Assembly: GCA_021107855.1 (NCBI GenBank)
Contig: JAIORZ010000002.1
Span: 309,425 to 373,424, forward strand
DNA: 64,000 nucleotides
From: an archaeon
Lineage (GTDB): Archaea > Nanobdellota > Nanobdellia > Pacearchaeales > GW2011-AR1
Reading direction: 5' to 3'
Shown here: piece after piece, positions 1 to 64,000 of the stretch
Layout: each line of letters begins with the position of its first letter
Position numbering within the stretch: the stretch's first letter is position 1
Program-made: the position numbers and the translations under genes
The notes under the pieces: generated by a model
Database searches by the model: none
Told to the model about the DNA's origin: nothing
The model's input: only the letters and a program-made list of their open reading frames with translations

Positions 1-241
1 CGACAAATGTGATGTACCGAATTGGTTTGCCTTTTGATTTTGGGTCGACAGTTAAACTACCCGACTCATCTCTTACAATCGCATCGGCATATCCAAGTTT
101 GATTGTAATCCCTCTCTTCAATTCTTCAGAATGCGTATCTGCCCATTTGCCAGAAAGTCTTTTCAAAATTGTTGTTTTCCCGTGGTCAATGTGCCCGACT
201 ATCCCTACATTTATCGTATCTATTTTTGAGATGTCTTCCAT
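1..241 (-). CDS. Translation initiation factor aIF2 gamma subunit (N-terminal part, runs off window start)
   Basis: Reverse-strand translation from ATG at 241: [54 protein letters not shown], a GTPase P-loop GHIDHGKT typical of aIF2-gamma. Confidence 0.9.
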
Positions 242-282
242 GTAGTTTTAGAGAAAAGGGGGGTTTTTAAGATTTCGTAAAG

Positions 283-909
283 TTATTCCGTTGATTCTAC
301 CTCAGGCTCTTCTTCTGTAGCCTTTGTTGATTGCACAAGAGAATGAACGAAATCGACAGCTCGCATAATTAATTCAATCGCAACGATAAATAATAGATAA
401 TATGGAATTTTTGAAAATAGACTTGGGATTTCGCCAATTCGTGAGAAAAGGGCACTGATGTCGAAGAAGCCGGTTGTTGTGATTGCAATTACTAAAAGTG
501 TAAATGGGAGCATTTTGGCAAGGTCTTTGGCAAGGTCTTCATTAAGATATGAAGCAACTCGGGATGATGTCACCAAGGCTGCGGAAACCAAGAGGACCGT
601 AGCGATATTCATGTCCTTAGCCAAGAGAAGAATTAGAATCGACAGAATTGCGAACCAAAAAAATGTTAAGACTGGAAGGAGAACTACATACTCAACTACA
701 TAGAAGACAACCGCGAAAACTTTAACTAAAAATTGGCTTGAATATTGGTTGTATTGGTTTAAATTAAATTCAATGATATTTTTTTTGGCGAGGAAGCGGT
801 AAAAAAAGAAAACGAAGACGGAATAAATTACGATAACTGCGGTAAAAAATGAGAGAGTTAGGAATATGTTTGTTTCGGCTGAAAGTGTGTTAAAAAAGTC
901 TTCTAGCAT
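283..909 (-). CDS. Conserved multi-pass membrane protein
   Basis: 208-aa ORF with several hydrophobic helices. Confidence 0.7.
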   Translation of the reverse strand: MLEDFFNTLSAETNIFLTLSFFTAVIVIYSVFVFFFYRFLAKKNIIEFNLNQYNQYSSQFLVKVFAVVFYVVEYVVLLPVLTFFWFAILSILILLLAKDMNIATVLLVSAALVTSSRVASYLNEDLAKDLAKMLPFTLLVIAITTTGFFDISALFSRIGEIPSLFSKIPYYLLFIVAIELIMRAVDFVHSLVQSTKATEEEPEVESTE

Positions 910-950
910 TTTGTCACCTTTTTATCTAATAAGAAATTCATATTTAAAGA

Positions 951-1421
951 TTACTCTTTCTTCGCATCGCTCGACGCATCTTGGGATTTGTCTTTCGGAG
1001 CATCTTCTTTCGCCTTTTCTCCCGGAACCTCAAATAAAGAATCGAATTTTTTCTTCCCTTCTTTCAGAACTTTTATATTAATCTGCACCGTCTCGAGAGA
1101 AATTTCTTTTCCTCGAACCGTCTTTCTTAACCGCAAACCCTTTGGCTTTCGATTAATTTTTGTTTCACCCTTCGGTTTTTTCCTCATTCCTCTTCCATAA
1201 CCCAAAAGAACCTTATGTAAATTCGGTCCATCAATATTAGGAGACCCCATGAATCCCGCTCTGTCAGAAGTCCCAGTTACTAAAAGCTGATAACCTTCTA
1301 ATTTGTCAGAAATTTCCTTACCATCGACTTTATCGTTTATCGAATATCCAACTAAGGACTCGTTTTCCGTTTCTACCTTGAAGGTTTTTCCCTTGTGACT
1401 TACGTTTATTTTGAATACCAT
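951..1421 (-). CDS. 30S ribosomal protein S6e
   Basis: MVFKINVSHKGKTFKVE...GMRKKPKGETKINRKPKGLRLRKTVRGKEIS, S6e signature. Confidence 0.9.
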   Translation of the reverse strand: MVFKINVSHKGKTFKVETENESLVGYSINDKVDGKEISDKLEGYQLLVTGTSDRAGFMGSPNIDGPNLHKVLLGYGRGMRKKPKGETKINRKPKGLRLRKTVRGKEISLETVQINIKVLKEGKKKFDSLFEVPGEKAKEDAPKDKSQDASSDAKKE

Positions 1422-1563
1422 TTTATTTTTCCGAGGGTCATCGGGATTTACCCTTTCCTCAGCTTATAATTGTGTTATTGGTTAGAAATTTGGGTTTTTA
1501 AGTTTTGGGATTGTATGTTTTGAGTTGCATAATTTTTATAAAGAATTTATTGTTCGTTTTCGC

Positions 1564-2001
1564 ATGAATGATTTTGGGGCTACGGCAGAAGAGATTATGA
1601 GGTTGGAGGCAAAGATGTTTGGAAGTTTATTTAGGGGACTTGAAGAGGGTGTTATTTATGAAGAGGCTATTGATGCTGCAAGGAGTTTAGATGATTTGAG
1701 TAATGTTTATTTTGGGACAAAGAATGGGGATGGGAGTGACTTGGTTATTTGTAAGGGCCTCGAAGAATTGATGACAGAATTAAAAGAGGGACATGTCGGG
1801 ACGTGGACAGTAAGCACAGGTGCTGTAAGTGCGGGTTATGATTTATTGCCTTGGCATGATTTAGAGAGGTTAGATGAGTTTGAGAAAATTCTAAAAATTG
1901 CTCCAAAAGAAATTAATGTAACGGGATATCTGGCGGAGATTGAAAAGAATAGAAAGTTGATTGAGGAAAAGAGGAAATTGTTTATAGAATATAAGGAATG
2001 A
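1564..2001 (+). CDS. Conserved archaeal hypothetical protein (leaderless start at 1564 rather than 1525)
   Basis: ORF; AATTTTTATAAAG at 1531-1543 lies exactly 20 nt before ATG 1564. Confidence 0.65.
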   Translation: MNDFGATAEEIMRLEAKMFGSLFRGLEEGVIYEEAIDAARSLDDLSNVYFGTKNGDGSDLVICKGLEELMTELKEGHVGTWTVSTGAVSAGYDLLPWHDLERLDEFEKILKIAPKEINVTGYLAEIEKNRKLIEEKRKLFIEYKE

Positions 2002-2002
2002 T

Positions 2003-2554
2003 TTATTGTAATTCCAACATTTTATGATAGACTTGCGATGTGATATGACAATCGGTTAATGCATCGTGAGCTTTCGTGTAATCAATTTGGAAGTGGGTCG
2101 CCAAATGTCCCAATGTGCCACGAAGCTGTGGAGGAATTAGATTTCGTCTTTGGAGATTTCGCCATATTGAAAGAGTATCTTCGGATTGATGATGAAAAAG
2201 AGGATTGACGTCCCCTTGCCGAAAAAGTGCGGATAAAAATCCCTTATCAAAGTGGATATTATGTCCCACGAGCGGGGTTTGTTGGATGGAGTTCTTTTTT
2301 AAAAATGAGTTAATCTGGACGCAAGCTTTTGAGGGGTAGACGGCGTGCAAGTCATGTTGTTTGATATCAATTTTGTTTACCTTCATCGCCTCTTTCGTCG
2401 AATTGTAGTTTTTGTGTTTGACAAAAATGTGACCCTGATCGAGAATGTTGAGATGAGTTTTTTCCACGTCGACTAAAAGGAGTCCGACAGTTAGAGTTTT
2501 GTTGAAGTTAGGAGAAAGCCCTGTTGTTTCGGTATCAATAATTAAACGTTGCAT
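2003..2554 (-). CDS. DEDDh-type 3'-5' exonuclease (DnaQ-like)
   Basis: IIDTETTGLSP (ExoI), GHNIHFDKGFL (ExoII), TKAHDALTDCHIT (ExoIII). Confidence 0.85.
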   Translation of the reverse strand: MQRLIIDTETTGLSPNFNKTLTVGLLLVDVEKTHLNILDQGHIFVKHKNYNSTKEAMKVNKIDIKQHDLHAVYPSKACVQINSFLKKNSIQQTPLVGHNIHFDKGFLSALFRQGDVNPLFHHQSEDTLSIWRNLQRRNLIPPQLRGTLGHLATHFQIDYTKAHDALTDCHITSQVYHKMLELQ

Positions 2555-2574
2555 TATTTTGAGAAACGAGAAGC

Positions 2575-3363
2575 TTATTTAAGATTTTCTTCTAACAATT
2601 CCAATTCTTCTTCCAACCGTTTTCTTTCTTTATGATGAATGTCCAAAGTTATATGGATGTCTTCAAAATGGGTAGGCTGATGGAGGAATACTTTGCCATT
2701 GTTTGAGAGATGGAGAACTGGGACAAATGAGGCGAGTTGCTCTTCTTTGGATTTTGCGAAATGATTGAATTTCATGTGGTCGTTGTTGTTGAGGTGACCT
2801 CTTAGGATACTGAAAATTGATTTAATTCGGATTTTTAATGGGATGAAGTTATTTTTCGGCATAACTGTTAGGATAGATTTTTGAGCCTGGCGATGTTTAA
2901 TCTCTTTTTTAATTCGTCGGTTTTCAGTGGTAATTGCATGATTCAGGGCAGACATTAATTCCTTGATGGTGACTTTTTTATATCGTGCCATTGGAGTTCT
3001 GGGACTTAAAATTGGAAGGTCGTTCTCGTCTATTTCGATTCGTTCCATCTCGTAGCGTTTTTCATCTTTTCGACCGTAGAGTGCGTCGTTGAGGTCTTGT
3101 ATGTATGAATTGATAAGGATTTCGGATTTGAGTCGAAGAAGAAGAGAGCATGCTAAAAGGATTTTTGATGAAACGAGGAAATCGGCTTCTTCGAGTTGTT
3201 GAATTGTCTGGACATATTTGTCGGCTAAGACTGCGAGATCGATATCCCATGGATCGAGCTGTTCGGTTTTAATGAGGTCGTAGATGATGGATTGCCAGCC
3301 GAGTTCGTTGGATGAGATTAAGTTGAAGAACTGGTCTTGATTTATTCTGTCATCTCCTCTCAT
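2575..3363 (-). CDS. scpA: Segregation and condensation protein ScpA
   Basis: LDPWDIDLAVLADKYVQTIQQLEEADFLVSSKILLACSLLLRLKSEIL, ScpA/kleisin N-terminal pattern. Confidence 0.85.
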   Translation of the reverse strand: MRGDDRINQDQFFNLISSNELGWQSIIYDLIKTEQLDPWDIDLAVLADKYVQTIQQLEEADFLVSSKILLACSLLLRLKSEILINSYIQDLNDALYGRKDEKRYEMERIEIDENDLPILSPRTPMARYKKVTIKELMSALNHAITTENRRIKKEIKHRQAQKSILTVMPKNNFIPLKIRIKSIFSILRGHLNNNDHMKFNHFAKSKEEQLASFVPVLHLSNNGKVFLHQPTHFEDIHITLDIHHKERKRLEEELELLEENLK

Positions 3364-3439
3364 GGGGATTTGTTGATGGCGGCATTAATAAAGATTATCT
3401 TATTCACGTGTCACTGGCGAATTACGACATACCGAAAAG

Positions 3440-3447
3440 TTTAAATA
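3440..3447 (+). promoter_or_regulatory. Candidate TATA box (TTTAAATA) upstream of hairpin 3482-3536
   Basis: AT-rich TATA-like element about 40 nt upstream of a long hairpin in a non-coding gap. Confidence 0.35.
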
Positions 3448-3481
3448 GTATCACTTCTTAGTTACAATATCACCTCTTTTT

Positions 3482-3536
3482 CCCAGGAGATGACAATAGA
3501 GCAACTAATTTTATCGCTTTATTGTCGCTCCTCGGG
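3482..3536 (+). ncRNA. Candidate structured RNA hairpin (18 bp with small internal loops)
   Basis: CCC-A-GGAG-AT-GACAATAGAGC / GCTTTATTGTC-G-CTCC-TC-GGG with a 13-nt loop; no ORF on either strand. Confidence 0.4.
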
Positions 3537-3644
3537 TTTATACTCCTCTAATAATTTAAGTCATATAAGACCTAAGATAAATTGTAAAAATTTAGGGCAT
3601 TGAAAATTATTTTTCTTAATCAATTTCTTATTTATTAAAAAATG

Positions 3645-4028
3645 TTAAATTCCTACGTCTAAGGGATTCTGTTTATATTTTGTAGGGTCATTAAATTCAA
3701 ATCCATTCTCTGAAACTTCTCTACAAATCCTATTTCTTTTTTTTATTAGATTTTCTTCAAATTGTAAATATTTTTCTTTCTGTTCTGGAATTAATCCTGT
3801 CAATGTGAAAAGGTCTGATTTATTTCTGTAGACTTGCGTTTTTCTTTTCCCATTTTTGTAAGATAAAGTCATTTTTACGTCATATTGCGAAGAATCTATA
3901 CACTCAAGGGACGTGGTGTCAACTATAGACAATCCGAAAATTATACTTGTTTGTTCATCTTTTTTAGCTTTCGCTAAAAATTTTTTAATATCTTCTGACT
4001 TTCCCAATAATTTATCAACTAATCCCAT
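3645..4028 (-). CDS. Hypothetical protein (127 aa)
   Basis: ORF only. Confidence 0.55.
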   Translation of the reverse strand: MGLVDKLLGKSEDIKKFLAKAKKDEQTSIIFGLSIVDTTSLECIDSSQYDVKMTLSYKNGKRKTQVYRNKSDLFTLTGLIPEQKEKYLQFEENLIKKRNRICREVSENGFEFNDPTKYKQNPLDVGI

Positions 4029-4172
4029 GATATAATTTTTTCTTTGAACTTTATAAATCTTTTGTCACTGATACTACTTTGGAATAATAAAATATATGAG
4101 TTAATTACCAAATCAGTAATTAAAATATTCTTTAGAACTATACTTTTATCGAATATTTAGGGCATCGAAAAA

Positions 4173-4409
4173 TTATTCCTTATCTTCCAACTTCAACTCA
4201 ACTTCCTTCTTCTCAAATTCAGTAAAATGACATTTCCCACAATACGCTCTACCTTTTCCAATAGACAAAAAAATCCCCGGACCACATCGCGGACAACTCC
4301 TCGCCTTCTTAACAATCTTACCACCCTCAACAGTATACTTCTTATATTTTACAGAGGTCGGCTTATTGATATGCTTTTTCTTCCCCTTAATTTTACTCTT
4401 AATAGCCAT
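4173..4409 (-). CDS. 30S ribosomal protein S27ae
   Basis: Zinc ribbon CPRCGPGIFLSIGKGRAYCGKC. Confidence 0.9.
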   Translation of the reverse strand: MAIKSKIKGKKKHINKPTSVKYKKYTVEGGKIVKKARSCPRCGPGIFLSIGKGRAYCGKCHFTEFEKKEVELKLEDKE

Positions 4410-4831
4410 TATTTCACTTCCTCCTCTTTTTTAGTTTCTTCAGTTTTCTCTTCAACAGGCTTTTCCTCTTCCTTGGTTTCCTCAATAGGCTTCTCCGCCT
4501 CCACCTTCGCAGCCTCCGCTTCCGCTGCAACCTTCTTACTCTCTTCCTCTTTAGCCGCCTTCTCATCAGCTTCCATTTTCTTCCTCACTTTCTGTGGAAT
4601 CGTTTCTATTTTCCTTTTCGCTTCCTTATCATCATACACCACCACCTCTGTCATAAATTTCTGTCGCCCGAAATTTGTATTAATTTTCTTCACAACTATT
4701 AAATCTTCGTCTTTACCAATTTTCTTTTTTACTTCAGCCTCCGTCGGAGCTACCTCAGAAGCAATTTCCAAAACAAATTCCTCCCTTTGCAAAAAAGGAT
4801 TTTTCTCTTGCTTAATTATCTTCGATTTCAT
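4409..4831 (-). CDS. 30S ribosomal protein S24e with charged C-terminal extension
   Basis: NPFLQREEFVLEIASEVAPTEAEVKKKIG...FGRQKFMTEVVVYDD; tail rich in K/E/A. Confidence 0.85.
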   Translation of the reverse strand: MKSKIIKQEKNPFLQREEFVLEIASEVAPTEAEVKKKIGKDEDLIVVKKINTNFGRQKFMTEVVVYDDKEAKRKIETIPQKVRKKMEADEKAAKEEESKKVAAEAEAAKVEAEKPIEETKEEEKPVEEKTEETKKEEEVK

Positions 4832-5028
4832 TTGGATTTAATCGCGAATTCGCCTTCCTTATTTATCTTCATATTTTCTGCTAACTCAGATTTCTCGGCG
4901 TCAAAGATATGAACTCGACCCTTAAAAGAATCACTTGCTGGAGTTTCTCCACACTTTGGACATTTAACCCCAAGATAAATTGCTTTACAATTCAAACATG
5001 ATTTTTCCTTATTTGCTTTTGCTACCAT
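4828..5028 (-). CDS. spt4: Transcription elongation factor Spt4 / RpoE2
   Basis: CLNCKAIYLGVKCPKCGETPASDSFKGRVHIFD. Confidence 0.85.
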   Translation of the reverse strand: MVAKANKEKSCLNCKAIYLGVKCPKCGETPASDSFKGRVHIFDAEKSELAENMKINKEGEFAIKSK

Positions 5029-5621
5029 TATTTCTTTTTCCCCTTTTTCGCTTCTACGGCTAAAGCCTGTTTTGTCTTTGCTTCAGTTTTTTCTTTTTCG
5101 GCCTTTACCCAATCTAGTTTTCCTAATCCCGGTTGCCTCATCGTCAAACCTATTTTCGGCTCCTCACCCTTGTAAGAAATCGCTACTATCCGCGCAATAC
5201 ATTTATCTCCCTGAACTAGATTTTTCTTTCCATCTTTTCCTGTTAATACTCCGGAATCTGAAAACGAAACGAAATCATCCATTGTTTGAGAAATATGTAT
5301 CATGCCCCGAATTGGACCCAACGAAATGAAAGCTCCGAAATTCGTAATTTCTTCAATTTGACCGTAAACTAACTCTTGAAGCTCTGGTCTGAAAACGATT
5401 AACTTAAATGTTGATTCGTAATATGCCGCACCATCACCCGGGATTATGATTCCTTCTTTGACTTCATTAACATCAAGAACAGCAACCACCGTGCCGATAT
5501 CCTTGTCCTGAAAACCCGAATAAGATTCCTCCAACTGAGCTCTCACCGCCTCGTCAGTATCCATACCGAATTTGTTCGGCTCTACTCTTACATGGTCTGT
5601 TACTAAAACTTCATAGAACAT
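5028..5621 (-). CDS. rpoE: DNA-directed RNA polymerase subunit Rpo7 (RpoE1)
   Basis: MFYEVLVTDHVRVEPNKFG...GDGAAYYESTFKLIVFRPELQELVYGQIEEITNFGAFISLGPIRGMIHISQTMDD (S1 domain). Confidence 0.9.
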   Translation of the reverse strand: MFYEVLVTDHVRVEPNKFGMDTDEAVRAQLEESYSGFQDKDIGTVVAVLDVNEVKEGIIIPGDGAAYYESTFKLIVFRPELQELVYGQIEEITNFGAFISLGPIRGMIHISQTMDDFVSFSDSGVLTGKDGKKNLVQGDKCIARIVAISYKGEEPKIGLTMRQPGLGKLDWVKAEKEKTEAKTKQALAVEAKKGKKK

Positions 5622-5655
5622 ATAACTTTGAGAAATTTTCGGTTTAAAAAGTTTG

Positions 5656-6039
5656 CTATACGAATTCTAGCTTCTTCTTGCCCCTTATTGTGAGGATTTT
5701 ATTTTTGACCCGAGATTTCAAATTTTTATCCAAAGTCGCCAAAATCATCGGCTTGTCCAAGATGTAGTTTGCAATTTTAATATCAACATTTGGGTTTTTA
5801 CCCGGAAGATTTATGATTTTGACTTTTAGATTTTGGAGTATCTCAAAACTTAGTTTTGCTGCTGATTTGTCCGAAACTTTTGTGCCCGTCCTATCTTGGA
5901 GAGTCCCCAATTCATCTAATACATCTTGAGGAACGAGCCATTCTACGGGCTGACTTGTAATTCGGTTTGTCATCTCTTGGAAGTTGATTTTTTGTTTGAC
6001 GCAGGTCAGGATGAAGTTTGTGTCGAGTAGGATTTTCAT
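5656..6039 (-). CDS. PIN-domain nuclease, Fcf1/Utp24-like
   Basis: MKILLDTNFILTCVKQKINF...LATLDKNLKSRVKNKILTIRGKKKLE. Confidence 0.85.
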   Translation of the reverse strand: MKILLDTNFILTCVKQKINFQEMTNRITSQPVEWLVPQDVLDELGTLQDRTGTKVSDKSAAKLSFEILQNLKVKIINLPGKNPNVDIKIANYILDKPMILATLDKNLKSRVKNKILTIRGKKKLEFV

Positions 6040-6089
6040 AACTAAAGAAGGTTGGGAAGATTTATATAAGTTAGCTTATTATTCTGCCT

Positions 6090-6650
6090 ATGAAAGAGAT
6101 TGAAAACATTCTCAAAATTTTGCGAGAGGCGAAGCAGTTCGTTGAAGAGGATAAGGCGAATGAGTTGAAGAGTTTGTCGAATCGGACAGTTTATGCGGCA
6201 GCGGTTTCACAAGATGCGGATAATATTGTTGTTGCGGTTTTGGTTTATTCTTTGGGGAAAGTTATGGAGCGGGCTCACTATCGAGAAATGGAAGGATGGT
6301 CCATTTTCTATGAAGCTATTGTGAAAAATTTAGGTGAAGCAGTCAATAAATTGGAGAAAGAAGATATTACTGGGGCTCGAAATAATCTAGGGGAAATTAG
6401 GCAATCGTTGAATGAAATTGAAGGGGATTTGGGGAGGTATATTAAGGATGTTTTTCGGAAGGCAGAGATTAATAAGGCGTTTAAGCTGTATGAGCATGGG
6501 TTGTCGTCGGCTGCTACGGCGGAGTTGTTGGGAGTTAGTTTGTGGGATATGGCGAGCTATATTGGGCAGTCGCATATTGGGGATTCGAAGATTGCGGTTT
6601 CGATGCCGGTTGGAGAGAGAGTGAAGATTGCGGAGGGAATATTTGGATGA
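6090..6650 (+). CDS. Conserved archaeal hypothetical protein
   Basis: ORF with TATA-like TTTATATA about 26 nt upstream. Confidence 0.65.
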   Translation: MKEIENILKILREAKQFVEEDKANELKSLSNRTVYAAAVSQDADNIVVAVLVYSLGKVMERAHYREMEGWSIFYEAIVKNLGEAVNKLEKEDITGARNNLGEIRQSLNEIEGDLGRYIKDVFRKAEINKAFKLYEHGLSSAATAELLGVSLWDMASYIGQSHIGDSKIAVSMPVGERVKIAEGIFG

Positions 6651-7075
6651 AGATTCGGAAGGCTAAGAAAGAGGATTTGAAAGATATTATAGAAATTTTT
6701 AGAACGGAAAGTAGGAAAAGTCCTTATTATCAGAAATTAACAAATAAGAAAATTATTGAAACCTTTAAGCCTGCCTTGAAAAAAAAGGAGATATGGGTTG
6801 CTGTGATTGATGAAAAAATTGTAGGATTTATTTGGGGGGGGCTTAGTTCTGTAAGTAAAAAAATAGTTTATATTGATGATTTGTGGGTGACGAAAAAATA
6901 CCAAAGAGAAGGAATTGGCAAAAAACTTCTTGCACTTGTTGAGAAATTTTATAAAAATAAGGAAGTTCATACTGTTAGGTTTACCGCATATACTAAATCG
7001 AAGGCATTCGGATTTTATAAAAAATTAAATTATAGGCCGAGCAAGAAGCTTGTCTTGTTGGAAAAGAAGTTATGA
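6647..7075 (+). CDS. GNAT family N-acetyltransferase
   Basis: VTKKYQREGIGKKLLALVEKFYK (acetyl-CoA binding motif A); ATG 6647 overlaps the previous stop. Confidence 0.85.
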   Translation: MKIRKAKKEDLKDIIEIFRTESRKSPYYQKLTNKKIIETFKPALKKKEIWVAVIDEKIVGFIWGGLSSVSKKIVYIDDLWVTKKYQREGIGKKLLALVEKFYKNKEVHTVRFTAYTKSKAFGFYKKLNYRPSKKLVLLEKKL

Positions 7076-7746
7076 AATACCTAGTTTTTGACGCAGGACC
7101 GATTATCTCATTGACACTAAACGGAATGCTACCCGTTATCGAAAAGTTAAAAAAAGTTTTCGGCGGGGAATTCATCCTGACTCCGGATGTTAGACGAGAG
7201 ATAGTTGAAAGACCGATGAAAATTAAAAAATTTAAGTTGGAAGCACTACAAGTTACCGATTTAATTGAAAAAGGAATATTCAAATTATCGGGGGATATCG
7301 TCTCGGACCAGAAGTTAGGCAAAGAGATGAAAAAAGTTTTGAAGAATGCGAATGGAGTTTTGAAATCCACGGCGACTGGAGAAAAAATTAAGATTATCCA
7401 TGATGGCGAAGCTTCGTGTTTGGCTTTTGTTAATTTGTGTAAGGCGGATGCTGTTATTGTTATTGATGAGAGGACGACTCGTATGTTGACGGAAGCGCCG
7501 GAGAATTTGGAGACAATGATGGAAAGGAAGTTGCACACGCCACTTGATCCGAATTTGAGTTTGCTTGAGGGGATGAAGAACTTTAAGTTCATTCGGTCGG
7601 CGGAGTTGTTGTATATTGCATATAAGAAAGATTTGATTGGGGTTAAGAAAGAAAAAGAGTTATTGGATGCCTTGCTTTATGGGGTGAAGTTTAAGGGTTG
7701 TGCAATTTCTTCGGGTGAGATTGAAGAGATGAAGCGGTTGGCATAG
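7072..7746 (+). CDS. PIN-domain-like protein
   Basis: MKYLVFDAGPIISL...HDGEASCLAFVNLCKADAVIVIDERTTRML, PIN acidic residues. Confidence 0.65.
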   Translation: MKYLVFDAGPIISLTLNGMLPVIEKLKKVFGGEFILTPDVRREIVERPMKIKKFKLEALQVTDLIEKGIFKLSGDIVSDQKLGKEMKKVLKNANGVLKSTATGEKIKIIHDGEASCLAFVNLCKADAVIVIDERTTRMLTEAPENLETMMERKLHTPLDPNLSLLEGMKNFKFIRSAELLYIAYKKDLIGVKKEKELLDALLYGVKFKGCAISSGEIEEMKRLA

Positions 7747-7837
7747 CCGAATTAAGATTAGCCCATATTCCATCTATTTTTTCTCCTATATCTTTAACTT
7801 CTTCTCTCTGTGGGATGCTCAAGGTGGCAGGATTAAT

Positions 7838-7960
7838 TTAATCATATATTTCCTGGAGTCTTGAAACGAACATTTCATGATGTCTATCTTCTATTTTTGG
7901 AGGGAGTTGGTTTAATAATGAATAAATTTCTGAAACTTGGGTGAGATAGTTATCTTTCAT
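7838..7960 (-). CDS. Small protein (40 aa); reading frame looks coding beyond its TAA
   Basis: MKDNYLTQVSEIYSLLNQLPPKIEDRHHEMFVSRLQEIYD*; AATTTTTATAAAT 19 nt upstream of ATG. Confidence 0.5.
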   Translation of the reverse strand: MKDNYLTQVSEIYSLLNQLPPKIEDRHHEMFVSRLQEIYD

Positions 7961-7990
7961 GTATTTATAAAATATTTTTATTTATAAAAA

Positions 7991-7998
7991 TTTATATA
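7991..7998 (+). promoter_or_regulatory. Candidate TATA box (TTTATATA) for ncRNA at about 8021
   Basis: TTTATATA centred about 27 nt upstream of the first base of a structured region. Confidence 0.5.
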
Positions 7999-8020
7999 CT
8001 CTCCTTTTGATAAATTGTTA

Positions 8021-8215
8021 TTGGGTTCATCGGATAATGTTAGTCTACTCGGCTCCAGCCCGGGGGGTGGGGGTTAAATTCCTCCTGAGCCCATTTTCGA
8101 ATTTAACACACACCAGGTGGGGGTGAGTGATTCGCTTTGAGAAAAACTAGTTCAAATTAATAATTATTTTTCGAAATGCAAATTACGAATGAAGAATTCC
8201 TCCTGAGCTCATCTA
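8021..8215 (+). ncRNA. Candidate structured non-coding RNA of unknown family
   Basis: Non-coding, GC-rich patch in an AT-rich genome. Hairpin 8066-8114 has a perfect 9-bp stem GTTAAATTC/GAATTTAAC plus GGTG/CACC. The 5' end TGGGTTCA-TC-GGA is complementary to TCCTGAGCCCA (8083-8093) and to TCCTGAGCTCA (8201-8211). Confidence 0.55.
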
Positions 8216-8265
8216 AATTTTGGACTTGTCAATACTTTTATAAATAATGTCTTCGTGCTGTAACC

Positions 8266-8757
8266 ATGGTGAAGAAAGTAGTGAAAAAGAAAGTAGTGAC
8301 AGAGACTGTTCACGAGGATGGAACGAAGAAAACTGTCGTAAAAGAACATTCCCCCAAAAATACTATTAAAAAGAAGAAAGTAGTGGATATTAAAAAGAAA
8401 AGGATGACGGCCAAGGAAAGAGAGGAATTATTGGTTGAAAATTTTGTTGGGCTACAACATGCAATGACTAATATGTCGATTAAGTTTGGGGCATTGTCTG
8501 ATAATATTTCAAAGCTATTGCAAATTTTTGAAGAAAGCGCGAAGAATTTTATGTCTGGAGGAAAGTCCGACGATACGGAAATGTTAGGCAAGATTAATTC
8601 GTTGTTAGCTCAAAACAAGACGATTGCGTCGGGTTTGGTTTTAATGGAGGGGAAGTTAAGGGGACGGAACGAGGAGCCGCAGACAGCGCAGCCTAATATG
8701 ATGCAGCCTAGACCGCAGATTCCTCCTATGAGACCGAAACCACTTCCAAGTATCTAA
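8266..8757 (+). CDS. Hypothetical protein with basic N-terminus and coiled-coil region
   Basis: MVKKVVKKKVVTETVHEDGTKKTVVKEH...; TATA (CTTTTATAAAT) 20 nt upstream of ATG. Confidence 0.65.
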   Translation: MVKKVVKKKVVTETVHEDGTKKTVVKEHSPKNTIKKKKVVDIKKKRMTAKEREELLVENFVGLQHAMTNMSIKFGALSDNISKLLQIFEESAKNFMSGGKSDDTEMLGKINSLLAQNKTIASGLVLMEGKLRGRNEEPQTAQPNMMQPRPQIPPMRPKPLPSI

Positions 8758-9461
8758 TGAATTCCAACGACGTTTCCTTAATTCCTATGCATCCGTTTGT
8801 CCGTCAGTTTGTATTTTCAATTATTAAGAATATTCGAGGTGAGGAATTTGATTATAGAGAGAGGCCGGTTATCCATGCGGATATGGTACCAAAGGGCTCT
8901 AAAGGTGTGAGGATGGCGTCTATGATGGCAAGTCCTGTGTTAGAAAGTGCGAAGGTGGTTAAGCCTCCTATAAAAATTGCGCCCAGGAGAAGAGATATGA
9001 GTGCGTTGGTTGCACCAATTGGAAGAACTCGGAACAGAGGAGGTCAAAGGATGATGGCCAGCAGGCAAGTTGCGACACTGACTCGAATTGAACCTCCTAT
9101 TGCTTCTGCTGAGGGGACTATGGCAACTCCGGTTCCTTCGGGGAAAGGAATTATTAGCGAAGGTTATGGAAAAATTGCACCCTTACTCGACGACCCATCG
9201 ATTTCTACTATCGAATGCGAAGGTGTTAATAAGCCAATCATGATTCTCCGTGCCGCGCAGAGACAGAAAACTAGAGTTGCCTTAACCAAGGAGGAAATCC
9301 ATGAAATTTTGGAAAAAGTAGCAGATGAAACACATATCCCCTTGCTCGAGGGAGTATTCCGTGCAGTAGTAAGCGGATTTTCAATTAATGCTGTGATTTC
9401 TGAGATGATTGGTTCGAGATTTGTGATTAAGAAATCGAATGCTTATTCAATGTTGGAGTGA
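8757..9461 (+). CDS. Protein with type II/IV secretion ATPase (VirB11/GspE-like) N-terminal-like domain, lacking the ATPase domain
   Basis: GYGKIAPLLDDPSISTIECEGVNKPIMI...EIHEILEKVADETHIPLLEGVFRAVVSGFSINAVISEMIGSRFVIKK. Confidence 0.5.
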   Translation: MNSNDVSLIPMHPFVRQFVFSIIKNIRGEEFDYRERPVIHADMVPKGSKGVRMASMMASPVLESAKVVKPPIKIAPRRRDMSALVAPIGRTRNRGGQRMMASRQVATLTRIEPPIASAEGTMATPVPSGKGIISEGYGKIAPLLDDPSISTIECEGVNKPIMILRAAQRQKTRVALTKEEIHEILEKVADETHIPLLEGVFRAVVSGFSINAVISEMIGSRFVIKKSNAYSMLE

Positions 9462-9494
9462 TAAAGTTAAATAGGTAAATTTCTTGGGCAATTT

Positions 9495-9776
9495 ATGAAA
9501 AACGAAATCACCAAGGAGAAATTAGAAAAGTATTTTGATTTGACCAGTCGGGGATTAAAAAAGGTTAGGGAAAATATAATTAAAGGAAAGGGAAAAGAAG
9601 CTGGTGAGATTGTTGAGATGGTTTCGAATTATTTGAGTGACGCACGACATTTTGAGAAGAAAAAAGACTGGGTTGATGCTTTTGCAGCTTTGAATTATGC
9701 ACATGGATGGTTGGACTGTGGGGTTCGGACTGGGGTTTTTGACGTGAGTGATAGGGATTTGTTTACGGTTAGATAG
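9495..9776 (+). CDS. DUF357-like protein
   Basis: KYFDLTSRGLKKVRENI...EMVSNYLSDARHFEKKKDWVDAFAALNYAHGWLDCGVRTGVFDV. Confidence 0.75.
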   Translation: MKNEITKEKLEKYFDLTSRGLKKVRENIIKGKGKEAGEIVEMVSNYLSDARHFEKKKDWVDAFAALNYAHGWLDCGVRTGVFDVSDRDLFTVR

Positions 9777-9806
9777 ATATTTAAATTTAGTATCATTTTT
9801 TGTATT

Positions 9807-10496
9807 ATGAAAAATGTGTGGGTGATTAGCTTAGGCGGTTCGAGAATTATACCGGACGAAGTAGATGATAAATTTTTATCGGATTTTAAAAATTTAATTA
9901 ACTCTCATCGTAATAAAAAATTCGTTGTAGTCTGCGGTGGAGGGTCCAGTGCTCGTCGATATATTTCGGCTTTGAGAAAGCTAGGAAAGGGGACACGGGA
10001 TCAATCGATAGGAGGAATTGCAGTTACTCGGCTTCATGCTGGATTCTTGGCAAGACTTTTTGGGAAACAGGCGAATAGAGAACTTCCGATGAATATGAAA
10101 AAGGTTAAAAATTTACTTGGAAGAAATAGAATTGTGTTTTGTGGTGCGTTGAGATGGCGAGACAAGAATACGAGTGATGGGACTGCGGCGAAAATTGCGG
10201 GGTTTTTAGGATGCAGTTTTATTAATTTAACAAATGTAAAAGGACTTTATTCTAAGGACCCGTGGAAGAATAAAAAAGCAAAATTTATTTCGAGAATTTC
10301 TTGGGATGATTTTTTGAAAGTTTCTAGAAAAATTAAATATGGGGCAGGGCAGCATTTTGTTTTGGATTTGATTGCGGCTAAAGAAATTAAGAGGAAAAAG
10401 ATTGTGACTTATATTGTTGGTTCGTTGAAGGCGATGGACAATATCTTGAAAAAGAATAAAAAGGTTAATGGGACAGTAATTGGGGAAAAGAGTTAA
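9807..10496 (+). CDS. pyrH: UMP kinase (archaeal type)
   Basis: VISLGGSRIIP, VVCGGGSSARRYI, TSDGTAAKIAGFLGCSFINLTNVKGLYSKDP. Confidence 0.9.
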   Translation: MKNVWVISLGGSRIIPDEVDDKFLSDFKNLINSHRNKKFVVVCGGGSSARRYISALRKLGKGTRDQSIGGIAVTRLHAGFLARLFGKQANRELPMNMKKVKNLLGRNRIVFCGALRWRDKNTSDGTAAKIAGFLGCSFINLTNVKGLYSKDPWKNKKAKFISRISWDDFLKVSRKIKYGAGQHFVLDLIAAKEIKRKKIVTYIVGSLKAMDNILKKNKKVNGTVIGEKS

Positions 10497-10540
10497 ATTA
10501 CTATACAAATTTTTATAAAGTATGAGTGAGTTTTGCTTTT

Positions 10541-10888
10541 ATGGTTTCATCAAAAATTCTTGATAAAAATTTGAAAGTGAGAGAAGGTTTAGGATTCAGA
10601 ATAGGTGTTGTTAGTTTTGGTTTAATGGCTCTTCTGGGAATTGTTGGCTCCCAAGCTCTTCTTGATAAAAACAAGGCTTCTAGGATTAAGAAAGAGCAAA
10701 TTCATTATAAATTATCTTTAGAGGCTATCGGGCTTTCTTCAAAGGAAGTTCTTAAGGCAGATCGAACGCTTGATATTAATAGAGATGGGGTGTCTGATTA
10801 TATTATTGCTATCCCACGAAAAGATGGGTCTTATGCGCAAAGGTTTGTTTTGGGATATAATCCTAGTCAAAATAAAAATCGACCTTAG
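10541..10888 (+). CDS. Membrane-anchored hypothetical protein with DxNxDG calcium-binding-like motif
   Basis: N-terminal hydrophobic helix; TLDINRDGVSDYI. AATTTTTATAAAG 20 nt before ATG 10541. Confidence 0.6.
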   Translation: MVSSKILDKNLKVREGLGFRIGVVSFGLMALLGIVGSQALLDKNKASRIKKEQIHYKLSLEAIGLSSKEVLKADRTLDINRDGVSDYIIAIPRKDGSYAQRFVLGYNPSQNKNRP

Positions 10889-10923
10889 CATAAAAATAAA
10901 AAGTGTATTTGTGATGTTTATTT

Positions 10924-11484
10924 GTGAAAGATATAAATTTATTTAAAATAAAAGATTCGCTTTACCTAAAGAAAGTTTCCAGAAAAGATGAAGTTTCCAA
11001 AGATGAGAATTGCGATGGGTTTCTAATCAATTCTTCAGAAAAAGAAGCAAGGCGAATTATTGAAAGTTTGAAAGGAAGTAAAAAGAAAATAGCAGTTGTA
11101 GGTGAAGACGATGCGTTTAATCGACGAGCAATTGAGAGCTTAAAAATTGATTATTTAGTTTCTCCTGAAGGTTCCAAAAAACTTGATAATTTAAAGCAAA
11201 GAGATTCTGGGTTGAATCATGTTGTAGCTAAGATTGCGAAGGAAAAAGAAATTTTGATTGTTGTTGATTTTGGTGGGATTTCTAGATTAGAGAGAAAAGA
11301 AAGAGCTAAGAGAATTGCAAGAGTTGCTCAAAATGTGAAGATTTGTCGAAAGGTTGGATGCGGGATTCGGATTGCGAGTTTCGGGGAGAGGAGGAAAGAT
11401 GTTTTTGATGAATTGGGGAGAAAAGCGTTTGGGGTGACGATTGGGATGTCGAGTAGCGAGATTCGGGATTGTGTGGGGTTCTAA
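10924..11484 (+). CDS. RNase P protein component 3 (p30); GTG start
   Basis: DGFLINSS...DYLVSPEG...LNHVVAKIAKEKEILIVVDF...RIASFGERRKDVFDELGRKAFGVTIGMSSSEIRDCV. Confidence 0.8.
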   Translation: MKDINLFKIKDSLYLKKVSRKDEVSKDENCDGFLINSSEKEARRIIESLKGSKKKIAVVGEDDAFNRRAIESLKIDYLVSPEGSKKLDNLKQRDSGLNHVVAKIAKEKEILIVVDFGGISRLERKERAKRIARVAQNVKICRKVGCGIRIASFGERRKDVFDELGRKAFGVTIGMSSSEIRDCVGF

Positions 11485-11485
11485 A

Positions 11486-11797
11486 TTATTTTTCCAGTAT
11501 TATTTCACTTAATTTTTTAATTCCAGCTTTCTTTATTCCTTTTTCTATCTCTTTTCTTTTTGGGTCGTTTGTATGTGCGGGGGTTCTTCCGAAGAAGGGT
11601 GAGTCTTCAATTCCTGGATAAAAAGTTTTGAAATTAAGATTTCCTATTTCTATTCTTCCAGCGGCTATTGCCTTTACATAATTTTCCCCTAATTTTCCCG
11701 GGGTTGATGCGTTGGCTAAAAGCACCTCATTCGTATCTCTTATATTATATCCCCCATCTCTTGTTTCATGTACATTATGATTTTGCGCAATCTCCAT
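11486..11797 (-). CDS. Hypothetical protein
   Basis: ORF only. Confidence 0.5.
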   Translation of the reverse strand: MEIAQNHNVHETRDGGYNIRDTNEVLLANASTPGKLGENYVKAIAAGRIEIGNLNFKTFYPGIEDSPFFGRTPAHTNDPKRKEIEKGIKKAGIKKLSEIILEK

Positions 11798-11890
11798 AAG
11801 TATGTCCGGGTTATCCTGTTTATAATTATTTATATGATTAAGGTTAAGGCAGGTCTAAATATTTATAAAAGATGTTAGCCGTTTTGTTAG

Positions 11891-13639
11891 ATGATTGAGT
11901 TGACTGGGAGAGTGATTGAGATAGTGAATGGAGTTGGAAATCATATTGGTACGTTGCCTGCAAGTGAAATCATTATTTTTGACCTCGCCGTGATTTTGAT
12001 TCTGTCCGCAATATTTGCCCTTATCGCTAGAACATTCCGACAACCTTTAATTCCAGCATATGTTTTAACGGGTTTGATTTTAGGTCCTTTGGTTTTTGGA
12101 GTCGTGAAGAATGTCGATTTAATTAATGCGTTTAGCGAAATTGGAATTGCATTTTTATTGTTTACTGCCGGTTTGGAAATTTCGTTTCGAAAAATTCGTG
12201 AAGCAAATTTGAAAAAGATTGCGTTAATTGGTATTTTGCAGGTTGGAGTGATTTTCGGAGTTGCTTTGTTGCTGGCTAATTTTTTGGGTTTGACCACTTT
12301 ACAGGCTGCTTATGTGGGAATTATTCTGGCGTTCGGCTCGACGATGGTCGATATTAAACTACTGGCTGACAGAAACGAATTAGTGACGCTTCACGGTCGG
12401 CTGATTTTGGGAATTTTGCTACTACAAGACCTAATCGCAATCATTGCAATTGTCGTTTTCACCAGCAACGGATTTGCAGCTGCTTCCCTAGGAATCGCTT
12501 TTATAAAATTAAGCGCAGTCCTGTCAGCTGCTATTCTCTTACAGAAATTCGTTTTGAAGAAATTATTTAGATTTGCGGCTGAGTCTAATGAGTTCCTATT
12601 TTTATGCTCTTTAGCCGTCTTGTTTTTCTTTATTATTTTGGCCTACATTTCTGACATATCAATTGTAATTGGAGCCTTTATCGCTGGAATTAGCCTGGCG
12701 AACTCTCCATTTAAATTAGAATTAGAATCAAGAATTTCTCCACTTCGGGACTTCTTCGCAATTTTATTTTTTGTGGCTCTTGGTATGCAGCTTGTTCTTA
12801 CTGGTATTGGAAGTAGATTAGTTTTACTTGGAGCTTTACTTATAGGTGCATTTTTAATTAAACCGATTATAACTATAGTTTTACTTCGAATTACTGGATA
12901 CCAACCACGGACGAGTTTTTTAACAGCGATTTCTTTGGCGCAACTTAGTGAGTTTTCGTTGATTATCGGAATGATTGGCGTTATGACTGGCGTTTTGGAC
13001 GCGTCATTCTTCTCGACCGTTATTCTAGCTACGATTATTACCATGTCTGTCACTCCTTATCTGATCAAATATAAGGGCGGGCTGTATCGTTTTTTCCGTT
13101 ATCCGATTAGAAGTTTAGGCTTTTTACCGATGATGGAAATTTTAGAGTATAAAGATAAAAAGAACAAAAAGATTTTGTTGGTTGGCTCACATCGAATGGG
13201 AGGAGCATTAATGGAAGAGCTGTTGAGGAAAAAGGACGATTTGCTGGTCATTGATTATAATCCAGAAGTGATTGGGGTTTTGATGAAAAAGAAGGTTAGC
13301 TGTGTTTATGGGGATGTTTGTAGCCCAGAGATGTTGGATAAAATTGATTTGAAGAAACTGAAATTGTTGATTTCGACTATTCCTGATTATGAGCAGACCA
13401 TGTTTTTACTTAGAAAAATTAGGAAAGTGGCGCCTAAGGCGAAAATTGTTGTGACTGGGAGTCGGATTAGTGAGACGTTGAAATTGTATAGGGCTGGAGC
13501 GGATTATGTTGTGACTCCGAAGATTTTGGCGGGGACTGAGGTTGGTAATATTTTGCACAATTACACCCCTGCGGATTTGAAGAAAGCTAGGGAAAGGCAT
13601 TTGGAGCATCTGAAGGAAATACATCGGTTGTTGTATTAG
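11891..13639 (+). CDS. Cation:proton antiporter, CPA2/KefB type with TrkA-N domain
   Basis: Multi-pass N-terminal half (PLIPAYVLTGLILGPLVFG) and C-terminal Rossmann KKILLVGSHRMGGALMEELL. Confidence 0.9.
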   Translation: MIELTGRVIEIVNGVGNHIGTLPASEIIIFDLAVILILSAIFALIARTFRQPLIPAYVLTGLILGPLVFGVVKNVDLINAFSEIGIAFLLFTAGLEISFRKIREANLKKIALIGILQVGVIFGVALLLANFLGLTTLQAAYVGIILAFGSTMVDIKLLADRNELVTLHGRLILGILLLQDLIAIIAIVVFTSNGFAAASLGIAFIKLSAVLSAAILLQKFVLKKLFRFAAESNEFLFLCSLAVLFFFIILAYISDISIVIGAFIAGISLANSPFKLELESRISPLRDFFAILFFVALGMQLVLTGIGSRLVLLGALLIGAFLIKPIITIVLLRITGYQPRTSFLTAISLAQLSEFSLIIGMIGVMTGVLDASFFSTVILATIITMSVTPYLIKYKGGLYRFFRYPIRSLGFLPMMEILEYKDKKNKKILLVGSHRMGGALMEELLRKKDDLLVIDYNPEVIGVLMKKKVSCVYGDVCSPEMLDKIDLKKLKLLISTIPDYEQTMFLLRKIRKVAPKAKIVVTGSRISETLKLYRAGADYVVTPKILAGTEVGNILHNYTPADLKKARERHLEHLKEIHRLLY

Positions 13640-13683
13640 ATTTCTGTGCTAAACCTTAAAAAGTTGTAATATGTCGGATTATA

Positions 13684-15222
13684 ATGGAAGAGAAATTGAT
13701 TATCGAGAGTTTGTCCCCGATGGAGCGGAGCGTTTTGCCTAAATTAGTAAAAAAATTTTTGAATGTTAAAGAAATTTCAGAAAAAAGTGGTTTAGACAAG
13801 ACTACGGTTTTGAGGGCGGTTGGACTTTTAGAGAAAAAGAATTTGGTTGAAATTGAGAGTTCGAAATTAAAAAGAATTGACCTAGGTATTTTAGGAATTA
13901 ATTATTTGAAAAAGGAATTACCAGAGCGGACATTGTTGAATAAGTTGAATGAAAAAGGTGGTATTCCGATTGGGGAAATCAGAAATATTTGTGGTTTGAA
14001 TGAAAATGAGGCGAAGGTTGCTTTGGGTATTTTGAGAAAAAAGATTTTGGTTGAAATTGATAAAGGGAAATTGAAATTGAGTGCTAATAAGCAAGATATC
14101 TCTAAGAAGATGGTTGAAGAATTATTTATAGAAAAGTTACCTTTAAATTTGGACGAGGTTAAAGATTTGGATGCTTTGGCTTTTGAGAATTTGAAGAAGA
14201 GGAAGGACATTGTTGAGGTTGTAGAAGAGCAGGTTGCAAAAGTTAAGTTGACTGATTTGGGAGTAAGGATTTCTGAAATAGATTTAGGTATACCGATGTT
14301 GGAAGCATTAACTCCGAAAATGTTGAAGGGAACTGGCTGGAAAGGGAAGAAATTTAGGCGGTACGATTTGAATGCGCCAACTCCTAGGATTTATGGGGGG
14401 AAAAGGCATTTTGTAAATCAGGCAACTGGTTATGCTAAATCGATTTGGTTGGAAATGGGATTCAAAGAGATGGCGGGGAATATGGTAGAGAGTGGCTTTT
14501 GGGTTTTTGATAGTTTATTTACGGCGCAGGACCATCCGGTTCGGGAGATGCAGGACACTTTTTATTTGAAAGGACTGAAGGGAACTGTTCCCGCGAAAGA
14601 AAAGAAAGTGGTAAATTGTGTCCTTTCTAATGTTCAGAAGGCACATGAGGGCGGAGTCGATGGGTCAAAAGGTTGGCAATATAAGTGGGACGAGGAAGAT
14701 GCTAAGAAAGTATTGCTCCGAACGCACACGACTTGCTTGTCGGCTCGGAAGTTGATGGAGATTGGGAAAAATGGTGAGTTCCCGGCAAAGTATTTTGCGC
14801 TTGGAAAGTGTTTTAGAAATGAAACAGTGGATTGGTCACACGGGTTTGAATTTAATCAGACTGAGGGGATTGTGGTCGATGAGAATGCGAATTTTAGGCA
14901 ACTCTTAGGATATTTGAAGCAGTTTTTTTTGAAAATGGGTTATGAGAAAATTCGAATTCGACCGGCGTATTTTGCGTATACCGAACCGAGTTTGGAGATT
15001 GATATTTTTCATCCTGTGCATAAGAAATGGGTTGAGCTTGGTGGGGCGGGAATGTTTAGACCCGAGGTGACGATTCCGATGTTTGGGAGGCATATTCCCG
15101 TGTTAGCTTGGGGCCCAGGATTTGATAGAATTATTATGGAGTTTTTTGGAATTAACGATTTGCGAGAGATGTATAAAAACGATTTAAATAAATTGAGAGA
15201 GATGAAAATTTGGAGGAAATGA
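13684..15222 (+). CDS. pheS: Phenylalanyl-tRNA synthetase alpha subunit
   Basis: Class II motifs: FDSLFTAQDHPVREMQDTFYL, GKCFRNETVDWSHGFEFNQTEG, GGAGMFRPEVT. Confidence 0.95.
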   Translation: MEEKLIIESLSPMERSVLPKLVKKFLNVKEISEKSGLDKTTVLRAVGLLEKKNLVEIESSKLKRIDLGILGINYLKKELPERTLLNKLNEKGGIPIGEIRNICGLNENEAKVALGILRKKILVEIDKGKLKLSANKQDISKKMVEELFIEKLPLNLDEVKDLDALAFENLKKRKDIVEVVEEQVAKVKLTDLGVRISEIDLGIPMLEALTPKMLKGTGWKGKKFRRYDLNAPTPRIYGGKRHFVNQATGYAKSIWLEMGFKEMAGNMVESGFWVFDSLFTAQDHPVREMQDTFYLKGLKGTVPAKEKKVVNCVLSNVQKAHEGGVDGSKGWQYKWDEEDAKKVLLRTHTTCLSARKLMEIGKNGEFPAKYFALGKCFRNETVDWSHGFEFNQTEGIVVDENANFRQLLGYLKQFFLKMGYEKIRIRPAYFAYTEPSLEIDIFHPVHKKWVELGGAGMFRPEVTIPMFGRHIPVLAWGPGFDRIIMEFFGINDLREMYKNDLNKLREMKIWRK

Positions 15223-15488
15223 TGATAACAATAGAAATTTTAGCTACTGTACTTGGAGTAATTACCGGTTTGGCAAATGTTCCTCAAATAATCAAAATTT
15301 TCAAAAGTAGGAGCGCAAAAGATATTTCAATTATAACTAATTTGATTTTTATCACAAGTTCCGTTGTTTGGTTGTTATATGGATTGCAGTTGGACAGTTT
15401 CCCTCTTATTGTTGCTAATATTATTTACATAATTACCTACGGATTGATAGTTATTGGATGGGTGGTTTATGGGAGGAACAGAAAATAA
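15210..15488 (+). CDS. SemiSWEET-family transporter
   Basis: Three-TM PQ-loop: LGVITGLANVPQIIKIFKSRSAKDISIITNLIFITSSVVWLLYGLQLDSFPLIVANI. Confidence 0.85.
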   Translation: MEEMMITIEILATVLGVITGLANVPQIIKIFKSRSAKDISIITNLIFITSSVVWLLYGLQLDSFPLIVANIIYIITYGLIVIGWVVYGRNRK

Positions 15489-15489
15489 G

Positions 15490-15816
15490 ATGGAAATTAA
15501 CGAAGCACAAAAAAAAGCGAAAGAATTAATTTTGCATTATGGAGACTTTTGGCCACCACTTTCTATGATGGCTAGAATTACAGAAGAAGTCGGCGAGTTG
15601 GCACGGGCTATGAATATTAAGTATGGGGGGAAGAGAAGCAAAGGAGATGGAGACGGGAGAGAAATTGGGAAAGAGTTATCGGATATTTTATTTACTACAC
15701 TGGCTATAGCTGAGGCGCAGGGGATTGATTTGGAAAAGGTTTATGAGAAAAAAGTTGAGGCGGATTATGAAAAAATGAAAGGAGTATATTCTAAAAATGA
15801 CAATACTAACAATTAA
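15490..15816 (+). CDS. MazG-like nucleotide pyrophosphohydrolase
   Basis: MMARITEEVGELARAMN...IGKELSDILFTTLAIAEAQGIDLEKVYEKK (EExxE...ExxD). Confidence 0.85.
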   Translation: MEINEAQKKAKELILHYGDFWPPLSMMARITEEVGELARAMNIKYGGKRSKGDGDGREIGKELSDILFTTLAIAEAQGIDLEKVYEKKVEADYEKMKGVYSKNDNTNN

Positions 15817-17440
15817 CAGAAAAGAATTTGAAAAGCAAATCGGCAAACTAACTCCGGAATTAGAGAAAAAAATCACAGATATGGGGACGCCGATTGAGGA
15901 AGTTACCGATTCAGAAATCGCAATTGAAGTTTTTCCCAATAGACCAGATTTATTGAGTTTGGAAAATTTTGCACGAGCTATTAATCAGTTTATTGGAAAG
16001 GGCAAAATTGCCAAATTTAAGGTGGTTTCCTCTGGAGAAAAATTAATTGTTGATAAATCGCTGCCAAAGGAATGGCCTTATGCTATTGCCTGTATTATAA
16101 AAGGAATTAAGTTTGATGATGAAAAAATTAAACAGATTATTGATGTTCAGGAAAAGTTGGGGATGAGTGTATTAAGAAAAAGAAAACGTGGCGGAATTGG
16201 TCTTTATCCACTTGAGAAAATTGAGTTTCCTATTAAGTTTGTTGGGATGAAACCGGAAGAAATTAAGTTTAGACCATTGGAGTTTCCTAGAGAGATTACA
16301 GGGCGACAGATTTTGAGGCAGCATCCGACCGGGCGTGAGTACGCCGATATTTGTAAGGACTGGAATTCATTTCCTGTTTTTGTTGATGATTCTGAGAAAA
16401 TTATGTCGATGCCGCCGATTATTAATTCGCATGATGTTGGAAAAATCGACGAGACGACCAGTGATGTTTTTTTGGAAGCTACAGGAGATAACCTTCCTTC
16501 ATTACAGAACGCGTTCAATATAATAGTCACTTCTTTAGCTAGTATGGGAGGTCAAATTTATTCGATAGATTGTAAGCAGCAAAATGGGAAAATGCTTTCA
16601 ATTCCCGATTTGTCTTCTGAGGAATTGAATTTTAAAATTGAAGACATTGAGAAGACTTTAGGGATTAAGTTGAAGGAAAAAGAAGTAAGGGGATATTTAG
16701 CGAGAATGGGGATTGATTATGAGAATAAAAAAGGGAAATCCGTGGCTTTGATTCCAGCATATAGAACTGATATTTTACATTGGGTTGATTTAGCTGAAGA
16801 AGTTGCGATTGCTTATGGGTATGAAAATTTTGAGCCTGAAATCCCGGCAATTTCAACCATTGCCGAAGAAAATCCTATCGATAAAACCAAAAAGGCAATT
16901 GGTAATATTCTGGCTGGGTTAGGGTGCTTGGAATGTTCCAGCTTTCATCTAATCACAAAGAAAGATGTGAAAAAAATGCATTACGAGTTTAATAATTTTA
17001 TTGAAGTTGAGGCTTCAAAAACAGGGCGAGATGTTTTAAGAATGGATTTGATGACGAATATGCTACAGATTCTGAGTAAGAATTCGGATGTCGCTTATCC
17101 GCAGAAAATATTTGAGATGGGTCGTGTGTTTGAGTTGGATGAAAAAAGTGAAACTGGGGTTATTGAAAAGGAAAGATTGAGCATTGCGATGATTGATGAG
17201 AAAATGGGATTTACAGAGATGAAGCAGGTTTTGGATTATTTGTTTAAGATGTTGGATGTTGAATATAAGTTGGAAGATGTTGAAGATTCGAATTATATCG
17301 TTGGCAGGTGCGGAAAAATTTTGGTTGGAAACGAAGAAGTAGGTCGGGTCGGTGAGATTGCACCACGAGTTTTGAAAAATTGGAAGATTAGAATGCCCGT
17401 TGTTGGATGCGAGATGGGACTTGGTTTTTTGTTTGGATAG
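15797..17440 (+). CDS. pheT: Phenylalanyl-tRNA synthetase beta subunit
   Basis: EVFPNRPDLLSLENFARAI, LVDLAEEVAIAYGYENFEPEIP. Confidence 0.95.
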   Translation: MTILTINRKEFEKQIGKLTPELEKKITDMGTPIEEVTDSEIAIEVFPNRPDLLSLENFARAINQFIGKGKIAKFKVVSSGEKLIVDKSLPKEWPYAIACIIKGIKFDDEKIKQIIDVQEKLGMSVLRKRKRGGIGLYPLEKIEFPIKFVGMKPEEIKFRPLEFPREITGRQILRQHPTGREYADICKDWNSFPVFVDDSEKIMSMPPIINSHDVGKIDETTSDVFLEATGDNLPSLQNAFNIIVTSLASMGGQIYSIDCKQQNGKMLSIPDLSSEELNFKIEDIEKTLGIKLKEKEVRGYLARMGIDYENKKGKSVALIPAYRTDILHWVDLAEEVAIAYGYENFEPEIPAISTIAEENPIDKTKKAIGNILAGLGCLECSSFHLITKKDVKKMHYEFNNFIEVEASKTGRDVLRMDLMTNMLQILSKNSDVAYPQKIFEMGRVFELDEKSETGVIEKERLSIAMIDEKMGFTEMKQVLDYLFKMLDVEYKLEDVEDSNYIVGRCGKILVGNEEVGRVGEIAPRVLKNWKIRMPVVGCEMGLGFLFG

Positions 17441-17470
17441 ATATTTAAAGTTCCTAAATTAATTTATTAT

Positions 17471-18073
17471 ATGAAGAGGTTTTATATTATCTTAATTGTT
17501 ATTGGTGCTTTAATGGTTGTTTCTTCGGGGAGTTTTGTTTTGATGCAAGTTTTTTGGAGTTCTAATGAATATCAGACGGGAATGGAAAGCGAAGAAGCCA
17601 ATGGAATCAAGGATGAGGGTCGAGTAGAAATTAATATAGGAGATCCTGCAGTTGAGGACAGTTTTGGAGGAGGGGGAGCTGGCGGAGGTGGGAGCGGAAG
17701 TGGAGATGAAGGGGATTCTGGAGTCGTCGATGATGGATGTATTTTAAGACAAGTCCAGTATTCTTTGAAAAACTTTGGAGATGATGTTTTGTGCTTAGAA
17801 AACGGAAGTGTTGGATGCTCTAAGATAAAAGTTAATTGTTTTGTTGAAGTTTATAATTTTGATGTTGGTGTTGATGATATTTTCGGGGTGAGATATTCTT
17901 TGGTTGATTCAAATGAGGATGAACTGGACTTTAAATTGGTCGAAGGGGATGTTGCGACGGGTAGCTCGAAGATTTTTTCTGCTGAGTTTATTTGGGAAGA
18001 TGAAGATGGGGTTGGCGAGAATTTGAATTGTGTGTTTGGGATGGAAAGAATTCCTAATAAGAAGATTTGTTAA
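17471..18073 (+). CDS. Membrane-anchored protein with Gly-rich linker
   Basis: N-terminal TM helix then GGGGAGGGGSGSGDEGDSG. Confidence 0.6.
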   Translation: MKRFYIILIVIGALMVVSSGSFVLMQVFWSSNEYQTGMESEEANGIKDEGRVEINIGDPAVEDSFGGGGAGGGGSGSGDEGDSGVVDDGCILRQVQYSLKNFGDDVLCLENGSVGCSKIKVNCFVEVYNFDVGVDDIFGVRYSLVDSNEDELDFKLVEGDVATGSSKIFSAEFIWEDEDGVGENLNCVFGMERIPNKKIC

Positions 18074-18074
18074 A

Positions 18075-18551
18075 TTAATCAAAATAGCTTTGTTTCTTCG
18101 AAATATTTCCATTTTCGAAATTCTTTTCAAAAGATTCGAAGAGACCATAAATTTTCGGTTTTATGTCTTGCCATATTTCAAATGTATTATTGATAAAGTC
18201 TATTTCATTTTTTTCGGAATAAGTTGTGTCGAGTTTCATCGTTTTAAGTTGAATTTTAGAAAGTGTTTTGTAAAGAAATTGCATTATTTCTTTGTCCCGT
18301 GTCGAGACATTTTTTAGAATTTGAAAAACAAATATTGGCGGATTTGCTGGATTGATTAATGTTTCAAAGAGATGTGTGTATGCTGTTATTTTTTCATTAA
18401 TAATTCTTCGTATTTCTCGCGCTAAAAACAAAGTTTCTTTATCATAGAGTTTCTCGATGTCGAAATCTTGAGTTATTGCTTCAAACTCCGGAAGACTATA
18501 TTTTATTTTGAGCAACTCGTATTCCTTTTTCAAATCCAATTGCGTTTCCAT
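18075..18551 (-). CDS. Hypothetical protein
   Basis: 158-aa ORF. Confidence 0.6.
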   Translation of the reverse strand: METQLDLKKEYELLKIKYSLPEFEAITQDFDIEKLYDKETLFLAREIRRIINEKITAYTHLFETLINPANPPIFVFQILKNVSTRDKEIMQFLYKTLSKIQLKTMKLDTTYSEKNEIDFINNTFEIWQDIKPKIYGLFESFEKNFENGNISKKQSYFD

Positions 18552-18625
18552 AGGTAGGTGGTGAAGGACGGGTTTATAAGATTTTTGATAGATAGTTTTA
18601 AATATGAATTTTTCGGGAATACATT

Positions 18626-19048
18626 ATGACAGTCAAGAAAGGAGATAAAATCAAGGTTGATTATACTGGGAGTTTTGAAAATGGCGAAGTGTTTGATGCG
18701 AGCGAGAAGCATGGGCAACCTTTAGAGTTCGAAGCTGGGAAAGGGATGGTTGTTCCTGGATTCGATGCGGCTGTGATTGGAATGGATGTTGCCGGGGAAA
18801 AAGAATTTACGCTTAAACCGAATGAGGCCTATGGAATGCCCAATGAGAAGGCTGTTCAGAAAGTTCCTAAGGATAAATTTCCGCCTGAAGCTAAAGAAGG
18901 CATGATGATTGGTGTTCCGCTTCCTAGTGGGCAGCAGATACCGGCCAAAATTGCGAAGATTGATGATAAGGAAGTTACAATTGATATGAATCATCCTTTA
19001 GCTGGAAAAACACTTGTATTTAAAATTAAGATTGTTTCTATTAATTAA
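18626..19048 (+). CDS. FKBP-type peptidyl-prolyl cis-trans isomerase
   Basis: VKKGDKIKVDYTGSFENGEVFDASEKHGQPLEFEAGKGMVVPGFDAAVIGM. Confidence 0.93.
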   Translation: MTVKKGDKIKVDYTGSFENGEVFDASEKHGQPLEFEAGKGMVVPGFDAAVIGMDVAGEKEFTLKPNEAYGMPNEKAVQKVPKDKFPPEAKEGMMIGVPLPSGQQIPAKIAKIDDKEVTIDMNHPLAGKTLVFKIKIVSIN

Positions 19049-19078
19049 ATCTTTAAAGTCTGTTCTTTTATTTCTAAT

Positions 19079-19471
19079 ATGGTAAATTTTAGAGAGTTTG
19101 TAACGAATTCCGGTTTGAAAGTTTTCGCCGGTCGCAATGCCGAAAATAATGACAAATTAGTTTGGGATGCGAAGCCTAATGATGTTTTATTGCATACCTC
19201 TGCACCTGGGAGTCCGTTTGTAAATGTTGGGGGAAATCCTTCTAAAAAGGACATTAAAGAAACTACGATTTTTTGTGCAAAATTTTCTCAAGACTGGAGA
19301 GACTCAAAACGGGATGTTGCTGTGAATGTTTTTTTACGAAAGAATATGGAAAAAGATAGGAAAATGAAAATTGGAACTTGGAATGTAAAGAAACAAAAAA
19401 AAATAAAAGTAAAGAAAAGTGATATACTTAAATATGAAAAGATTTTGAGGGAAAACAATGAAACCGATTAA
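19079..19471 (+). CDS. Stand-alone NFACT-R (DUF814-like) RNA-binding domain protein
   Basis: FREFVTNSGLKVFAGRNAENNDKLVWDAKPNDVLLHTSAPGSPFVNV, like the RqcH/Tae2 NFACT-R domain. Confidence 0.7.
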   Translation: MVNFREFVTNSGLKVFAGRNAENNDKLVWDAKPNDVLLHTSAPGSPFVNVGGNPSKKDIKETTIFCAKFSQDWRDSKRDVAVNVFLRKNMEKDRKMKIGTWNVKKQKKIKVKKSDILKYEKILRENNETD

Positions 19472-19706
19472 ACAGTTGCAACTTGGAAAAGCGGGACTTA
19501 GTGATGCGTTTGTTGAGCAGGTTCGAGGTGTTTTTGAAAATGAAAAAGCTTTGAAGATTTCTATTTTGAAATCGGCTTGTCGGAATAAGGATGATGCAAG
19601 AAAGATTGGAGAAGATTTAGTTGAGAAGCTAGGAACGAAGTTTGGGTTTAAGTTGGTTGGATATGTTTTAACGGTTGTAAAGTTTCGAAAGAATCAGCGG
19701 CAGTAG
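19458..19706 (+). CDS. CRM/YhbY-type RNA-binding protein
   Basis: LQLGKAGLSDAFVEQVRGVFENEKALKISILKSACRNKDDARKIGEDLVEKLGTKFGFKLVGYVLTVVK. Confidence 0.75.
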   Translation: MKPIKQLQLGKAGLSDAFVEQVRGVFENEKALKISILKSACRNKDDARKIGEDLVEKLGTKFGFKLVGYVLTVVKFRKNQRQ

Positions 19707-19747
19707 AGTGTATAAATTTTTATAAAGTGTGAGTATCTTTTTGTTTT

Positions 19748-20104
19748 ATGAATGACGATTTTAATTTTGAAGGGAAAAAATTGTATGAAAGAGACGGAAT
19801 TTGTATTTACAAAGGGAATGCCCCTGATACTCATGATGTCGTGATAAAAGGGAAATATCTTTTTCTTGATAGAGATATGAGAAGAGATTGGTTATCTAGG
19901 GGAATTGATGGTGTTCGAGAGGGCTATGGGTGTTTCACTTCTCCCATTGAAAGTGGAAATTTAGAATCTGATTTTGAGATTTCTGCTTGCGAATTAGCAT
20001 TTGCCTTGAGCCAAAGTGAGATTAGAGAGATGAAAGATGAAATAAACAATCTATTGGATACGATTCAACCCAAAAGCCATTCGAAAAATCGTCATAGAGA
20101 ATAA
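19748..20104 (+). CDS. Hypothetical protein
   Basis: ORF; AATTTTTATAAAG 20 nt upstream of ATG. Confidence 0.55.
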   Translation: MNDDFNFEGKKLYERDGICIYKGNAPDTHDVVIKGKYLFLDRDMRRDWLSRGIDGVREGYGCFTSPIESGNLESDFEISACELAFALSQSEIREMKDEINNLLDTIQPKSHSKNRHRE

Positions 20105-20203
20105 GATCAGATGACGATAGTTTTATAAACTAAAATTTTAATTAATTATCAGGTTAATGAGTCTCGGACTTATCTATCTTCGAAAGAAGAGCCTAAATAC
20201 AAA

Positions 20204-20767
20204 ATGGCAAAAACAATATTTGCACAGAACCCAGAAAAGTATATTCCGGCTTTGGCTGAAGCCCTGAAAAAGATTCCTGAATTTAAAGTTCCCGAATGGG
20301 CGCAGTATGTTAAAACTGGTGTTTCAAGAGAGAGACCACCTATGGATGAGAATTTTTGGTATACTCGTGCTGCTAGTATTTTGAGGCAGTTGTATATTCG
20401 TGGTGTTGTTGGCGTTGGGAAACTTAGAACTCGATATGGTTCCAAGAAAGACAGAGGCGGAAAGCCAGACAAATTTTTCAAATCGGGTGGAAAGATTATT
20501 CGTGTTATTTTGCAGCAGGCTGAGGCGGCTGGTTTAGTTGAGAAGATTTTGAGGATGCAACATGGTCGGAGATTGACACAACAAGGAAGAGATTTCTTGG
20601 ATTCTATTGAAGTTGAGGAAAAGAAAATCAATAGTGATAATTGGACCGTAAAGAGTATTAGAGATGTCGATAATGAACAGCAAGATGTAGAAGAGAAAGG
20701 GAATGAAGTTGAGGTTGTAGATGAAGATAGCAATATTAAAGAAGAGGTAGAAAAAGATGGTAAGTAG
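20204..20767 (+). CDS. 30S ribosomal protein S19e with acidic C-terminal extension
   Basis: WARYxK-like VPEWAQYVKTGVSRERPPMDENFWYTRAASILRQLYIRGVVGVGKLRTRYGS. Confidence 0.92.
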   Translation: MAKTIFAQNPEKYIPALAEALKKIPEFKVPEWAQYVKTGVSRERPPMDENFWYTRAASILRQLYIRGVVGVGKLRTRYGSKKDRGGKPDKFFKSGGKIIRVILQQAEAAGLVEKILRMQHGRRLTQQGRDFLDSIEVEEKKINSDNWTVKSIRDVDNEQQDVEEKGNEVEVVDEDSNIKEEVEKDGK

Positions 20768-20972
20768 AAAGGCTAAAGCTGCTAGCAGTAAAAAAAGGCA
20801 TTTGGACCGAGCGCAGAAGCAAACGAAGTGGGCACCGTTTTGGACAGTTATCAAAAAGTTTGGAAAAGGAAAGAAGGTCCATCCGTCGAGTATTACTCAT
20901 GTTAAGAGAAGCTGGAATCGGACAAGTTTGAAAATTAAACCGAGGAAAATGGCTAAGAAGCATTTAGGATGA
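20757..20972 (+). CDS. 50S ribosomal protein L39e-like
   Basis: SSKKRHLDRAQKQTKWAPFWTVIKKF...RSWNRTSLKIKPRKMAKKHLG. Confidence 0.75.
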   Translation: MVSRKAKAASSKKRHLDRAQKQTKWAPFWTVIKKFGKGKKVHPSSITHVKRSWNRTSLKIKPRKMAKKHLG

Positions 20973-21691
20973 TGGTAGAAGAAGTTAAGAAAACTGAGAG
21001 CAAAAAGTTAGAAGAGTTTAAGGAAAGTGATGAGAATAAAAAAGCTATCGCTGAGAGTGAGGGCAAAGCTGTGGAAGTTAAAAAAGAAAGGAAAGAGTCT
21101 ACACCGGCTGTCACTAAGGTTAAAAAGAAAGGAAAGAAAACCGAGGGCAAAGCTGAACTTGAAAGAGAGTATATTGTTCCGTTGAGAAAGGGATTTCTGA
21201 ACGTGCCACATTATCGGAGAGCGAAGAAAGCCGTTAAAACTTTGAAGGAATTTATGGTTAGGCATATGAATATTCGTGATGGAGACACTCGGAAAGTTAA
21301 AATTAATATTCATTTGAATAATGAAATCTGGTTTAGGGGGATTAAAAAACCGCTTACTAAAATTAAAGTTAAAGCAAAAAAGATTGGTGGAATTGTTTAT
21401 GTTGAGTTGGCTGATGTTCCTAAGGTTGTGAAGTTTAAAATGGCTCGTGAGGAGAAAGTTAAAATGGCTAGTGTTGTTGACAAGAAAGGTGCTAAGAAGA
21501 CTGAGAAGGAAAAAGTTGAGGCGGATAAGGACAAGGATGGGGTTGATGATAAGAAGGAAGAGGACGAGAGGAAGAAGGCTGGGGCTGAGAAAGCGGCTAG
21601 TGTTGCCAAGGAGAAGAATAGAGACTTGAAGCGCACAGCTCAGGGGAAGCATGCGCAGAAGACGGTGCCGGTTCGAAAGGTTTTGAAGTAG
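20969..21691 (+). CDS. 50S ribosomal protein L31e with long charged N- and C-terminal extensions
   Basis: Core REYIVPLRKGFLNVPHYRRAKKAVKTLKEFMVRHMNIRDGDTRKVKINIHLNNEIWFRGIKKP. Confidence 0.85.
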   Translation: MMVEEVKKTESKKLEEFKESDENKKAIAESEGKAVEVKKERKESTPAVTKVKKKGKKTEGKAELEREYIVPLRKGFLNVPHYRRAKKAVKTLKEFMVRHMNIRDGDTRKVKINIHLNNEIWFRGIKKPLTKIKVKAKKIGGIVYVELADVPKVVKFKMAREEKVKMASVVDKKGAKKTEKEKVEADKDKDGVDDKKEEDERKKAGAEKAASVAKEKNRDLKRTAQGKHAQKTVPVRKVLK

Positions 21692-21725
21692 GTAAGTTTT
21701 TAATTTTAGGATTCTATTTGGTTTT

Positions 21726-22412
21726 ATGAAGTTAATTAGTAAGGAATTGGAAAATGCTGCCAATAAAGATAGAGCTAAGGTTTTTGCGAGATTTTTTAAA
21801 ACAGAGAAAGGTGAATACGGCGAGGGAGATGTTTTTCTGGGAATTAGTAATGGAGAATTAAGGCGGATTATGAAAAAGCATTGGGAAAGAGTTGGATTTT
21901 CTGATATTGAGATGTTACTTCATTCTAGAATTCATGAGAAAAGATTGGTTGCGTTATTGATTTTAGTTGAGAAATTTAAAGATTCCCCTGAAATAATTTA
22001 CGATTTTTATTTAAGAAACACGCAATTTATCAATAATTGGGATTTAGTTGATTTGTCAGCGTGGAAAATTGTTGGAAGTTGGTTATTAGATAAAAAGGAT
22101 AGGAGTGTTTTGGATAAGTTGGCTGTTTCGGAAAATTTATGGGAGAGACGAATTGCGATTGTTTCGACATTTGCGTTTATTCGGAAGGGTGAGTTGGATG
22201 ATACTTTGAGAATTGCAAAGATTTTGCTTAGAGATTCGGAGGATTTAATTCATAAGGCTGTGGGTTGGATGTTGAGAGAAGTTGGGAAGAAGAATCAGAA
22301 CATTTTAAGAAATTTTTTGAGGGATAATCATGATGCATTGCCGAGGATGACTTTGAGATATGCGATTGAGAGATTTGAAGAGAAAGAAAAAAAGCGTTTT
22401 TTAAATTTTTAA
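21726..22412 (+). CDS. AlkD-like DNA alkylation repair (HEAT-repeat) protein
   Basis: FFKTEKGEYGEGDVFLGISNGELRRI...NNWDLVDLSAWKIVGSWL...ERRIAIVSTFAFIRKG. Confidence 0.88.
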   Translation: MKLISKELENAANKDRAKVFARFFKTEKGEYGEGDVFLGISNGELRRIMKKHWERVGFSDIEMLLHSRIHEKRLVALLILVEKFKDSPEIIYDFYLRNTQFINNWDLVDLSAWKIVGSWLLDKKDRSVLDKLAVSENLWERRIAIVSTFAFIRKGELDDTLRIAKILLRDSEDLIHKAVGWMLREVGKKNQNILRNFLRDNHDALPRMTLRYAIERFEEKEKKRFLNF

Positions 22413-23081
22413 GATTCCTCGCACTTTGTTATTAGCGCCAAGTCCTCCTTTGTGTGCAATGAGTTCAGCTCCACCACCAAGAGGTCCGAACCACATCTGT
22501 CTAACAAAGGGTTTTCCCCACGTATCTGCAAACCAAATACTCATCTTTTTTATCCCAGCATCCCTCAAAAATTCACTATAATCCCTTGTATTTTTTATAC
22601 CCCCAAATGCATAAACGGCTATTTTGCTATCCACAAGTCCCTTCGTGGAAAGTCTTCCAACTAATCCTTTTGTTGGAGTTAATTGGTTAATTGAATTAAT
22701 GATTGGGATTGCTTTATTTGTCAATTTAACAGAATCCGATAGAGATTTCGCGGTTTGCATAGTATTTGTATAAAATTCTCTCCCATCTCTGGAGCAAGCT
22801 GTAGCTTCTTCAGGATTTTCCATTATCGCAGAATACTTACTTAAAAAAACTCCTTTCTCGGGGATATAAAGAAACGTATCACTTACCCAATTTCCAGTTT
22901 TTGAAATAATAGAATTTTTTCCTTCTTGGATTCTTAATTTAGCATTCTCTTCTAAAGAAATTATACGATATCCTCGTCTATCCAAAAGTCGTTTCCCAAC
23001 ATCAAAAGGAGCTTTTTTAGAAGCTGATACAATTTTTTCTGGTTTTACATCAACATTAATTTCAGTTTGCATTTTTGTCAT
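22401..23081 (-). CDS. Hypothetical protein (226 aa)
   Basis: ORF only. Confidence 0.6.
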   Translation of the reverse strand: MTKMQTEINVDVKPEKIVSASKKAPFDVGKRLLDRRGYRIISLEENAKLRIQEGKNSIISKTGNWVSDTFLYIPEKGVFLSKYSAIMENPEEATACSRDGREFYTNTMQTAKSLSDSVKLTNKAIPIINSINQLTPTKGLVGRLSTKGLVDSKIAVYAFGGIKNTRDYSEFLRDAGIKKMSIWFADTWGKPFVRQMWFGPLGGGAELIAHKGGLGANNKVRGILKI

Positions 23082-23192
23082 ACCTTTTTCATGAAATTGG
23101 GCTTTTTAAATTTTCTGACATTGTTACTCCTCAAGAATTAATCTGAAACAAACGAAGATTAGATATAAAAAGTCACTTTTGCAATTTGTTTT

Positions 23193-24035
23193 ATGAAACC
23201 CATAGGCAAACTCCTTAATTTCGGTTTAATTAATATAGACAAATCAGTCGGACCAACATCTTATTCGGTTTCTGAATTTATCAAAAGACAATTGAAATTG
23301 AAAAAAACGTCGCACATGGGAACGCTTGACCCGAAAGTGACCGGAGTTTTACCCATCACATTGGGACGAGCCTGCAAATTAGCTGGATATTTCATTAAAC
23401 ACGACAAAAGTTATGTTGGAATTTTGGAGACACATAAAAAATGTGGCATTAAGGAGTTACAGAAGTTGATTGATGAGAATTTTAGTGGGAAAATTTTACA
23501 AACACCGCCACATCGGTCAGCTGTAAAAAGAGAAGAAAGACAGAGAAAGGTTTATCTTTGGAAATTATTGGAAGCAAGTGAGGATGGAAAATCTTTTTTA
23601 TTTAATTGCCGAGTTGAGGGTGGGACTTATATTAGAAAGCTTTGTTCAGACCTGGGTGAGATGATTGGCGGGGCACATATGGGAGAATTAAGAAGAACTG
23701 AAGCTGGGATTTTTGATGAAAGTGATTTGGTTAGTTTGAATGATTTTGAAAGCGCAGTTAAGGAATGGAAAACTGGAGATGAAGAGAAGTTAAAAGGAAT
23801 GGTTATGGATGCCGAGAGTGCAATCAAAAAAGTTTTACCCGTGGCTGAAGTTGATAAATCTGCCTTGAAATCGCTCTATATTGGAAGACCACTCTTTGCG
23901 AATAATGTTTTAGAAAAACCTAAATTAAAGGAAGGGGATATCTTTGCTTTATTTTGTAAAGATGAGTTTGTTGGGATTTATCGGAGAACTGGGGAAGAAA
24001 TTATTTTTGGCAGAAGTGAATTCGTCTGTAATTAG
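23193..24035 (+). CDS. tRNA/rRNA pseudouridine synthase Cbf5/TruB family
   Basis: HMGTLDPKVTGVLPITLGRACKLAGYF, GTYIRKLCSDLGEMIGGAHMGELRRTEAG; C-terminal PUA-like. Confidence 0.92.
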   Translation: MKPIGKLLNFGLINIDKSVGPTSYSVSEFIKRQLKLKKTSHMGTLDPKVTGVLPITLGRACKLAGYFIKHDKSYVGILETHKKCGIKELQKLIDENFSGKILQTPPHRSAVKREERQRKVYLWKLLEASEDGKSFLFNCRVEGGTYIRKLCSDLGEMIGGAHMGELRRTEAGIFDESDLVSLNDFESAVKEWKTGDEEKLKGMVMDAESAIKKVLPVAEVDKSALKSLYIGRPLFANNVLEKPKLKEGDIFALFCKDEFVGIYRRTGEEIIFGRSEFVCN

Positions 24036-24101
24036 GTAAAATTTCAAACATATAGTTTAGAAGATAGATTTATTTTTAAGTAGAAGTTTCGTAGATTTTT
24101 T

Positions 24102-26144
24102 ATGAAAGAAGATGAAATAGAAGAGGATGTGATTAAGGCAATTGATCAGGATGAGTTTTTGATTGATGCGAAGGAATTCTTTGAGGTAAATCGGAAGGAG
24201 ATCGGTAAGGTCGCGAAAAGAGGGGAAAAGATTGTTTCTGTTGATTTTGAAAATTTTTCGGCGCATAGCCCTGAGTTGGCTGAAAATTTGATTGATAGGC
24301 CTGAAGAAACGATACAACTATTGGAGGTCGCATTGGAAGAGTTAGAATGGGCACCGAATGATGCACGAGTTAGATTTACCAGTATTTCGGGACAGCAAGA
24401 ACTGTTCATTCGGCATATCCGGTCGAAACATCTGGGGAAAATGATTGGAATCGACGGTATCGTCAGACAAGCGAGTGAGGTTAGACCGTTAGTGACAAAT
24501 GCTAAATTCGAGTGTCCAAGTTGTGGAACGATTATTTCTGTTTTGCAAATTGATAAGAAGTTTAAGGAGCCGAGTAGATGTTCGTGTGGTCGTCGTGGCG
24601 GGTTTAAAGAAATTGCAAAAGACATGGTTGATGCGCAGGTTTTGACGATTGAGGAGGCTTCGGATAATTTGCATGGGGGGGAACAGCCGAAGAGAATGAC
24701 GATTTTTCTAAAAGAGGATTTGGTTGACCCGAATATGGAAATGAGGACGACGCCTGGGGCTCGGGTTAAGGTGATTGGGATTTTGAAGGAGATTGCGATT
24801 ACGACGGGGAGCGGGGCGATGTTGACCCGTTTTGATTTGGCGATTGAATCGAATAATGTGATTCCGTTGGAGGAGAGTTTTGAGGATGTGGATATTGATG
24901 ATGAGGATGAGAGAGCGATTCGTGAGTTGGCGGCCAGTCCCGATTTGATGAAAAAGATGACGGACAGCATTGCACCTTCAATTTGGGGACATCGTGATGT
25001 GAAAAAAGCCTTAGCGTTCCAGTTGTTTGGCGGAGTAAAGAAAACACGGAGTGATAATACGAAAATGAGAGGAGATGTCCATGTTTTGTTGGTCGGGGAC
25101 CCGGGTGTTGCGAAGTCGGTTATGCTTGGGTTTATTGCGGGTGTTGCTCCGAAAGCTCGTTATATTTCTGGGAAATCGTCAACTGGCGCTGGTTTGACGG
25201 CAACTGTTGTAAAAGACGATATTTTGAAGGGCTGGGGACTTGAGGCTGGTGCGATGGTTTTGGCGAATAAGGGGATTGTTTGTATTGATGAGTTTGATAA
25301 GATGGACGAGGAGGATAGGTCTACGATGCATGAGGCTATGGAGCAGCAGACCGTGACGATTTCGAAGGCGACTGTTCAAGCTACTTTGCGCTCTCAGACT
25401 TCAGTTTTGGCAGCTGCGAATCCTAAATTTGGTCGATTTGACCCATTGCAGTCAATTCCGAAACAGGTAAATTTAATGCCAAGTCTACTATCCCGTTTCG
25501 ATGCAATTTTCATCATCAGAGATATCCCAAGCAGAGAAAAAGACGAAGCAATCGCATCACACGTATTACTCGAACACCAACAAGAGGCGAAACACGATGT
25601 CATTGATAACGATTTGTTAAGAAAATACATCTCATACGCCAAGCAAAAATATAATCCGGTTTTGACTAACGAGGCAGTTGTAGCGATGAAAGATTTTTAT
25701 GTAGGGTTGAGAAATATGCCACAGATTGGGGACGGTCCGAGTAAGCCAATTCCTATTGGGGCACGACAGTTAGAGGCGATGGTCAGGTTATCAGAGGCAC
25801 ATGCTCGAATGAGATTGAGTGATAAGGTTGAGGTTGAAGATGCTATTGCGGCGATTAATTTGGTGAAGAGTTATTTGTTGCAGGTTGGTTATGATAAGGA
25901 TACGAAGACTTTTGATGTTGATAAGATTACGGGGACGAGTGCTTCGGCTAGGAATAAGATTAGTGTTGTTATTGATACTTTGGATGAGCTGGAGAAGAGG
26001 TTGGGGAAGTTGATTCCGTTGGAGGAAGTTTCGAAGGCGCTTGAGGGGAGGATGAAGGATGCTGATGTTGATGAGGCAATTGGGAAGTTGTTGAAAGCTG
26101 GGGATTTGTTTAGACCGAGGAGAGGGTTTGTTCAGAGGATGTAA
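24102..26144 (+). CDS. mcm: Replicative DNA helicase MCM
   Basis: Zn finger CPSC...CSC, Walker A GDPGVAKS, Walker B CIDEFDKM, arginine finger LLSRFD. Confidence 0.96.
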   Translation: MKEDEIEEDVIKAIDQDEFLIDAKEFFEVNRKEIGKVAKRGEKIVSVDFENFSAHSPELAENLIDRPEETIQLLEVALEELEWAPNDARVRFTSISGQQELFIRHIRSKHLGKMIGIDGIVRQASEVRPLVTNAKFECPSCGTIISVLQIDKKFKEPSRCSCGRRGGFKEIAKDMVDAQVLTIEEASDNLHGGEQPKRMTIFLKEDLVDPNMEMRTTPGARVKVIGILKEIAITTGSGAMLTRFDLAIESNNVIPLEESFEDVDIDDEDERAIRELAASPDLMKKMTDSIAPSIWGHRDVKKALAFQLFGGVKKTRSDNTKMRGDVHVLLVGDPGVAKSVMLGFIAGVAPKARYISGKSSTGAGLTATVVKDDILKGWGLEAGAMVLANKGIVCIDEFDKMDEEDRSTMHEAMEQQTVTISKATVQATLRSQTSVLAAANPKFGRFDPLQSIPKQVNLMPSLLSRFDAIFIIRDIPSREKDEAIASHVLLEHQQEAKHDVIDNDLLRKYISYAKQKYNPVLTNEAVVAMKDFYVGLRNMPQIGDGPSKPIPIGARQLEAMVRLSEAHARMRLSDKVEVEDAIAAINLVKSYLLQVGYDKDTKTFDVDKITGTSASARNKISVVIDTLDELEKRLGKLIPLEEVSKALEGRMKDADVDEAIGKLLKAGDLFRPRRGFVQRM

Positions 26145-26188
26145 GATATTATTAGGCTATATTTTATCACAATAATTCTTAAAAGGTC

Positions 26189-26467
26189 ATGGGTTCTATC
26201 AGTAGAATGGGAACTCTTTATGATGTAATGGTCGAATCCATTAAGGATAAATATTTTAGGGATACCGATGGGGTGATTTACCGAGTTGAGGGAATTGGTT
26301 TACATGATAAACATTCTGAAGTTTCTATGGTAGAAGTTTTGACGAGGCAAAGTGTTGGCGTTGATATGTTGTGCATTAGAGAGTATGAGAAGGTTTCTAG
26401 AGAAGATGTAAAGGAAACCTTATTTGGAATAGAGAGAAGAATTTCAGAAGAAAAAGAAAGCTTGTAA
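26189..26467 (+). CDS. Hypothetical protein
   Basis: ORF only. Confidence 0.5.
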   Translation: MGSISRMGTLYDVMVESIKDKYFRDTDGVIYRVEGIGLHDKHSEVSMVEVLTRQSVGVDMLCIREYEKVSREDVKETLFGIERRISEEKESL

Positions 26468-26569
26468 TTATATTAAATCCAGCTCAATTCCTGAGGTCGA
26501 GGAAAGGGTTGTGTAACATATGTGATTTGGTATAATGATTTTTATAAAGAACCTTTTGGTTTAATTTCT

Positions 26570-27469
26570 ATGTACTCGACAATGAATTATTCTGTCCCAG
26601 AGAAGAAGGGGGAATTGCGTGATTTTAATGACATATTCTTGGGCATTGTAAAAAAAAGGGTGGAAAGCAGTTGCTGTGGAGTTCATCCTAGTCATGCAGG
26701 CATTGTACCTGTCGCGGCTGATTTTTTTAGAGAGATGGTGCCGAAGTCTGAGAATCCTGTTAAAGTTTTGGAAAATTCTTTTACATCTCAAAGCCCCTTC
26801 CTCCCTGGGATGTCATTAGTTTCTACCCCTACTAATTCGGACAGACCATATTTTATTCAAAGAGAAAGAAGGAGATGGGATAGTGATTATGATACTAAAA
26901 TGTTTTTAAAAATAAATGGCACCGAAACAGGCATAAATAGAGTTGATTGGGCTAGAGTTTTTGGGCAAATCCCATCTGCAGCATTAATCGTTGCAGAAGA
27001 AAGAAAATTTAATCCTGTTATCACAATTCCCTCTTTCGACGGAAGATTCCCGAATTATTTTAAAGACCTGATCTTTGATTCTATGCCTGAAGGACTAAAG
27101 GTTGGGACCGTCTTAATTGACGGGCATGTCGGCGAATATTGTGGTAAGCATTCAGATGGAGGAATGATTGTGGTTAATGGTAGTACCGGACAAAATTTAG
27201 GAGATGTCTCTAATGGAGTTACATATATTGTAAAAGATTTTGCCGGAAAACCCACGCAGGTTGAAAATTGTAATTTTTATGTTGGACTTGGATTTAGAGG
27301 AAGAGATTTCGGAGACGAAATTAAAGATTTTGAACTTGATAAACTTAGAGAGAAAGGATGTAAGATAGATAAATGGACTAATTTTAAGAAAGATGCATTT
27401 AAGAAAAAATTCATATCTCTTGAGAAAATGCTTGCTATTAATCCAACTCAATCTCAACAATCCTTATAA
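26570..27469 (+). CDS. Hypothetical protein with GXGXG-like (GltB C-terminal/FwdC-like) beta-helix segment
   Basis: GHVGEYCGKHSDGGMIVVNGSTGQNLGDVSNGVTYIVKD. AATTTTTATAAAG-like GATTTTTATAAAG 20 nt before ATG 26570. Confidence 0.5.
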   Translation: MYSTMNYSVPEKKGELRDFNDIFLGIVKKRVESSCCGVHPSHAGIVPVAADFFREMVPKSENPVKVLENSFTSQSPFLPGMSLVSTPTNSDRPYFIQRERRRWDSDYDTKMFLKINGTETGINRVDWARVFGQIPSAALIVAEERKFNPVITIPSFDGRFPNYFKDLIFDSMPEGLKVGTVLIDGHVGEYCGKHSDGGMIVVNGSTGQNLGDVSNGVTYIVKDFAGKPTQVENCNFYVGLGFRGRDFGDEIKDFELDKLREKGCKIDKWTNFKKDAFKKKFISLEKMLAINPTQSQQSL

Positions 27470-27491
27470 ACTCAAATCAATATCCCCAAAC

Positions 27492-28118
27492 ATGGCAGAA
27501 ACAACGGGTGAAATCAGAAAAAGAAACATCGCATACAAATTAAGAATCGGCGATGTCTTAAAAGGCGTTCCAATGATGGATGAAGGAAAATTTCTATTTC
27601 TAGAACTAGGAGACAGGAAAGTTGTAAGAGTTAACATCTTGGCTAATTGTGTTGACAAGTTTATTCAGGAAGGTGAAAAGCAATTTGGGAGTTTGACCGT
27701 TGATGATGCTTCTGGGCAGTTGAAGTTGAAGGTTTTTGGTGAGGATATTGATAGAGTTAAGAATATTATGCAGGGAGATACTTTGCAGATTATAGGGAAT
27801 ATGAGGGAGTGGAATGGGGAAATTTACATGATTCCTGAGGTTGTGAAGAAGGTTGATGCTCGGTGGTTGTTAGTTAGAAAGTTGGAGATTCAGAATGCGC
27901 GGAAGGATTTGCCGGTGGACGAGAAAGGAGATAATAGTTTGAAGAATCAGGTTTTGGATAAGATTAAGGGTGCTGAGGCTGATGGTGGGATTGATAGGGA
28001 GACATTGGTTATGGATGTTGAGGCGAGTCCTGAGGCGATTGAGAGTGAGGTTAAGAAGTTGTTGGAGGATGGTTTAATTTATGAACCGCGACCGGGGAGA
28101 CTTCGGTATTTAGGCTGA
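27492..28118 (+). CDS. RPA32-like OB-fold single-stranded DNA-binding protein
   Basis: RKRNIAYKLRIGDVLKG...LTVDDASGQLKLKVFGEDIDRVKNIMQGDTLQIIGNMREWNGEIYMIPEVVKKV; C-terminal wHTH. Confidence 0.82.
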   Translation: MAETTGEIRKRNIAYKLRIGDVLKGVPMMDEGKFLFLELGDRKVVRVNILANCVDKFIQEGEKQFGSLTVDDASGQLKLKVFGEDIDRVKNIMQGDTLQIIGNMREWNGEIYMIPEVVKKVDARWLLVRKLEIQNARKDLPVDEKGDNSLKNQVLDKIKGAEADGGIDRETLVMDVEASPEAIESEVKKLLEDGLIYEPRPGRLRYLG

Positions 28119-28127
28119 ATTTTATAT

Positions 28128-28655
28128 ATGAAAACCAGAACCTTCAATTCCATTATGCCCCTTGCTCATGAAGAATGGGCTGCAAATGTTTTGGGAATGA
28201 TTAAAAATCGAGGCAAGGGTGTCGATTTATTAGATAAAAAAAAGATTGTTGAAGTTAAATTTCATATGATTGCTTTTGATGGAAATTACCAGAGGACAAT
28301 CTGTTGGAAAGTTTTGGAACACCAACTTAGCTATGGAGAGAGAGCCAAATTACCACTTTATTTTATGATGGGCACTTATAGATTCTGTGGTAATATTGAA
28401 GATTTGTCCAACAGTGTTTCTTATCCTGAATTGGAGAACATGGTTGAGGAAAGGGAAAGTTGGATTGTCCCTAGTGATTGGGTCGCAAATTTCCCAACTT
28501 ACAGACAAAACGGTAAAACGAAAAAATCCGAATGGGACAATTTGTTAAAATTCACATATAAAAAATATCTTTCTCATACGTATAAAACTTTTAATGTAAA
28601 AAAAGGCAAGGTGCACTTAACTAAAGGCGTTAAAAGAAAACATTTTGATTTATAA
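28128..28655 (+). CDS. Hypothetical protein, possible PD-(D/E)XK nuclease
   Basis: KGVDLLDKKKIVEVKFH resembles D-Xn-ExK. Confidence 0.45.
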   Translation: MKTRTFNSIMPLAHEEWAANVLGMIKNRGKGVDLLDKKKIVEVKFHMIAFDGNYQRTICWKVLEHQLSYGERAKLPLYFMMGTYRFCGNIEDLSNSVSYPELENMVEERESWIVPSDWVANFPTYRQNGKTKKSEWDNLLKFTYKKYLSHTYKTFNVKKGKVHLTKGVKRKHFDL

Positions 28656-29426
28656 CTCCTCAATATCAATCTCATCACCCAATATCTCACTCTTCTTCGC
28701 CTTAAGCTTACGTTTTTCCCTCGCCTTCTTCCTGTCAATCAAATCACTCAACGTCACATCCGAAAGGTCCTCTCTTTTAGATAACTTAATCTCCCCACGC
28801 TCTATCTTCTCATGAATCGCCTCCATCTCCGCCTCTTCCTCTAATTCCTCCTCCGGATTTTTCATCTTCTCAGCAACCGCTTCCAAAATTTCTTTTTCTT
28901 GGTCCGGATTTTTCCGAACGAAACTAACCTGTGTTTCATGAACTTTCAAAAGTTTAATTCCCAAAAGAGCCTCTAACTTCAAAAATATTTCCTTAAAATC
29001 TTCCGGAAATATTCCCCTTTCTATCTGCTGAATCGCATAAGGCGTCGTATCAATTTTCTTAGCCAGTTGAGAAATCGTCATCTTTACCCGTCGCCTCGCC
29101 ATGATTACCGTCCAATAATAATTATCTAAAACATCCGGATGACTCTGTTTCGGTTTCGGCATTTTCAATTTCGCCAAATTTCGTTGGGTTATCATTTGCT
29201 CTCCACTAATTTCAGTTGACTCAACTCTTCCCGACATTTTATCAAGACGTTCCCTTACCGAGTAGGTCTTATCCGCTTTAGTCAGTTGAGATTGAGAGGG
29301 TTTTTTTATAATCGGAATGTTTTGGTCCTCCGCGCACTCTTCACAGATATTAATCATTTCGGTTGCCTGTATCCCTTGGTAAAGTGTTACTTCTTCTTCG
29401 GTTTTTTTACATATTACACATTTCAT
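28650..29426 (-). CDS. Archaeal multiprotein bridging factor-like (aMBF1): Zn ribbon + XRE HTH
   Basis: CVICKK...CEEC and MTISQLAKKIDTTPYAIQQIERG. Confidence 0.8.
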   Translation of the reverse strand: MKCVICKKTEEEVTLYQGIQATEMINICEECAEDQNIPIIKKPSQSQLTKADKTYSVRERLDKMSGRVESTEISGEQMITQRNLAKLKMPKPKQSHPDVLDNYYWTVIMARRRVKMTISQLAKKIDTTPYAIQQIERGIFPEDFKEIFLKLEALLGIKLLKVHETQVSFVRKNPDQEKEILEAVAEKMKNPEEELEEEAEMEAIHEKIERGEIKLSKREDLSDVTLSDLIDRKKAREKRKLKAKKSEILGDEIDIEEL

Positions 29427-29479
29427 AAATTTTGCAAGAAAATATTATTTTTAAGTAAATATGTGGTTGGGTATATATA

Positions 29480-30130
29480 TTAGTTTAAGAGTTTTATAAC
29501 TGGATTCGCATCTTCTAGCTCGTAAAGAACTTGGTCGTTATTGATAACCAAAGCCGGAAGTTGCTCTATCTCGTATTCTCCCATTAGATATTCTATAGTT
29601 GTCAAATTTTGATTCGCCGCGATTGGAAGAAGTAAAATGTCGTAACTCTGAGTTTTAACATCTAAAAGAATTTTAGACCAAACGTTCTGGGTTGCTTTTT
29701 TACCCGTATCTTCAGTGTTATAATCATAAAGATAGACTATCAAATTATAGTTTTCACATCTATCTAAGGATTTTTGATTTGAAACCCATAGGAGTGACCT
29801 TAGTAAATCATATTTTTTGTGCAAGAGTTTCATCGAATCGGTCAATTTCCCGGAATCCTCATAAAGCTCCAAAAGCTTCGCTTCCTCATATATTCGATTC
29901 GCAACTTTAATATTACTTTCTTTTATCAACTCACAATCTATATTCCCACTCTCAATTAAACGGGATGTTGCGGTTGCATCACTTAAGCTAATCTCAGATT
30001 GGAGAAAAAGATTGGATATTTTATTCGAGTTGCTAGTTTCAATTAACATCCCCAAGAAAAGACCAGCCAAAAAAACCACTATCGTAATAATAAGTGCTTC
30101 CCAGAATACGTGTTTTTTTGATTTTAGCAT
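29480..30130 (-). CDS. Membrane-anchored protein, possibly thioredoxin-fold
   Basis: N-terminal TM; YDILLLPIAANQ...EYEIEQLPALVIND-like strand pattern. Confidence 0.5.
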   Translation of the reverse strand: MLKSKKHVFWEALIITIVVFLAGLFLGMLIETSNSNKISNLFLQSEISLSDATATSRLIESGNIDCELIKESNIKVANRIYEEAKLLELYEDSGKLTDSMKLLHKKYDLLRSLLWVSNQKSLDRCENYNLIVYLYDYNTEDTGKKATQNVWSKILLDVKTQSYDILLLPIAANQNLTTIEYLMGEYEIEQLPALVINNDQVLYELEDANPVIKLLN

Positions 30131-30131
30131 T

Positions 30132-31421
30132 TTACCATTTATTATAACCGCGGAGATACTTGTAAAAAGATATTATCAGTAACGGCGGATACATGAGCAG
30201 ATAGAAGACCGAGTATATAAATATGTCGCGGATTCTATGACCGATAAATCTACCAGATTCTTTTGAGTAGACTAAAGCTGTGACTGTGTAAATTAAACCG
30301 AGAGCAAAAAGAAGCATTCCGAAGAAAAAGAGAATACTAGGATTTAATACCATATCATCCATTGTAATTAGCGCGACGTTTGCTGCGACGGAATATTTTG
30401 CCACGAGATATTTCATCATGATGTATTGGGCAAATCTGTAACTCAGAAAGAAGAGACCGGTGAGTCCTAGAAACCATGAAAGGATGAAGTATGGCATTAT
30501 GAAAACTCCGAGCATTCCGACTTCAAAGAATTTTTTCCGATATTTCGCCACAGTCTGCATTCCACCGACATTCCATCGAATTCTCTGCCGAAACCATGTC
30601 TTAACCGTAGTTGGTGGATAAGTATAAACAATTGACGGAATCGCCATATGAATTTTCCAACCCTTGGAAACAAAATGCCACGTAATCTCTATATCCTCTG
30701 TCATATTTTTCGGGTCGAATCCTTTAACCTGGTCGAACGCTTTTTTTCTATAAATACTAAGAGGTCCATTTGTAACGTAAATCGAATCGAGAAAACCCAA
30801 AAGTTTTCGTGTAAAAGCAATTATTTTATATTCTAACGCTTGGGATTTTGTAAGAAAATTTTTCTTCCCTAAAACTAAAACCCGAGATGTCACCGCCCCG
30901 ACTTGCGAATCATTAAAAAACCCAACCATTTTTGATGTCGCGGATTTTTGGGGAATTGAATCGTCGTCGCTGAATCCTATCAATTTTGTTTTTACAAATT
31001 TACTTCCATAATTCTTTGCACCTGCCGCATTGCCCGTATTCTTTGGCGTTTTAACATACATCACTCGCTTATGCTTCTTAGCTAGCTCTTTTATTATAGA
31101 AGCAGAGTTGTCAGTTGAACAGTCGTCTACCACTATTATTTTTTTCAACCCTTTGTAATCCGAATTTAAATGCGCGAGAATAGTTTTCGCAATATTCCCC
31201 TCTGCATTGAAACAAGGGATTACTATTGAAAGAGGTCTTATTTTGTCAGGCTTAATCGTTTCGTATATCTGTTTTTTATTTTGAATGTAAAGTAAAATAT
31301 GCACGGATAGAAAATAAAACGCGATAAATGTGTAGGTCAAATAAAGAATTGTCAAAAATTCCATTTTATTGTTTGACAGACTCCGAATTGTTGTTTGAAG
31401 GAGCCACATTGAAATATTCAT
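30132..31421 (-). CDS. Membrane glycosyltransferase, family 2
   Basis: SIVIPCFNAEGNIAKTI, IIVVDDCSTDNSASI, GFSDDDSIP, QRIRWNVGG; C-terminal TM helices. Confidence 0.92.
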   Translation of the reverse strand: MNISMWLLQTTIRSLSNNKMEFLTILYLTYTFIAFYFLSVHILLYIQNKKQIYETIKPDKIRPLSIVIPCFNAEGNIAKTILAHLNSDYKGLKKIIVVDDCSTDNSASIIKELAKKHKRVMYVKTPKNTGNAAGAKNYGSKFVKTKLIGFSDDDSIPQKSATSKMVGFFNDSQVGAVTSRVLVLGKKNFLTKSQALEYKIIAFTRKLLGFLDSIYVTNGPLSIYRKKAFDQVKGFDPKNMTEDIEITWHFVSKGWKIHMAIPSIVYTYPPTTVKTWFRQRIRWNVGGMQTVAKYRKKFFEVGMLGVFIMPYFILSWFLGLTGLFFLSYRFAQYIMMKYLVAKYSVAANVALITMDDMVLNPSILFFFGMLLFALGLIYTVTALVYSKESGRFIGHRIRDIFIYSVFYLLMYPPLLIISFYKYLRGYNKW

Positions 31422-31920
31422 AAAATTCTTCGGAGAGAGAGAGGATTAAGGTGTGTCCGTCACGTTTTGCCGAGATAAGCCCTAAGGACCGAAATTTCCT
31501 TACATGGTCATAGGATTTGTTGCCCCGAATTTTGATTACGACAGACTGTTTGATTGGCTGTTTATATGCAATAATTGCGAGAGTCTCTTGTTCGGATTTT
31601 GTAAATTCTGCTGAGCCCGTCGCTAACTTGTTGATGAGATAATGATATTTTTCAGCAATATCCATTTTGTAAGAATTATCTCTTCGAATAACCCGAAGCG
31701 TGCCAACTGAATATTTCTTTTCTAGATTATGAAGGATACTTTTCAGAAGGACTGGATTAATATCGGTTAGCATGACAAGGTCTTGAAGAGTCAAAAATCG
31801 CCCGGAAATAAAAAGCGCAGCCTCAACCTTCTCCGTAGCCTCAACCTCTTTACGCACGAACTCATTTTCTATTTGAGACGCAGTCGATTCTGTTATTACT
31901 GGAGACACTACCTCTTCCAT
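31366..31920 (-). CDS. scpB: Segregation and condensation protein ScpB
   Basis: VEAALFISGRFLTLQDLV...SEQETLAIIAYKQPIKQSVVIKIRGNKSYDHVRKFRSLGLISAKRDG. Confidence 0.87.
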   Translation of the reverse strand: MEEVVSPVITESTASQIENEFVRKEVEATEKVEAALFISGRFLTLQDLVMLTDINPVLLKSILHNLEKKYSVGTLRVIRRDNSYKMDIAEKYHYLINKLATGSAEFTKSEQETLAIIAYKQPIKQSVVIKIRGNKSYDHVRKFRSLGLISAKRDGHTLILSLSEEFYEYFNVAPSNNNSESVKQ

Positions 31921-31969
31921 GAGAATTTATAGAAGGAAGAGTTTTAAAAGTTTGTTAAGATATAGTTTT

Positions 31970-32446
31970 ATGAAGTGGTGGTGGATTGTAGTTTTTTTAA
32001 TTGTCGGATTGTGGTTCGTGAGACTTGTTCTACCTAGCCAGTTAGATGATGTGTCGCCTGGTATTTTTTGTGAGGAGAAATTGTTAAATCGGGCAGATGT
32101 TTATTTTGTTATTCCGAAGTTTGAGGGTGTTGAGATTGAAAGAGAGTGGTGTGAAGAAGTTCTAAAAATGGAAAAGGATATTGGACTGCATGGAGTTTAT
32201 CATACCTATGAAGAATTTGGAGTTTATCGGGATGAAGAATATTTCAGAGAGGGCGTTGATATTTTTGAAAGATGTTTTGGATATACACCTAAGAGATTTA
32301 AGCCTGGGCAATTAAAGTGGAGCAAGGAAAACAATTGGATTAAGGATAAAGTAGAAGTCGATTTATTTTGGAACCAGGTTTTTCATAAGGTTTATCATTG
32401 TGGCGACACGGGGAAATTTCCTAACTGGCTGATTAGAGTTTTTTAA
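31970..32446 (+). CDS. Membrane-anchored short polysaccharide deacetylase-like (DUF2334-like) protein
   Basis: IGLHGVYHTYEEFGVY motif; N-terminal TM helix. Confidence 0.5.
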   Translation: MKWWWIVVFLIVGLWFVRLVLPSQLDDVSPGIFCEEKLLNRADVYFVIPKFEGVEIEREWCEEVLKMEKDIGLHGVYHTYEEFGVYRDEEYFREGVDIFERCFGYTPKRFKPGQLKWSKENNWIKDKVEVDLFWNQVFHKVYHCGDTGKFPNWLIRVF

Positions 32447-33537
32447 TCGTGAATTTCAAATCGCAACAAGCCCGCAATACCACCCAAATTATCAAACTGC
32501 ACCCCTTCCGCAGTCTCATTCGTTACAACATAAACTTCCGTAGACGAAGCCCGCGCCAACTTTTCCATTTCTTTCAACTTTTCTCTTGAAAGTGATTTAG
32601 AAATAATTAATTTATCGACGGCACCTCGAATTAAACGGTCTTCTACTTCAGCTTGTCCATACGATACCTTATTCGGTTCTTTAGCCAACTTCTCAAAGAA
32701 GAGGTCTAAAATCTGCCGCTGTTTTGTGATTTCCTGCTCAGCCAGAACATCTTCTGAAACTTCTACTAATTCATGTAACCCATGCATTCCCGTTCCTCCT
32801 ATGTCTTTCACCGCAATCACTTTTTCTTTTAATGCAGTCACTAACTGACCCTGAGTCAAAAACTCGTCTTTCGTCGGGATAGGTCCCCCCACCAATATAC
32901 CCTTGAGTTTCTTGTTATCCCAAAAATGAGCTTTCATATTTTCAGCAACACGCTTGAAAAATTCCTTCGCCGCAGACTCCCTTATCCTCGCAAATCTCTG
33001 AGCTGACTGCCCCCCACATTTAGTCTTCCCGGGTATCCCAGACGTCATATTTTGAAGAAGCCGAATATGTTTCCCATCTAAAAGTCCAATCGACGCCTCA
33101 TTCCGTTCAATTATCAACAAACCATAAACCTCATCCGTCTCTAACATTTCCTTAAGTGGCTCCGTCACAAAAGTCTGGTCACACCGATAAATTTTTATCT
33201 TAAGTTTTTTCGGTGGCTCAATTGCCCATATTTCTAGCGATTCTCTTCCATCAGCAAGTGTAACGTTCCCAGAGTATACCGCCAACCCATTTTCCGGAGT
33301 CCTCCCAATTTCTTTCAACTTTCGCACCGCGCGGTCAAGAGAAGCAATTACATTTTTCCGTGTAGCAGTTGATTTGATATTCGTCGCCGTCCCCTTTTCA
33401 TCTTCAAGTTGTTTCGTTGTCTGAGTCAGGGTCGCACCAGCCGGCACCAAAACCGTAATTAATTCGGTGTGGCGACCACGATAGGATTCCAATTCTTCTA
33501 TTGTTGCTTCAAGTTCGTATTTTTGTGCTTCGTTCAT
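32443..33537 (-). CDS. Peptide chain release factor aRF1
   Basis: NIKS motif (TNIKSTATRKNV) and GGQ motif (CGGQSAQRFARIRE). Confidence 0.95.
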   Translation of the reverse strand: MNEAQKYELEATIEELESYRGRHTELITVLVPAGATLTQTTKQLEDEKGTATNIKSTATRKNVIASLDRAVRKLKEIGRTPENGLAVYSGNVTLADGRESLEIWAIEPPKKLKIKIYRCDQTFVTEPLKEMLETDEVYGLLIIERNEASIGLLDGKHIRLLQNMTSGIPGKTKCGGQSAQRFARIRESAAKEFFKRVAENMKAHFWDNKKLKGILVGGPIPTKDEFLTQGQLVTALKEKVIAVKDIGGTGMHGLHELVEVSEDVLAEQEITKQRQILDLFFEKLAKEPNKVSYGQAEVEDRLIRGAVDKLIISKSLSREKLKEMEKLARASSTEVYVVTNETAEGVQFDNLGGIAGLLRFEIHD

Positions 33538-33574
33538 AATAGTGTTAAAGAGAATTGATTTATAGGGCTTTGTG

Positions 33575-35959
33575 TCAGGCGAATTCTACTTTGAAATTGC
33601 CTTCTTTGATTTCTTTGGCTGCCGTTACTGCTTTAAAATCTTCTTTCATCCCCTCTATCGACTTTATTGCTTCAGACGGGAGAGTTAATATAATTTCAGA
33701 GTTCATCGATATTTGTTTATTGGTTTTCTCTTGACGAACATTCGTAAGTAAACTACAAAATTCTATAAATGCTTGTGACTTTGGAGAACCTTCTTTATAT
33801 TCCGGCCAAGACGTTATATGGATAGATTCTTTCTTCTCGGATTTCTTAAAGTAAGTTTGATAAATTTCTTCTGTAATAAATGGCGTTATTGGAGCAAAAA
33901 GTTTTAAAATTGTAAAAAGAGATTCTCGAAGCACATACTGTGCAGAAATCTTTTCATTGCCTGCTCCATTGTATATTCGTTTCTTTACTATTTCTATATA
34001 ATTGTCAGCAAATTCTTTAAAAAAGAATCTCTCAGTTATTTCTTTAGCATGAGAATAATTATATCTCTCAAAATGGTATGATACAAGTTCTACTGCGTTT
34101 TCTAAATGCTTCAAAAATTCCTCATCTATTTTCTCCAATTTCTTAGGCTTCCCCCCATCATAATCTTCCAAATTCATAAACACGAACTTCGACGCATTCC
34201 ATAATTTTGTTATCAACTTCTTTCCCTTAACCAATTCAGCTTCTGGAAACGCAATATCATCTCCAAGCTTCGCCGCCGCACATAAATAACGCAGAGCATC
34301 AGCCCCGTGGTTCTTGATTGTCTCTTGCGGCGAAAGTCCATTACCCCTAGATTTTGCCATCTTCTTCCCATCTTTCCCCAAAATCCAGCCATTTATCATC
34401 AATTCATCCCACGGATTCCTATTATGATGCAACCGAGATTTCACAATAGAATTAAAATCCCAAAATGTTATAATGTCGTGACCATTTCTTCTAATCGAAA
34501 AAGGTTTGTCTTTTATTTTGTCATAAACCGGAGTGCCTTTTAGAATATCTTTTGTAATGTCTGGTGTCAATGATGAAGTTGTCCAAGTATTCATAATATC
34601 AGTTTCTGGTATAAACTCCTTACAGCCACATTTCGGACATTTCGAAACTGGAGGAGAATCTTCCATCGGGTCTACCGGCAAATCTTTTTCGTCTGCCATA
34701 ATCGACTCATCACATTCTTTACAATACCACACAGGAAACGGAATTCCAAACGGAATCTGCCTAGAAATACACCAGTCCCACTTCAAACCCTTGACCCAAT
34801 TGATATATCTGTATTTCATGTGGTTCGGATGCCACTTAATTTCTTCTCCCCATTTAATCAAATCATCTTTTATATCGAGATATTTCACAAACCATTGCGT
34901 TGAGTTAATAAATTCTATCGGAGTTTGACATCTTTCGTGAACATTAACATCGTGTGTTATCTCCTCCTGCTTTGTCAGAAGATTCGCTTTTTTCAAATCT
35001 TCAATAATTTGTTTCCTAGCTTCAACTATTTTCATACCCTCATACTTCCCTGCCAATTTTGTCATTTTACCATCGGGAGCTATCGCTTCTTTAATTTCTA
35101 ACTTATGTTCCTTTTGCCATTCCATATCGGTTTGATCTCCAAAAGTACAACACATAACGACACCTGAGCCTTTTTCCGGGTCAGCCTTTTCATCGGTCAA
35201 AACTGGAACTTGGAAATTGAAAAGTGGAACGGTTATTTGCTTTCCTACCAAACCCTTGTAACGTGAATCATTTGGATTTACAAAAATACAAACACAGGCT
35301 GGCAAAAGTTCGGGACGAGTCGTTGAAATTGTTAAATCTTGGTCGTCTATTTTGAAAGTGATATCATTGAATGTTGTTTTTTTAGTTTCGTCCTCAAGTT
35401 CTACCTGTGCTATCGTAGTTTGGCATTCGGTACACCAGAGAGATGGAGCTTTGGTTCGATATTCTCTTCCTGCTTTGTAAAGGTCGATGAAAGATTTTTG
35501 TGAAATCCGGCGGGAACGAGCGTCAATTGTCGAATAAAACAAATCCCAATCTGAAGAAGTTCCTAATCGTTTCGCATCCGTAAGAAATTGCGGCACATAT
35601 TCTTCCTTTATCGCCTTCAAACAAATCTCTATAAATTTCTTCCTCGTCATATTCTTCGCTTTGATGCCTTTTTCTTTTTCTACGAGTTTTAAAGTTGGGA
35701 GACCGTTGTCGTCTGTGCCGAATGGATTTAGAACATTGAAACCTTGCATCCTTTTGTATCTAGCTATGAAATCTTGCTGTGCATCTCCGAACGCGTGTCC
35801 CATATGAAGCACCCCAGACACTGTCGGTGGAGGCGTATCAAATGAAAAAATTTCTTTGGTCGTGTCGCTCGAGTCGAATTTGAATATCTTTTTATCTTGC
35901 CAAAGCTGGATAATTCTTAGTTCCGCTTCTTCAAAATCGTAGCCTTTTGATTTTACCAT
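33575..35959 (-). CDS. valS: Valyl-tRNA synthetase
   Basis: TPPPTVSGVLHMGHAFGDAQQDFIARYKRMQGFNVL...DIMNTWTTSSLTP...KMAKSRGNGLSPQE. Confidence 0.94.
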   Translation of the reverse strand: MVKSKGYDFEEAELRIIQLWQDKKIFKFDSSDTTKEIFSFDTPPPTVSGVLHMGHAFGDAQQDFIARYKRMQGFNVLNPFGTDDNGLPTLKLVEKEKGIKAKNMTRKKFIEICLKAIKEEYVPQFLTDAKRLGTSSDWDLFYSTIDARSRRISQKSFIDLYKAGREYRTKAPSLWCTECQTTIAQVELEDETKKTTFNDITFKIDDQDLTISTTRPELLPACVCIFVNPNDSRYKGLVGKQITVPLFNFQVPVLTDEKADPEKGSGVVMCCTFGDQTDMEWQKEHKLEIKEAIAPDGKMTKLAGKYEGMKIVEARKQIIEDLKKANLLTKQEEITHDVNVHERCQTPIEFINSTQWFVKYLDIKDDLIKWGEEIKWHPNHMKYRYINWVKGLKWDWCISRQIPFGIPFPVWYCKECDESIMADEKDLPVDPMEDSPPVSKCPKCGCKEFIPETDIMNTWTTSSLTPDITKDILKGTPVYDKIKDKPFSIRRNGHDIITFWDFNSIVKSRLHHNRNPWDELMINGWILGKDGKKMAKSRGNGLSPQETIKNHGADALRYLCAAAKLGDDIAFPEAELVKGKKLITKLWNASKFVFMNLEDYDGGKPKKLEKIDEEFLKHLENAVELVSYHFERYNYSHAKEITERFFFKEFADNYIEIVKKRIYNGAGNEKISAQYVLRESLFTILKLFAPITPFITEEIYQTYFKKSEKKESIHITSWPEYKEGSPKSQAFIEFCSLLTNVRQEKTNKQISMNSEIILTLPSEAIKSIEGMKEDFKAVTAAKEIKEGNFKVEFA

Positions 35960-36040
35960 AACAAAATGAGAGATGGGATGTTTTTAAAATTGGTGGTTTA
36001 ACAGAGAAAGTTTTATATAATCTTTATTTATTGCTTCGAG

Positions 36041-37006
36041 ATGACTACTGATTTTATTGGAGAATCGAAGGAGATTTGTGCAGTTAATAAGGATATCGAG
36101 ATGTATGGCCCCACGGACCTCACAATTTTAATTACTGGGGAAACCGGAACAGGTAAAGAGCTTGTAGCTAATCTTCTTTTTGAAAATAGTCTTAAGGAAA
36201 ATAGTGAAATTCTCATAACGAAAAACTGCGCTACCATAAGAGAAGAATTAGCGGAAAGTGAATTCTTTGGACACATAAAAGGGTCCTTCACCGGCGCAGA
36301 TGAAATTCGAGAAGGTATATTTGAAAAAGCAGAGAAAGGGACAATCTTCCTCGACGAGATACACCATCTTTCAAACCCTATTCTTGCCAAATTGCTTCGA
36401 GTTGCAGAAGAAAAACCGTTCAATCGTATTGGGTGCAATGAAGACAGATATAGTGGAGCTAGGCTCATCTTAGCTGGGTCTCCTTCTGAGAATAGCATAG
36501 GAAATATTCCCGAGATGCCCAAGGAATTTGGCTATAGATTAAAAAAAATAATAGAACTTCCTCCATTGAGAGAAAGAGGGCGCGATATTTCTTTGCTTAC
36601 CCATCATTTTGTAGATAAATTTGAAAAGAAATATAATAAAGAAATTAAAATTAATGAAGGGGATTTTAACAGATTGATTAAATATAATTGGCCTGGAAAT
36701 GTTCGGCAGATGGAAAATGCTATTGAAAGATATGCTATATCTGGGAAACTAAATTTTCAGGAATTTTATGCGTCTGGGACAGAAGGAAACGGAAACTTTC
36801 TCTCCTTAGAAGATATTGCTAATCAATTTTACAAAAAATGTAGAACGGAGGGAATAAACATGGGAAAAGAGGGCAAACTCGCAAAAAAGATGATCGAATC
36901 TCAATTATTCACTTACTTACTTGAAGAAAATAATGGCAATAGATCTAAAGTAGCTGAAATTTTAGGTATTAATACTAGAACTATTTCTAATAGATTAAAA
37001 AATTAG
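36041..37006 (+). CDS. Sigma-54 enhancer-binding-protein-like AAA+ regulator with Fis-type HTH
   Basis: TGETGTGKELVANLLF (Walker A), ESEFFGHIKGSFTGADEIREGIFEKAEKGTIFLDEIHHL (GAFTGA-equivalent GSFTGA plus Walker B), YNWPGNVRQMENAIERY, GNRSKVAEILGINTRTISNRLK. Confidence 0.92.
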   Translation: MTTDFIGESKEICAVNKDIEMYGPTDLTILITGETGTGKELVANLLFENSLKENSEILITKNCATIREELAESEFFGHIKGSFTGADEIREGIFEKAEKGTIFLDEIHHLSNPILAKLLRVAEEKPFNRIGCNEDRYSGARLILAGSPSENSIGNIPEMPKEFGYRLKKIIELPPLRERGRDISLLTHHFVDKFEKKYNKEIKINEGDFNRLIKYNWPGNVRQMENAIERYAISGKLNFQEFYASGTEGNGNFLSLEDIANQFYKKCRTEGINMGKEGKLAKKMIESQLFTYLLEENNGNRSKVAEILGINTRTISNRLKN

Positions 37007-37058
37007 ACTATCCTTTTAATTATGATAACTATTTATATTCAAAAATTATTATCTTTCT

Positions 37059-37658
37059 ATGTTAAAAAATAAGAAACTAAAAATTCTAGCAGCCGGAGAT
37101 ATACATGGAGATTTTGATATTGCGAAAAAATTATCAAAGAAAGGGAAGAAGGGAAAGGTAGATTTAGTTGTCCTAGCCGGAGATATTTATGGATACAGTG
37201 GAGAAGGTGAAGGAATTTTAAGTCCATTCAAAGAGGCGGGACAAAAGGTTGTTTTTGTTCCTGGAAATTTGGATTTTGATAAGAATTTGGAAGACTTGGG
37301 TAGAGTTGGGAAAAATATTGATAATTATTATGTAAGTTATGGTGGAATTGGAATTGTGGGAATTGGGAGTCCGAATTGGAAATTGAGTTTGAACGAGGAA
37401 GATTTAAAATCAATTAAGCGGAATTTTTCTAGAATGAGAAATAAGAAAAAGATATTGGTTTCGCATCTGCATGCTGAAGGAACGAAAGCGGAATTTTCGG
37501 GAGTGCCAGGCGAGAAGGTTTTGCGGGAAGCGGTCGAGGAGTTCAAACCAGACTTATTAATTGCAGCACATATTCATGAAGGGGAAGGCATCGAGGACAA
37601 AATCGGGACAACGAGGGTGATTCAGGTTGGGAAGAAAGGAAAAATTTTAGAAATTTAA
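37059..37658 (+). CDS. Calcineurin-like metallophosphoesterase
   Basis: AAGDIHGDFD, VVLAGDIYG, VFVPGNLD, LVSHLHAEGT, AAHIHEGEG. Confidence 0.9.
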   Translation: MLKNKKLKILAAGDIHGDFDIAKKLSKKGKKGKVDLVVLAGDIYGYSGEGEGILSPFKEAGQKVVFVPGNLDFDKNLEDLGRVGKNIDNYYVSYGGIGIVGIGSPNWKLSLNEEDLKSIKRNFSRMRNKKKILVSHLHAEGTKAEFSGVPGEKVLREAVEEFKPDLLIAAHIHEGEGIEDKIGTTRVIQVGKKGKILEI

Positions 37659-38587
37659 ACAGCCACCGCCACGCCAGATACATTATACAACGCCAGATGA
37701 TTATCTTCATCATCAAGAATCAAATTAGCAACTGGAGGGATTGTATACTTCTGCGGGTCAGATGCAGAAAAATAAATATAATCAATTACAGATTTATATT
37801 TCACTGTAATTCCCCTATCAATTAATTCTTGTGGGTATACCATCGACTCAACCCCATTTGAGTCAGAAGTTAAGTTTCCCTGAAGCCTCATCAAAAAATT
37901 TGGAGCTGAAGTTGAAGATTTATAAAACGAATTTTGAAAATGGTCTGTGAGGTTTGTGTAGTCTGCACCTGTGACGAAAATTTGATATGGAGTTTGGTTA
38001 ACTTTATTGATAACTTTGCCCTGGGTATTAAGTGAGTAGAGCGGATCTTCGAAATTATTGATTGGAATTATGGAACTTATTGACGCTGACCTATTCCACG
38101 ATGCAAGATTACTTTTGTCCTCTATAATAAGAGTCATATTAAGTGTAACCTTCAAATTCCATGGACCCGATTGCGCAATAGAAAATGTCGGGTTCTGAAG
38201 TTGTATCTGCGCATTGATTTTGTCGGCATTATCTGTCAGAAAATTTTGGATACTCAAAAACGTCGCATCATCCATCAAATCCTGGGATGTCCCATCAAGT
38301 GTGCCGTTGAAAAAAAGCTCATTTAGCGAAGCATTAACATCTGTAATATACTGCCCTGTATCTAAAATATTTTTTTCCATCAAAAATATCGCTCGGTATC
38401 CCGAAATAAAAATTTGTCTCGGGAGGTCTCGTTCTACAGATGTAATAAAATTATTGAGCGTCGTAATCCTTTTATTTATCACGACGTTGTCTTGTACCAA
38501 ACTATAAGCGCCATACGAAATCGCAAAAAGAGATATAATCGTTATTGTTATGAGTGTGAACATCATGCCCCTTTCCCCTATTGCCAT
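37655..38587 (-). CDS. Pilin-like surface protein (N-terminal prepilin-like TM)
   Basis: MAIGERGMMFTLITITIISLFAISYGAYSLV followed by beta-rich Asn-glycosylation-rich ectodomain. Confidence 0.65.
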   Translation of the reverse strand: MAIGERGMMFTLITITIISLFAISYGAYSLVQDNVVINKRITTLNNFITSVERDLPRQIFISGYRAIFLMEKNILDTGQYITDVNASLNELFFNGTLDGTSQDLMDDATFLSIQNFLTDNADKINAQIQLQNPTFSIAQSGPWNLKVTLNMTLIIEDKSNLASWNRSASISSIIPINNFEDPLYSLNTQGKVINKVNQTPYQIFVTGADYTNLTDHFQNSFYKSSTSAPNFLMRLQGNLTSDSNGVESMVYPQELIDRGITVKYKSVIDYIYFSASDPQKYTIPPVANLILDDEDNHLALYNVSGVAVAV

Positions 38588-41100
38588 TTTCTTATTTGCG
38601 CCTCCGTTGAGAATAAAAATGGCACGCCTTCAAGATTCGATGTCGTAACTTGCATGTTGTCTTGAGAAAGTTCCACATCAATGACCCCATCGAGGTCAAA
38701 ATCGAGAAGTTTGAAAAGATTGTATGTCGCAACTTGTGTCGCATCAGTTGCACCTTCGCAATCTGCATAAATGTCACAATATTTTTCTGATGATGTATAT
38801 TTACAATCTTCGACACCTGCGTAATCTGCGGGAACATCCATCGTTAAATTATAACCATCAAATTGGATTGTCCAATTACATCCTGTTGCAGTTGCGGAAA
38901 CCGAGGTATACGAAGAGAGTTCTTTTGAGATAGTGTAGATGATTTTGTTGTTGATAGAGCCATCACTTAGATTATCTGGAGAGAGTCCAGTTTTTAATTC
39001 TAAAGTGTTGTTGTCTTGGGTTAATTGTGGTGGGATATCGATTGAATATGGGTCTCCCAATCTCAGAAAATCGGTTTCATAGGCACTTAAATTGTATACA
39101 CTTACATTATTTATAATCACATCAGTTGTCCATCTCGGTCCAGAATAAGATATAGCATTTGCTTCTATCAGCGTCGAATTTGCAGGAAGCGTGAAAGTTG
39201 CAATTCCGGGAGAACTAAAAGACTCTTCAATCGTCGTGATAAGCCCAACCGGCGCGGGACGTTCCACATATTCAAATTCTATATATGAATCTGAGTATAA
39301 CTGTGAAAAGAAATCCCCCGTGACCTCTACTGTCTGTTCGTAATATGCAGTTTCTATCAATTCCTCCGCAATTTTCTCATAAATTTCCTCTAAATCATCA
39401 ACCGCACTATAGAAACTCCCGTCGGCACAAGATGCCATTCCAGTTAAAGTCGCGACATTGGCACCTGCACCAAATCCAATCGTATAAACTTTTATCCCGT
39501 GGTCATTGTAAGCATCGCATGCAGAGTCTATAGCATCCTGATTCGCACTCCCCGTTCCCTGTTGAGCACATTGCACGGTCGCATCTCCATCGCTCATCAC
39601 CACTAAAGACCTAAATTTGTCCGATGTCGAATTCGCCACCATCCCATCTACGGCCGCGTTTACTCCACAACAGATACACGTTCCTCCTCCCGCACTCCAC
39701 GAACTAACTTCAGATTTCAGAGAGGTCGTATCATTTGAGAGTGGATGGTAGTTTGAACTTGATACACTATTTGAATATGCGGCAAGTCCAACTCTGTTGT
39801 CCGTAGCGTTGAGAATCATATCTATAAACAAATCATTTGCATCCTTAGCATCTTGGATTTTATTTTCTAACACCCCGCCACAAGCAGTGCACTCAGCCTC
39901 AATCGTACAATCATTGACCCAACAACACCACCATGGACTCGCTCCAGTACAACCGGCCTGCATACTACCCGAAATATCAGTTACCGAGAAAACATCAATG
40001 TCTCTAGAATTATTTATTACATAATCCATGTCGTCCATTCCAAATCTTAAGGGAACCGTCGTCTCGCTCAAATTTTGATAATCCAATAAGCCGCCGAGTG
40101 TTGAGTTGGAAATCGTTATTGTTGTACCATTTGATGTTGAATTAAAAACTTGTGTTTTCCCAAGAGCCAAAAATGTATTGACAGAATTGTTAAAATGGAG
40201 AGAGATTGTTAGGGACGTCAAATTACCTGGAATGTAAAACCCGTCGTAGAGATTTATAATTCCAGTGATTCCTGGGAAATAATACCGGCTTGGTTGTTGA
40301 TATGTAACTTCACTGTCATATGTTATTTTTACAAACCCGCCAGCAACGTGTAAACTTTGACCTTTTATTTGGAGCGTATTTGTTCCAGATGTAAAGAAAG
40401 ATGTGTTTATTGAATAAGATACTGATGTAATGTCATCTGGGGATTTTGAAAAATTTCCGGCGCTGATGCTGTTAATAAAGATTTCAAAATCATCAGAAAT
40501 AGCCAGTTCTATTTTTGCCGACGTTATATTTCCTTGATAGTTTATTTCTGTCGTTATATTCCCCTCTCCAACATACCCTCCGAAATAAACATATTCCGTC
40601 CGCGCGCTACTTGAAAGAAACGCTCGACTTGAAAACCCTGTCGCTCCGCCACTGCCACCAATCCCACTTATAGTCTGTCTTTCTATGGAAACATCTTGCG
40701 CAGTTTCAAATGGTGTAATATTTCTTGATGCCAGTAACGTTGTGCCAAACCAAATCCCGATATTTTCATTCGGATTTATAGGAGAAAGTATTTCCTCCGC
40801 CAACGCCTTCGCTATCGTCGTATTAGTCACATAGAATTCCCCTATTTGGTCTATAACAGATTTGTTCGGGTCGGAAATTTTCCCCTCGGACAAAAGTTGC
40901 TTAGCATATGTATTATCGAAATCCTTAATCTTCAACGAGCTGATTGCCTGAAGAATATCTGCAGATGTCTGAGAATGTCTCTGTGTTTGCTCTAATGTCG
41001 GGATGATTGTTATTACTGTTACAATTATGATTGTCAATGCGATGAGCGCATCTATTGTAAAAAATTGAGCGCGATTATCGATACTTTTTATTCTTCCCAT
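38578..41100 (-). CDS. Large surface protein with prepilin-like N-terminus and von Willebrand factor A domain
   Basis: NRAQFFTIDALIALTIIIVTVITIIP; MIDAS VTDISGSMQ, SDGDATVQ; many Cys. Confidence 0.8.
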   Translation of the reverse strand: MGRIKSIDNRAQFFTIDALIALTIIIVTVITIIPTLEQTQRHSQTSADILQAISSLKIKDFDNTYAKQLLSEGKISDPNKSVIDQIGEFYVTNTTIAKALAEEILSPINPNENIGIWFGTTLLASRNITPFETAQDVSIERQTISGIGGSGGATGFSSRAFLSSSARTEYVYFGGYVGEGNITTEINYQGNITSAKIELAISDDFEIFINSISAGNFSKSPDDITSVSYSINTSFFTSGTNTLQIKGQSLHVAGGFVKITYDSEVTYQQPSRYYFPGITGIINLYDGFYIPGNLTSLTISLHFNNSVNTFLALGKTQVFNSTSNGTTITISNSTLGGLLDYQNLSETTVPLRFGMDDMDYVINNSRDIDVFSVTDISGSMQAGCTGASPWWCCWVNDCTIEAECTACGGVLENKIQDAKDANDLFIDMILNATDNRVGLAAYSNSVSSSNYHPLSNDTTSLKSEVSSWSAGGGTCICCGVNAAVDGMVANSTSDKFRSLVVMSDGDATVQCAQQGTGSANQDAIDSACDAYNDHGIKVYTIGFGAGANVATLTGMASCADGSFYSAVDDLEEIYEKIAEELIETAYYEQTVEVTGDFFSQLYSDSYIEFEYVERPAPVGLITTIEESFSSPGIATFTLPANSTLIEANAISYSGPRWTTDVIINNVSVYNLSAYETDFLRLGDPYSIDIPPQLTQDNNTLELKTGLSPDNLSDGSINNKIIYTISKELSSYTSVSATATGCNWTIQFDGYNLTMDVPADYAGVEDCKYTSSEKYCDIYADCEGATDATQVATYNLFKLLDFDLDGVIDVELSQDNMQVTTSNLEGVPFLFSTEAQIRKWQ

Positions 41101-41603
41101 GTGTAAATGTAGAGTGGTGTTGTTTTATTTTGGTAGACCGTATATCTTGTTGTCTTAATCAGATTCTTTGCCGTAACATTATCTATGGTCGCACCGGGTT
41201 TCCCAATACCTAAAACCTGAGTTGAATTGACTGTCATATTTTCATCTAGAAAAAAATAATATTCATATTGGGTATTAAGAAGATGTTTTGTAAGGGTATA
41301 ATTATTTTGGACGTAAATCATTTCGTAGAGTTGTTCAAGTTTTGTTTGATTAATGATATTACCGTCGGTGATTCCTATCGTGACCACATTAGTTAAGTTC
41401 CATTTTTCCGGATAGCCAGATGCCATGAGATTATTAGCAACAATATTTCCTTCATAAGACAAAAGTTCAAATGTATCTTGAGTTTGACCTGGTTGATTCA
41501 AAGAGTAAACAAAAAAAATTACTATACCAACTAAGAAAAGTGTCATTCCTGCTAGTAGGTCGAAACTCCAAATTTGCGCACGAGAATGAATTCTGTGTTC
41601 CAT
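41088..41603 (-). CDS. Pilin-like protein
   Basis: RAQIWSFDLLAGMTLFLVGIVIFFVYSL N-terminal helix. Confidence 0.65.
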   Translation of the reverse strand: MEHRIHSRAQIWSFDLLAGMTLFLVGIVIFFVYSLNQPGQTQDTFELLSYEGNIVANNLMASGYPEKWNLTNVVTIGITDGNIINQTKLEQLYEMIYVQNNYTLTKHLLNTQYEYYFFLDENMTVNSTQVLGIGKPGATIDNVTAKNLIKTTRYTVYQNKTTPLYIYTWEE

Positions 41604-41607
41604 TTTA

Positions 41608-42027
41608 CTAATTAAGATAGACTACCCCAGATATTTTTTTTATTTTATTATACGTTTTGTTGACGTTTCCGATGACCTCTGGTGACGGGACTGTCAATGC
41701 GTGACGAAGTGGAGTTGTTTTGATGTAGATTATTTTGTTGTCTATTGTTATTTCGTAATCTAAATTACCCGCTTTTTCTGGGAGGTCGAATTCGCGTAAA
41801 TATCCATCACCTGATTCTACGGCGAGATTGATTTCATTCTGAACCGTTAATGCAATATCTTTCAAAAGAATATTTTCTTTTTTGTAAGATTCTTCCGACG
41901 TATCTTGCTGAATTACTAAAAGAAAAAGCGCGGTGAAAAACATTACCGCTCCGACAATCATCATAAATTCTATGCCAACTTGAGCACGACAAGAGTGTAT
42001 TCTATATTTCATTTTAATTTTCTTCAA
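41608..42027 (-). CDS. Pilin-like protein (class III signal)
   Basis: CRAQVGIEFMMIVGAVMFFTALFLLVI. Confidence 0.7.
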   Translation of the reverse strand: MKKIKMKYRIHSCRAQVGIEFMMIVGAVMFFTALFLLVIQQDTSEESYKKENILLKDIALTVQNEINLAVESGDGYLREFDLPEKAGNLDYEITIDNKIIYIKTTPLRHALTVPSPEVIGNVNKTYNKIKKISGVVYLN

Positions 42028-42445
42028 TTAACGCGTGAGTTTGGTTCGCCGTAATAGTTAAAATTTTTAATCCGGAGTTAGCGGAGATTTCTTTTGTTGG
42101 AATTTCTATGATTGGGACATCACTTGAAAAAGAGGCCTTGTTTTGACCGCTCGTTAGGTGATATGTGACTACAATTGTATCGTTGATTATTTCCACGGCG
42201 CTGATTCCTTCAGGTAAATGCACCGATATTGTTGCCTTGGATGGTTCGCCAGAATAAAAGACGATTTCAGATGTCGAGGTAATTTTATTTACGAAATTTG
42301 AAATTTGAGTCGATTTAATTCTGTCGTTAATTGTTCCACTGTAAAAATACCCTATGCCGAGGATTCCGATTATAACAAATGTTAGGAAACCCATAAGAAT
42401 CAGAAACTCCATGCTAGACTGAGCGGTTTTATTTTTGCGTATCAT
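42014..42445 (-). CDS. Pilin-like protein (class III signal)
   Basis: KTAQSSMEFLILMGFLTFVIIGILGIG. Confidence 0.72.
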   Translation of the reverse strand: MIRKNKTAQSSMEFLILMGFLTFVIIGILGIGYFYSGTINDRIKSTQISNFVNKITSTSEIVFYSGEPSKATISVHLPEGISAVEIINDTIVVTYHLTSGQNKASFSSDVPIIEIPTKEISANSGLKILTITANQTHALIEEN

Positions 42446-42579
42446 CTCTTTTTTTTAACTAGAGAATTTAGTTAATAAAGTTGTTGAAATCTATAGGGAC
42501 ATCATATATCTCTAAAGCCACAATTATTCATAACACTAAGCTCCAATAAAACTTATAAATAAAATTATCATGAATAATC

Positions 42580-42765
42580 ATGAATAAATACCTACAAATA
42601 CTAATCGGACTAGTTTTCTTACTTGCTCCAATTTACGCATGGATAGTAGATTTCGCAGGCCTCGGAACAGCGGCTCTAACGTTCCTGAAAGGCGGCGTTA
42701 TATGGATACTCCTAGGAATGGGGACAGCCTTCCTAGTGATGGGAATTTCAGAGCTCAAAGATTAG
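42580..42765 (+). CDS. Small two-TM membrane protein
   Basis: 61 aa, two hydrophobic segments. Confidence 0.6.
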   Translation: MNKYLQILIGLVFLLAPIYAWIVDFAGLGTAALTFLKGGVIWILLGMGTAFLVMGISELKD

Positions 42766-42804
42766 TACAACAATTCCTTTAAACCACAACCATTTTAGCC
42801 ATGC

Positions 42805-44004
42805 ATGGATTCATTATGTATTCGATGCAAGGGAAAGGGACTATGCGGACATCCATGCAGAATCCTTGCTAAATTCAAACAGAACGCTCCGAAACCACGC
42901 CTTCACTTCTCCGGGAAATCCGCACCAGAACTTTTTGTCGGACGAATCGGTTACCCCAATATTAACTCCGGAATTCTCACTCCCTCAGAAAACGACAACA
43001 TATCAAATTTCCCATCTGCCGAAGAATGGTCAAAACAAAATTTCTCGGTAGCAAACGTCTTAAGACTTCGCGGACAATTAATCTACGGCAAAAGTCAAAT
43101 GAACATTAAAACTCCAAATCGCTTAAAACAAGTCACCCAAGAACTCGCTCTATCCTCAAAACCAGTTTCAACCGAAATCTTCCTCAAGAAAAAACCAACA
43201 TTCCAATTCACAATCGACAAAGTTTTTCAACCTATGACAAATCCAGCCCCACTCCATCGCGCAATTCTCGAAGAAAACCCACACGTCCCAAAAAAAGTCG
43301 ATTACCTCATCAACGACACCGACATCAAATCAGTCGACGCTATAAACGAACTCTACTCCGCAAACACAAAAATAGACCACCTCCAAAAACTCCTTTCAAT
43401 CGGACTCCTCGGAAAAAAATCCGCTCGACGAATGGTTCCGACAAGATGGAGCATAACAGCAACCGACGACACAATCTCAAAAGAACACCTTAAAAAAATC
43501 CGCTACTTCCAACAAATAAATCAAATCACGTTATACTCAGGAAACTTCCTCGGCAACTATATAGAATTCCTAATCCTCCCAGGTCACTTTTCTTTTGAAG
43601 CATTTGAAGCATGGATGTCCGGTTCAACTTACTCGTCGGACAGAACCGAAATCTCTTCTGATTTTGAAGGTTTTAATGGGAGAAAGAAATATGCTTTCAA
43701 TGTTACAGGAGGGTATTATGCGATGCGTCTTCCTTTGACTGAACATTTGGTAAAGATAAAAAGACAGGCGACGGTCTTGGTCTTTAGAGAAATTCTTCCG
43801 GAATATTATGCTCCTTTGGGTGTTGGAATAGTCAGGGAAACAGCTAGGCGAGCTTTCCAGAATTCGCCGAAACATTTCGATACAATCCAAGACGCACTAC
43901 AAGACATCGACACAAGAACTAAAACCCCAATAGAAATAATCAAGGAAAAATCTTGGATACTAAATATTTACGGCAAACAAAAATCTTTAAACGAATTCTT
44001 CTAG
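42805..44004 (+). CDS. Archaeal DNA repair protein NreA-like
   Basis: CIRCKGKGLCGHPCRIL zinc motif; APELFVGRIGYPNINSG; C-terminal PIP-box-like QKSLNEFF. Confidence 0.88.
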   Translation: MDSLCIRCKGKGLCGHPCRILAKFKQNAPKPRLHFSGKSAPELFVGRIGYPNINSGILTPSENDNISNFPSAEEWSKQNFSVANVLRLRGQLIYGKSQMNIKTPNRLKQVTQELALSSKPVSTEIFLKKKPTFQFTIDKVFQPMTNPAPLHRAILEENPHVPKKVDYLINDTDIKSVDAINELYSANTKIDHLQKLLSIGLLGKKSARRMVPTRWSITATDDTISKEHLKKIRYFQQINQITLYSGNFLGNYIEFLILPGHFSFEAFEAWMSGSTYSSDRTEISSDFEGFNGRKKYAFNVTGGYYAMRLPLTEHLVKIKRQATVLVFREILPEYYAPLGVGIVRETARRAFQNSPKHFDTIQDALQDIDTRTKTPIEIIKEKSWILNIYGKQKSLNEFF

Positions 44005-44007
44005 TGC

Positions 44008-44322
44008 TTACTGCAATAAATTCTCCAACCCAGTCACTGCCTGAATCGCCTTAATAGCCTTATCGTAAGCAGTACAAGAAGAACTGGAAATCCTAATATT
44101 ACCAGATTTCATCTTGGGAAACATCCAAATCTCAACACTAGCCTTAGATCCTTTATTATAATAACTAGCTCTACACCCAAAAAATACTTTCTTATCAATA
44201 AATTTGCAAAACTCGCCATAATTTTCAAATCCTAACTTTGCAACATCCTTTTTCAACAAACTCACAAATGTTTTAATGTTTTCATAATCGTCGCTTTCAA
44301 ATCCTATAATCTGACTAATCAT
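44008..44322 (-). CDS. Hypothetical protein
   Basis: ORF only. Confidence 0.5.
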   Translation of the reverse strand: MISQIIGFESDDYENIKTFVSLLKKDVAKLGFENYGEFCKFIDKKVFFGCRASYYNKGSKASVEIWMFPKMKSGNIRISSSSCTAYDKAIKAIQAVTGLENLLQ

Positions 44323-44367
44323 TATAAATTCATCAAATTATCTTATTTAAAGATATAGCGAGCCTAA

Positions 44368-44946
44368 TCACATAAATCCCACAAGTATACCCTCAATAAT
44401 CGCGGCGATAATTAACAAAGGAAACACAACAAAAACAAAAAACCTCAAACCCTCCCTGAGATTATATTTCACCTTCCCATTAAAAATAGACGTCCCTATC
44501 TTCACCCCAATTCCAATCGAAAAAATCACAGCCGGCAACTCAAAAATCCCGTGCGGAAGAATCCTCCACATCGTAAAAATACCCCCCACAGCAACAGCCT
44601 CACTAGCAACAAACCCAAGCAAATATCCATTTACAACACAAATCACAATCGGAAAAATTCCAAACAAAACCCCAAGCACCATCGCCAGAAAACTCGCCTG
44701 CAAATTATTCAAAAAAATAAAGACAACTAATTCCCAAACCCCCTTTCCTTCAATCTTTAACATTAACTCTTCAATAAATGCAAAAATCTCTGCCCTAAAA
44801 AAAACAGGGAAAGCAAATCCAATCAAAAACGTCAAAAAGAAAAGCCCTAGAGAAAAAACAATGAACCATCTAGATTCTTGAGCGAATTTCCAACACTTCT
44901 TGTAGTTCTTACCAAAAAAATTCTTCATAAAATAACATCGATTCAA
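44368..44946 (-). CDS. SpoIIM/DUF95-like membrane protein
   Basis: FLNNLQASFLAMVLGVLFGIFPIVICVVNGYLLG...ILPHGIFELPAVIFSIGIGVKIG. Confidence 0.85.
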   Translation of the reverse strand: MNRCYFMKNFFGKNYKKCWKFAQESRWFIVFSLGLFFLTFLIGFAFPVFFRAEIFAFIEELMLKIEGKGVWELVVFIFLNNLQASFLAMVLGVLFGIFPIVICVVNGYLLGFVASEAVAVGGIFTMWRILPHGIFELPAVIFSIGIGVKIGTSIFNGKVKYNLREGLRFFVFVVFPLLIIAAIIEGILVGFM

Positions 44947-44958
44947 AACTATATAAAA

Positions 44959-45603
44959 TTACCGCGCAAAATACCGACTAATCATTTTAGTCTTCCTCGG
45001 AAATCGTTTCCTCAAATAAAACCCATATCCAAGTCCAACAATTAAACCACCGAAATGCGCCGTATTACCAATTGGCAAACCAAGACCAAGCGACAAAGCC
45101 CAGAGACCAAACATCAGAAAACCCATCGCAGCCCACATTGGCATTGGGATAATAAAAAAGACCAAAACAGGAAGCCTAGGAGTTAGAACAGCCAAAAGTC
45201 CACCCAGTGCAAAAATCGCACCGCTTGCCCCAACTGCGTAAACATTCATATCCACTCCACTAGCCAAAGCTATCAAAACAAAAAACAACCCAGCAAAAAG
45301 CCCACCAGCAAAATACAAACTCAAAAATCGTTTCTTCCCAATTAATTTCTCAACGAAACCCCCGATAAACATCAACGAAATCATATTTACAAACAAATGT
45401 CCAAATCCTGCATGCATAAACATACTAGTAAAAAAAGTCCAAACATTTTGTCCCTGTAAAACCATTGAGGGCATTAACGCGACCCAAGAAACAATTCTAG
45501 CCTCACCAAAAGAAACCATCAAAACCAAAACACCGACAAACGCAACAACATTCGCCGCAATCAAAGCACCAGTATAACTAGAAAAAATCTTTTCTTTCAT
45601 CAC
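44959..45603 (-). CDS. Rhomboid family intramembrane serine protease
   Basis: FTSMFMHAGFGHLFVNMISL, VGASGAIFALGG, NTAHFGGLIVGLGYG. Confidence 0.92.
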   Translation of the reverse strand: MMKEKIFSSYTGALIAANVVAFVGVLVLMVSFGEARIVSWVALMPSMVLQGQNVWTFFTSMFMHAGFGHLFVNMISLMFIGGFVEKLIGKKRFLSLYFAGGLFAGLFFVLIALASGVDMNVYAVGASGAIFALGGLLAVLTPRLPVLVFFIIPMPMWAAMGFLMFGLWALSLGLGLPIGNTAHFGGLIVGLGYGFYLRKRFPRKTKMISRYFAR

Positions 45604-46448
45604 TTCTTCCCGACAAGTTTCTTTTTCAATTTACTAGCTAAACTAATTTTTTTCTTGACAATTTTCTTCGGAACTTTTTTCGCAGTCTTCTTTTTAACAA
45701 CCTTTTTAGAAACTTTCTTTTTGACAACTTTCTTCTTAGCAATTTTCTTTTTAACAACTTTCTTAGTGACCTTTCTCTTAACAACTTTTTTAACACTCTT
45801 CCCCTTCTCTGCTGCAATCTTTTTCCGAGCCGCCGCACGAGCCGCCTTCATTAACTCCTTCTTAGCTTGGTCTTCCTTCGCCAATTTATTAGAAGCTCTC
45901 TTCCGAGCAATCGTCTTCCTCTTCCGAACAACATCAAGCTCCTTCTCAATCAAAGCCAAATTTCTCTTCGTCCGAGTAATCCAAGTCTTCGCCTCACGAA
46001 TAGGCCGACTATTATCACTCAACTCATAAATATCCGCACATTCCTCACAGCTAAACCCATGCTCTAACGCCTTCTCTTCCCCAACCTCAATATCACACGA
46101 CTTACAAACATAAAATCGTTTCGTCTCACGGCTCTTCAATGTCCCCTCAAACCCCGCAATCTTTTTCTGCAACGACCCTTCCAACTTCTCCAAACATTTC
46201 TCCCGGTTCAACGTCCAATAATAAATATACCAACCCTTCCGCTTATCTTTCTTCCTAACAAACGAAACCAAATTATCCGCCGACAACTTATACAAAATAT
46301 TCCGAACCTGATTAATTGTCAACTCCATTTTTTTCGCAATTAAAAATTCATTAACATTTTTCTTCCCAAACAAAATCTCAACAATCCTGCCAGTGTCCTC
46401 GCCAGCCATCTCCTCGACAAGATCGTGCAAAAGTTTAATCTGTAACAT
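45600..46448 (-). CDS. Transcription factor E (TFE alpha) with Lys-rich C-terminal tail
   Basis: N-terminal wHTH (KKMELTINQVRNILYKLSADNLVSFVRKKDKRKGWYIYYWTLN), zinc ribbon CKSCDIEV...FSCEEC, then KKVVKKK-type repeats. Confidence 0.88.
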   Translation of the reverse strand: MLQIKLLHDLVEEMAGEDTGRIVEILFGKKNVNEFLIAKKMELTINQVRNILYKLSADNLVSFVRKKDKRKGWYIYYWTLNREKCLEKLEGSLQKKIAGFEGTLKSRETKRFYVCKSCDIEVGEEKALEHGFSCEECADIYELSDNSRPIREAKTWITRTKRNLALIEKELDVVRKRKTIARKRASNKLAKEDQAKKELMKAARAAARKKIAAEKGKSVKKVVKRKVTKKVVKKKIAKKKVVKKKVSKKVVKKKTAKKVPKKIVKKKISLASKLKKKLVGKK

Positions 46449-46559
46449 TCACACCGAAATAGATTTTCTTTTATATATCTTTCTCTACCATCCTCGACGA
46501 AATGTAGTCATTATAAAATTACTATAAACCTATAAAAAGAAATTAAGACAAATCATATT

Positions 46560-47237
46560 ATGGGGTTATTTAGTAAAAAAGAAGAGGTGCCGAAAATACC
46601 TACCGCGCCAGCGCTACCAGAACTTCCAAAACTTGGGTCGTCCGAGCCAAAAAAAGAACTCCCAGAACTCCCATCTTTCCCGTCAAGTTCCAAAAATGAT
46701 ACTTTTAATCAGGAAATGCTAAAGTCCGCTGTGACTGATATGCCATCCCCTGGAGAAAGCGAGGTGCACGCGCAACCTAAAACTTTGCCCGTAGTAGAGG
46801 GGAGAAAAGAGGAATCCATGGTTTCTCCAAGTCCTCCTCTGCAAAACACAATACCAACTCCCCCAAAAATGCCTACCGCTCCAGTTGCCCCAGCTGCTCC
46901 AATTGCTCCTCCTACTCCAACTCTCCCAGCTGCTCCCCAATTGTCACCAAAGTTAATCACCCCAAAACCAGTTGCTCCAAAACCAGCCAGTCATCCCGCA
47001 TCCGCACCCACTCACCAGCAAGGCGAACCAATCTTCATAAGAATCGACAAATTTCAAGCTTCACAAAAAAACTTCGAAACGATTAAGAGCAAGATTGAAG
47101 AAATAGAGTCAATTCTTAAAAAAATAGATGATATAAAATCACAAGAAGAAGAAGAATTAAAAGGTTGGACCGAAGATATCGAAAAAATCAAATCTCGATT
47201 AGCCGAAATCGACGACGACATCTTTAACCAAATTTAG
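46560..47237 (+). CDS. Proline-rich protein with C-terminal coiled coil
   Basis: PTAPVAPAAPIAPPTPTLPAAPQ low complexity; KIEEIESILKKIDDIKSQEEEELKGW. Confidence 0.65.
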   Translation: MGLFSKKEEVPKIPTAPALPELPKLGSSEPKKELPELPSFPSSSKNDTFNQEMLKSAVTDMPSPGESEVHAQPKTLPVVEGRKEESMVSPSPPLQNTIPTPPKMPTAPVAPAAPIAPPTPTLPAAPQLSPKLITPKPVAPKPASHPASAPTHQQGEPIFIRIDKFQASQKNFETIKSKIEEIESILKKIDDIKSQEEEELKGWTEDIEKIKSRLAEIDDDIFNQI

Positions 47238-47245
47238 TTAAAACC

Positions 47246-47593
47246 ATGGCCACAGAAGAAGAAATTTACCTCTCAATATCTTTGCCAAATTATAAAACAA
47301 GCAAGCTGAACACTCTAATGGCACAGACAGACCTCCTCCAAATTCTCAAAAAACTCCACAAGCTCAAGGTCCTCTCCCGTCGAAAATGCGACCTCAAAAA
47401 GAGTCTCCAAAAACAAATAACATCTACACTCATCCAAATAGATTCAATCCAAAATAAACTACCAACTTCAAAAGTTCCGAAGACAATACAGAAAAGAAAG
47501 AAAATAGAAAAGAAAGAAACTTTTTCAAAACGTAGCACAATAGAAAAAGAATTACAACTAATCAATGAAAAATTACGAGAACTAAATTCTTAG
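47246..47593 (+). CDS. Hypothetical protein, predicted helical
   Basis: ORF immediately downstream of 46560-47237. Confidence 0.55.
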   Translation: MATEEEIYLSISLPNYKTSKLNTLMAQTDLLQILKKLHKLKVLSRRKCDLKKSLQKQITSTLIQIDSIQNKLPTSKVPKTIQKRKKIEKKETFSKRSTIEKELQLINEKLRELNS

Positions 47594-47655
47594 CTCACCG
47601 AAATACTTAGTAAGCAAAACCCTAATTTTAAAAACTCCAAATTTTTAACAATATA

Positions 47656-49545
47656 ATGGACAGAAAAGAACTAATAAAAAAATACATCGAATTCTTTAAA
47701 TCGAAAGACCACGCCCAAATTAAAAATTCATCTCTTGTTCCAGAAAACGACCCAACAGTTCTCTTCACAACCGCCGGAATGCATCCCTTAGTCCCGTTCC
47801 TTCTGGGAGAAACACACCCTCAAGGAAAACGAGTAGTAAATGTACAAAGGTGTATTAGGACGGGAGATATAGAGGAAGTAGGTGATACGACGCATCATAC
47901 ATTTTTCGAAATGCTTGGGAATTGGTCGCTTGGAGATTACTTCAAAAAAGGGGGAATTGAAATGTCTTATGAATTTTTAACAAAAACTCTAGGCTTAAAA
48001 AAAGAAAGGTTAGCGGTATCGGTTTTTAAAGGAGATGAAAATGGTCCTCGCGATAAAGAGTCAGCACAAATTTGGAAGGACCAGGGAGTTTCAGAAGAAC
48101 GAATCGCATATCTACCAGCAGAAGATAATTGGTGGGGTCCTGCTGGGCAAACCGGTCCATGCGGTCCATGCACTGAAATGTTCTATTGGAAATTAAATGA
48201 TGAGCCAGCCCCAAAAAAGTTTGACCCCGAAGACGATAATTGGGTAGAAATTTGGAATGATGTTTTAATGGAATATAATAAAGATTCTGAGGGAAATTAC
48301 AACAAAGCCTCCCAGCAAAACGTCGACACTGGGATGGGAACAGAAAGAACAGTAGCGGTTTTGGATGGCTTGGAAGACAACTATTTAGCAGACATGTGGA
48401 AACCAATAATCGAAAAAGTAGAAACCATTTCAAAACACACATATAGCGAAGGTGAAACAATAAAGAGAGCAATGCGAATCATCGCAGACCACATCAAAGC
48501 CGCAACATTCATAATCAACGACGGCATAACCCCCAGCAATTCCGACCAAGGCTATGTCCTAAGAAGATTAATCCGAAGAGCAATCCGTTACGGGAAAACA
48601 TTAGGAATCGAATCATTCACATCTCAAGTAGCAAACGCAATATATCCGATTTACGATGATTATGAATTGGACAAAGAAAAAATCAATTCGGAATTAATAA
48701 GAGAAGAAGAAAAATTTAACTTGACTTTAGAGAACGGATTGAAAATAGCAGAAAGAGTATTCAAAAATAAAACACAAATCAGCGGTGAAAAATTCAACAA
48801 ACTAATGAATGACCCAAACAAAGCGGACTTAATAGGAAGGGTATTTGAAAAAAGAGAAAATAAAAAAGACTATTCATTAAAAAATCCTAAACTATCTGAG
48901 AAAGAAATTGACGACGCCACCATAAATGGGAAAGAAGCGTTTTTACTTTATCAAAGTTATGGGTTCCCTATTGAAATGATAGACGAACTAGCCATGGCAA
49001 AAAATCTAGTTGTAAATCATAGGGATTTCAAAAACGAATGCAAGAAACATCAAGAGCTCTCCCGTACAGCCTCAGCAGGAAAATTCAAATCAGGACTAGC
49101 GGACAACTCCGGACAAACAACAAAACTCCACACCGCATCCCACCTCCTAAACGAAGCCCTAAGAGAAGTCCTCAAAGACAAAAACATTTCTCAACGTGGT
49201 TCCAACATCACCCCAGAACGCCTAAGGTTCGACTTCAACTTCAACCGAAAACTGACCGATGAAGAGAAGCAAGAAATTGAAGACTTAATTAACGAAAAAA
49301 TAAAGGAATCAATCCCCGTCGAACTTCAAGAGATGTCGGTTCAAGAAGCAAAGGAAATGGGAGCACACGGGATGTTCGATGATAAATACGGAGACAAAGT
49401 AAAAGTCTACAAAATCGGAAATTTTTCCAAGGAAATTTGTGCTGGTCCACATGTCCAAAATACTTCAGAACTTGGGACATTCAAAATCAAAAAAGAAGGA
49501 TCTTCGTCTTCTGGTGTTAGAAGAATCAAAGCAACCTTAAGCTGA
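47656..49545 (+). CDS. alaS: Alanyl-tRNA synthetase, short (bacterial/CPR-like) form without C-terminal C-Ala domain
   Basis: TTAGMHPLVPFLLGETHPQGKRVVNVQRCIRTGDIEEVGDTTHHTFFEMLGNWSLGDYF; editing HTASH and CAGPH motifs; ends at the SAD domain (629 aa). Confidence 0.92.
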   Translation: MDRKELIKKYIEFFKSKDHAQIKNSSLVPENDPTVLFTTAGMHPLVPFLLGETHPQGKRVVNVQRCIRTGDIEEVGDTTHHTFFEMLGNWSLGDYFKKGGIEMSYEFLTKTLGLKKERLAVSVFKGDENGPRDKESAQIWKDQGVSEERIAYLPAEDNWWGPAGQTGPCGPCTEMFYWKLNDEPAPKKFDPEDDNWVEIWNDVLMEYNKDSEGNYNKASQQNVDTGMGTERTVAVLDGLEDNYLADMWKPIIEKVETISKHTYSEGETIKRAMRIIADHIKAATFIINDGITPSNSDQGYVLRRLIRRAIRYGKTLGIESFTSQVANAIYPIYDDYELDKEKINSELIREEEKFNLTLENGLKIAERVFKNKTQISGEKFNKLMNDPNKADLIGRVFEKRENKKDYSLKNPKLSEKEIDDATINGKEAFLLYQSYGFPIEMIDELAMAKNLVVNHRDFKNECKKHQELSRTASAGKFKSGLADNSGQTTKLHTASHLLNEALREVLKDKNISQRGSNITPERLRFDFNFNRKLTDEEKQEIEDLINEKIKESIPVELQEMSVQEAKEMGAHGMFDDKYGDKVKVYKIGNFSKEICAGPHVQNTSELGTFKIKKEGSSSSGVRRIKATLS

Positions 49546-49941
49546 TTTTATCCTCTTAACTTTTTTCAAAATCTCTTCAACCAATCTCTCCGCTCTTCGG
49601 TTTACTTTATAATCATATTCCATCTTCGCCCTATCTTTCTGCATCTGCCTATTCTGACTCATCAAAATCACCGGAGCCTGCAACGCCGCAATACAACTCA
49701 AAACCAAATTCAAAAGAATAAAAGGATACGGGTCCCATCCGTCTATCCAAGCATAAACATTCACAGTCATCCAAATCCCCAAAAAAACCAAAAACGAAAG
49801 AATAAAAGTCCAACTTCCAGCCCATTTAGAAAGCGCATCAGCAGCTCTTTCCCCAGAAGTCCGCTGTCTAGTCAAAACATTATTAGCAGTTTTAGGTTTC
49901 ACCGGCTTATTTTTAGTCGCAACTTTCACCATATCAGACAA
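49537..49941 (-). CDS. DUF1003-like membrane protein
   Basis: SGERAADALSKWAGSWTFILSFLVFLGIWMTVN...DPYPFILLNLVLSCIAALQAPVILMSQNRQMQKDR. Confidence 0.9.
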   Translation of the reverse strand: MSDMVKVATKNKPVKPKTANNVLTRQRTSGERAADALSKWAGSWTFILSFLVFLGIWMTVNVYAWIDGWDPYPFILLNLVLSCIAALQAPVILMSQNRQMQKDRAKMEYDYKVNRRAERLVEEILKKVKRIKSA

Positions 49942-49966
49942 AACAAAACCTACTTTAAAAAACTAA

Positions 49967-52900
49967 TCATTCCAAATAAACAGAAGGCATCCCGGGTTTA
50001 GCTTTCTTCGCCATATTCTTCGGGTCAATCTTCTCAGAATCATTAACCGTAAAAACTTCCACCTCCCTCTCAATCTCCGCCCCAATCCTACCAACATCAA
50101 CACCCTCCCTCTCAAACGGCATCACATAAACATAAACCTTCTTTGTGCCCTTTTTCAAAATCCCCTTAACCCTCTCAATAATCTTACCATTCAAATCCAT
50201 CATCTCAGACTTCTTCTCAATTTTAGACTCATCAAATTCAGGCCAAGAAAAATCAGAAACAAAAACTTTGTTCCCCAACTTCTCCCACAATTCCTCACTA
50301 ATATGTGGACAAATCGGACTCAACAACTTCAAAAATTTCTCCAATGTATCCATAGAAGCCTCCTTCTCAGACGCAATCAAATCAAACAACTCCCTAATCT
50401 CAATCGTCGCCTTTCTATACAAAAATTCGTCATAATACTTCGAAACATTTCTAACAACCTCATTAACTTTAGATTCCAATTTTGCGGAATCCTTATCAAT
50501 TTTAACACTATCAAAAACTCCAAAAATTCTCTTGACAAATCTCAAGCTCCCAATAATCCCCCTCTCACTCCAATCAATATCCTTATCAGGAGAAGCCAAA
50601 CTGGACAAGAAAAACCTCGCAGTATCGATGCCATATTTATCAGAAACGCTTTCCGGCAAAACAACATTCCCCTTAGACTTACTCATCTTACTCCCATCCT
50701 CAGCATGAAGCATACCCTGATGAAACAACGAAGCAAACGGCTCTCCAAAATCAAACATTCCTAAATCCCTCAAAAATTTAACATAAAACCGAGAATAAAT
50801 CAAATGCATACACGCATGCTCCTGTCCCCCAACATACCTATCCACCGGACACCAACTCTTAACCTTCTCAGAATCAAAAATACTCTCATCATTATTCGGG
50901 TCACAAAATCTCAAAAAATACCACGAAGAATTAACAAAAGTATCCATAGTATCCGTCTCACGCTTAGCCTTCTTCCCGCACTTCGGACATTTAACATTAA
51001 CCCATTTCTCATTCGTCAGCAACGGATTGCCGTCGCCAAACTTAACCTTCCGAGGCAACTTAACAGGAAATTCGTCTTCGGGGACAGGAACGGCACCGCA
51101 ATCTTTACAATGTATGATGGGGATAGGTGTCCCCCAATATCTCTGTCTAGAAATCCCCCAATCTCTCAATTTAAAATTGACGACCTTTTTACCTAATCCT
51201 TTTGATTCCAAATGCTGGGTGATTCTTTCTTTGGCTTCGTTGTTATTCATTCCGTTGAAATCGCCTGAATTGACAAGATCGCCTGAATCAACATAAGCCT
51301 CTTTAGAAATATCTCCACCCTTAACGACTTCCTTAACATCAATCCCATACTTTCTTGCAAACTCAAAATCCCTCTTATCATGTGCTGGAACCCCCATAAC
51401 CATCCCACTACCATAATCAGCAACGACAAAATTCCCAACATAAACGGGAATCCTCTCGCCATTAATAGGATTAACAGCATACGAACCACTAAACACACCC
51501 TTCTTCTCCATATCCCCTAACTCCTTCTCAGAAACACTCCCAAGTCCTTTTAAAAATTCTTCGACCTTCTCTCTCTCAGAATCCTTAACCAAATCCATCA
51601 ACTTTTGATGTTGAGCGGAGACAACCATAAATGTAACTCCAAACAAAGTATCAGGACGGGTTGTGAAGATTGGCCATGTTTGGCTCCCAATAATTTTGTC
51701 TAACAACTCGGGGAATTCGTTTGTTCCCATATGTTTTTTAATAAAATGTCCATGATTTTTAAGTTCAATCAACTCCCCTCCAAGTTCTTCATTATATAAT
51801 TTTGAACCTTGCATTATTTCTTCATAATCATTATTAGTTGTAAAAATAATTATCTCGCTAATATTTTTTTTAATATCTTTATCAATTTTAAAATCATAAA
51901 AGACCTCTGCCTTTTCATTATAATATTTAAGTACACATTTTTTAGCAGGTGCAATTAAAATTAATTTTTTAATTTTTGTTTTTGTTTCTCCCAGCCATCT
52001 AACTAAAAAAGCACATCCTAAACTATGTCCAATCAATATTGTATTTTCATTAACTCCTAATTTCTCAAATTCATTCTTCCAATCTTCATAAACCGGGTTA
52101 TTATAATTCGGCATTAGTGGAATATCCACTTTTATTCTATCTTCTATTTTATTTTTTATCCACAACATCCAAGGTTGCTCATTTGGTTCAAAATACCCTT
52201 TGTCACTATTAGCATTCAAAAATTGACTCCCATGCACAATCACAACATTTCCCTTCTCCCCCCCCTCCACCTCAAGCATAATCTCCGTTCCATAACTCTT
52301 CCCAATCCAATTCCTCTGCATCGTCTTAGTCGTCTCCGGCCAATCAATATCATTCAGACCCTCATACAACTCATCAGCGTAATCCGTAATCTTAAAAAAC
52401 CACTGCTTCAAATGCTTAACCTCGACGCTACTGTCCTCATGCCTCCAACAATTCCCATCATGAACCTGCTCATTCGCCAAAACAGTATTACACTCAGGAC
52501 ACCAATTAACAGCCGACTCCTTCTGATAAGCCAGCCCCTTCTCAAACATCTTCAAAAAAATCCACTGGTCCCACCTATAAAATTTAGGGTCATCCGTAGA
52601 AATCATCCTAGACCAATCGTAACTCAACCCCAACGCTTTTTGCTGCTTAATATAATTGGCAATAGACTTTTTGTTATAATCCTCGGGATGCTCCCCAGCT
52701 TCAATCGCGGCATTCTCGGCAGGCAACCCCAAAGCGTCATATCCCATAGGATGTATAACATTAAACCCGCTCATAATTTTAAACCGAGCCAAAATATCCC
52801 CAATCGTATAATTCCAAGCGTGCCCCATGTGCAAACCAGACCCCGACGGATAAGGAAACATCTCAAGAACATAAAACTTCTCCCGTGGGTCATCATCCCC

Positions 52901-52972
52901 AGTCTCAAATATCTTAGCCTCCGCCCAACGCTTTTGCCACTTCTTCTCAATCCCCTTAAAATTAATCTCCAT
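49967..52972 (-). CDS. leuS: Leucyl-tRNA synthetase (bacterial type) with an internal alpha/beta hydrolase (RBBP9/YdeN-like) insertion
   Basis: YPSGSGLHMGHAWNYTIGD (HIGH), TTRPDTLFGVTF (editing), MSKSKGNVV (KMSKS). Residues about 242-430 = VVIVHGSQF...ILIGHSLGCAFLVRWL...FTTNNDYEEIM...NHGHF. Confidence 0.95.
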   Translation of the reverse strand: MEINFKGIEKKWQKRWAEAKIFETGDDDPREKFYVLEMFPYPSGSGLHMGHAWNYTIGDILARFKIMSGFNVIHPMGYDALGLPAENAAIEAGEHPEDYNKKSIANYIKQQKALGLSYDWSRMISTDDPKFYRWDQWIFLKMFEKGLAYQKESAVNWCPECNTVLANEQVHDGNCWRHEDSSVEVKHLKQWFFKITDYADELYEGLNDIDWPETTKTMQRNWIGKSYGTEIMLEVEGGEKGNVVIVHGSQFLNANSDKGYFEPNEQPWMLWIKNKIEDRIKVDIPLMPNYNNPVYEDWKNEFEKLGVNENTILIGHSLGCAFLVRWLGETKTKIKKLILIAPAKKCVLKYYNEKAEVFYDFKIDKDIKKNISEIIIFTTNNDYEEIMQGSKLYNEELGGELIELKNHGHFIKKHMGTNEFPELLDKIIGSQTWPIFTTRPDTLFGVTFMVVSAQHQKLMDLVKDSEREKVEEFLKGLGSVSEKELGDMEKKGVFSGSYAVNPINGERIPVYVGNFVVADYGSGMVMGVPAHDKRDFEFARKYGIDVKEVVKGGDISKEAYVDSGDLVNSGDFNGMNNNEAKERITQHLESKGLGKKVVNFKLRDWGISRQRYWGTPIPIIHCKDCGAVPVPEDEFPVKLPRKVKFGDGNPLLTNEKWVNVKCPKCGKKAKRETDTMDTFVNSSWYFLRFCDPNNDESIFDSEKVKSWCPVDRYVGGQEHACMHLIYSRFYVKFLRDLGMFDFGEPFASLFHQGMLHAEDGSKMSKSKGNVVLPESVSDKYGIDTARFFLSSLASPDKDIDWSERGIIGSLRFVKRIFGVFDSVKIDKDSAKLESKVNEVVRNVSKYYDEFLYRKATIEIRELFDLIASEKEASMDTLEKFLKLLSPICPHISEELWEKLGNKVFVSDFSWPEFDESKIEKKSEMMDLNGKIIERVKGILKKGTKKVYVYVMPFEREGVDVGRIGAEIEREVEVFTVNDSEKIDPKNMAKKAKPGMPSVYLE

Positions 52973-53018
52973 AACAGACCCAAAAAATCAAACATTAAAA
53001 AACTTTCCCCGACACAAA

Positions 53019-53384
53019 TTAATACTTCGGCTCGCAATTACAATAATCTAAAACATCTTTATTATATCTCTTACAAACATCACACGAACAATGATTGTCT
53101 TTCATAAACTTCAAAATCCTCTGCATCTCAAACATCGCAACCCTCGCATTCCCCGAAATCAACTCAGCCGACTTCTTAATTTCCCGCTTCGTCTTCACAT
53201 TCAACTTCACCTTATTCGCCCTCTTATTCGACAGATACTGACTAATCGCAGCCTTACTAATTCCAAGCGCATTCCCGGCCTTCTCATAACTAAGCCCATA
53301 CTTCTTCGTCAAAAGCCTCGCCAACTCTTTCCGAACAGCCGGAATGATATACCAAACTTCAATTTCCTGCGGTAATAAATACAT
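53019..53384 (-). CDS. HTH transcriptional regulator with C-terminal Cys cluster
   Basis: RKELARLLTKKYGLSYEKAGNALGISKAAISQYLSNKRA; HCSCDVCKRYNKDVLDYCNC. Confidence 0.8.
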   Translation of the reverse strand: MYLLPQEIEVWYIIPAVRKELARLLTKKYGLSYEKAGNALGISKAAISQYLSNKRANKVKLNVKTKREIKKSAELISGNARVAMFEMQRILKFMKDNHCSCDVCKRYNKDVLDYCNCEPKY

Positions 53385-53433
53385 GTTAACGATAGTTAAC
53401 TTCTCTTTTTAAAATCTTCTAAAATAAACAATC

Positions 53434-53640
53434 TTAATTCCTGTGATCTTCCCCTATCGCATGCCACTTCTCGACTCTCTCCACTTCTTTTAAGGCCGCC
53501 TCAAGACCAATTATATGAGGAGGAACCTTAGAATTTGTATTATACTCTGTCTCGCCAATAGCAAATTCTATACCCTCTCTTAGTCTTATGATATAATCAC
53601 CGTTAGAAGAGTCCCTAGAACTGTACTCTTTATCAATCAT
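53434..53640 (-). CDS. Hypothetical small protein
   Basis: 68-aa ORF. Confidence 0.4.
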   Translation of the reverse strand: MIDKEYSSRDSSNGDYIIRLREGIEFAIGETEYNTNSKVPPHIIGLEAALKEVERVEKWHAIGEDHRN

Positions 53641-53682
53641 AGGCTATACATATAACCGCACTTTATAAAAATTTACATCTCA

Positions 53683-53865
53683 CTAAGAAACACTAATCGC
53701 CCCAACCGGACATCCGCTCGCAGCCGCCTTCTCACAAGTCAATTCTTTAACCTCGCCCTTAACCGCATGAGCTTTCCCAGAATTCAACTTAAAACTCTTC
53801 GGACAAGTCGCAACACAAGCACCACACCCAATACACTTATCCTGATTCACCACTATCTTTGCCAT
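53683..53865 (-). CDS. 4Fe-4S ferredoxin
   Basis: VNQDKCIGCGACVATCPKSF...CEKAAASGCPVGAISV. Confidence 0.92.
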   Translation of the reverse strand: MAKIVVNQDKCIGCGACVATCPKSFKLNSGKAHAVKGEVKELTCEKAAASGCPVGAISVS

Positions 53866-54046
53866 CTTTTATCGCCCCTTCATTTAATTCCGAATTCCCA
53901 AAATCACTAATCCTAAAATACTCATTCTCAACATCTCCCACCGCGGCTCCTGTAATCGCATTCCCAGTCATCCCTGAAAAAAACAAAAATCCCAAACCAA
54001 CAACAACTAAAATCCCAATACCAATCGCGACATTTCGACTAACCAT
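53837..54046 (-). CDS. Small single-TM protein overlapping the ferredoxin start
   Basis: IGIGILVVVGLGFLFFSGMTGNAITGAAVGDVENEY. Confidence 0.55.
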   Translation of the reverse strand: MVSRNVAIGIGILVVVGLGFLFFSGMTGNAITGAAVGDVENEYFRISDFGNSELNEGAIKDGKDSGESG

Positions 54047-54096
54047 AACACCCCCGAGACAAGAACATTTATAAATTTAACCAACGTAAAAACCCC

Positions 54097-54645
54097 ATGA
54101 TAGTCTGGATTTCAATCGCCATAGCAGTAATCATAGTCGCAGTATTTCTGATTTATTACAACCGTTTCGTTACACTGTCCCATCAAATCGACAATTCCCT
54201 CGCACAAATCGACGTCCAATTGCGAAAACGTTCCGACCTAATTCCAAATTTATTATCCGCAGTAAAGGGCTATATGAAACACGAGCGGGCTGCGATAAAA
54301 GAAGTAACCGACGCGAGAAAGGCCATGATGTCAGCGAAGGGAATTGAGAAAAAAATGAAAGCGGGAAACCAAATGCAAGAAGCACTAAAATCAATCTTCG
54401 CAATCGCAGAAGGCTATCCAGACTTAAAGGCAAGCACAAATTTCTTACAACTACAACAGGAACTTTCTGCAATAGAGGACAAGGTTGCATATGCAAGGCA
54501 ATATTACAATGACGGAATTATGACATACAACGTGATGACGAGCAAAGTCCCAGGCATGTGGTTCGCTTCCATGTACGGATTCAAAACAAAAGAATATCTA
54601 AAAATTCCGAAGGCAGCGAAGGCTGTTCCAAAGATTAAATTCTAA
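54097..54645 (+). CDS. LemA family protein
   Basis: YNRFVTLSHQIDNSLAQIDVQLRKRSDLIPNLLSAVKGYMKHE. Confidence 0.93.
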   Translation: MIVWISIAIAVIIVAVFLIYYNRFVTLSHQIDNSLAQIDVQLRKRSDLIPNLLSAVKGYMKHERAAIKEVTDARKAMMSAKGIEKKMKAGNQMQEALKSIFAIAEGYPDLKASTNFLQLQQELSAIEDKVAYARQYYNDGIMTYNVMTSKVPGMWFASMYGFKTKEYLKIPKAAKAVPKIKF

Positions 54646-54701
54646 AAGATATTTTGCGATATACTATATTTAAATATATATAATACACTATACACATCAA
54701 A

Positions 54702-55586
54702 ATGAACAGACTCTCCTTCCGCGACGAAATCAAAAAAAATAAAATATCTTCCTACTTCTTAATCGGAATTGTCTTCTTTGTCCTCTTAGCCCTAACCTAC
54801 ACAATCGCATTCATCATCGGCGGCGACTACTTTTTCATAATCCTCATCATCGGAATCCCAATCTCAATCGCCTACATCCTAATCGGCTTCTACAAATCAG
54901 ACAAAATAGCAATAGCTTCAGCAAACGCGAAACTAGCCAAACAACAAGAATACCGTCAATATCACAACCTCGTCGAAGGACTCTGTCTAGCATCCGGTCT
55001 CCCAAAACCAAAACTCTATGTCATGCAAAACCCACAAATCAACGCCTTCGCCTCAGGACGAGACCCACAACACGCCGTCGTTTGCGTCACAACAGGATTA
55101 CTAGAAAAACTCAACAAGCAAGAAATCGAAGGCGTCCTTGCACACGAACTCTCACACATCGCAAACTACGACATCCGTTTTATGACTTTAACCGCAGTTC
55201 TCGTCGGAATGATTGCAATAATTTCCCAAATATTTTTAAGAACTTTATTCTGGTCTTCAATTTCTGGGCGAAGCAATAGGGAGAATAATAATGCGGTTTT
55301 AATGATAATTGGAATAATATTGGCAATTCTAGCTCCAATAATCGTAGCCTTAGTTCAACTTGCAATATCAAGAAAACGAGAATACGCAGCCGATTCTTCT
55401 GCTGTCAAATTCATGAGAACCCCAACTGGACTAATAGGAGCTTTGACAAAAATCAAAAATAATAAACCGATGAAAATGTCAGGAGCAGTCGCACCTCTTT
55501 TTATTGCAAAACCTTCCAAGGCGAAAGAGTGGTTTTCAACGCATCCACCTCTTTCTGAAAGAATTAAAAAATTAGAAAGAATGTAA
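54702..55586 (+). CDS. htpX: HtpX-like M48 membrane zinc metalloprotease
   Basis: EGVLAHELSHIANYD (HExxH), REYAADSSAVKFM, WFSTHPPLSERIKKL. Confidence 0.94.
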   Translation: MNRLSFRDEIKKNKISSYFLIGIVFFVLLALTYTIAFIIGGDYFFIILIIGIPISIAYILIGFYKSDKIAIASANAKLAKQQEYRQYHNLVEGLCLASGLPKPKLYVMQNPQINAFASGRDPQHAVVCVTTGLLEKLNKQEIEGVLAHELSHIANYDIRFMTLTAVLVGMIAIISQIFLRTLFWSSISGRSNRENNNAVLMIIGIILAILAPIIVALVQLAISRKREYAADSSAVKFMRTPTGLIGALTKIKNNKPMKMSGAVAPLFIAKPSKAKEWFSTHPPLSERIKKLERM

Positions 55587-55597
55587 ATTTTTGATTA

Positions 55598-56746
55598 TTA
55601 CCTACTTTTAACAAACCTATCAACATCCTCGATATAATATGACGCAAGCGCCGTCCACTCATCATCAATTCCACTATAAAAATCCATTCTCCCCCCATCG
55701 ACAACAGCCCCACTTGTAAAAACAGTATTTGGGACATATCCATCTTTAGGCATTAATTCTCTAAAATCCTCTCTATCTAAAAAAGTAGGACTAATATCCA
55801 AAACTTTCCATGGATTCTTCAAGTCAAGAGTCATTAATTTAGTAACATATTTTGTCCTACCCTCAACCATTGTCGTCTCATGATACGCCTCAAGCCATCC
55901 ATAAGGTCTCTTAACTGAAGGACTCCCAGTGCCCGTCACCTCTCTATTTTTACTTGGAGTTAATAGATGGTCTTGTCCCCAATGCACCAAATCAGGAGAG
56001 TAAGAAATCCAAATACCTGGTGTGCTTAATGTCTCAAATCCGTTTGGACGCTTAAATGATGCATATAATTCATCCCCTTTCTTCATTATTTCTGTTGTAG
56101 AGGGCGATGAAACTTTCTCTGGGAAAATCGCAATGTCCTTCCCTTTTATTTCAAAATGTGGTGTATTATCAGAAGTAACCCTTTCTAAGTCATCAAGATT
56201 TTTTATATTTCTTGTAGATAATATATGACTATTCACACCAAATTCTCTATGAGGAGTAGAATAAGTAACAAAGTATCTACCGTCCTCAAAACTCGTTAAC
56301 CTAACATCTTCAAGCCCAAATCTCTCATATTCCCAAGCAGGATATATAATAGGATTCCAATTTCTTTCCATAACGTCTCTATTCTCATTCAATACAACCA
56401 TTCTTGGTAAAGAAATATGCCTCAGTCTTGAAGGTCCATTCTTGGGAACGACATTTTTTTTATGAATTTCCTTTAAATCCTTTCTATCTATAATATCATA
56501 TTGAATATCTAGAGATGCCTTCTCCTTATTTTTAATATTAAAATATGGAAGTAGAACTTTACCCTGCTCTCTTTTTCTAGGAGATTCAGCAACCCTTACA
56601 TACAGTATAGTTTCTAGCCCCTTACTCGTCCTAACAGAAGTAACCCCTGGATTAAATGTCCCAACTATTTTGGAGTATTCACCAAGTGGAGAATAATCCT
56701 TAGGTGATGCAATAAGTTTTATTTCAAAAGGTTTTGGCGATTCCAT
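55598..56746 (-). CDS. Glycoside hydrolase family 130-like (mannoside phosphorylase-type beta-propeller)
   Basis: ERFGLEDVRLTSFEDGRYFVTYST; WISYSPDLVHWGQ. Confidence 0.65.
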   Translation of the reverse strand: MESPKPFEIKLIASPKDYSPLGEYSKIVGTFNPGVTSVRTSKGLETILYVRVAESPRKREQGKVLLPYFNIKNKEKASLDIQYDIIDRKDLKEIHKKNVVPKNGPSRLRHISLPRMVVLNENRDVMERNWNPIIYPAWEYERFGLEDVRLTSFEDGRYFVTYSTPHREFGVNSHILSTRNIKNLDDLERVTSDNTPHFEIKGKDIAIFPEKVSSPSTTEIMKKGDELYASFKRPNGFETLSTPGIWISYSPDLVHWGQDHLLTPSKNREVTGTGSPSVKRPYGWLEAYHETTMVEGRTKYVTKLMTLDLKNPWKVLDISPTFLDREDFRELMPKDGYVPNTVFTSGAVVDGGRMDFYSGIDDEWTALASYYIEDVDRFVKSR

Positions 56747-56811
56747 ATTAATTATTAATCATTTAGAAGTAAACGACAAAAACTTTCATCCTTCTTAAAC
56801 CATTGGGTATC

Positions 56812-57720
56812 CTATTTCCCCATCAAAAACTCATGCACACCTTTCGCCGCAACAGCCCCTTCCCCAGCAGCCGTAATCATCTGCCTCATCGCAGAATTCG
56901 TCACATCGCCAGCCGCAAAAACTCCCTCAACATTCGTCTTACAATCCTTCCCAGTAATAATATAACCCTTCTCCATCTCCACACCCAAATTCTTCAAAAC
57001 CTCCGTCGCTGCAACAGCCCCAGCTTCAATAAAAATTCCACTAATCTCTAAAACCCTTTTACCTTTCCCATCAGAAATCTTTAATCCACTAACAATCTCT
57101 TCTCCCAAAACTTCAACAGGCACCGCATCATAAATAATATCAATATTTTCTTTTTCTTTTATCGCAACCAAGCTAACAGGCTCACATCTCATCTCATGCT
57201 TCCGATAAACAACCATAACTTTCTCGCAAATATCGCTCAAATAAAGTGCAGCCTTCGCCGCCGAATCTGCGCCACCAATCACAGCCACCTTTTTCCCCTT
57301 AAAAAAATTCCCATCACAAGTCGCACAATACGAGACACCCTTTCCTAAAAACTCTTTCTCCCCAGGAATATCCAATTGCCTATGCTCCGTCCCAAGCGCA
57401 ACAATCAAACTCTTGCCCCTAACACTTTCACCTTCCCCATAATCCAAAACAAACTCATCCCCTTCCTTTTTTGCCCCAGCAACATCCGCCTCCAAAAACT
57501 CCGCACCAAACTTCTCAGCCTGCCCTTTAACATTGTTCATCAACTCCTGTCCAGACCCAATAAACCCAGGCCAATTCTCAACCTCGCCAGCCAAATTCGC
57601 TGTTCCCCCAAAATTCGCAGAGACAACCAAGACTTTCAAATTATAACGTCCAGCATAAATCGCCGCAGTCAAGCCAGCCGGACCCCCTCCTAAAATCAGA
57701 ACGTCGTATGTTTTTTCCAT
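56812..57720 (-). CDS. trxB: Thioredoxin reductase
   Basis: YDVLILGGGPAGLTAAIYAGRYNL, SYCATCDGNFFKGKKVAVIGGADSA, GVFAAGDVTNSAMRQMITAAGEGAVAA. Confidence 0.94.
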   Translation of the reverse strand: MEKTYDVLILGGGPAGLTAAIYAGRYNLKVLVVSANFGGTANLAGEVENWPGFIGSGQELMNNVKGQAEKFGAEFLEADVAGAKKEGDEFVLDYGEGESVRGKSLIVALGTEHRQLDIPGEKEFLGKGVSYCATCDGNFFKGKKVAVIGGADSAAKAALYLSDICEKVMVVYRKHEMRCEPVSLVAIKEKENIDIIYDAVPVEVLGEEIVSGLKISDGKGKRVLEISGIFIEAGAVAATEVLKNLGVEMEKGYIITGKDCKTNVEGVFAAGDVTNSAMRQMITAAGEGAVAAKGVHEFLMGK

Positions 57721-57814
57721 TTCAACAAAAAACAAAAAGACTTTTTATATCTTCGGTAAGAGTGAAGACGGCACATTACACTAATTATAAAAACCATCTC
57801 AACTAACCACCCAC

Positions 57815-59506
57815 ATGGACTATTCAAAAATTTGTGAAACCTACAAAAAGCTAGAAGAAACGACCAAAGGTCTAGAAAAAACAGAAATATTAGCTAACTT
57901 CCTGAATAAGATTCGCGAAAACTCCGAGTTTATTTATCTAGTGCAAGGAAAATTGTTTGCGGATTACGACAATCGAGAACTTGGAATTTCGCATCAATTA
58001 ATAATTAAAGCAATTGCGCGAGCAGCTGGAGTTGGAGAAGAAGCGGTCATCAACGAGTTTAAAGAACTTGGAGACCTGGGGAAAGCTGCAGAAGTTTTTT
58101 TAGGAAAAACAAAAAAACAAAAAGGCTTATTCGAAGAAAAATTAAGTGCCGAAAAGGTGATGAGAAATCTAAGGAAATTGGTTGAAATTGAGGGGACGGG
58201 AGCTGTTGATTTAAAAATTGGCTATGTTGTCGACTTACTGCTCTCGGCAACCGACGAAGAAGCAAAATACATAGTTCGAACCGTCCTCGGAGATCTAAAA
58301 ATCGGCGTTGGCCCTGGGATTCTAAGAGACGCAATTGTTGTATCTTGTTTTAAACCAAAAGACATAGAGGATAAGAAAGTTTGCGTTAAAGCAGTGCAAG
58401 AAGCGTATGATAAAGCAACAGATTTCGCGGAGGTTTTTGAGAGAGCATGTAAAGATGAATTAGAAAAAATTAAGTTAATTCCTGGGAAACCCCTGAAAGT
58501 TATGCTGTTCCCAAAGGCTACTAGCATTGAAGACGCATTTCGAATTGTAGGAAGACCCGCTGCATTTGAGTATAAATATGATGGGTTTCGGGTGATGGTG
58601 AATAAATCGCAAGACGGTGAAATAAAAGTTTTTACTAGGGCTCTAGAAAATGTTACGCGGCAGTTTCCTGAGATTGTTGAAATTGCTGAGTCAAATATTT
58701 CTGGAAATAATTTTATTTTAGATTGTGAAGCAGTCGGATTCGATGCTAAAACAAATGAATACACTGATTTCCAAGCAGTCAGTCAAAGAATCAAAAGAAA
58801 ATATGGGATTGACGAAATGAGAAAAAGTCTCCCAATTGAATTGGTTATTTTTGACATTGTTTATTTAAATGAAAATAATTTAATCAAAACAACTTTTTTA
58901 GAAAGAAGAAAAATAATTGAGAAGATTGTTAGAGAAGAAGATAAAAAAATTATTTTGGCACGACAGATTATCACCAGCGACGAAAAAGAAGTTGAGAAAT
59001 TTTATAAGAAAGCACTGGATGATAGTCAAGAAGGTCTGATGGGAAAGAATTTGGATGCACCATACAAGCCCGGAGCACGGATTGGTTATGCTGTGAAATT
59101 GAAACCAGAGGACAATGATTTTGATTTAGTGATTACTGGGGCTGAATGGGGAACGGGGAAAAGAGCCGGGTGGTTGACGAGTTATGATATTTCTTGTAGA
59201 GGAAATCATGGGGAATTATTGGGAATAGGAAAAGTTTCCACGGGACTGAAAGAGCTGAGAGAAGAAGGACTTAGTTTTGGAGAGATGACAGATAAATTAG
59301 AAAAAATTATGTTGAAAAGTGAAGGGAGACATATCGAAGTCAAGCCGGAAATTGTTATATCTGTGCAGTTTCAAAATATACAAAAAAGTCCGACGAACTC
59401 TTCCGGATTTGCATTAAGATTCCCCCGAATTTTAAGACTACGACCAGATAGGGGAGTTGAAGATATCACAACAATTGAAGAAATAGAAAAAGAAATTACC
59501 CAATAA
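57815..59506 (+). CDS. lig: ATP-dependent DNA ligase
   Basis: AFEYKYDGFRVMVNK (KxDG), DCEAVGFD, EGLMGKNLDAPYKPGARIGYAVKLK. Confidence 0.95.
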   Translation: MDYSKICETYKKLEETTKGLEKTEILANFLNKIRENSEFIYLVQGKLFADYDNRELGISHQLIIKAIARAAGVGEEAVINEFKELGDLGKAAEVFLGKTKKQKGLFEEKLSAEKVMRNLRKLVEIEGTGAVDLKIGYVVDLLLSATDEEAKYIVRTVLGDLKIGVGPGILRDAIVVSCFKPKDIEDKKVCVKAVQEAYDKATDFAEVFERACKDELEKIKLIPGKPLKVMLFPKATSIEDAFRIVGRPAAFEYKYDGFRVMVNKSQDGEIKVFTRALENVTRQFPEIVEIAESNISGNNFILDCEAVGFDAKTNEYTDFQAVSQRIKRKYGIDEMRKSLPIELVIFDIVYLNENNLIKTTFLERRKIIEKIVREEDKKIILARQIITSDEKEVEKFYKKALDDSQEGLMGKNLDAPYKPGARIGYAVKLKPEDNDFDLVITGAEWGTGKRAGWLTSYDISCRGNHGELLGIGKVSTGLKELREEGLSFGEMTDKLEKIMLKSEGRHIEVKPEIVISVQFQNIQKSPTNSSGFALRFPRILRLRPDRGVEDITTIEEIEKEITQ

Positions 59507-59551
59507 ACTCCCCACAAACTTTTTTAAATCCCAAAATCCTCGCTTCAACAT

Positions 59552-59623
59552 GCGTGGGTAGTTTAGTGGTTAGAATCTGTCGTTGCCAACGATGGGACCG
59601 GGGTTCAAGTCCCCGCTCGCGCA
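59552..59623 (+). tRNA. tRNA-Gly (GCC)
   Basis: Acceptor GCGTGGG/CTCGCGC, anticodon loop TTGCCAA flanked by TGTCG/CGATG, T-arm CGGGGTTCAAGTCCCCG; CCA not encoded. Confidence 0.93.
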
Positions 59624-59640
59624 TTTGTTTCTTGGGAATT
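59615..59640 (+). repeat. 26-bp direct repeat copy 1 (tRNA-Gly 3' end + flank)
   Basis: GCTCGCGCATTTGTTTCTTGGGAATT. Confidence 0.95.
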
Positions 59641-59706
59641 GAAGTTCAAGTCCGAGCAATTAGGTCTTCGAGTAAAATAAAATATTCGAAGACATGATTG
59701 TGAGTA

Positions 59707-59732
59707 GCTCGCGCATTTGTTTCTTGGGAATT
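59707..59732 (+). repeat. 26-bp direct repeat copy 2
   Basis: Identical GCTCGCGCATTTGTTTCTTGGGAATT, 92 bp downstream of copy 1. Confidence 0.95.
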
Positions 59733-59736
59733 AAAT

Positions 59737-60840
59737 CTAAAAATCAGAACTCACAAGAAACTCACCAACATCCTCAGAAATAACTTTCTCCTCCGAAATC
59801 ATCCTAACCAAATCCCTCAAAAAATTAACCCTATCTCTCTCCATCTGCTCATCAAGAGAATCCAAATCATAATCATAAGACGCCACCAATTCATAATCCC
59901 CAAGCTTATAATTTCTAATCAATCTCCCATCCAAAACTTCAGACCTAGTCGTCACAACAGAAACATCCCCAAACTTCTGAACAAGAATCTGCCTTTCATC
60001 CTCCGTAAGACCCTGTGAAGAAAATTCCGAAACCTCTAGCAAAACTGGCTCCTCTATTTCAACAATATCACTCTCTTGCAAAACACTAGACAAAGAAAGA
60101 ATCTCGTCGTCGTTATAAACAAAACTTATTTTCAACTCCCCAGCACTAAAATTCAAATCAAGTGCAGAAAGATTAATTTCCAAAACCCAAAACTCCTCCT
60201 CGGAGTCACCAGAGTCATCCTTTGAGGATAAATAATCCGCACCAAAACCCTCTTCCTCTTCAAAATAAACAGTAGAAACAAAAACAGTACCATTCAAAAT
60301 CTCAAAATCAATATCTTCATCATTAAGCGTTTTGGAACCAATAGCCACACTTCCTGGCACCAGTTCTGCGGTTTGCCCCTCTTCTAAATTATAGACAAGC
60401 GGTCTATCTGCAGAGATATCCCCAGAAACGATTTCCTCCGTTATCTTTTCTTCATCATCTGACGAAACATTAAACACAAACGAAATCTCCGGAGACTCCT
60501 TAGTTCCCATTAAACCATAACCCACCCCCTCTCCAGACAAATTCTTCCCCTCAATATAATACATTCCTTCAACAGACTCTTCAGAAACAATATCCTCTAA
60601 ATCAAATTCCCGTCGTTCTTCGGAATTCTCAAAAACAACCTTAGTCGAAGCAGGAATAAATTCCCCCTTATTTAAAGACAACTCCAACACCCCATCCAAA
60701 ATTTCCCCCTCATGATAATCGGCATTTAATTCTAAAACAGCATAACCCGAAAAACTATTTTGCAGAAAAATAAGACCAAGAGTCGCAACAACAACAATCC
60801 CGAAAACCACAAAATACTTTTTATCTATTTTCAACGCCAT
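59737..60840 (-). CDS. Membrane-anchored secreted protein
   Basis: N-terminal TM FVVFGIVVVATLGLIFLQNSFSGYAV; acidic ectodomain. Confidence 0.65.
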   Translation of the reverse strand: MALKIDKKYFVVFGIVVVATLGLIFLQNSFSGYAVLELNADYHEGEILDGVLELSLNKGEFIPASTKVVFENSEERREFDLEDIVSEESVEGMYYIEGKNLSGEGVGYGLMGTKESPEISFVFNVSSDDEEKITEEIVSGDISADRPLVYNLEEGQTAELVPGSVAIGSKTLNDEDIDFEILNGTVFVSTVYFEEEEGFGADYLSSKDDSGDSEEEFWVLEINLSALDLNFSAGELKISFVYNDDEILSLSSVLQESDIVEIEEPVLLEVSEFSSQGLTEDERQILVQKFGDVSVVTTRSEVLDGRLIRNYKLGDYELVASYDYDLDSLDEQMERDRVNFLRDLVRMISEEKVISEDVGEFLVSSDF

Positions 60841-60841
60841 C

Positions 60842-61516
60842 TCAACTAGTTACCTCAATTATCGTCGTAACATCCGTCAAAACAACACCATCTCCCGAAC
60901 TCAAATAAACCGAAATCACATCCCCAGCCTTAAAATTCACAATCCCCTTCGACTGAACATCATAATCTATCTCAACTCCAGAAGAATCCGCACTCAAATA
61001 ATTTCTAAATCCTACCTCTACGCCATTTTTATAAATAACAATCTCAACACCACCCTCCGCAACAGAGCCTACAATTTCCAAGTTCGTAGAAATCCCCGTA
61101 ACACTTCCGTCTCTCAACATAACATATCCCTTCTCCAAACTTCCTTGAACACCACTAGCCATATTCAAGAAATCCGATTCAGCCATCTCTTCATCAAACC
61201 CAAAATGTAATAACGACTTCGCATCACAAACAGACGCTGGAGCCACACTCTTCTTCATACCCGAGGAAGTAATCACGAAAAGCGGCATCTCGCCATAATC
61301 AACTTCATAAATAACAATACTCGTATTCTCAACTTTCTCTATATCCACCTCGTCGGGCAAATCACTAAAATTAACCTCCGTTATATTTTCAACAACAATT
61401 CCTCTACTTTCTTCAACAAAATCCCTAATTTCCTGCTCCATTCCCCCCGAATCAGCGAACACGCCAACTATCAAAATCATAGAAACAACCAAAAAAGACA
61501 CGACCACTTTATTCAT
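60842..61516 (-). CDS. Secreted protein with N-terminal signal peptide
   Basis: MNKVVVSFLVVSMILIVGVFADSGG. Confidence 0.65.
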   Translation of the reverse strand: MNKVVVSFLVVSMILIVGVFADSGGMEQEIRDFVEESRGIVVENITEVNFSDLPDEVDIEKVENTSIVIYEVDYGEMPLFVITSSGMKKSVAPASVCDAKSLLHFGFDEEMAESDFLNMASGVQGSLEKGYVMLRDGSVTGISTNLEIVGSVAEGGVEIVIYKNGVEVGFRNYLSADSSGVEIDYDVQSKGIVNFKAGDVISVYLSSGDGVVLTDVTTIIEVTS

Positions 61517-61608
61517 CTCAAAAGAACACAATAATTATATTTAAATCTTCCGCGCACTCTCGACGTCATCACTATCAATATTAAATACTCTTTCATGGCT
61601 CCCTTTTT

Positions 61609-61710
61609 ATGCAAATTAAAAAAAATACTAAAAAACTCCTTGTATATTCTTCATTATCCGGATTTCTTGCATTCGGACAGGGATGCGCAACGCACGATAT
61701 CCCGAAATAA
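61609..61710 (+). CDS. Candidate small lipoprotein (33 aa)
   Basis: MQIKKNTKKLLVYSSLSGFLAFGQGCATHDIPK*; TATA-like TTAAATAC (61581-61588) about 25 nt upstream of ATG. Confidence 0.35.
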   Translation: MQIKKNTKKLLVYSSLSGFLAFGQGCATHDIPK

Positions 61711-61780
61711 TCCTGAATATGTTAGAAATGGGTTGGAGTAGAAATTAGAATTGAAGAAACAATTTTTTAACAAATAAATT

Positions 61781-64000
61781 TTAATCGTACTGCACCCAGA
61801 ATGTACAAACACACGTTGTAACTGCACCTGTTAAAGTTTTCGAATAACAATTAAGTATATCTCCCGAACTAAATGAAACCCCACAACTACTCGCCTGATA
61901 CATTGTATCTAATGAAGTTACTTCTGCAGTGTCACATGTCTGCGCAACTCCATCAATTCTCAATTCAAATGCCACATGATTACTCGCATCCGCAGCCCCA
62001 CTACACATCGCAGCAAGGGTAGTCACGGTCCCAGCACAAACTTGCGGAGCTCCCGTTGGTGCTTGACCATTACCCATTGCTAATCCTTGATTGGCAACAA
62101 TTGTTCCTCTTTCCGTGTTGAATGTTGCTTCCTTTGCATACTGACAAGAAGCACCCTGCAAATAACCTGCGATTTCTATATCTCCAGTAGAAAAATTCCC
62201 CTGAATTAGCGGTACGGCATTAACACTTGATTGCTTTAAAATAAAGACGTTATGTAACGTATTACTTTCCGCCGCTTCAAAACCAATTGCTATGACATTG
62301 TCACCAGTATTATCTCTTGCCGCTTCAGAACCAATTCCAATAACTCTTACTCCCGTGTTGCTCTCGCCAGCAAAATATCCTACGGCCACTTGATGAGTTC
62401 CTGTGTTTAAATGACCTGCATTATAACCTATAGCTGTTTGCCCACTAGCTCCTGTATTATTGTAGCCTGCGTAATATCCAACGGCTGTTTGGTAATTTCC
62501 TGTATTTAAATAACCCGCGGAATGTCCCGCGGTTGTTTGGTAATCTCCTGTATTGTCCATGCCTGCTCGATGACCTATCGTTGTTATATAATACCCAACA
62601 TTATTGCCGCCTGCTTGATGACCGATAGCTGTTGATTCAGCTCCTGTGTTTTCGTAGCCCGCATAATGGCCCATAAATACATTTGCACCTCCAGTATTGT
62701 TGTAGCCTGCGTAACTACCCACAGCTGTTAGGCTATTCCCAATGTTAAATTCCCCCGCTTGGTATCCAACCCCCACAGCATCATCACCGCTATTATCTTT
62801 TGTTGCTTCACGACCAATCCCGATAGCCCTGTCTCCTGAATTATCGTAGCCTGCGTTATATCCCACGCCTACTTGATTGCTTCCTGTATTTCTAGTACCT
62901 GCTGAAAATCCGGCGACTGTTTGCGTAATCCCTTCATTTTGGTAACCTGCGCTCATCCCTAGGGCTGCTTGATAACCCCCCGTATTGTTGTAGCCCGCGT
63001 TACGTCCGACGGCTGTTTGTTGGGTTCCTGTATTTAGATAGCCCGCACGATAACCAATGACTGTTTGTTGGGTTCCTATGTTTTCACGACCTGCATAATA
63101 TCCGACGGCTGTTTGTTCGGTTCCTGTATTTTGGTAGCCCGCGTAAGCTCCGGTGGCTGTTTGATAATCCCCCGTGTTTTGGTAGCCTGCCTGATAACCT
63201 ATGGCTGTTTGAGAAACCTGGTCATTACTACGACCTGCCTGAGTTCCTATGGCTGTTTGATAGGTTCCGGTATTTTGATAGCCTGCGTAATATCCCATGG
63301 CTGTTTGAGAAGTTGCTGTATTTTGATAGCCTGCGTAATATCCCATGGCTACTTGATAGATTCCTGTGTTTGAGGAACCTGCGCTATTCCCTGTGGCTGT
63401 TTGATAATCTCCTTCATTTTGATAGCCTGCATTATTCCCTAGGATTGTTTGCCGACTTCCTGTATTATTGTAACCTGCCTGATGACCTATGGCTGTTTGA
63501 TAGAGTTCTGTGTTTAGATAGCCTGCGTAATATCCCATTGCTGTTTGATAATCTCCAGAGTTTTGATAGCCTGCGTAATAACCGACAACTGTCGATCGAA
63601 CTCCCGTATTTTGATAGCCTGCGTAATACCCGGTGGCTGTTTGAGAACTTCCTGTATTTTCACGACCTGCCCAATTTCCTAAAGCCACTTGGTGAAGTCC
63701 CTTATTTTGGTAGCCTGCATTATTTCCTAGGGCTGTGGAATAAGACCCTGTGTTATTGTAACCTGCCCAATATCCTATGGCTGTTTGTCCGCCGGTTCCT
63801 GTATTATAACGACCTGCATAAAATCCGACGGCTGTTTGCTCGCCTCCTGTGTTTTGGTAGCCTGCAAACCGTCCTAATGCTACCGTATAACCTCCCGTGT
63901 TTTCATAACCCGCTTGGTATCCTATTGCTGTTTGTTGAGGTCCCGTGTTTTGGTAGCCTGCTTGATATCCAGTGACTGTTTGTTCAGTTCCTGTGTTTTG
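61781..64000 (-). CDS. Repetitive surface/fibre-like protein, 16-aa repeats (N-terminus beyond window)
   Basis: 740 open codons to the window edge; 36 units like IGYQAGYQNTGDYQTA followed by a Cys-containing C-terminal domain. Confidence 0.85.
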   Translation of the reverse strand, partial: QNTGTEQTVTGYQAGYQNTGPQQTAIGYQAGYENTGGYTVALGRFAGYQNTGGEQTAVGFYAGRYNTGTGGQTAIGYWAGYNNTGSYSTALGNNAGYQNKGLHQVALGNWAGRENTGSSQTATGYYAGYQNTGVRSTVVGYYAGYQNSGDYQTAMGYYAGYLNTELYQTAIGHQAGYNNTGSRQTILGNNAGYQNEGDYQTATGNSAGSSNTGIYQVAMGYYAGYQNTATSQTAMGYYAGYQNTGTYQTAIGTQAGRSNDQVSQTAIGYQAGYQNTGDYQTATGAYAGYQNTGTEQTAVGYYAGRENIGTQQTVIGYRAGYLNTGTQQTAVGRNAGYNNTGGYQAALGMSAGYQNEGITQTVAGFSAGTRNTGSNQVGVGYNAGYDNSGDRAIGIGREATKDNSGDDAVGVGYQAGEFNIGNSLTAVGSYAGYNNTGGANVFMGHYAGYENTGAESTAIGHQAGGNNVGYYITTIGHRAGMDNTGDYQTTAGHSAGYLNTGNYQTAVGYYAGYNNTGASGQTAIGYNAGHLNTGTHQVAVGYFAGESNTGVRVIGIGSEAARDNTGDNVIAIGFEAAESNTLHNVFILKQSSVNAVPLIQGNFSTGDIEIAGYLQGASCQYAKEATFNTERGTIVANQGLAMGNGQAPTGAPQVCAGTVTTLAAMCSGAADASNHVAFELRIDGVAQTCDTAEVTSLDTMYQASSCGVSFSSGDILNCYSKTLTGAVTTCVCTFWVQYD
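62253..64000 (-). repeat. Tandem 48-bp coding repeat array (about 36 copies, approximate left boundary)
   Basis: Repeating AGY(Q/N)NTG..QTA(I/V/M)GY on the minus strand; incomplete at window end. Confidence 0.85.

Follow-up and report, generated by a model that had tools for sequence, protein, structure and literature searches.

A serine hydrolase domain inserted at the CP1 hairpin of an archaeal leucyl-tRNA synthetase, and its scattered recurrence in other genomes

The window (the whole 64,000-nucleotide stretch of archaeal DNA that was analysed) encodes a bacterial-type leucyl-tRNA synthetase (LeuRS) that carries an RBBP9/YdeN-like serine hydrolase domain at the hairpin leading into its CP1 editing domain. 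The explanation we favor, with moderate confidence, is that an autonomous and catalytically competent hydrolase has been captured in frame at a permissive loop, recurrently and non-vertically, and that the fusion is two enzymes in one protein. Computation established the anatomy of the fusion, the recurrence of the insert, the retention of its catalytic triad, its non-vertical distribution, the adjacency of standalone relatives to leuS and the use of several host proteins. The first-pass annotation had presented the fusion as a single oddity. That description proved too narrow, since the insertion is recurrent, hops between lineages and involves at least two LeuRS sites as well as other essential proteins.

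The fused synthetase and its inserted domain

The leuS gene is a single open frame that is free of stops throughout. Its product belongs to the bacterial LeuRS family by its TIGR00396 score, and the HIGH and KMSKS signatures and the CP1 editing residues are all present, with key residues in invariant columns. The features of the gene are as follows, in the order of the protein.

49967..52972, minus strand: leuS, bacterial-type LeuRS of 1001 amino acids with the hydrolase inserted (TIGR00396, 908 bits, cut-off 548)
52820..52831, minus strand: HIGH-type signature HMGH, residues 48-51 (H48, G50 and H51 invariant)
52265..52300, minus strand: first strand of the hairpin connecting to CP1, residues 225-236, flanking the insert on the left (predicted strand in the full-length model; hairpin continuous in relatives with an empty site)
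51686..52249, minus strand: serine hydrolase insert, residues 242-429, at the site called S1 (PF06821, E=1.4e-16; pLDDT 80; Foldseek RBBP9/YdeN)
52022..52024, minus strand: nucleophile S317 in GHSLG (Ser in 22 of 22 LeuRS inserts and 2 of 2 UvrB inserts)
51827..51829, minus strand: catalytic acid D382 (among 22 LeuRS inserts, D in 16 and E in 6)
51746..51748, minus strand: catalytic histidine H409 (His in 22 of 22 inserts)
51662..51682, minus strand: second strand of the hairpin connecting to CP1, residues 431-437, flanking the insert on the right (predicted strand)
51206..51679, minus strand: CP1 editing domain, residues 432-589, intact, with invariant T437/T438 and D532 in VPAHD (PF13603, E=3.6e-57)
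51305..51319, minus strand: S2, the relatives' second insertion point, residues ~552-556, empty in the window's LeuRS (segments of 119-202 residues in relatives)
50675..50689, minus strand: KMSKS signature, residues 762-766 (M763-S766 invariant)

Outside the insert the protein is thus an ordinary LeuRS by family score, signatures and editing residues, as had been supposed. It has every signature motif and CP1 editing residue of the known bacterial enzymes (TIGR00396; T. thermophilus 1h3n/2bte), and a Foldseek search with the whole model gave T. thermophilus LeuRS as the best match; the window's version differs in having its CP1 hairpin extended at the tip by ~190 residues and in being found in an archaeon. 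The window's genome (936 kb, 85% complete) has this single LeuRS, the remaining matches of a search against the genome itself reaching only ~1e-20, which suggests that the LeuRS is functional. A second PF06821 gene was not found in the same genome. Among named organisms its closest relatives are Nanoarchaeota/Pacearchaeota MAGs, and the source is therefore probably a DPANN archaeon of this type. The neighboring alaS (window 47656-49545) adjoins leuS in the window and in many relatives, and the window's AlaRS is lengthened near residue 378 by a stretch of ~45 residues that is absent from most relatives.

In profile and homologue alignments, similarity to LeuRS broke off at about residue 239 and picked up again at 431-434. 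The segment between, residues 242-429, matched the Ser_hydrolase family PF06821 with 61.3 bits (cut-off 22) over profile positions 6-166 of 172, and matched B. subtilis YdeN (1uxo) by sequence at 2.7e-11. AlphaFold modeled the insert alone at pLDDT 80 and pTM 0.83, and a Foldseek search of the PDB with this model gave as best matches a phenylalanine-bound RBBP9 (7oex, E=1.6e-9) and YdeN (1uxo, TM 0.78), placing the insert in the alpha/beta-hydrolase fold. Profile, sequence and structure searches therefore agree with the earlier proposal of a complete RBBP9/YdeN-like domain. The insert resembles RBBP9 and YdeN in fold, size, triad order and whole-domain match; the solved members of that family are standalone proteins, whereas here the domain sits inside LeuRS. 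In a full-length AlphaFold prediction (24-row alignment, mean pLDDT 85) the hairpin strands 225-236 and 431-437 form on both sides of an alternating beta/alpha domain, and the chain folds as a LeuRS plus a separate alpha/beta domain. The insertion point is the tip of the hairpin between the catalytic core and CP1, which bears out its placement at the root of the editing domain.

The insert has the Ser-Asp-His order and the GxSxG nucleophile elbow of its family, and S317, D382 and H409, numbered correctly in the first-pass annotation, form a triad that is intact by sequence alignment. Their positions are identical across four inserts of distant organisms, and Ser, an acid (Asp or Glu) and His were all present in 24/24 inserted copies (22 LeuRS, 2 UvrB), the evidence for the triad being residue order and conservation across copies. 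Among the LeuRS inserts the triad was retained in 22/22 at identities down to 27%. This retention argues for selection on activity, as judged from the alignments, and the presence of the triad in every copy checked counts against mere decay. Both halves of the protein look intact, as would befit a two-enzyme protein. The insert is indeed AT-rich, its GC3 being 0.207 against 0.455 in the rest of leuS and the lowest of the window genes measured (others 0.23-0.48), and its composition suggests that it reached the window's genome fairly recently. In other genomes the GC of the insert averages only 4.3 points below that of the host gene.

Recurrence and inheritance of the S1 insert

We searched 200 genomes of the window's order for PF06821 and then fetched long frames; 148 genomes of the order had a listed LeuRS segment, and most of the genomes are MAGs of 60-95% completeness. 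A PF06821-like domain was found at the same point of LeuRS in 21 genomes of the order, counting the window's own (G000, G002, G010, G014, G018 (partial), G038, G045, G065, G067, G085, G091, G103, G112, G113, G139, G161, G162, G184, G189, G190 and G199). Outside the order the same point was occupied in Woesearchaeota (L014, G367, G226, G318 and G409) and in Uhrbacteria, a CPR bacterium (L003). The S1 segment lengths were bimodal, with empty sites of 12-33 residues (one of 5) and filled sites of ~130-250, one split alignment excepted.

In a hydrolase tree of 81 rows the window's insert fell in a clade of 27 rows (clade A, support 99/94; 26 rows and 92/89 when the basal G091 insert is left out). 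The clade also contains 11 further LeuRS inserts, the two inserts in UvrB, all nine standalone genes adjacent to leuS and four standalones from elsewhere. Inserts of types B and C form a second clade of nine rows (100/99) found only inside LeuRS, and the G085 insert (type D, on a long branch) groups among ordinary standalones; subfamilies A, B/C and D all use the same LeuRS site. The clade-A standalones read M-NVVIVHG...EFPELLEEILK-stop and the inserts are that open reading frame minus start and stop, so the insert corresponds to the whole ORF by its matching start and end motifs. Standalone members of the clade abutted leuS on the same strand in 9/15 cases in the order, against 0/41 for other PF06821 genes (Fisher p=7e-7). 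Most of the leuS-adjacent copies overlap leuS, and one of the nine is split over two frames. An adjacent copy and an insert were both present in G139, G162, G184 and G199, and standalones fetched from other orders were not next to leuS. The split gene lies in G146 (L247, 4304-4884, minus strand), whose leuS itself has a HAD-like domain at S1; decay or a sequencing error may account for the split.

The distribution of the insert did not follow descent. Forcing the 12 clade-A LeuRS inserts into one clade was rejected on the insert tree (p-AU 1.7e-35). On an insert-free LeuRS tree (98 rows, quick LG+G4) the 12 clade-A carriers needed 12 changes, at least 10 of them forced by strongly supported branches, while any S1 insert needed 23 and the S2 types 24; these counts, on which the non-vertical reading for the LeuRS core relies, are lower bounds with empty LeuRSs partly sampled, and they merge gains with losses. 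Shuffled S1 labels fared no worse on this tree, and insert and core identities were hardly correlated (r=0.15). Aligning LeuRS from related genomes, as the first-pass annotation had suggested, thus revealed a scattered insertion that does not track the LeuRS tree.

Sister alleles gave a direct view of filled and empty sites. G199 and G198, 82.5% identical in DNA, are filled and empty, respectively; the empty hairpin reads SVNDKKWKV and the filled one holds a whole hydrolase. Further such pairs are G103/L006 and, for a HAD-like insert, G001/G011. By eye the empty/filled pairs had irregular junctions and no target-site duplication, and neither a recombinase nor a terminal repeat was found with the inserts. 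An (I/L)SN linker was present in 10/14 clade-A S1 inserts and absent from the leuS-adjacent standalones, and part of the S1 alleles therefore probably had one origin. A single ancestral insertion with vertical inheritance was rejected on the AU test against one clade of clade-A inserts, but the linker still marks some S1 alleles as homologous; to judge from the sequences, that origin was probably followed by losses and exchanges, and perhaps by gene conversion involving the standalone genes. A viral source was set aside because a scan of viral contigs for close relatives of the insert found none.

Further insertion points, domains and host proteins

Inserts of at least 45 residues were present in 47/161 non-redundant LeuRSs, a count that reflects a search for carriers and is not a frequency, and nearly all were at S1 or S2. 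Besides hydrolases, S1 held HAD-like domains (G001, G008 and G146) and a domain we call U1 (G100). S2, which lies inside the editing domain, held NUDIX domains (10 cases), U1, a second such domain, U2, and a nucleotidyltransferase-like domain (G016); the clade-A-type hydrolase also occupied S2, in G237, G287 and G483. A third point, S3, at the zinc knuckle, held U2 in G159; S2 and S3 were assigned by pairwise alignments. The NUDIX box is mostly intact in the S2 inserts of at least 10 relatives (L124, L125, L116, L014, L126, L235, L236, L238, L240 and L245). U1 and U2 change site within LeuRS, U1 occurring at S1 and S2 and U2 at S2 and S3 (A1/A2 alignments; L232, L233, L279 and L290), and in a pair of sister LeuRSs U1 sits at S1 in G100 but at S2 in G107. 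Save for one marginal match, no U2 was found outside LeuRS. Pfam returned nothing for U1, U2, the third-site segment of G119 or a HEPN-looking N-terminus in G117. The LeuRS of G119 (L290) combines U1 at S2 with a zinc-knuckle segment that is ASCH-like by eye, with no Pfam support. Two MAGs have two LeuRS copies each, G100 (frames of 828 and 960 amino acids) and G138 (821 and 840), which could be contamination or true duplicates.

The same domains were found in other proteins. The hydrolase lies inside UvrB of G008 and G015 (L112, 2716-5265, minus strand, and L113, 2253-4907, minus strand), and the 746-amino acid UvrB frame of G009 has a different insert of ~80 residues near residue 170. A HAD-like domain was found inside AlaRS at L297 (334-2316, minus strand) and L300 (859-3003, plus strand) and fused to the N-terminus of uL22 at L294 (1003-1923, minus strand). 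The DxD motif is degenerate in the HAD inserts (DAVH/DAIH/DAIN). About seven further AlaRS-sized frames look to hold a HAD-like insert too. PF06821 proteins were also seen with a HEPN-looking N-terminal helical domain (weak PADLOC matches, none in Pfam), with an apparent C-terminal NUDIX domain or as tandem pairs, at the following fusion or tandem loci.

L178, 2395-3393, minus strand: PF06821 fusion or tandem
L179, 1794-2651, minus strand: PF06821 fusion or tandem
L134, 1483-2454, plus strand: PF06821 fusion or tandem
L328, 4041-5186, plus strand: PF06821 fusion or tandem

Origin, possible function and meaning

On the reading we prefer, a small gene would have been captured in frame, from its codon 2 to its last codon, at the tip of the surface hairpin between the core and CP1. 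Because the hairpin strands and the active sites stay intact, the fusion should leucylate, edit through CP1 and carry the hydrolase. The insert-bearing allele would not be ancestral to LeuRS and would be gained, lost and exchanged quickly, the likely routes being capture from standalone genes (often leuS-adjacent in the order) and leuS alleles passing horizontally between genomes; a handful of small enzyme domains would settle in this way in permissive loops of LeuRS (S1, S2 and S3), AlaRS, UvrB and others. We infer that the hydrolase is active and that the LeuRS still works, and the hydrolase presumably acts on small free-amine aminoacyl compounds rather than serving leucylation. Against this explanation, the shared linker means that many S1 alleles may have one origin rather than being fresh captures, the recurring link between the hydrolase and leuS points to something beyond chance tolerance, and no insertion mechanism is visible at the filled and empty sites.

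The association with leuS could instead mark a dedicated LeuRS partner that clears away wrong or unwanted aminoacyl products of LeuRS, whether these are on tRNA-Leu, on adenylates or on small amines. It would act in cis as an insert and in trans as the product of an adjacent gene. The excess of standalones abutting leuS, and the use of one site by subfamilies A, B/C and D with B/C confined to LeuRS, speak for such a role. Human RBBP9, the Phe-bound match above, removes N-terminal aromatic residues, needs a free alpha-amine and forms trapped adducts that include Leu/Ile (PMC8866121), and the title of a reference cited in PMC7730578 reports RBBP9 as a valacyclovir-activating enzyme; by analogy with this chemistry an aminoacyl-directed activity is plausible for the insert. 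The alpha-amine-binding Glu of RBBP9 was discarded as evidence, as it aligns in the window's insert (YYNEK) and not in other clade-A inserts. We nevertheless regard a dedicated partner as unlikely, because close relatives manage without the hydrolase, standalones from other orders lie away from leuS, turnover is rapid, and unrelated domains at the same sites together with the hydrolase in UvrB mean that proximity to CP1 alone is no argument for editing.

The scatter of the inserts is also what a mobile or selfish domain would produce, if some undescribed process placed stop-free cassettes at preferred sites of essential genes in an intein-like pattern without splicing. A few families are indeed re-used (U1 at S1 and S2, U2 at S2 and S3, the hydrolase at S1, S2 and in UvrB, the HAD-like domain at S1, in AlaRS and on uL22), and U1 sits at different sites in sister LeuRSs, but the irregular junctions lack any recombinase, terminal repeat or target duplication that we could find and ordinary recombination with selection could yield the same pattern; we find this process improbable. 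A broader proposal, which we hold to be speculative, is that the serine hydrolase, HAD, NUDIX, U1, U2 and other domains form a class of mobile elements, undescribed so far and without splicing, that in this group of archaea would move as whole stop-free ORFs between favored loops of essential proteins (LeuRS S1/S2/S3, AlaRS, UvrB and uL22), behave like inteins in populations and add working enzymes to the translation machinery. Self-protection, with inserts destroying conflict effectors or antibiotics of the nucleotide or aminoacyl kind that target LeuRS, would explain rapid turnover and suits small hydrolases or NUDIX-like enzymes in an antibiotic target, LeuRS being that of the agrocin 84 toxin (PMC5059758). 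It seems very unlikely, given HAD inserts that have DAVH in place of DxD, related domains in UvrB and on uL22, and a PADLOC search that matched neither the insert nor U1 nor U2, on which a defence system was also rejected. The break in GC at the junctions might suggest an error of assembly or annotation, or a stretch that is excised from the transcript or the protein. The chance of this is negligible, because the architecture is repeated in many independent genomes (among them L001/G103, G002, G010, G045 and L003), which rules out the chimeric assembly that the first-pass annotation had named as a possible refutation, and because there is no intein domain, there are no splice residues and the standalone homologues are ordinary genes.

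Inteins are the closest parallel for the S1 insert in their in-frame insertion into essential genes, sporadic distribution and empty and filled sister alleles. They differ in that the insert has no splicing domain, splice-junction residues or homing nuclease and is an ordinary enzyme that probably remains in the protein; it gave no Hint match, and it starts with N242 and ends with IIG, whereas an intein has Cys or Ser first and His-Asn last. The NCBIfam family NF040702 (ileS_w_GNAT) is likewise an aminoacyl-tRNA synthetase with a small extra enzyme domain, but both the synthetase and the enzyme are different. We know of no documented scatter or hopping for synthetases with extra enzymatic domains such as this one. 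A search of open-licence PMC text found no published LeuRS with a hydrolase, NUDIX or HAD insert.

Domain insertions in aminoacyl-tRNA synthetases are usually viewed as rare, old and family-defining, CP1 itself being one. In the present case complete enzymes come and go at the same loops of an essential synthetase from one sister species to the next, and sister alleles with filled and empty sites allow direct tests of what domain insertion costs, what it brings and by which route it happens. Synthetases of outlying length in archaeal and CPR genomes are not necessarily misassembled. If LeuRS products are the substrate of the hydrolase, the synthetase would have a second quality-control activity tied to it; if they are not, the fusion would show how freely essential enzymes host passengers in reduced genomes.
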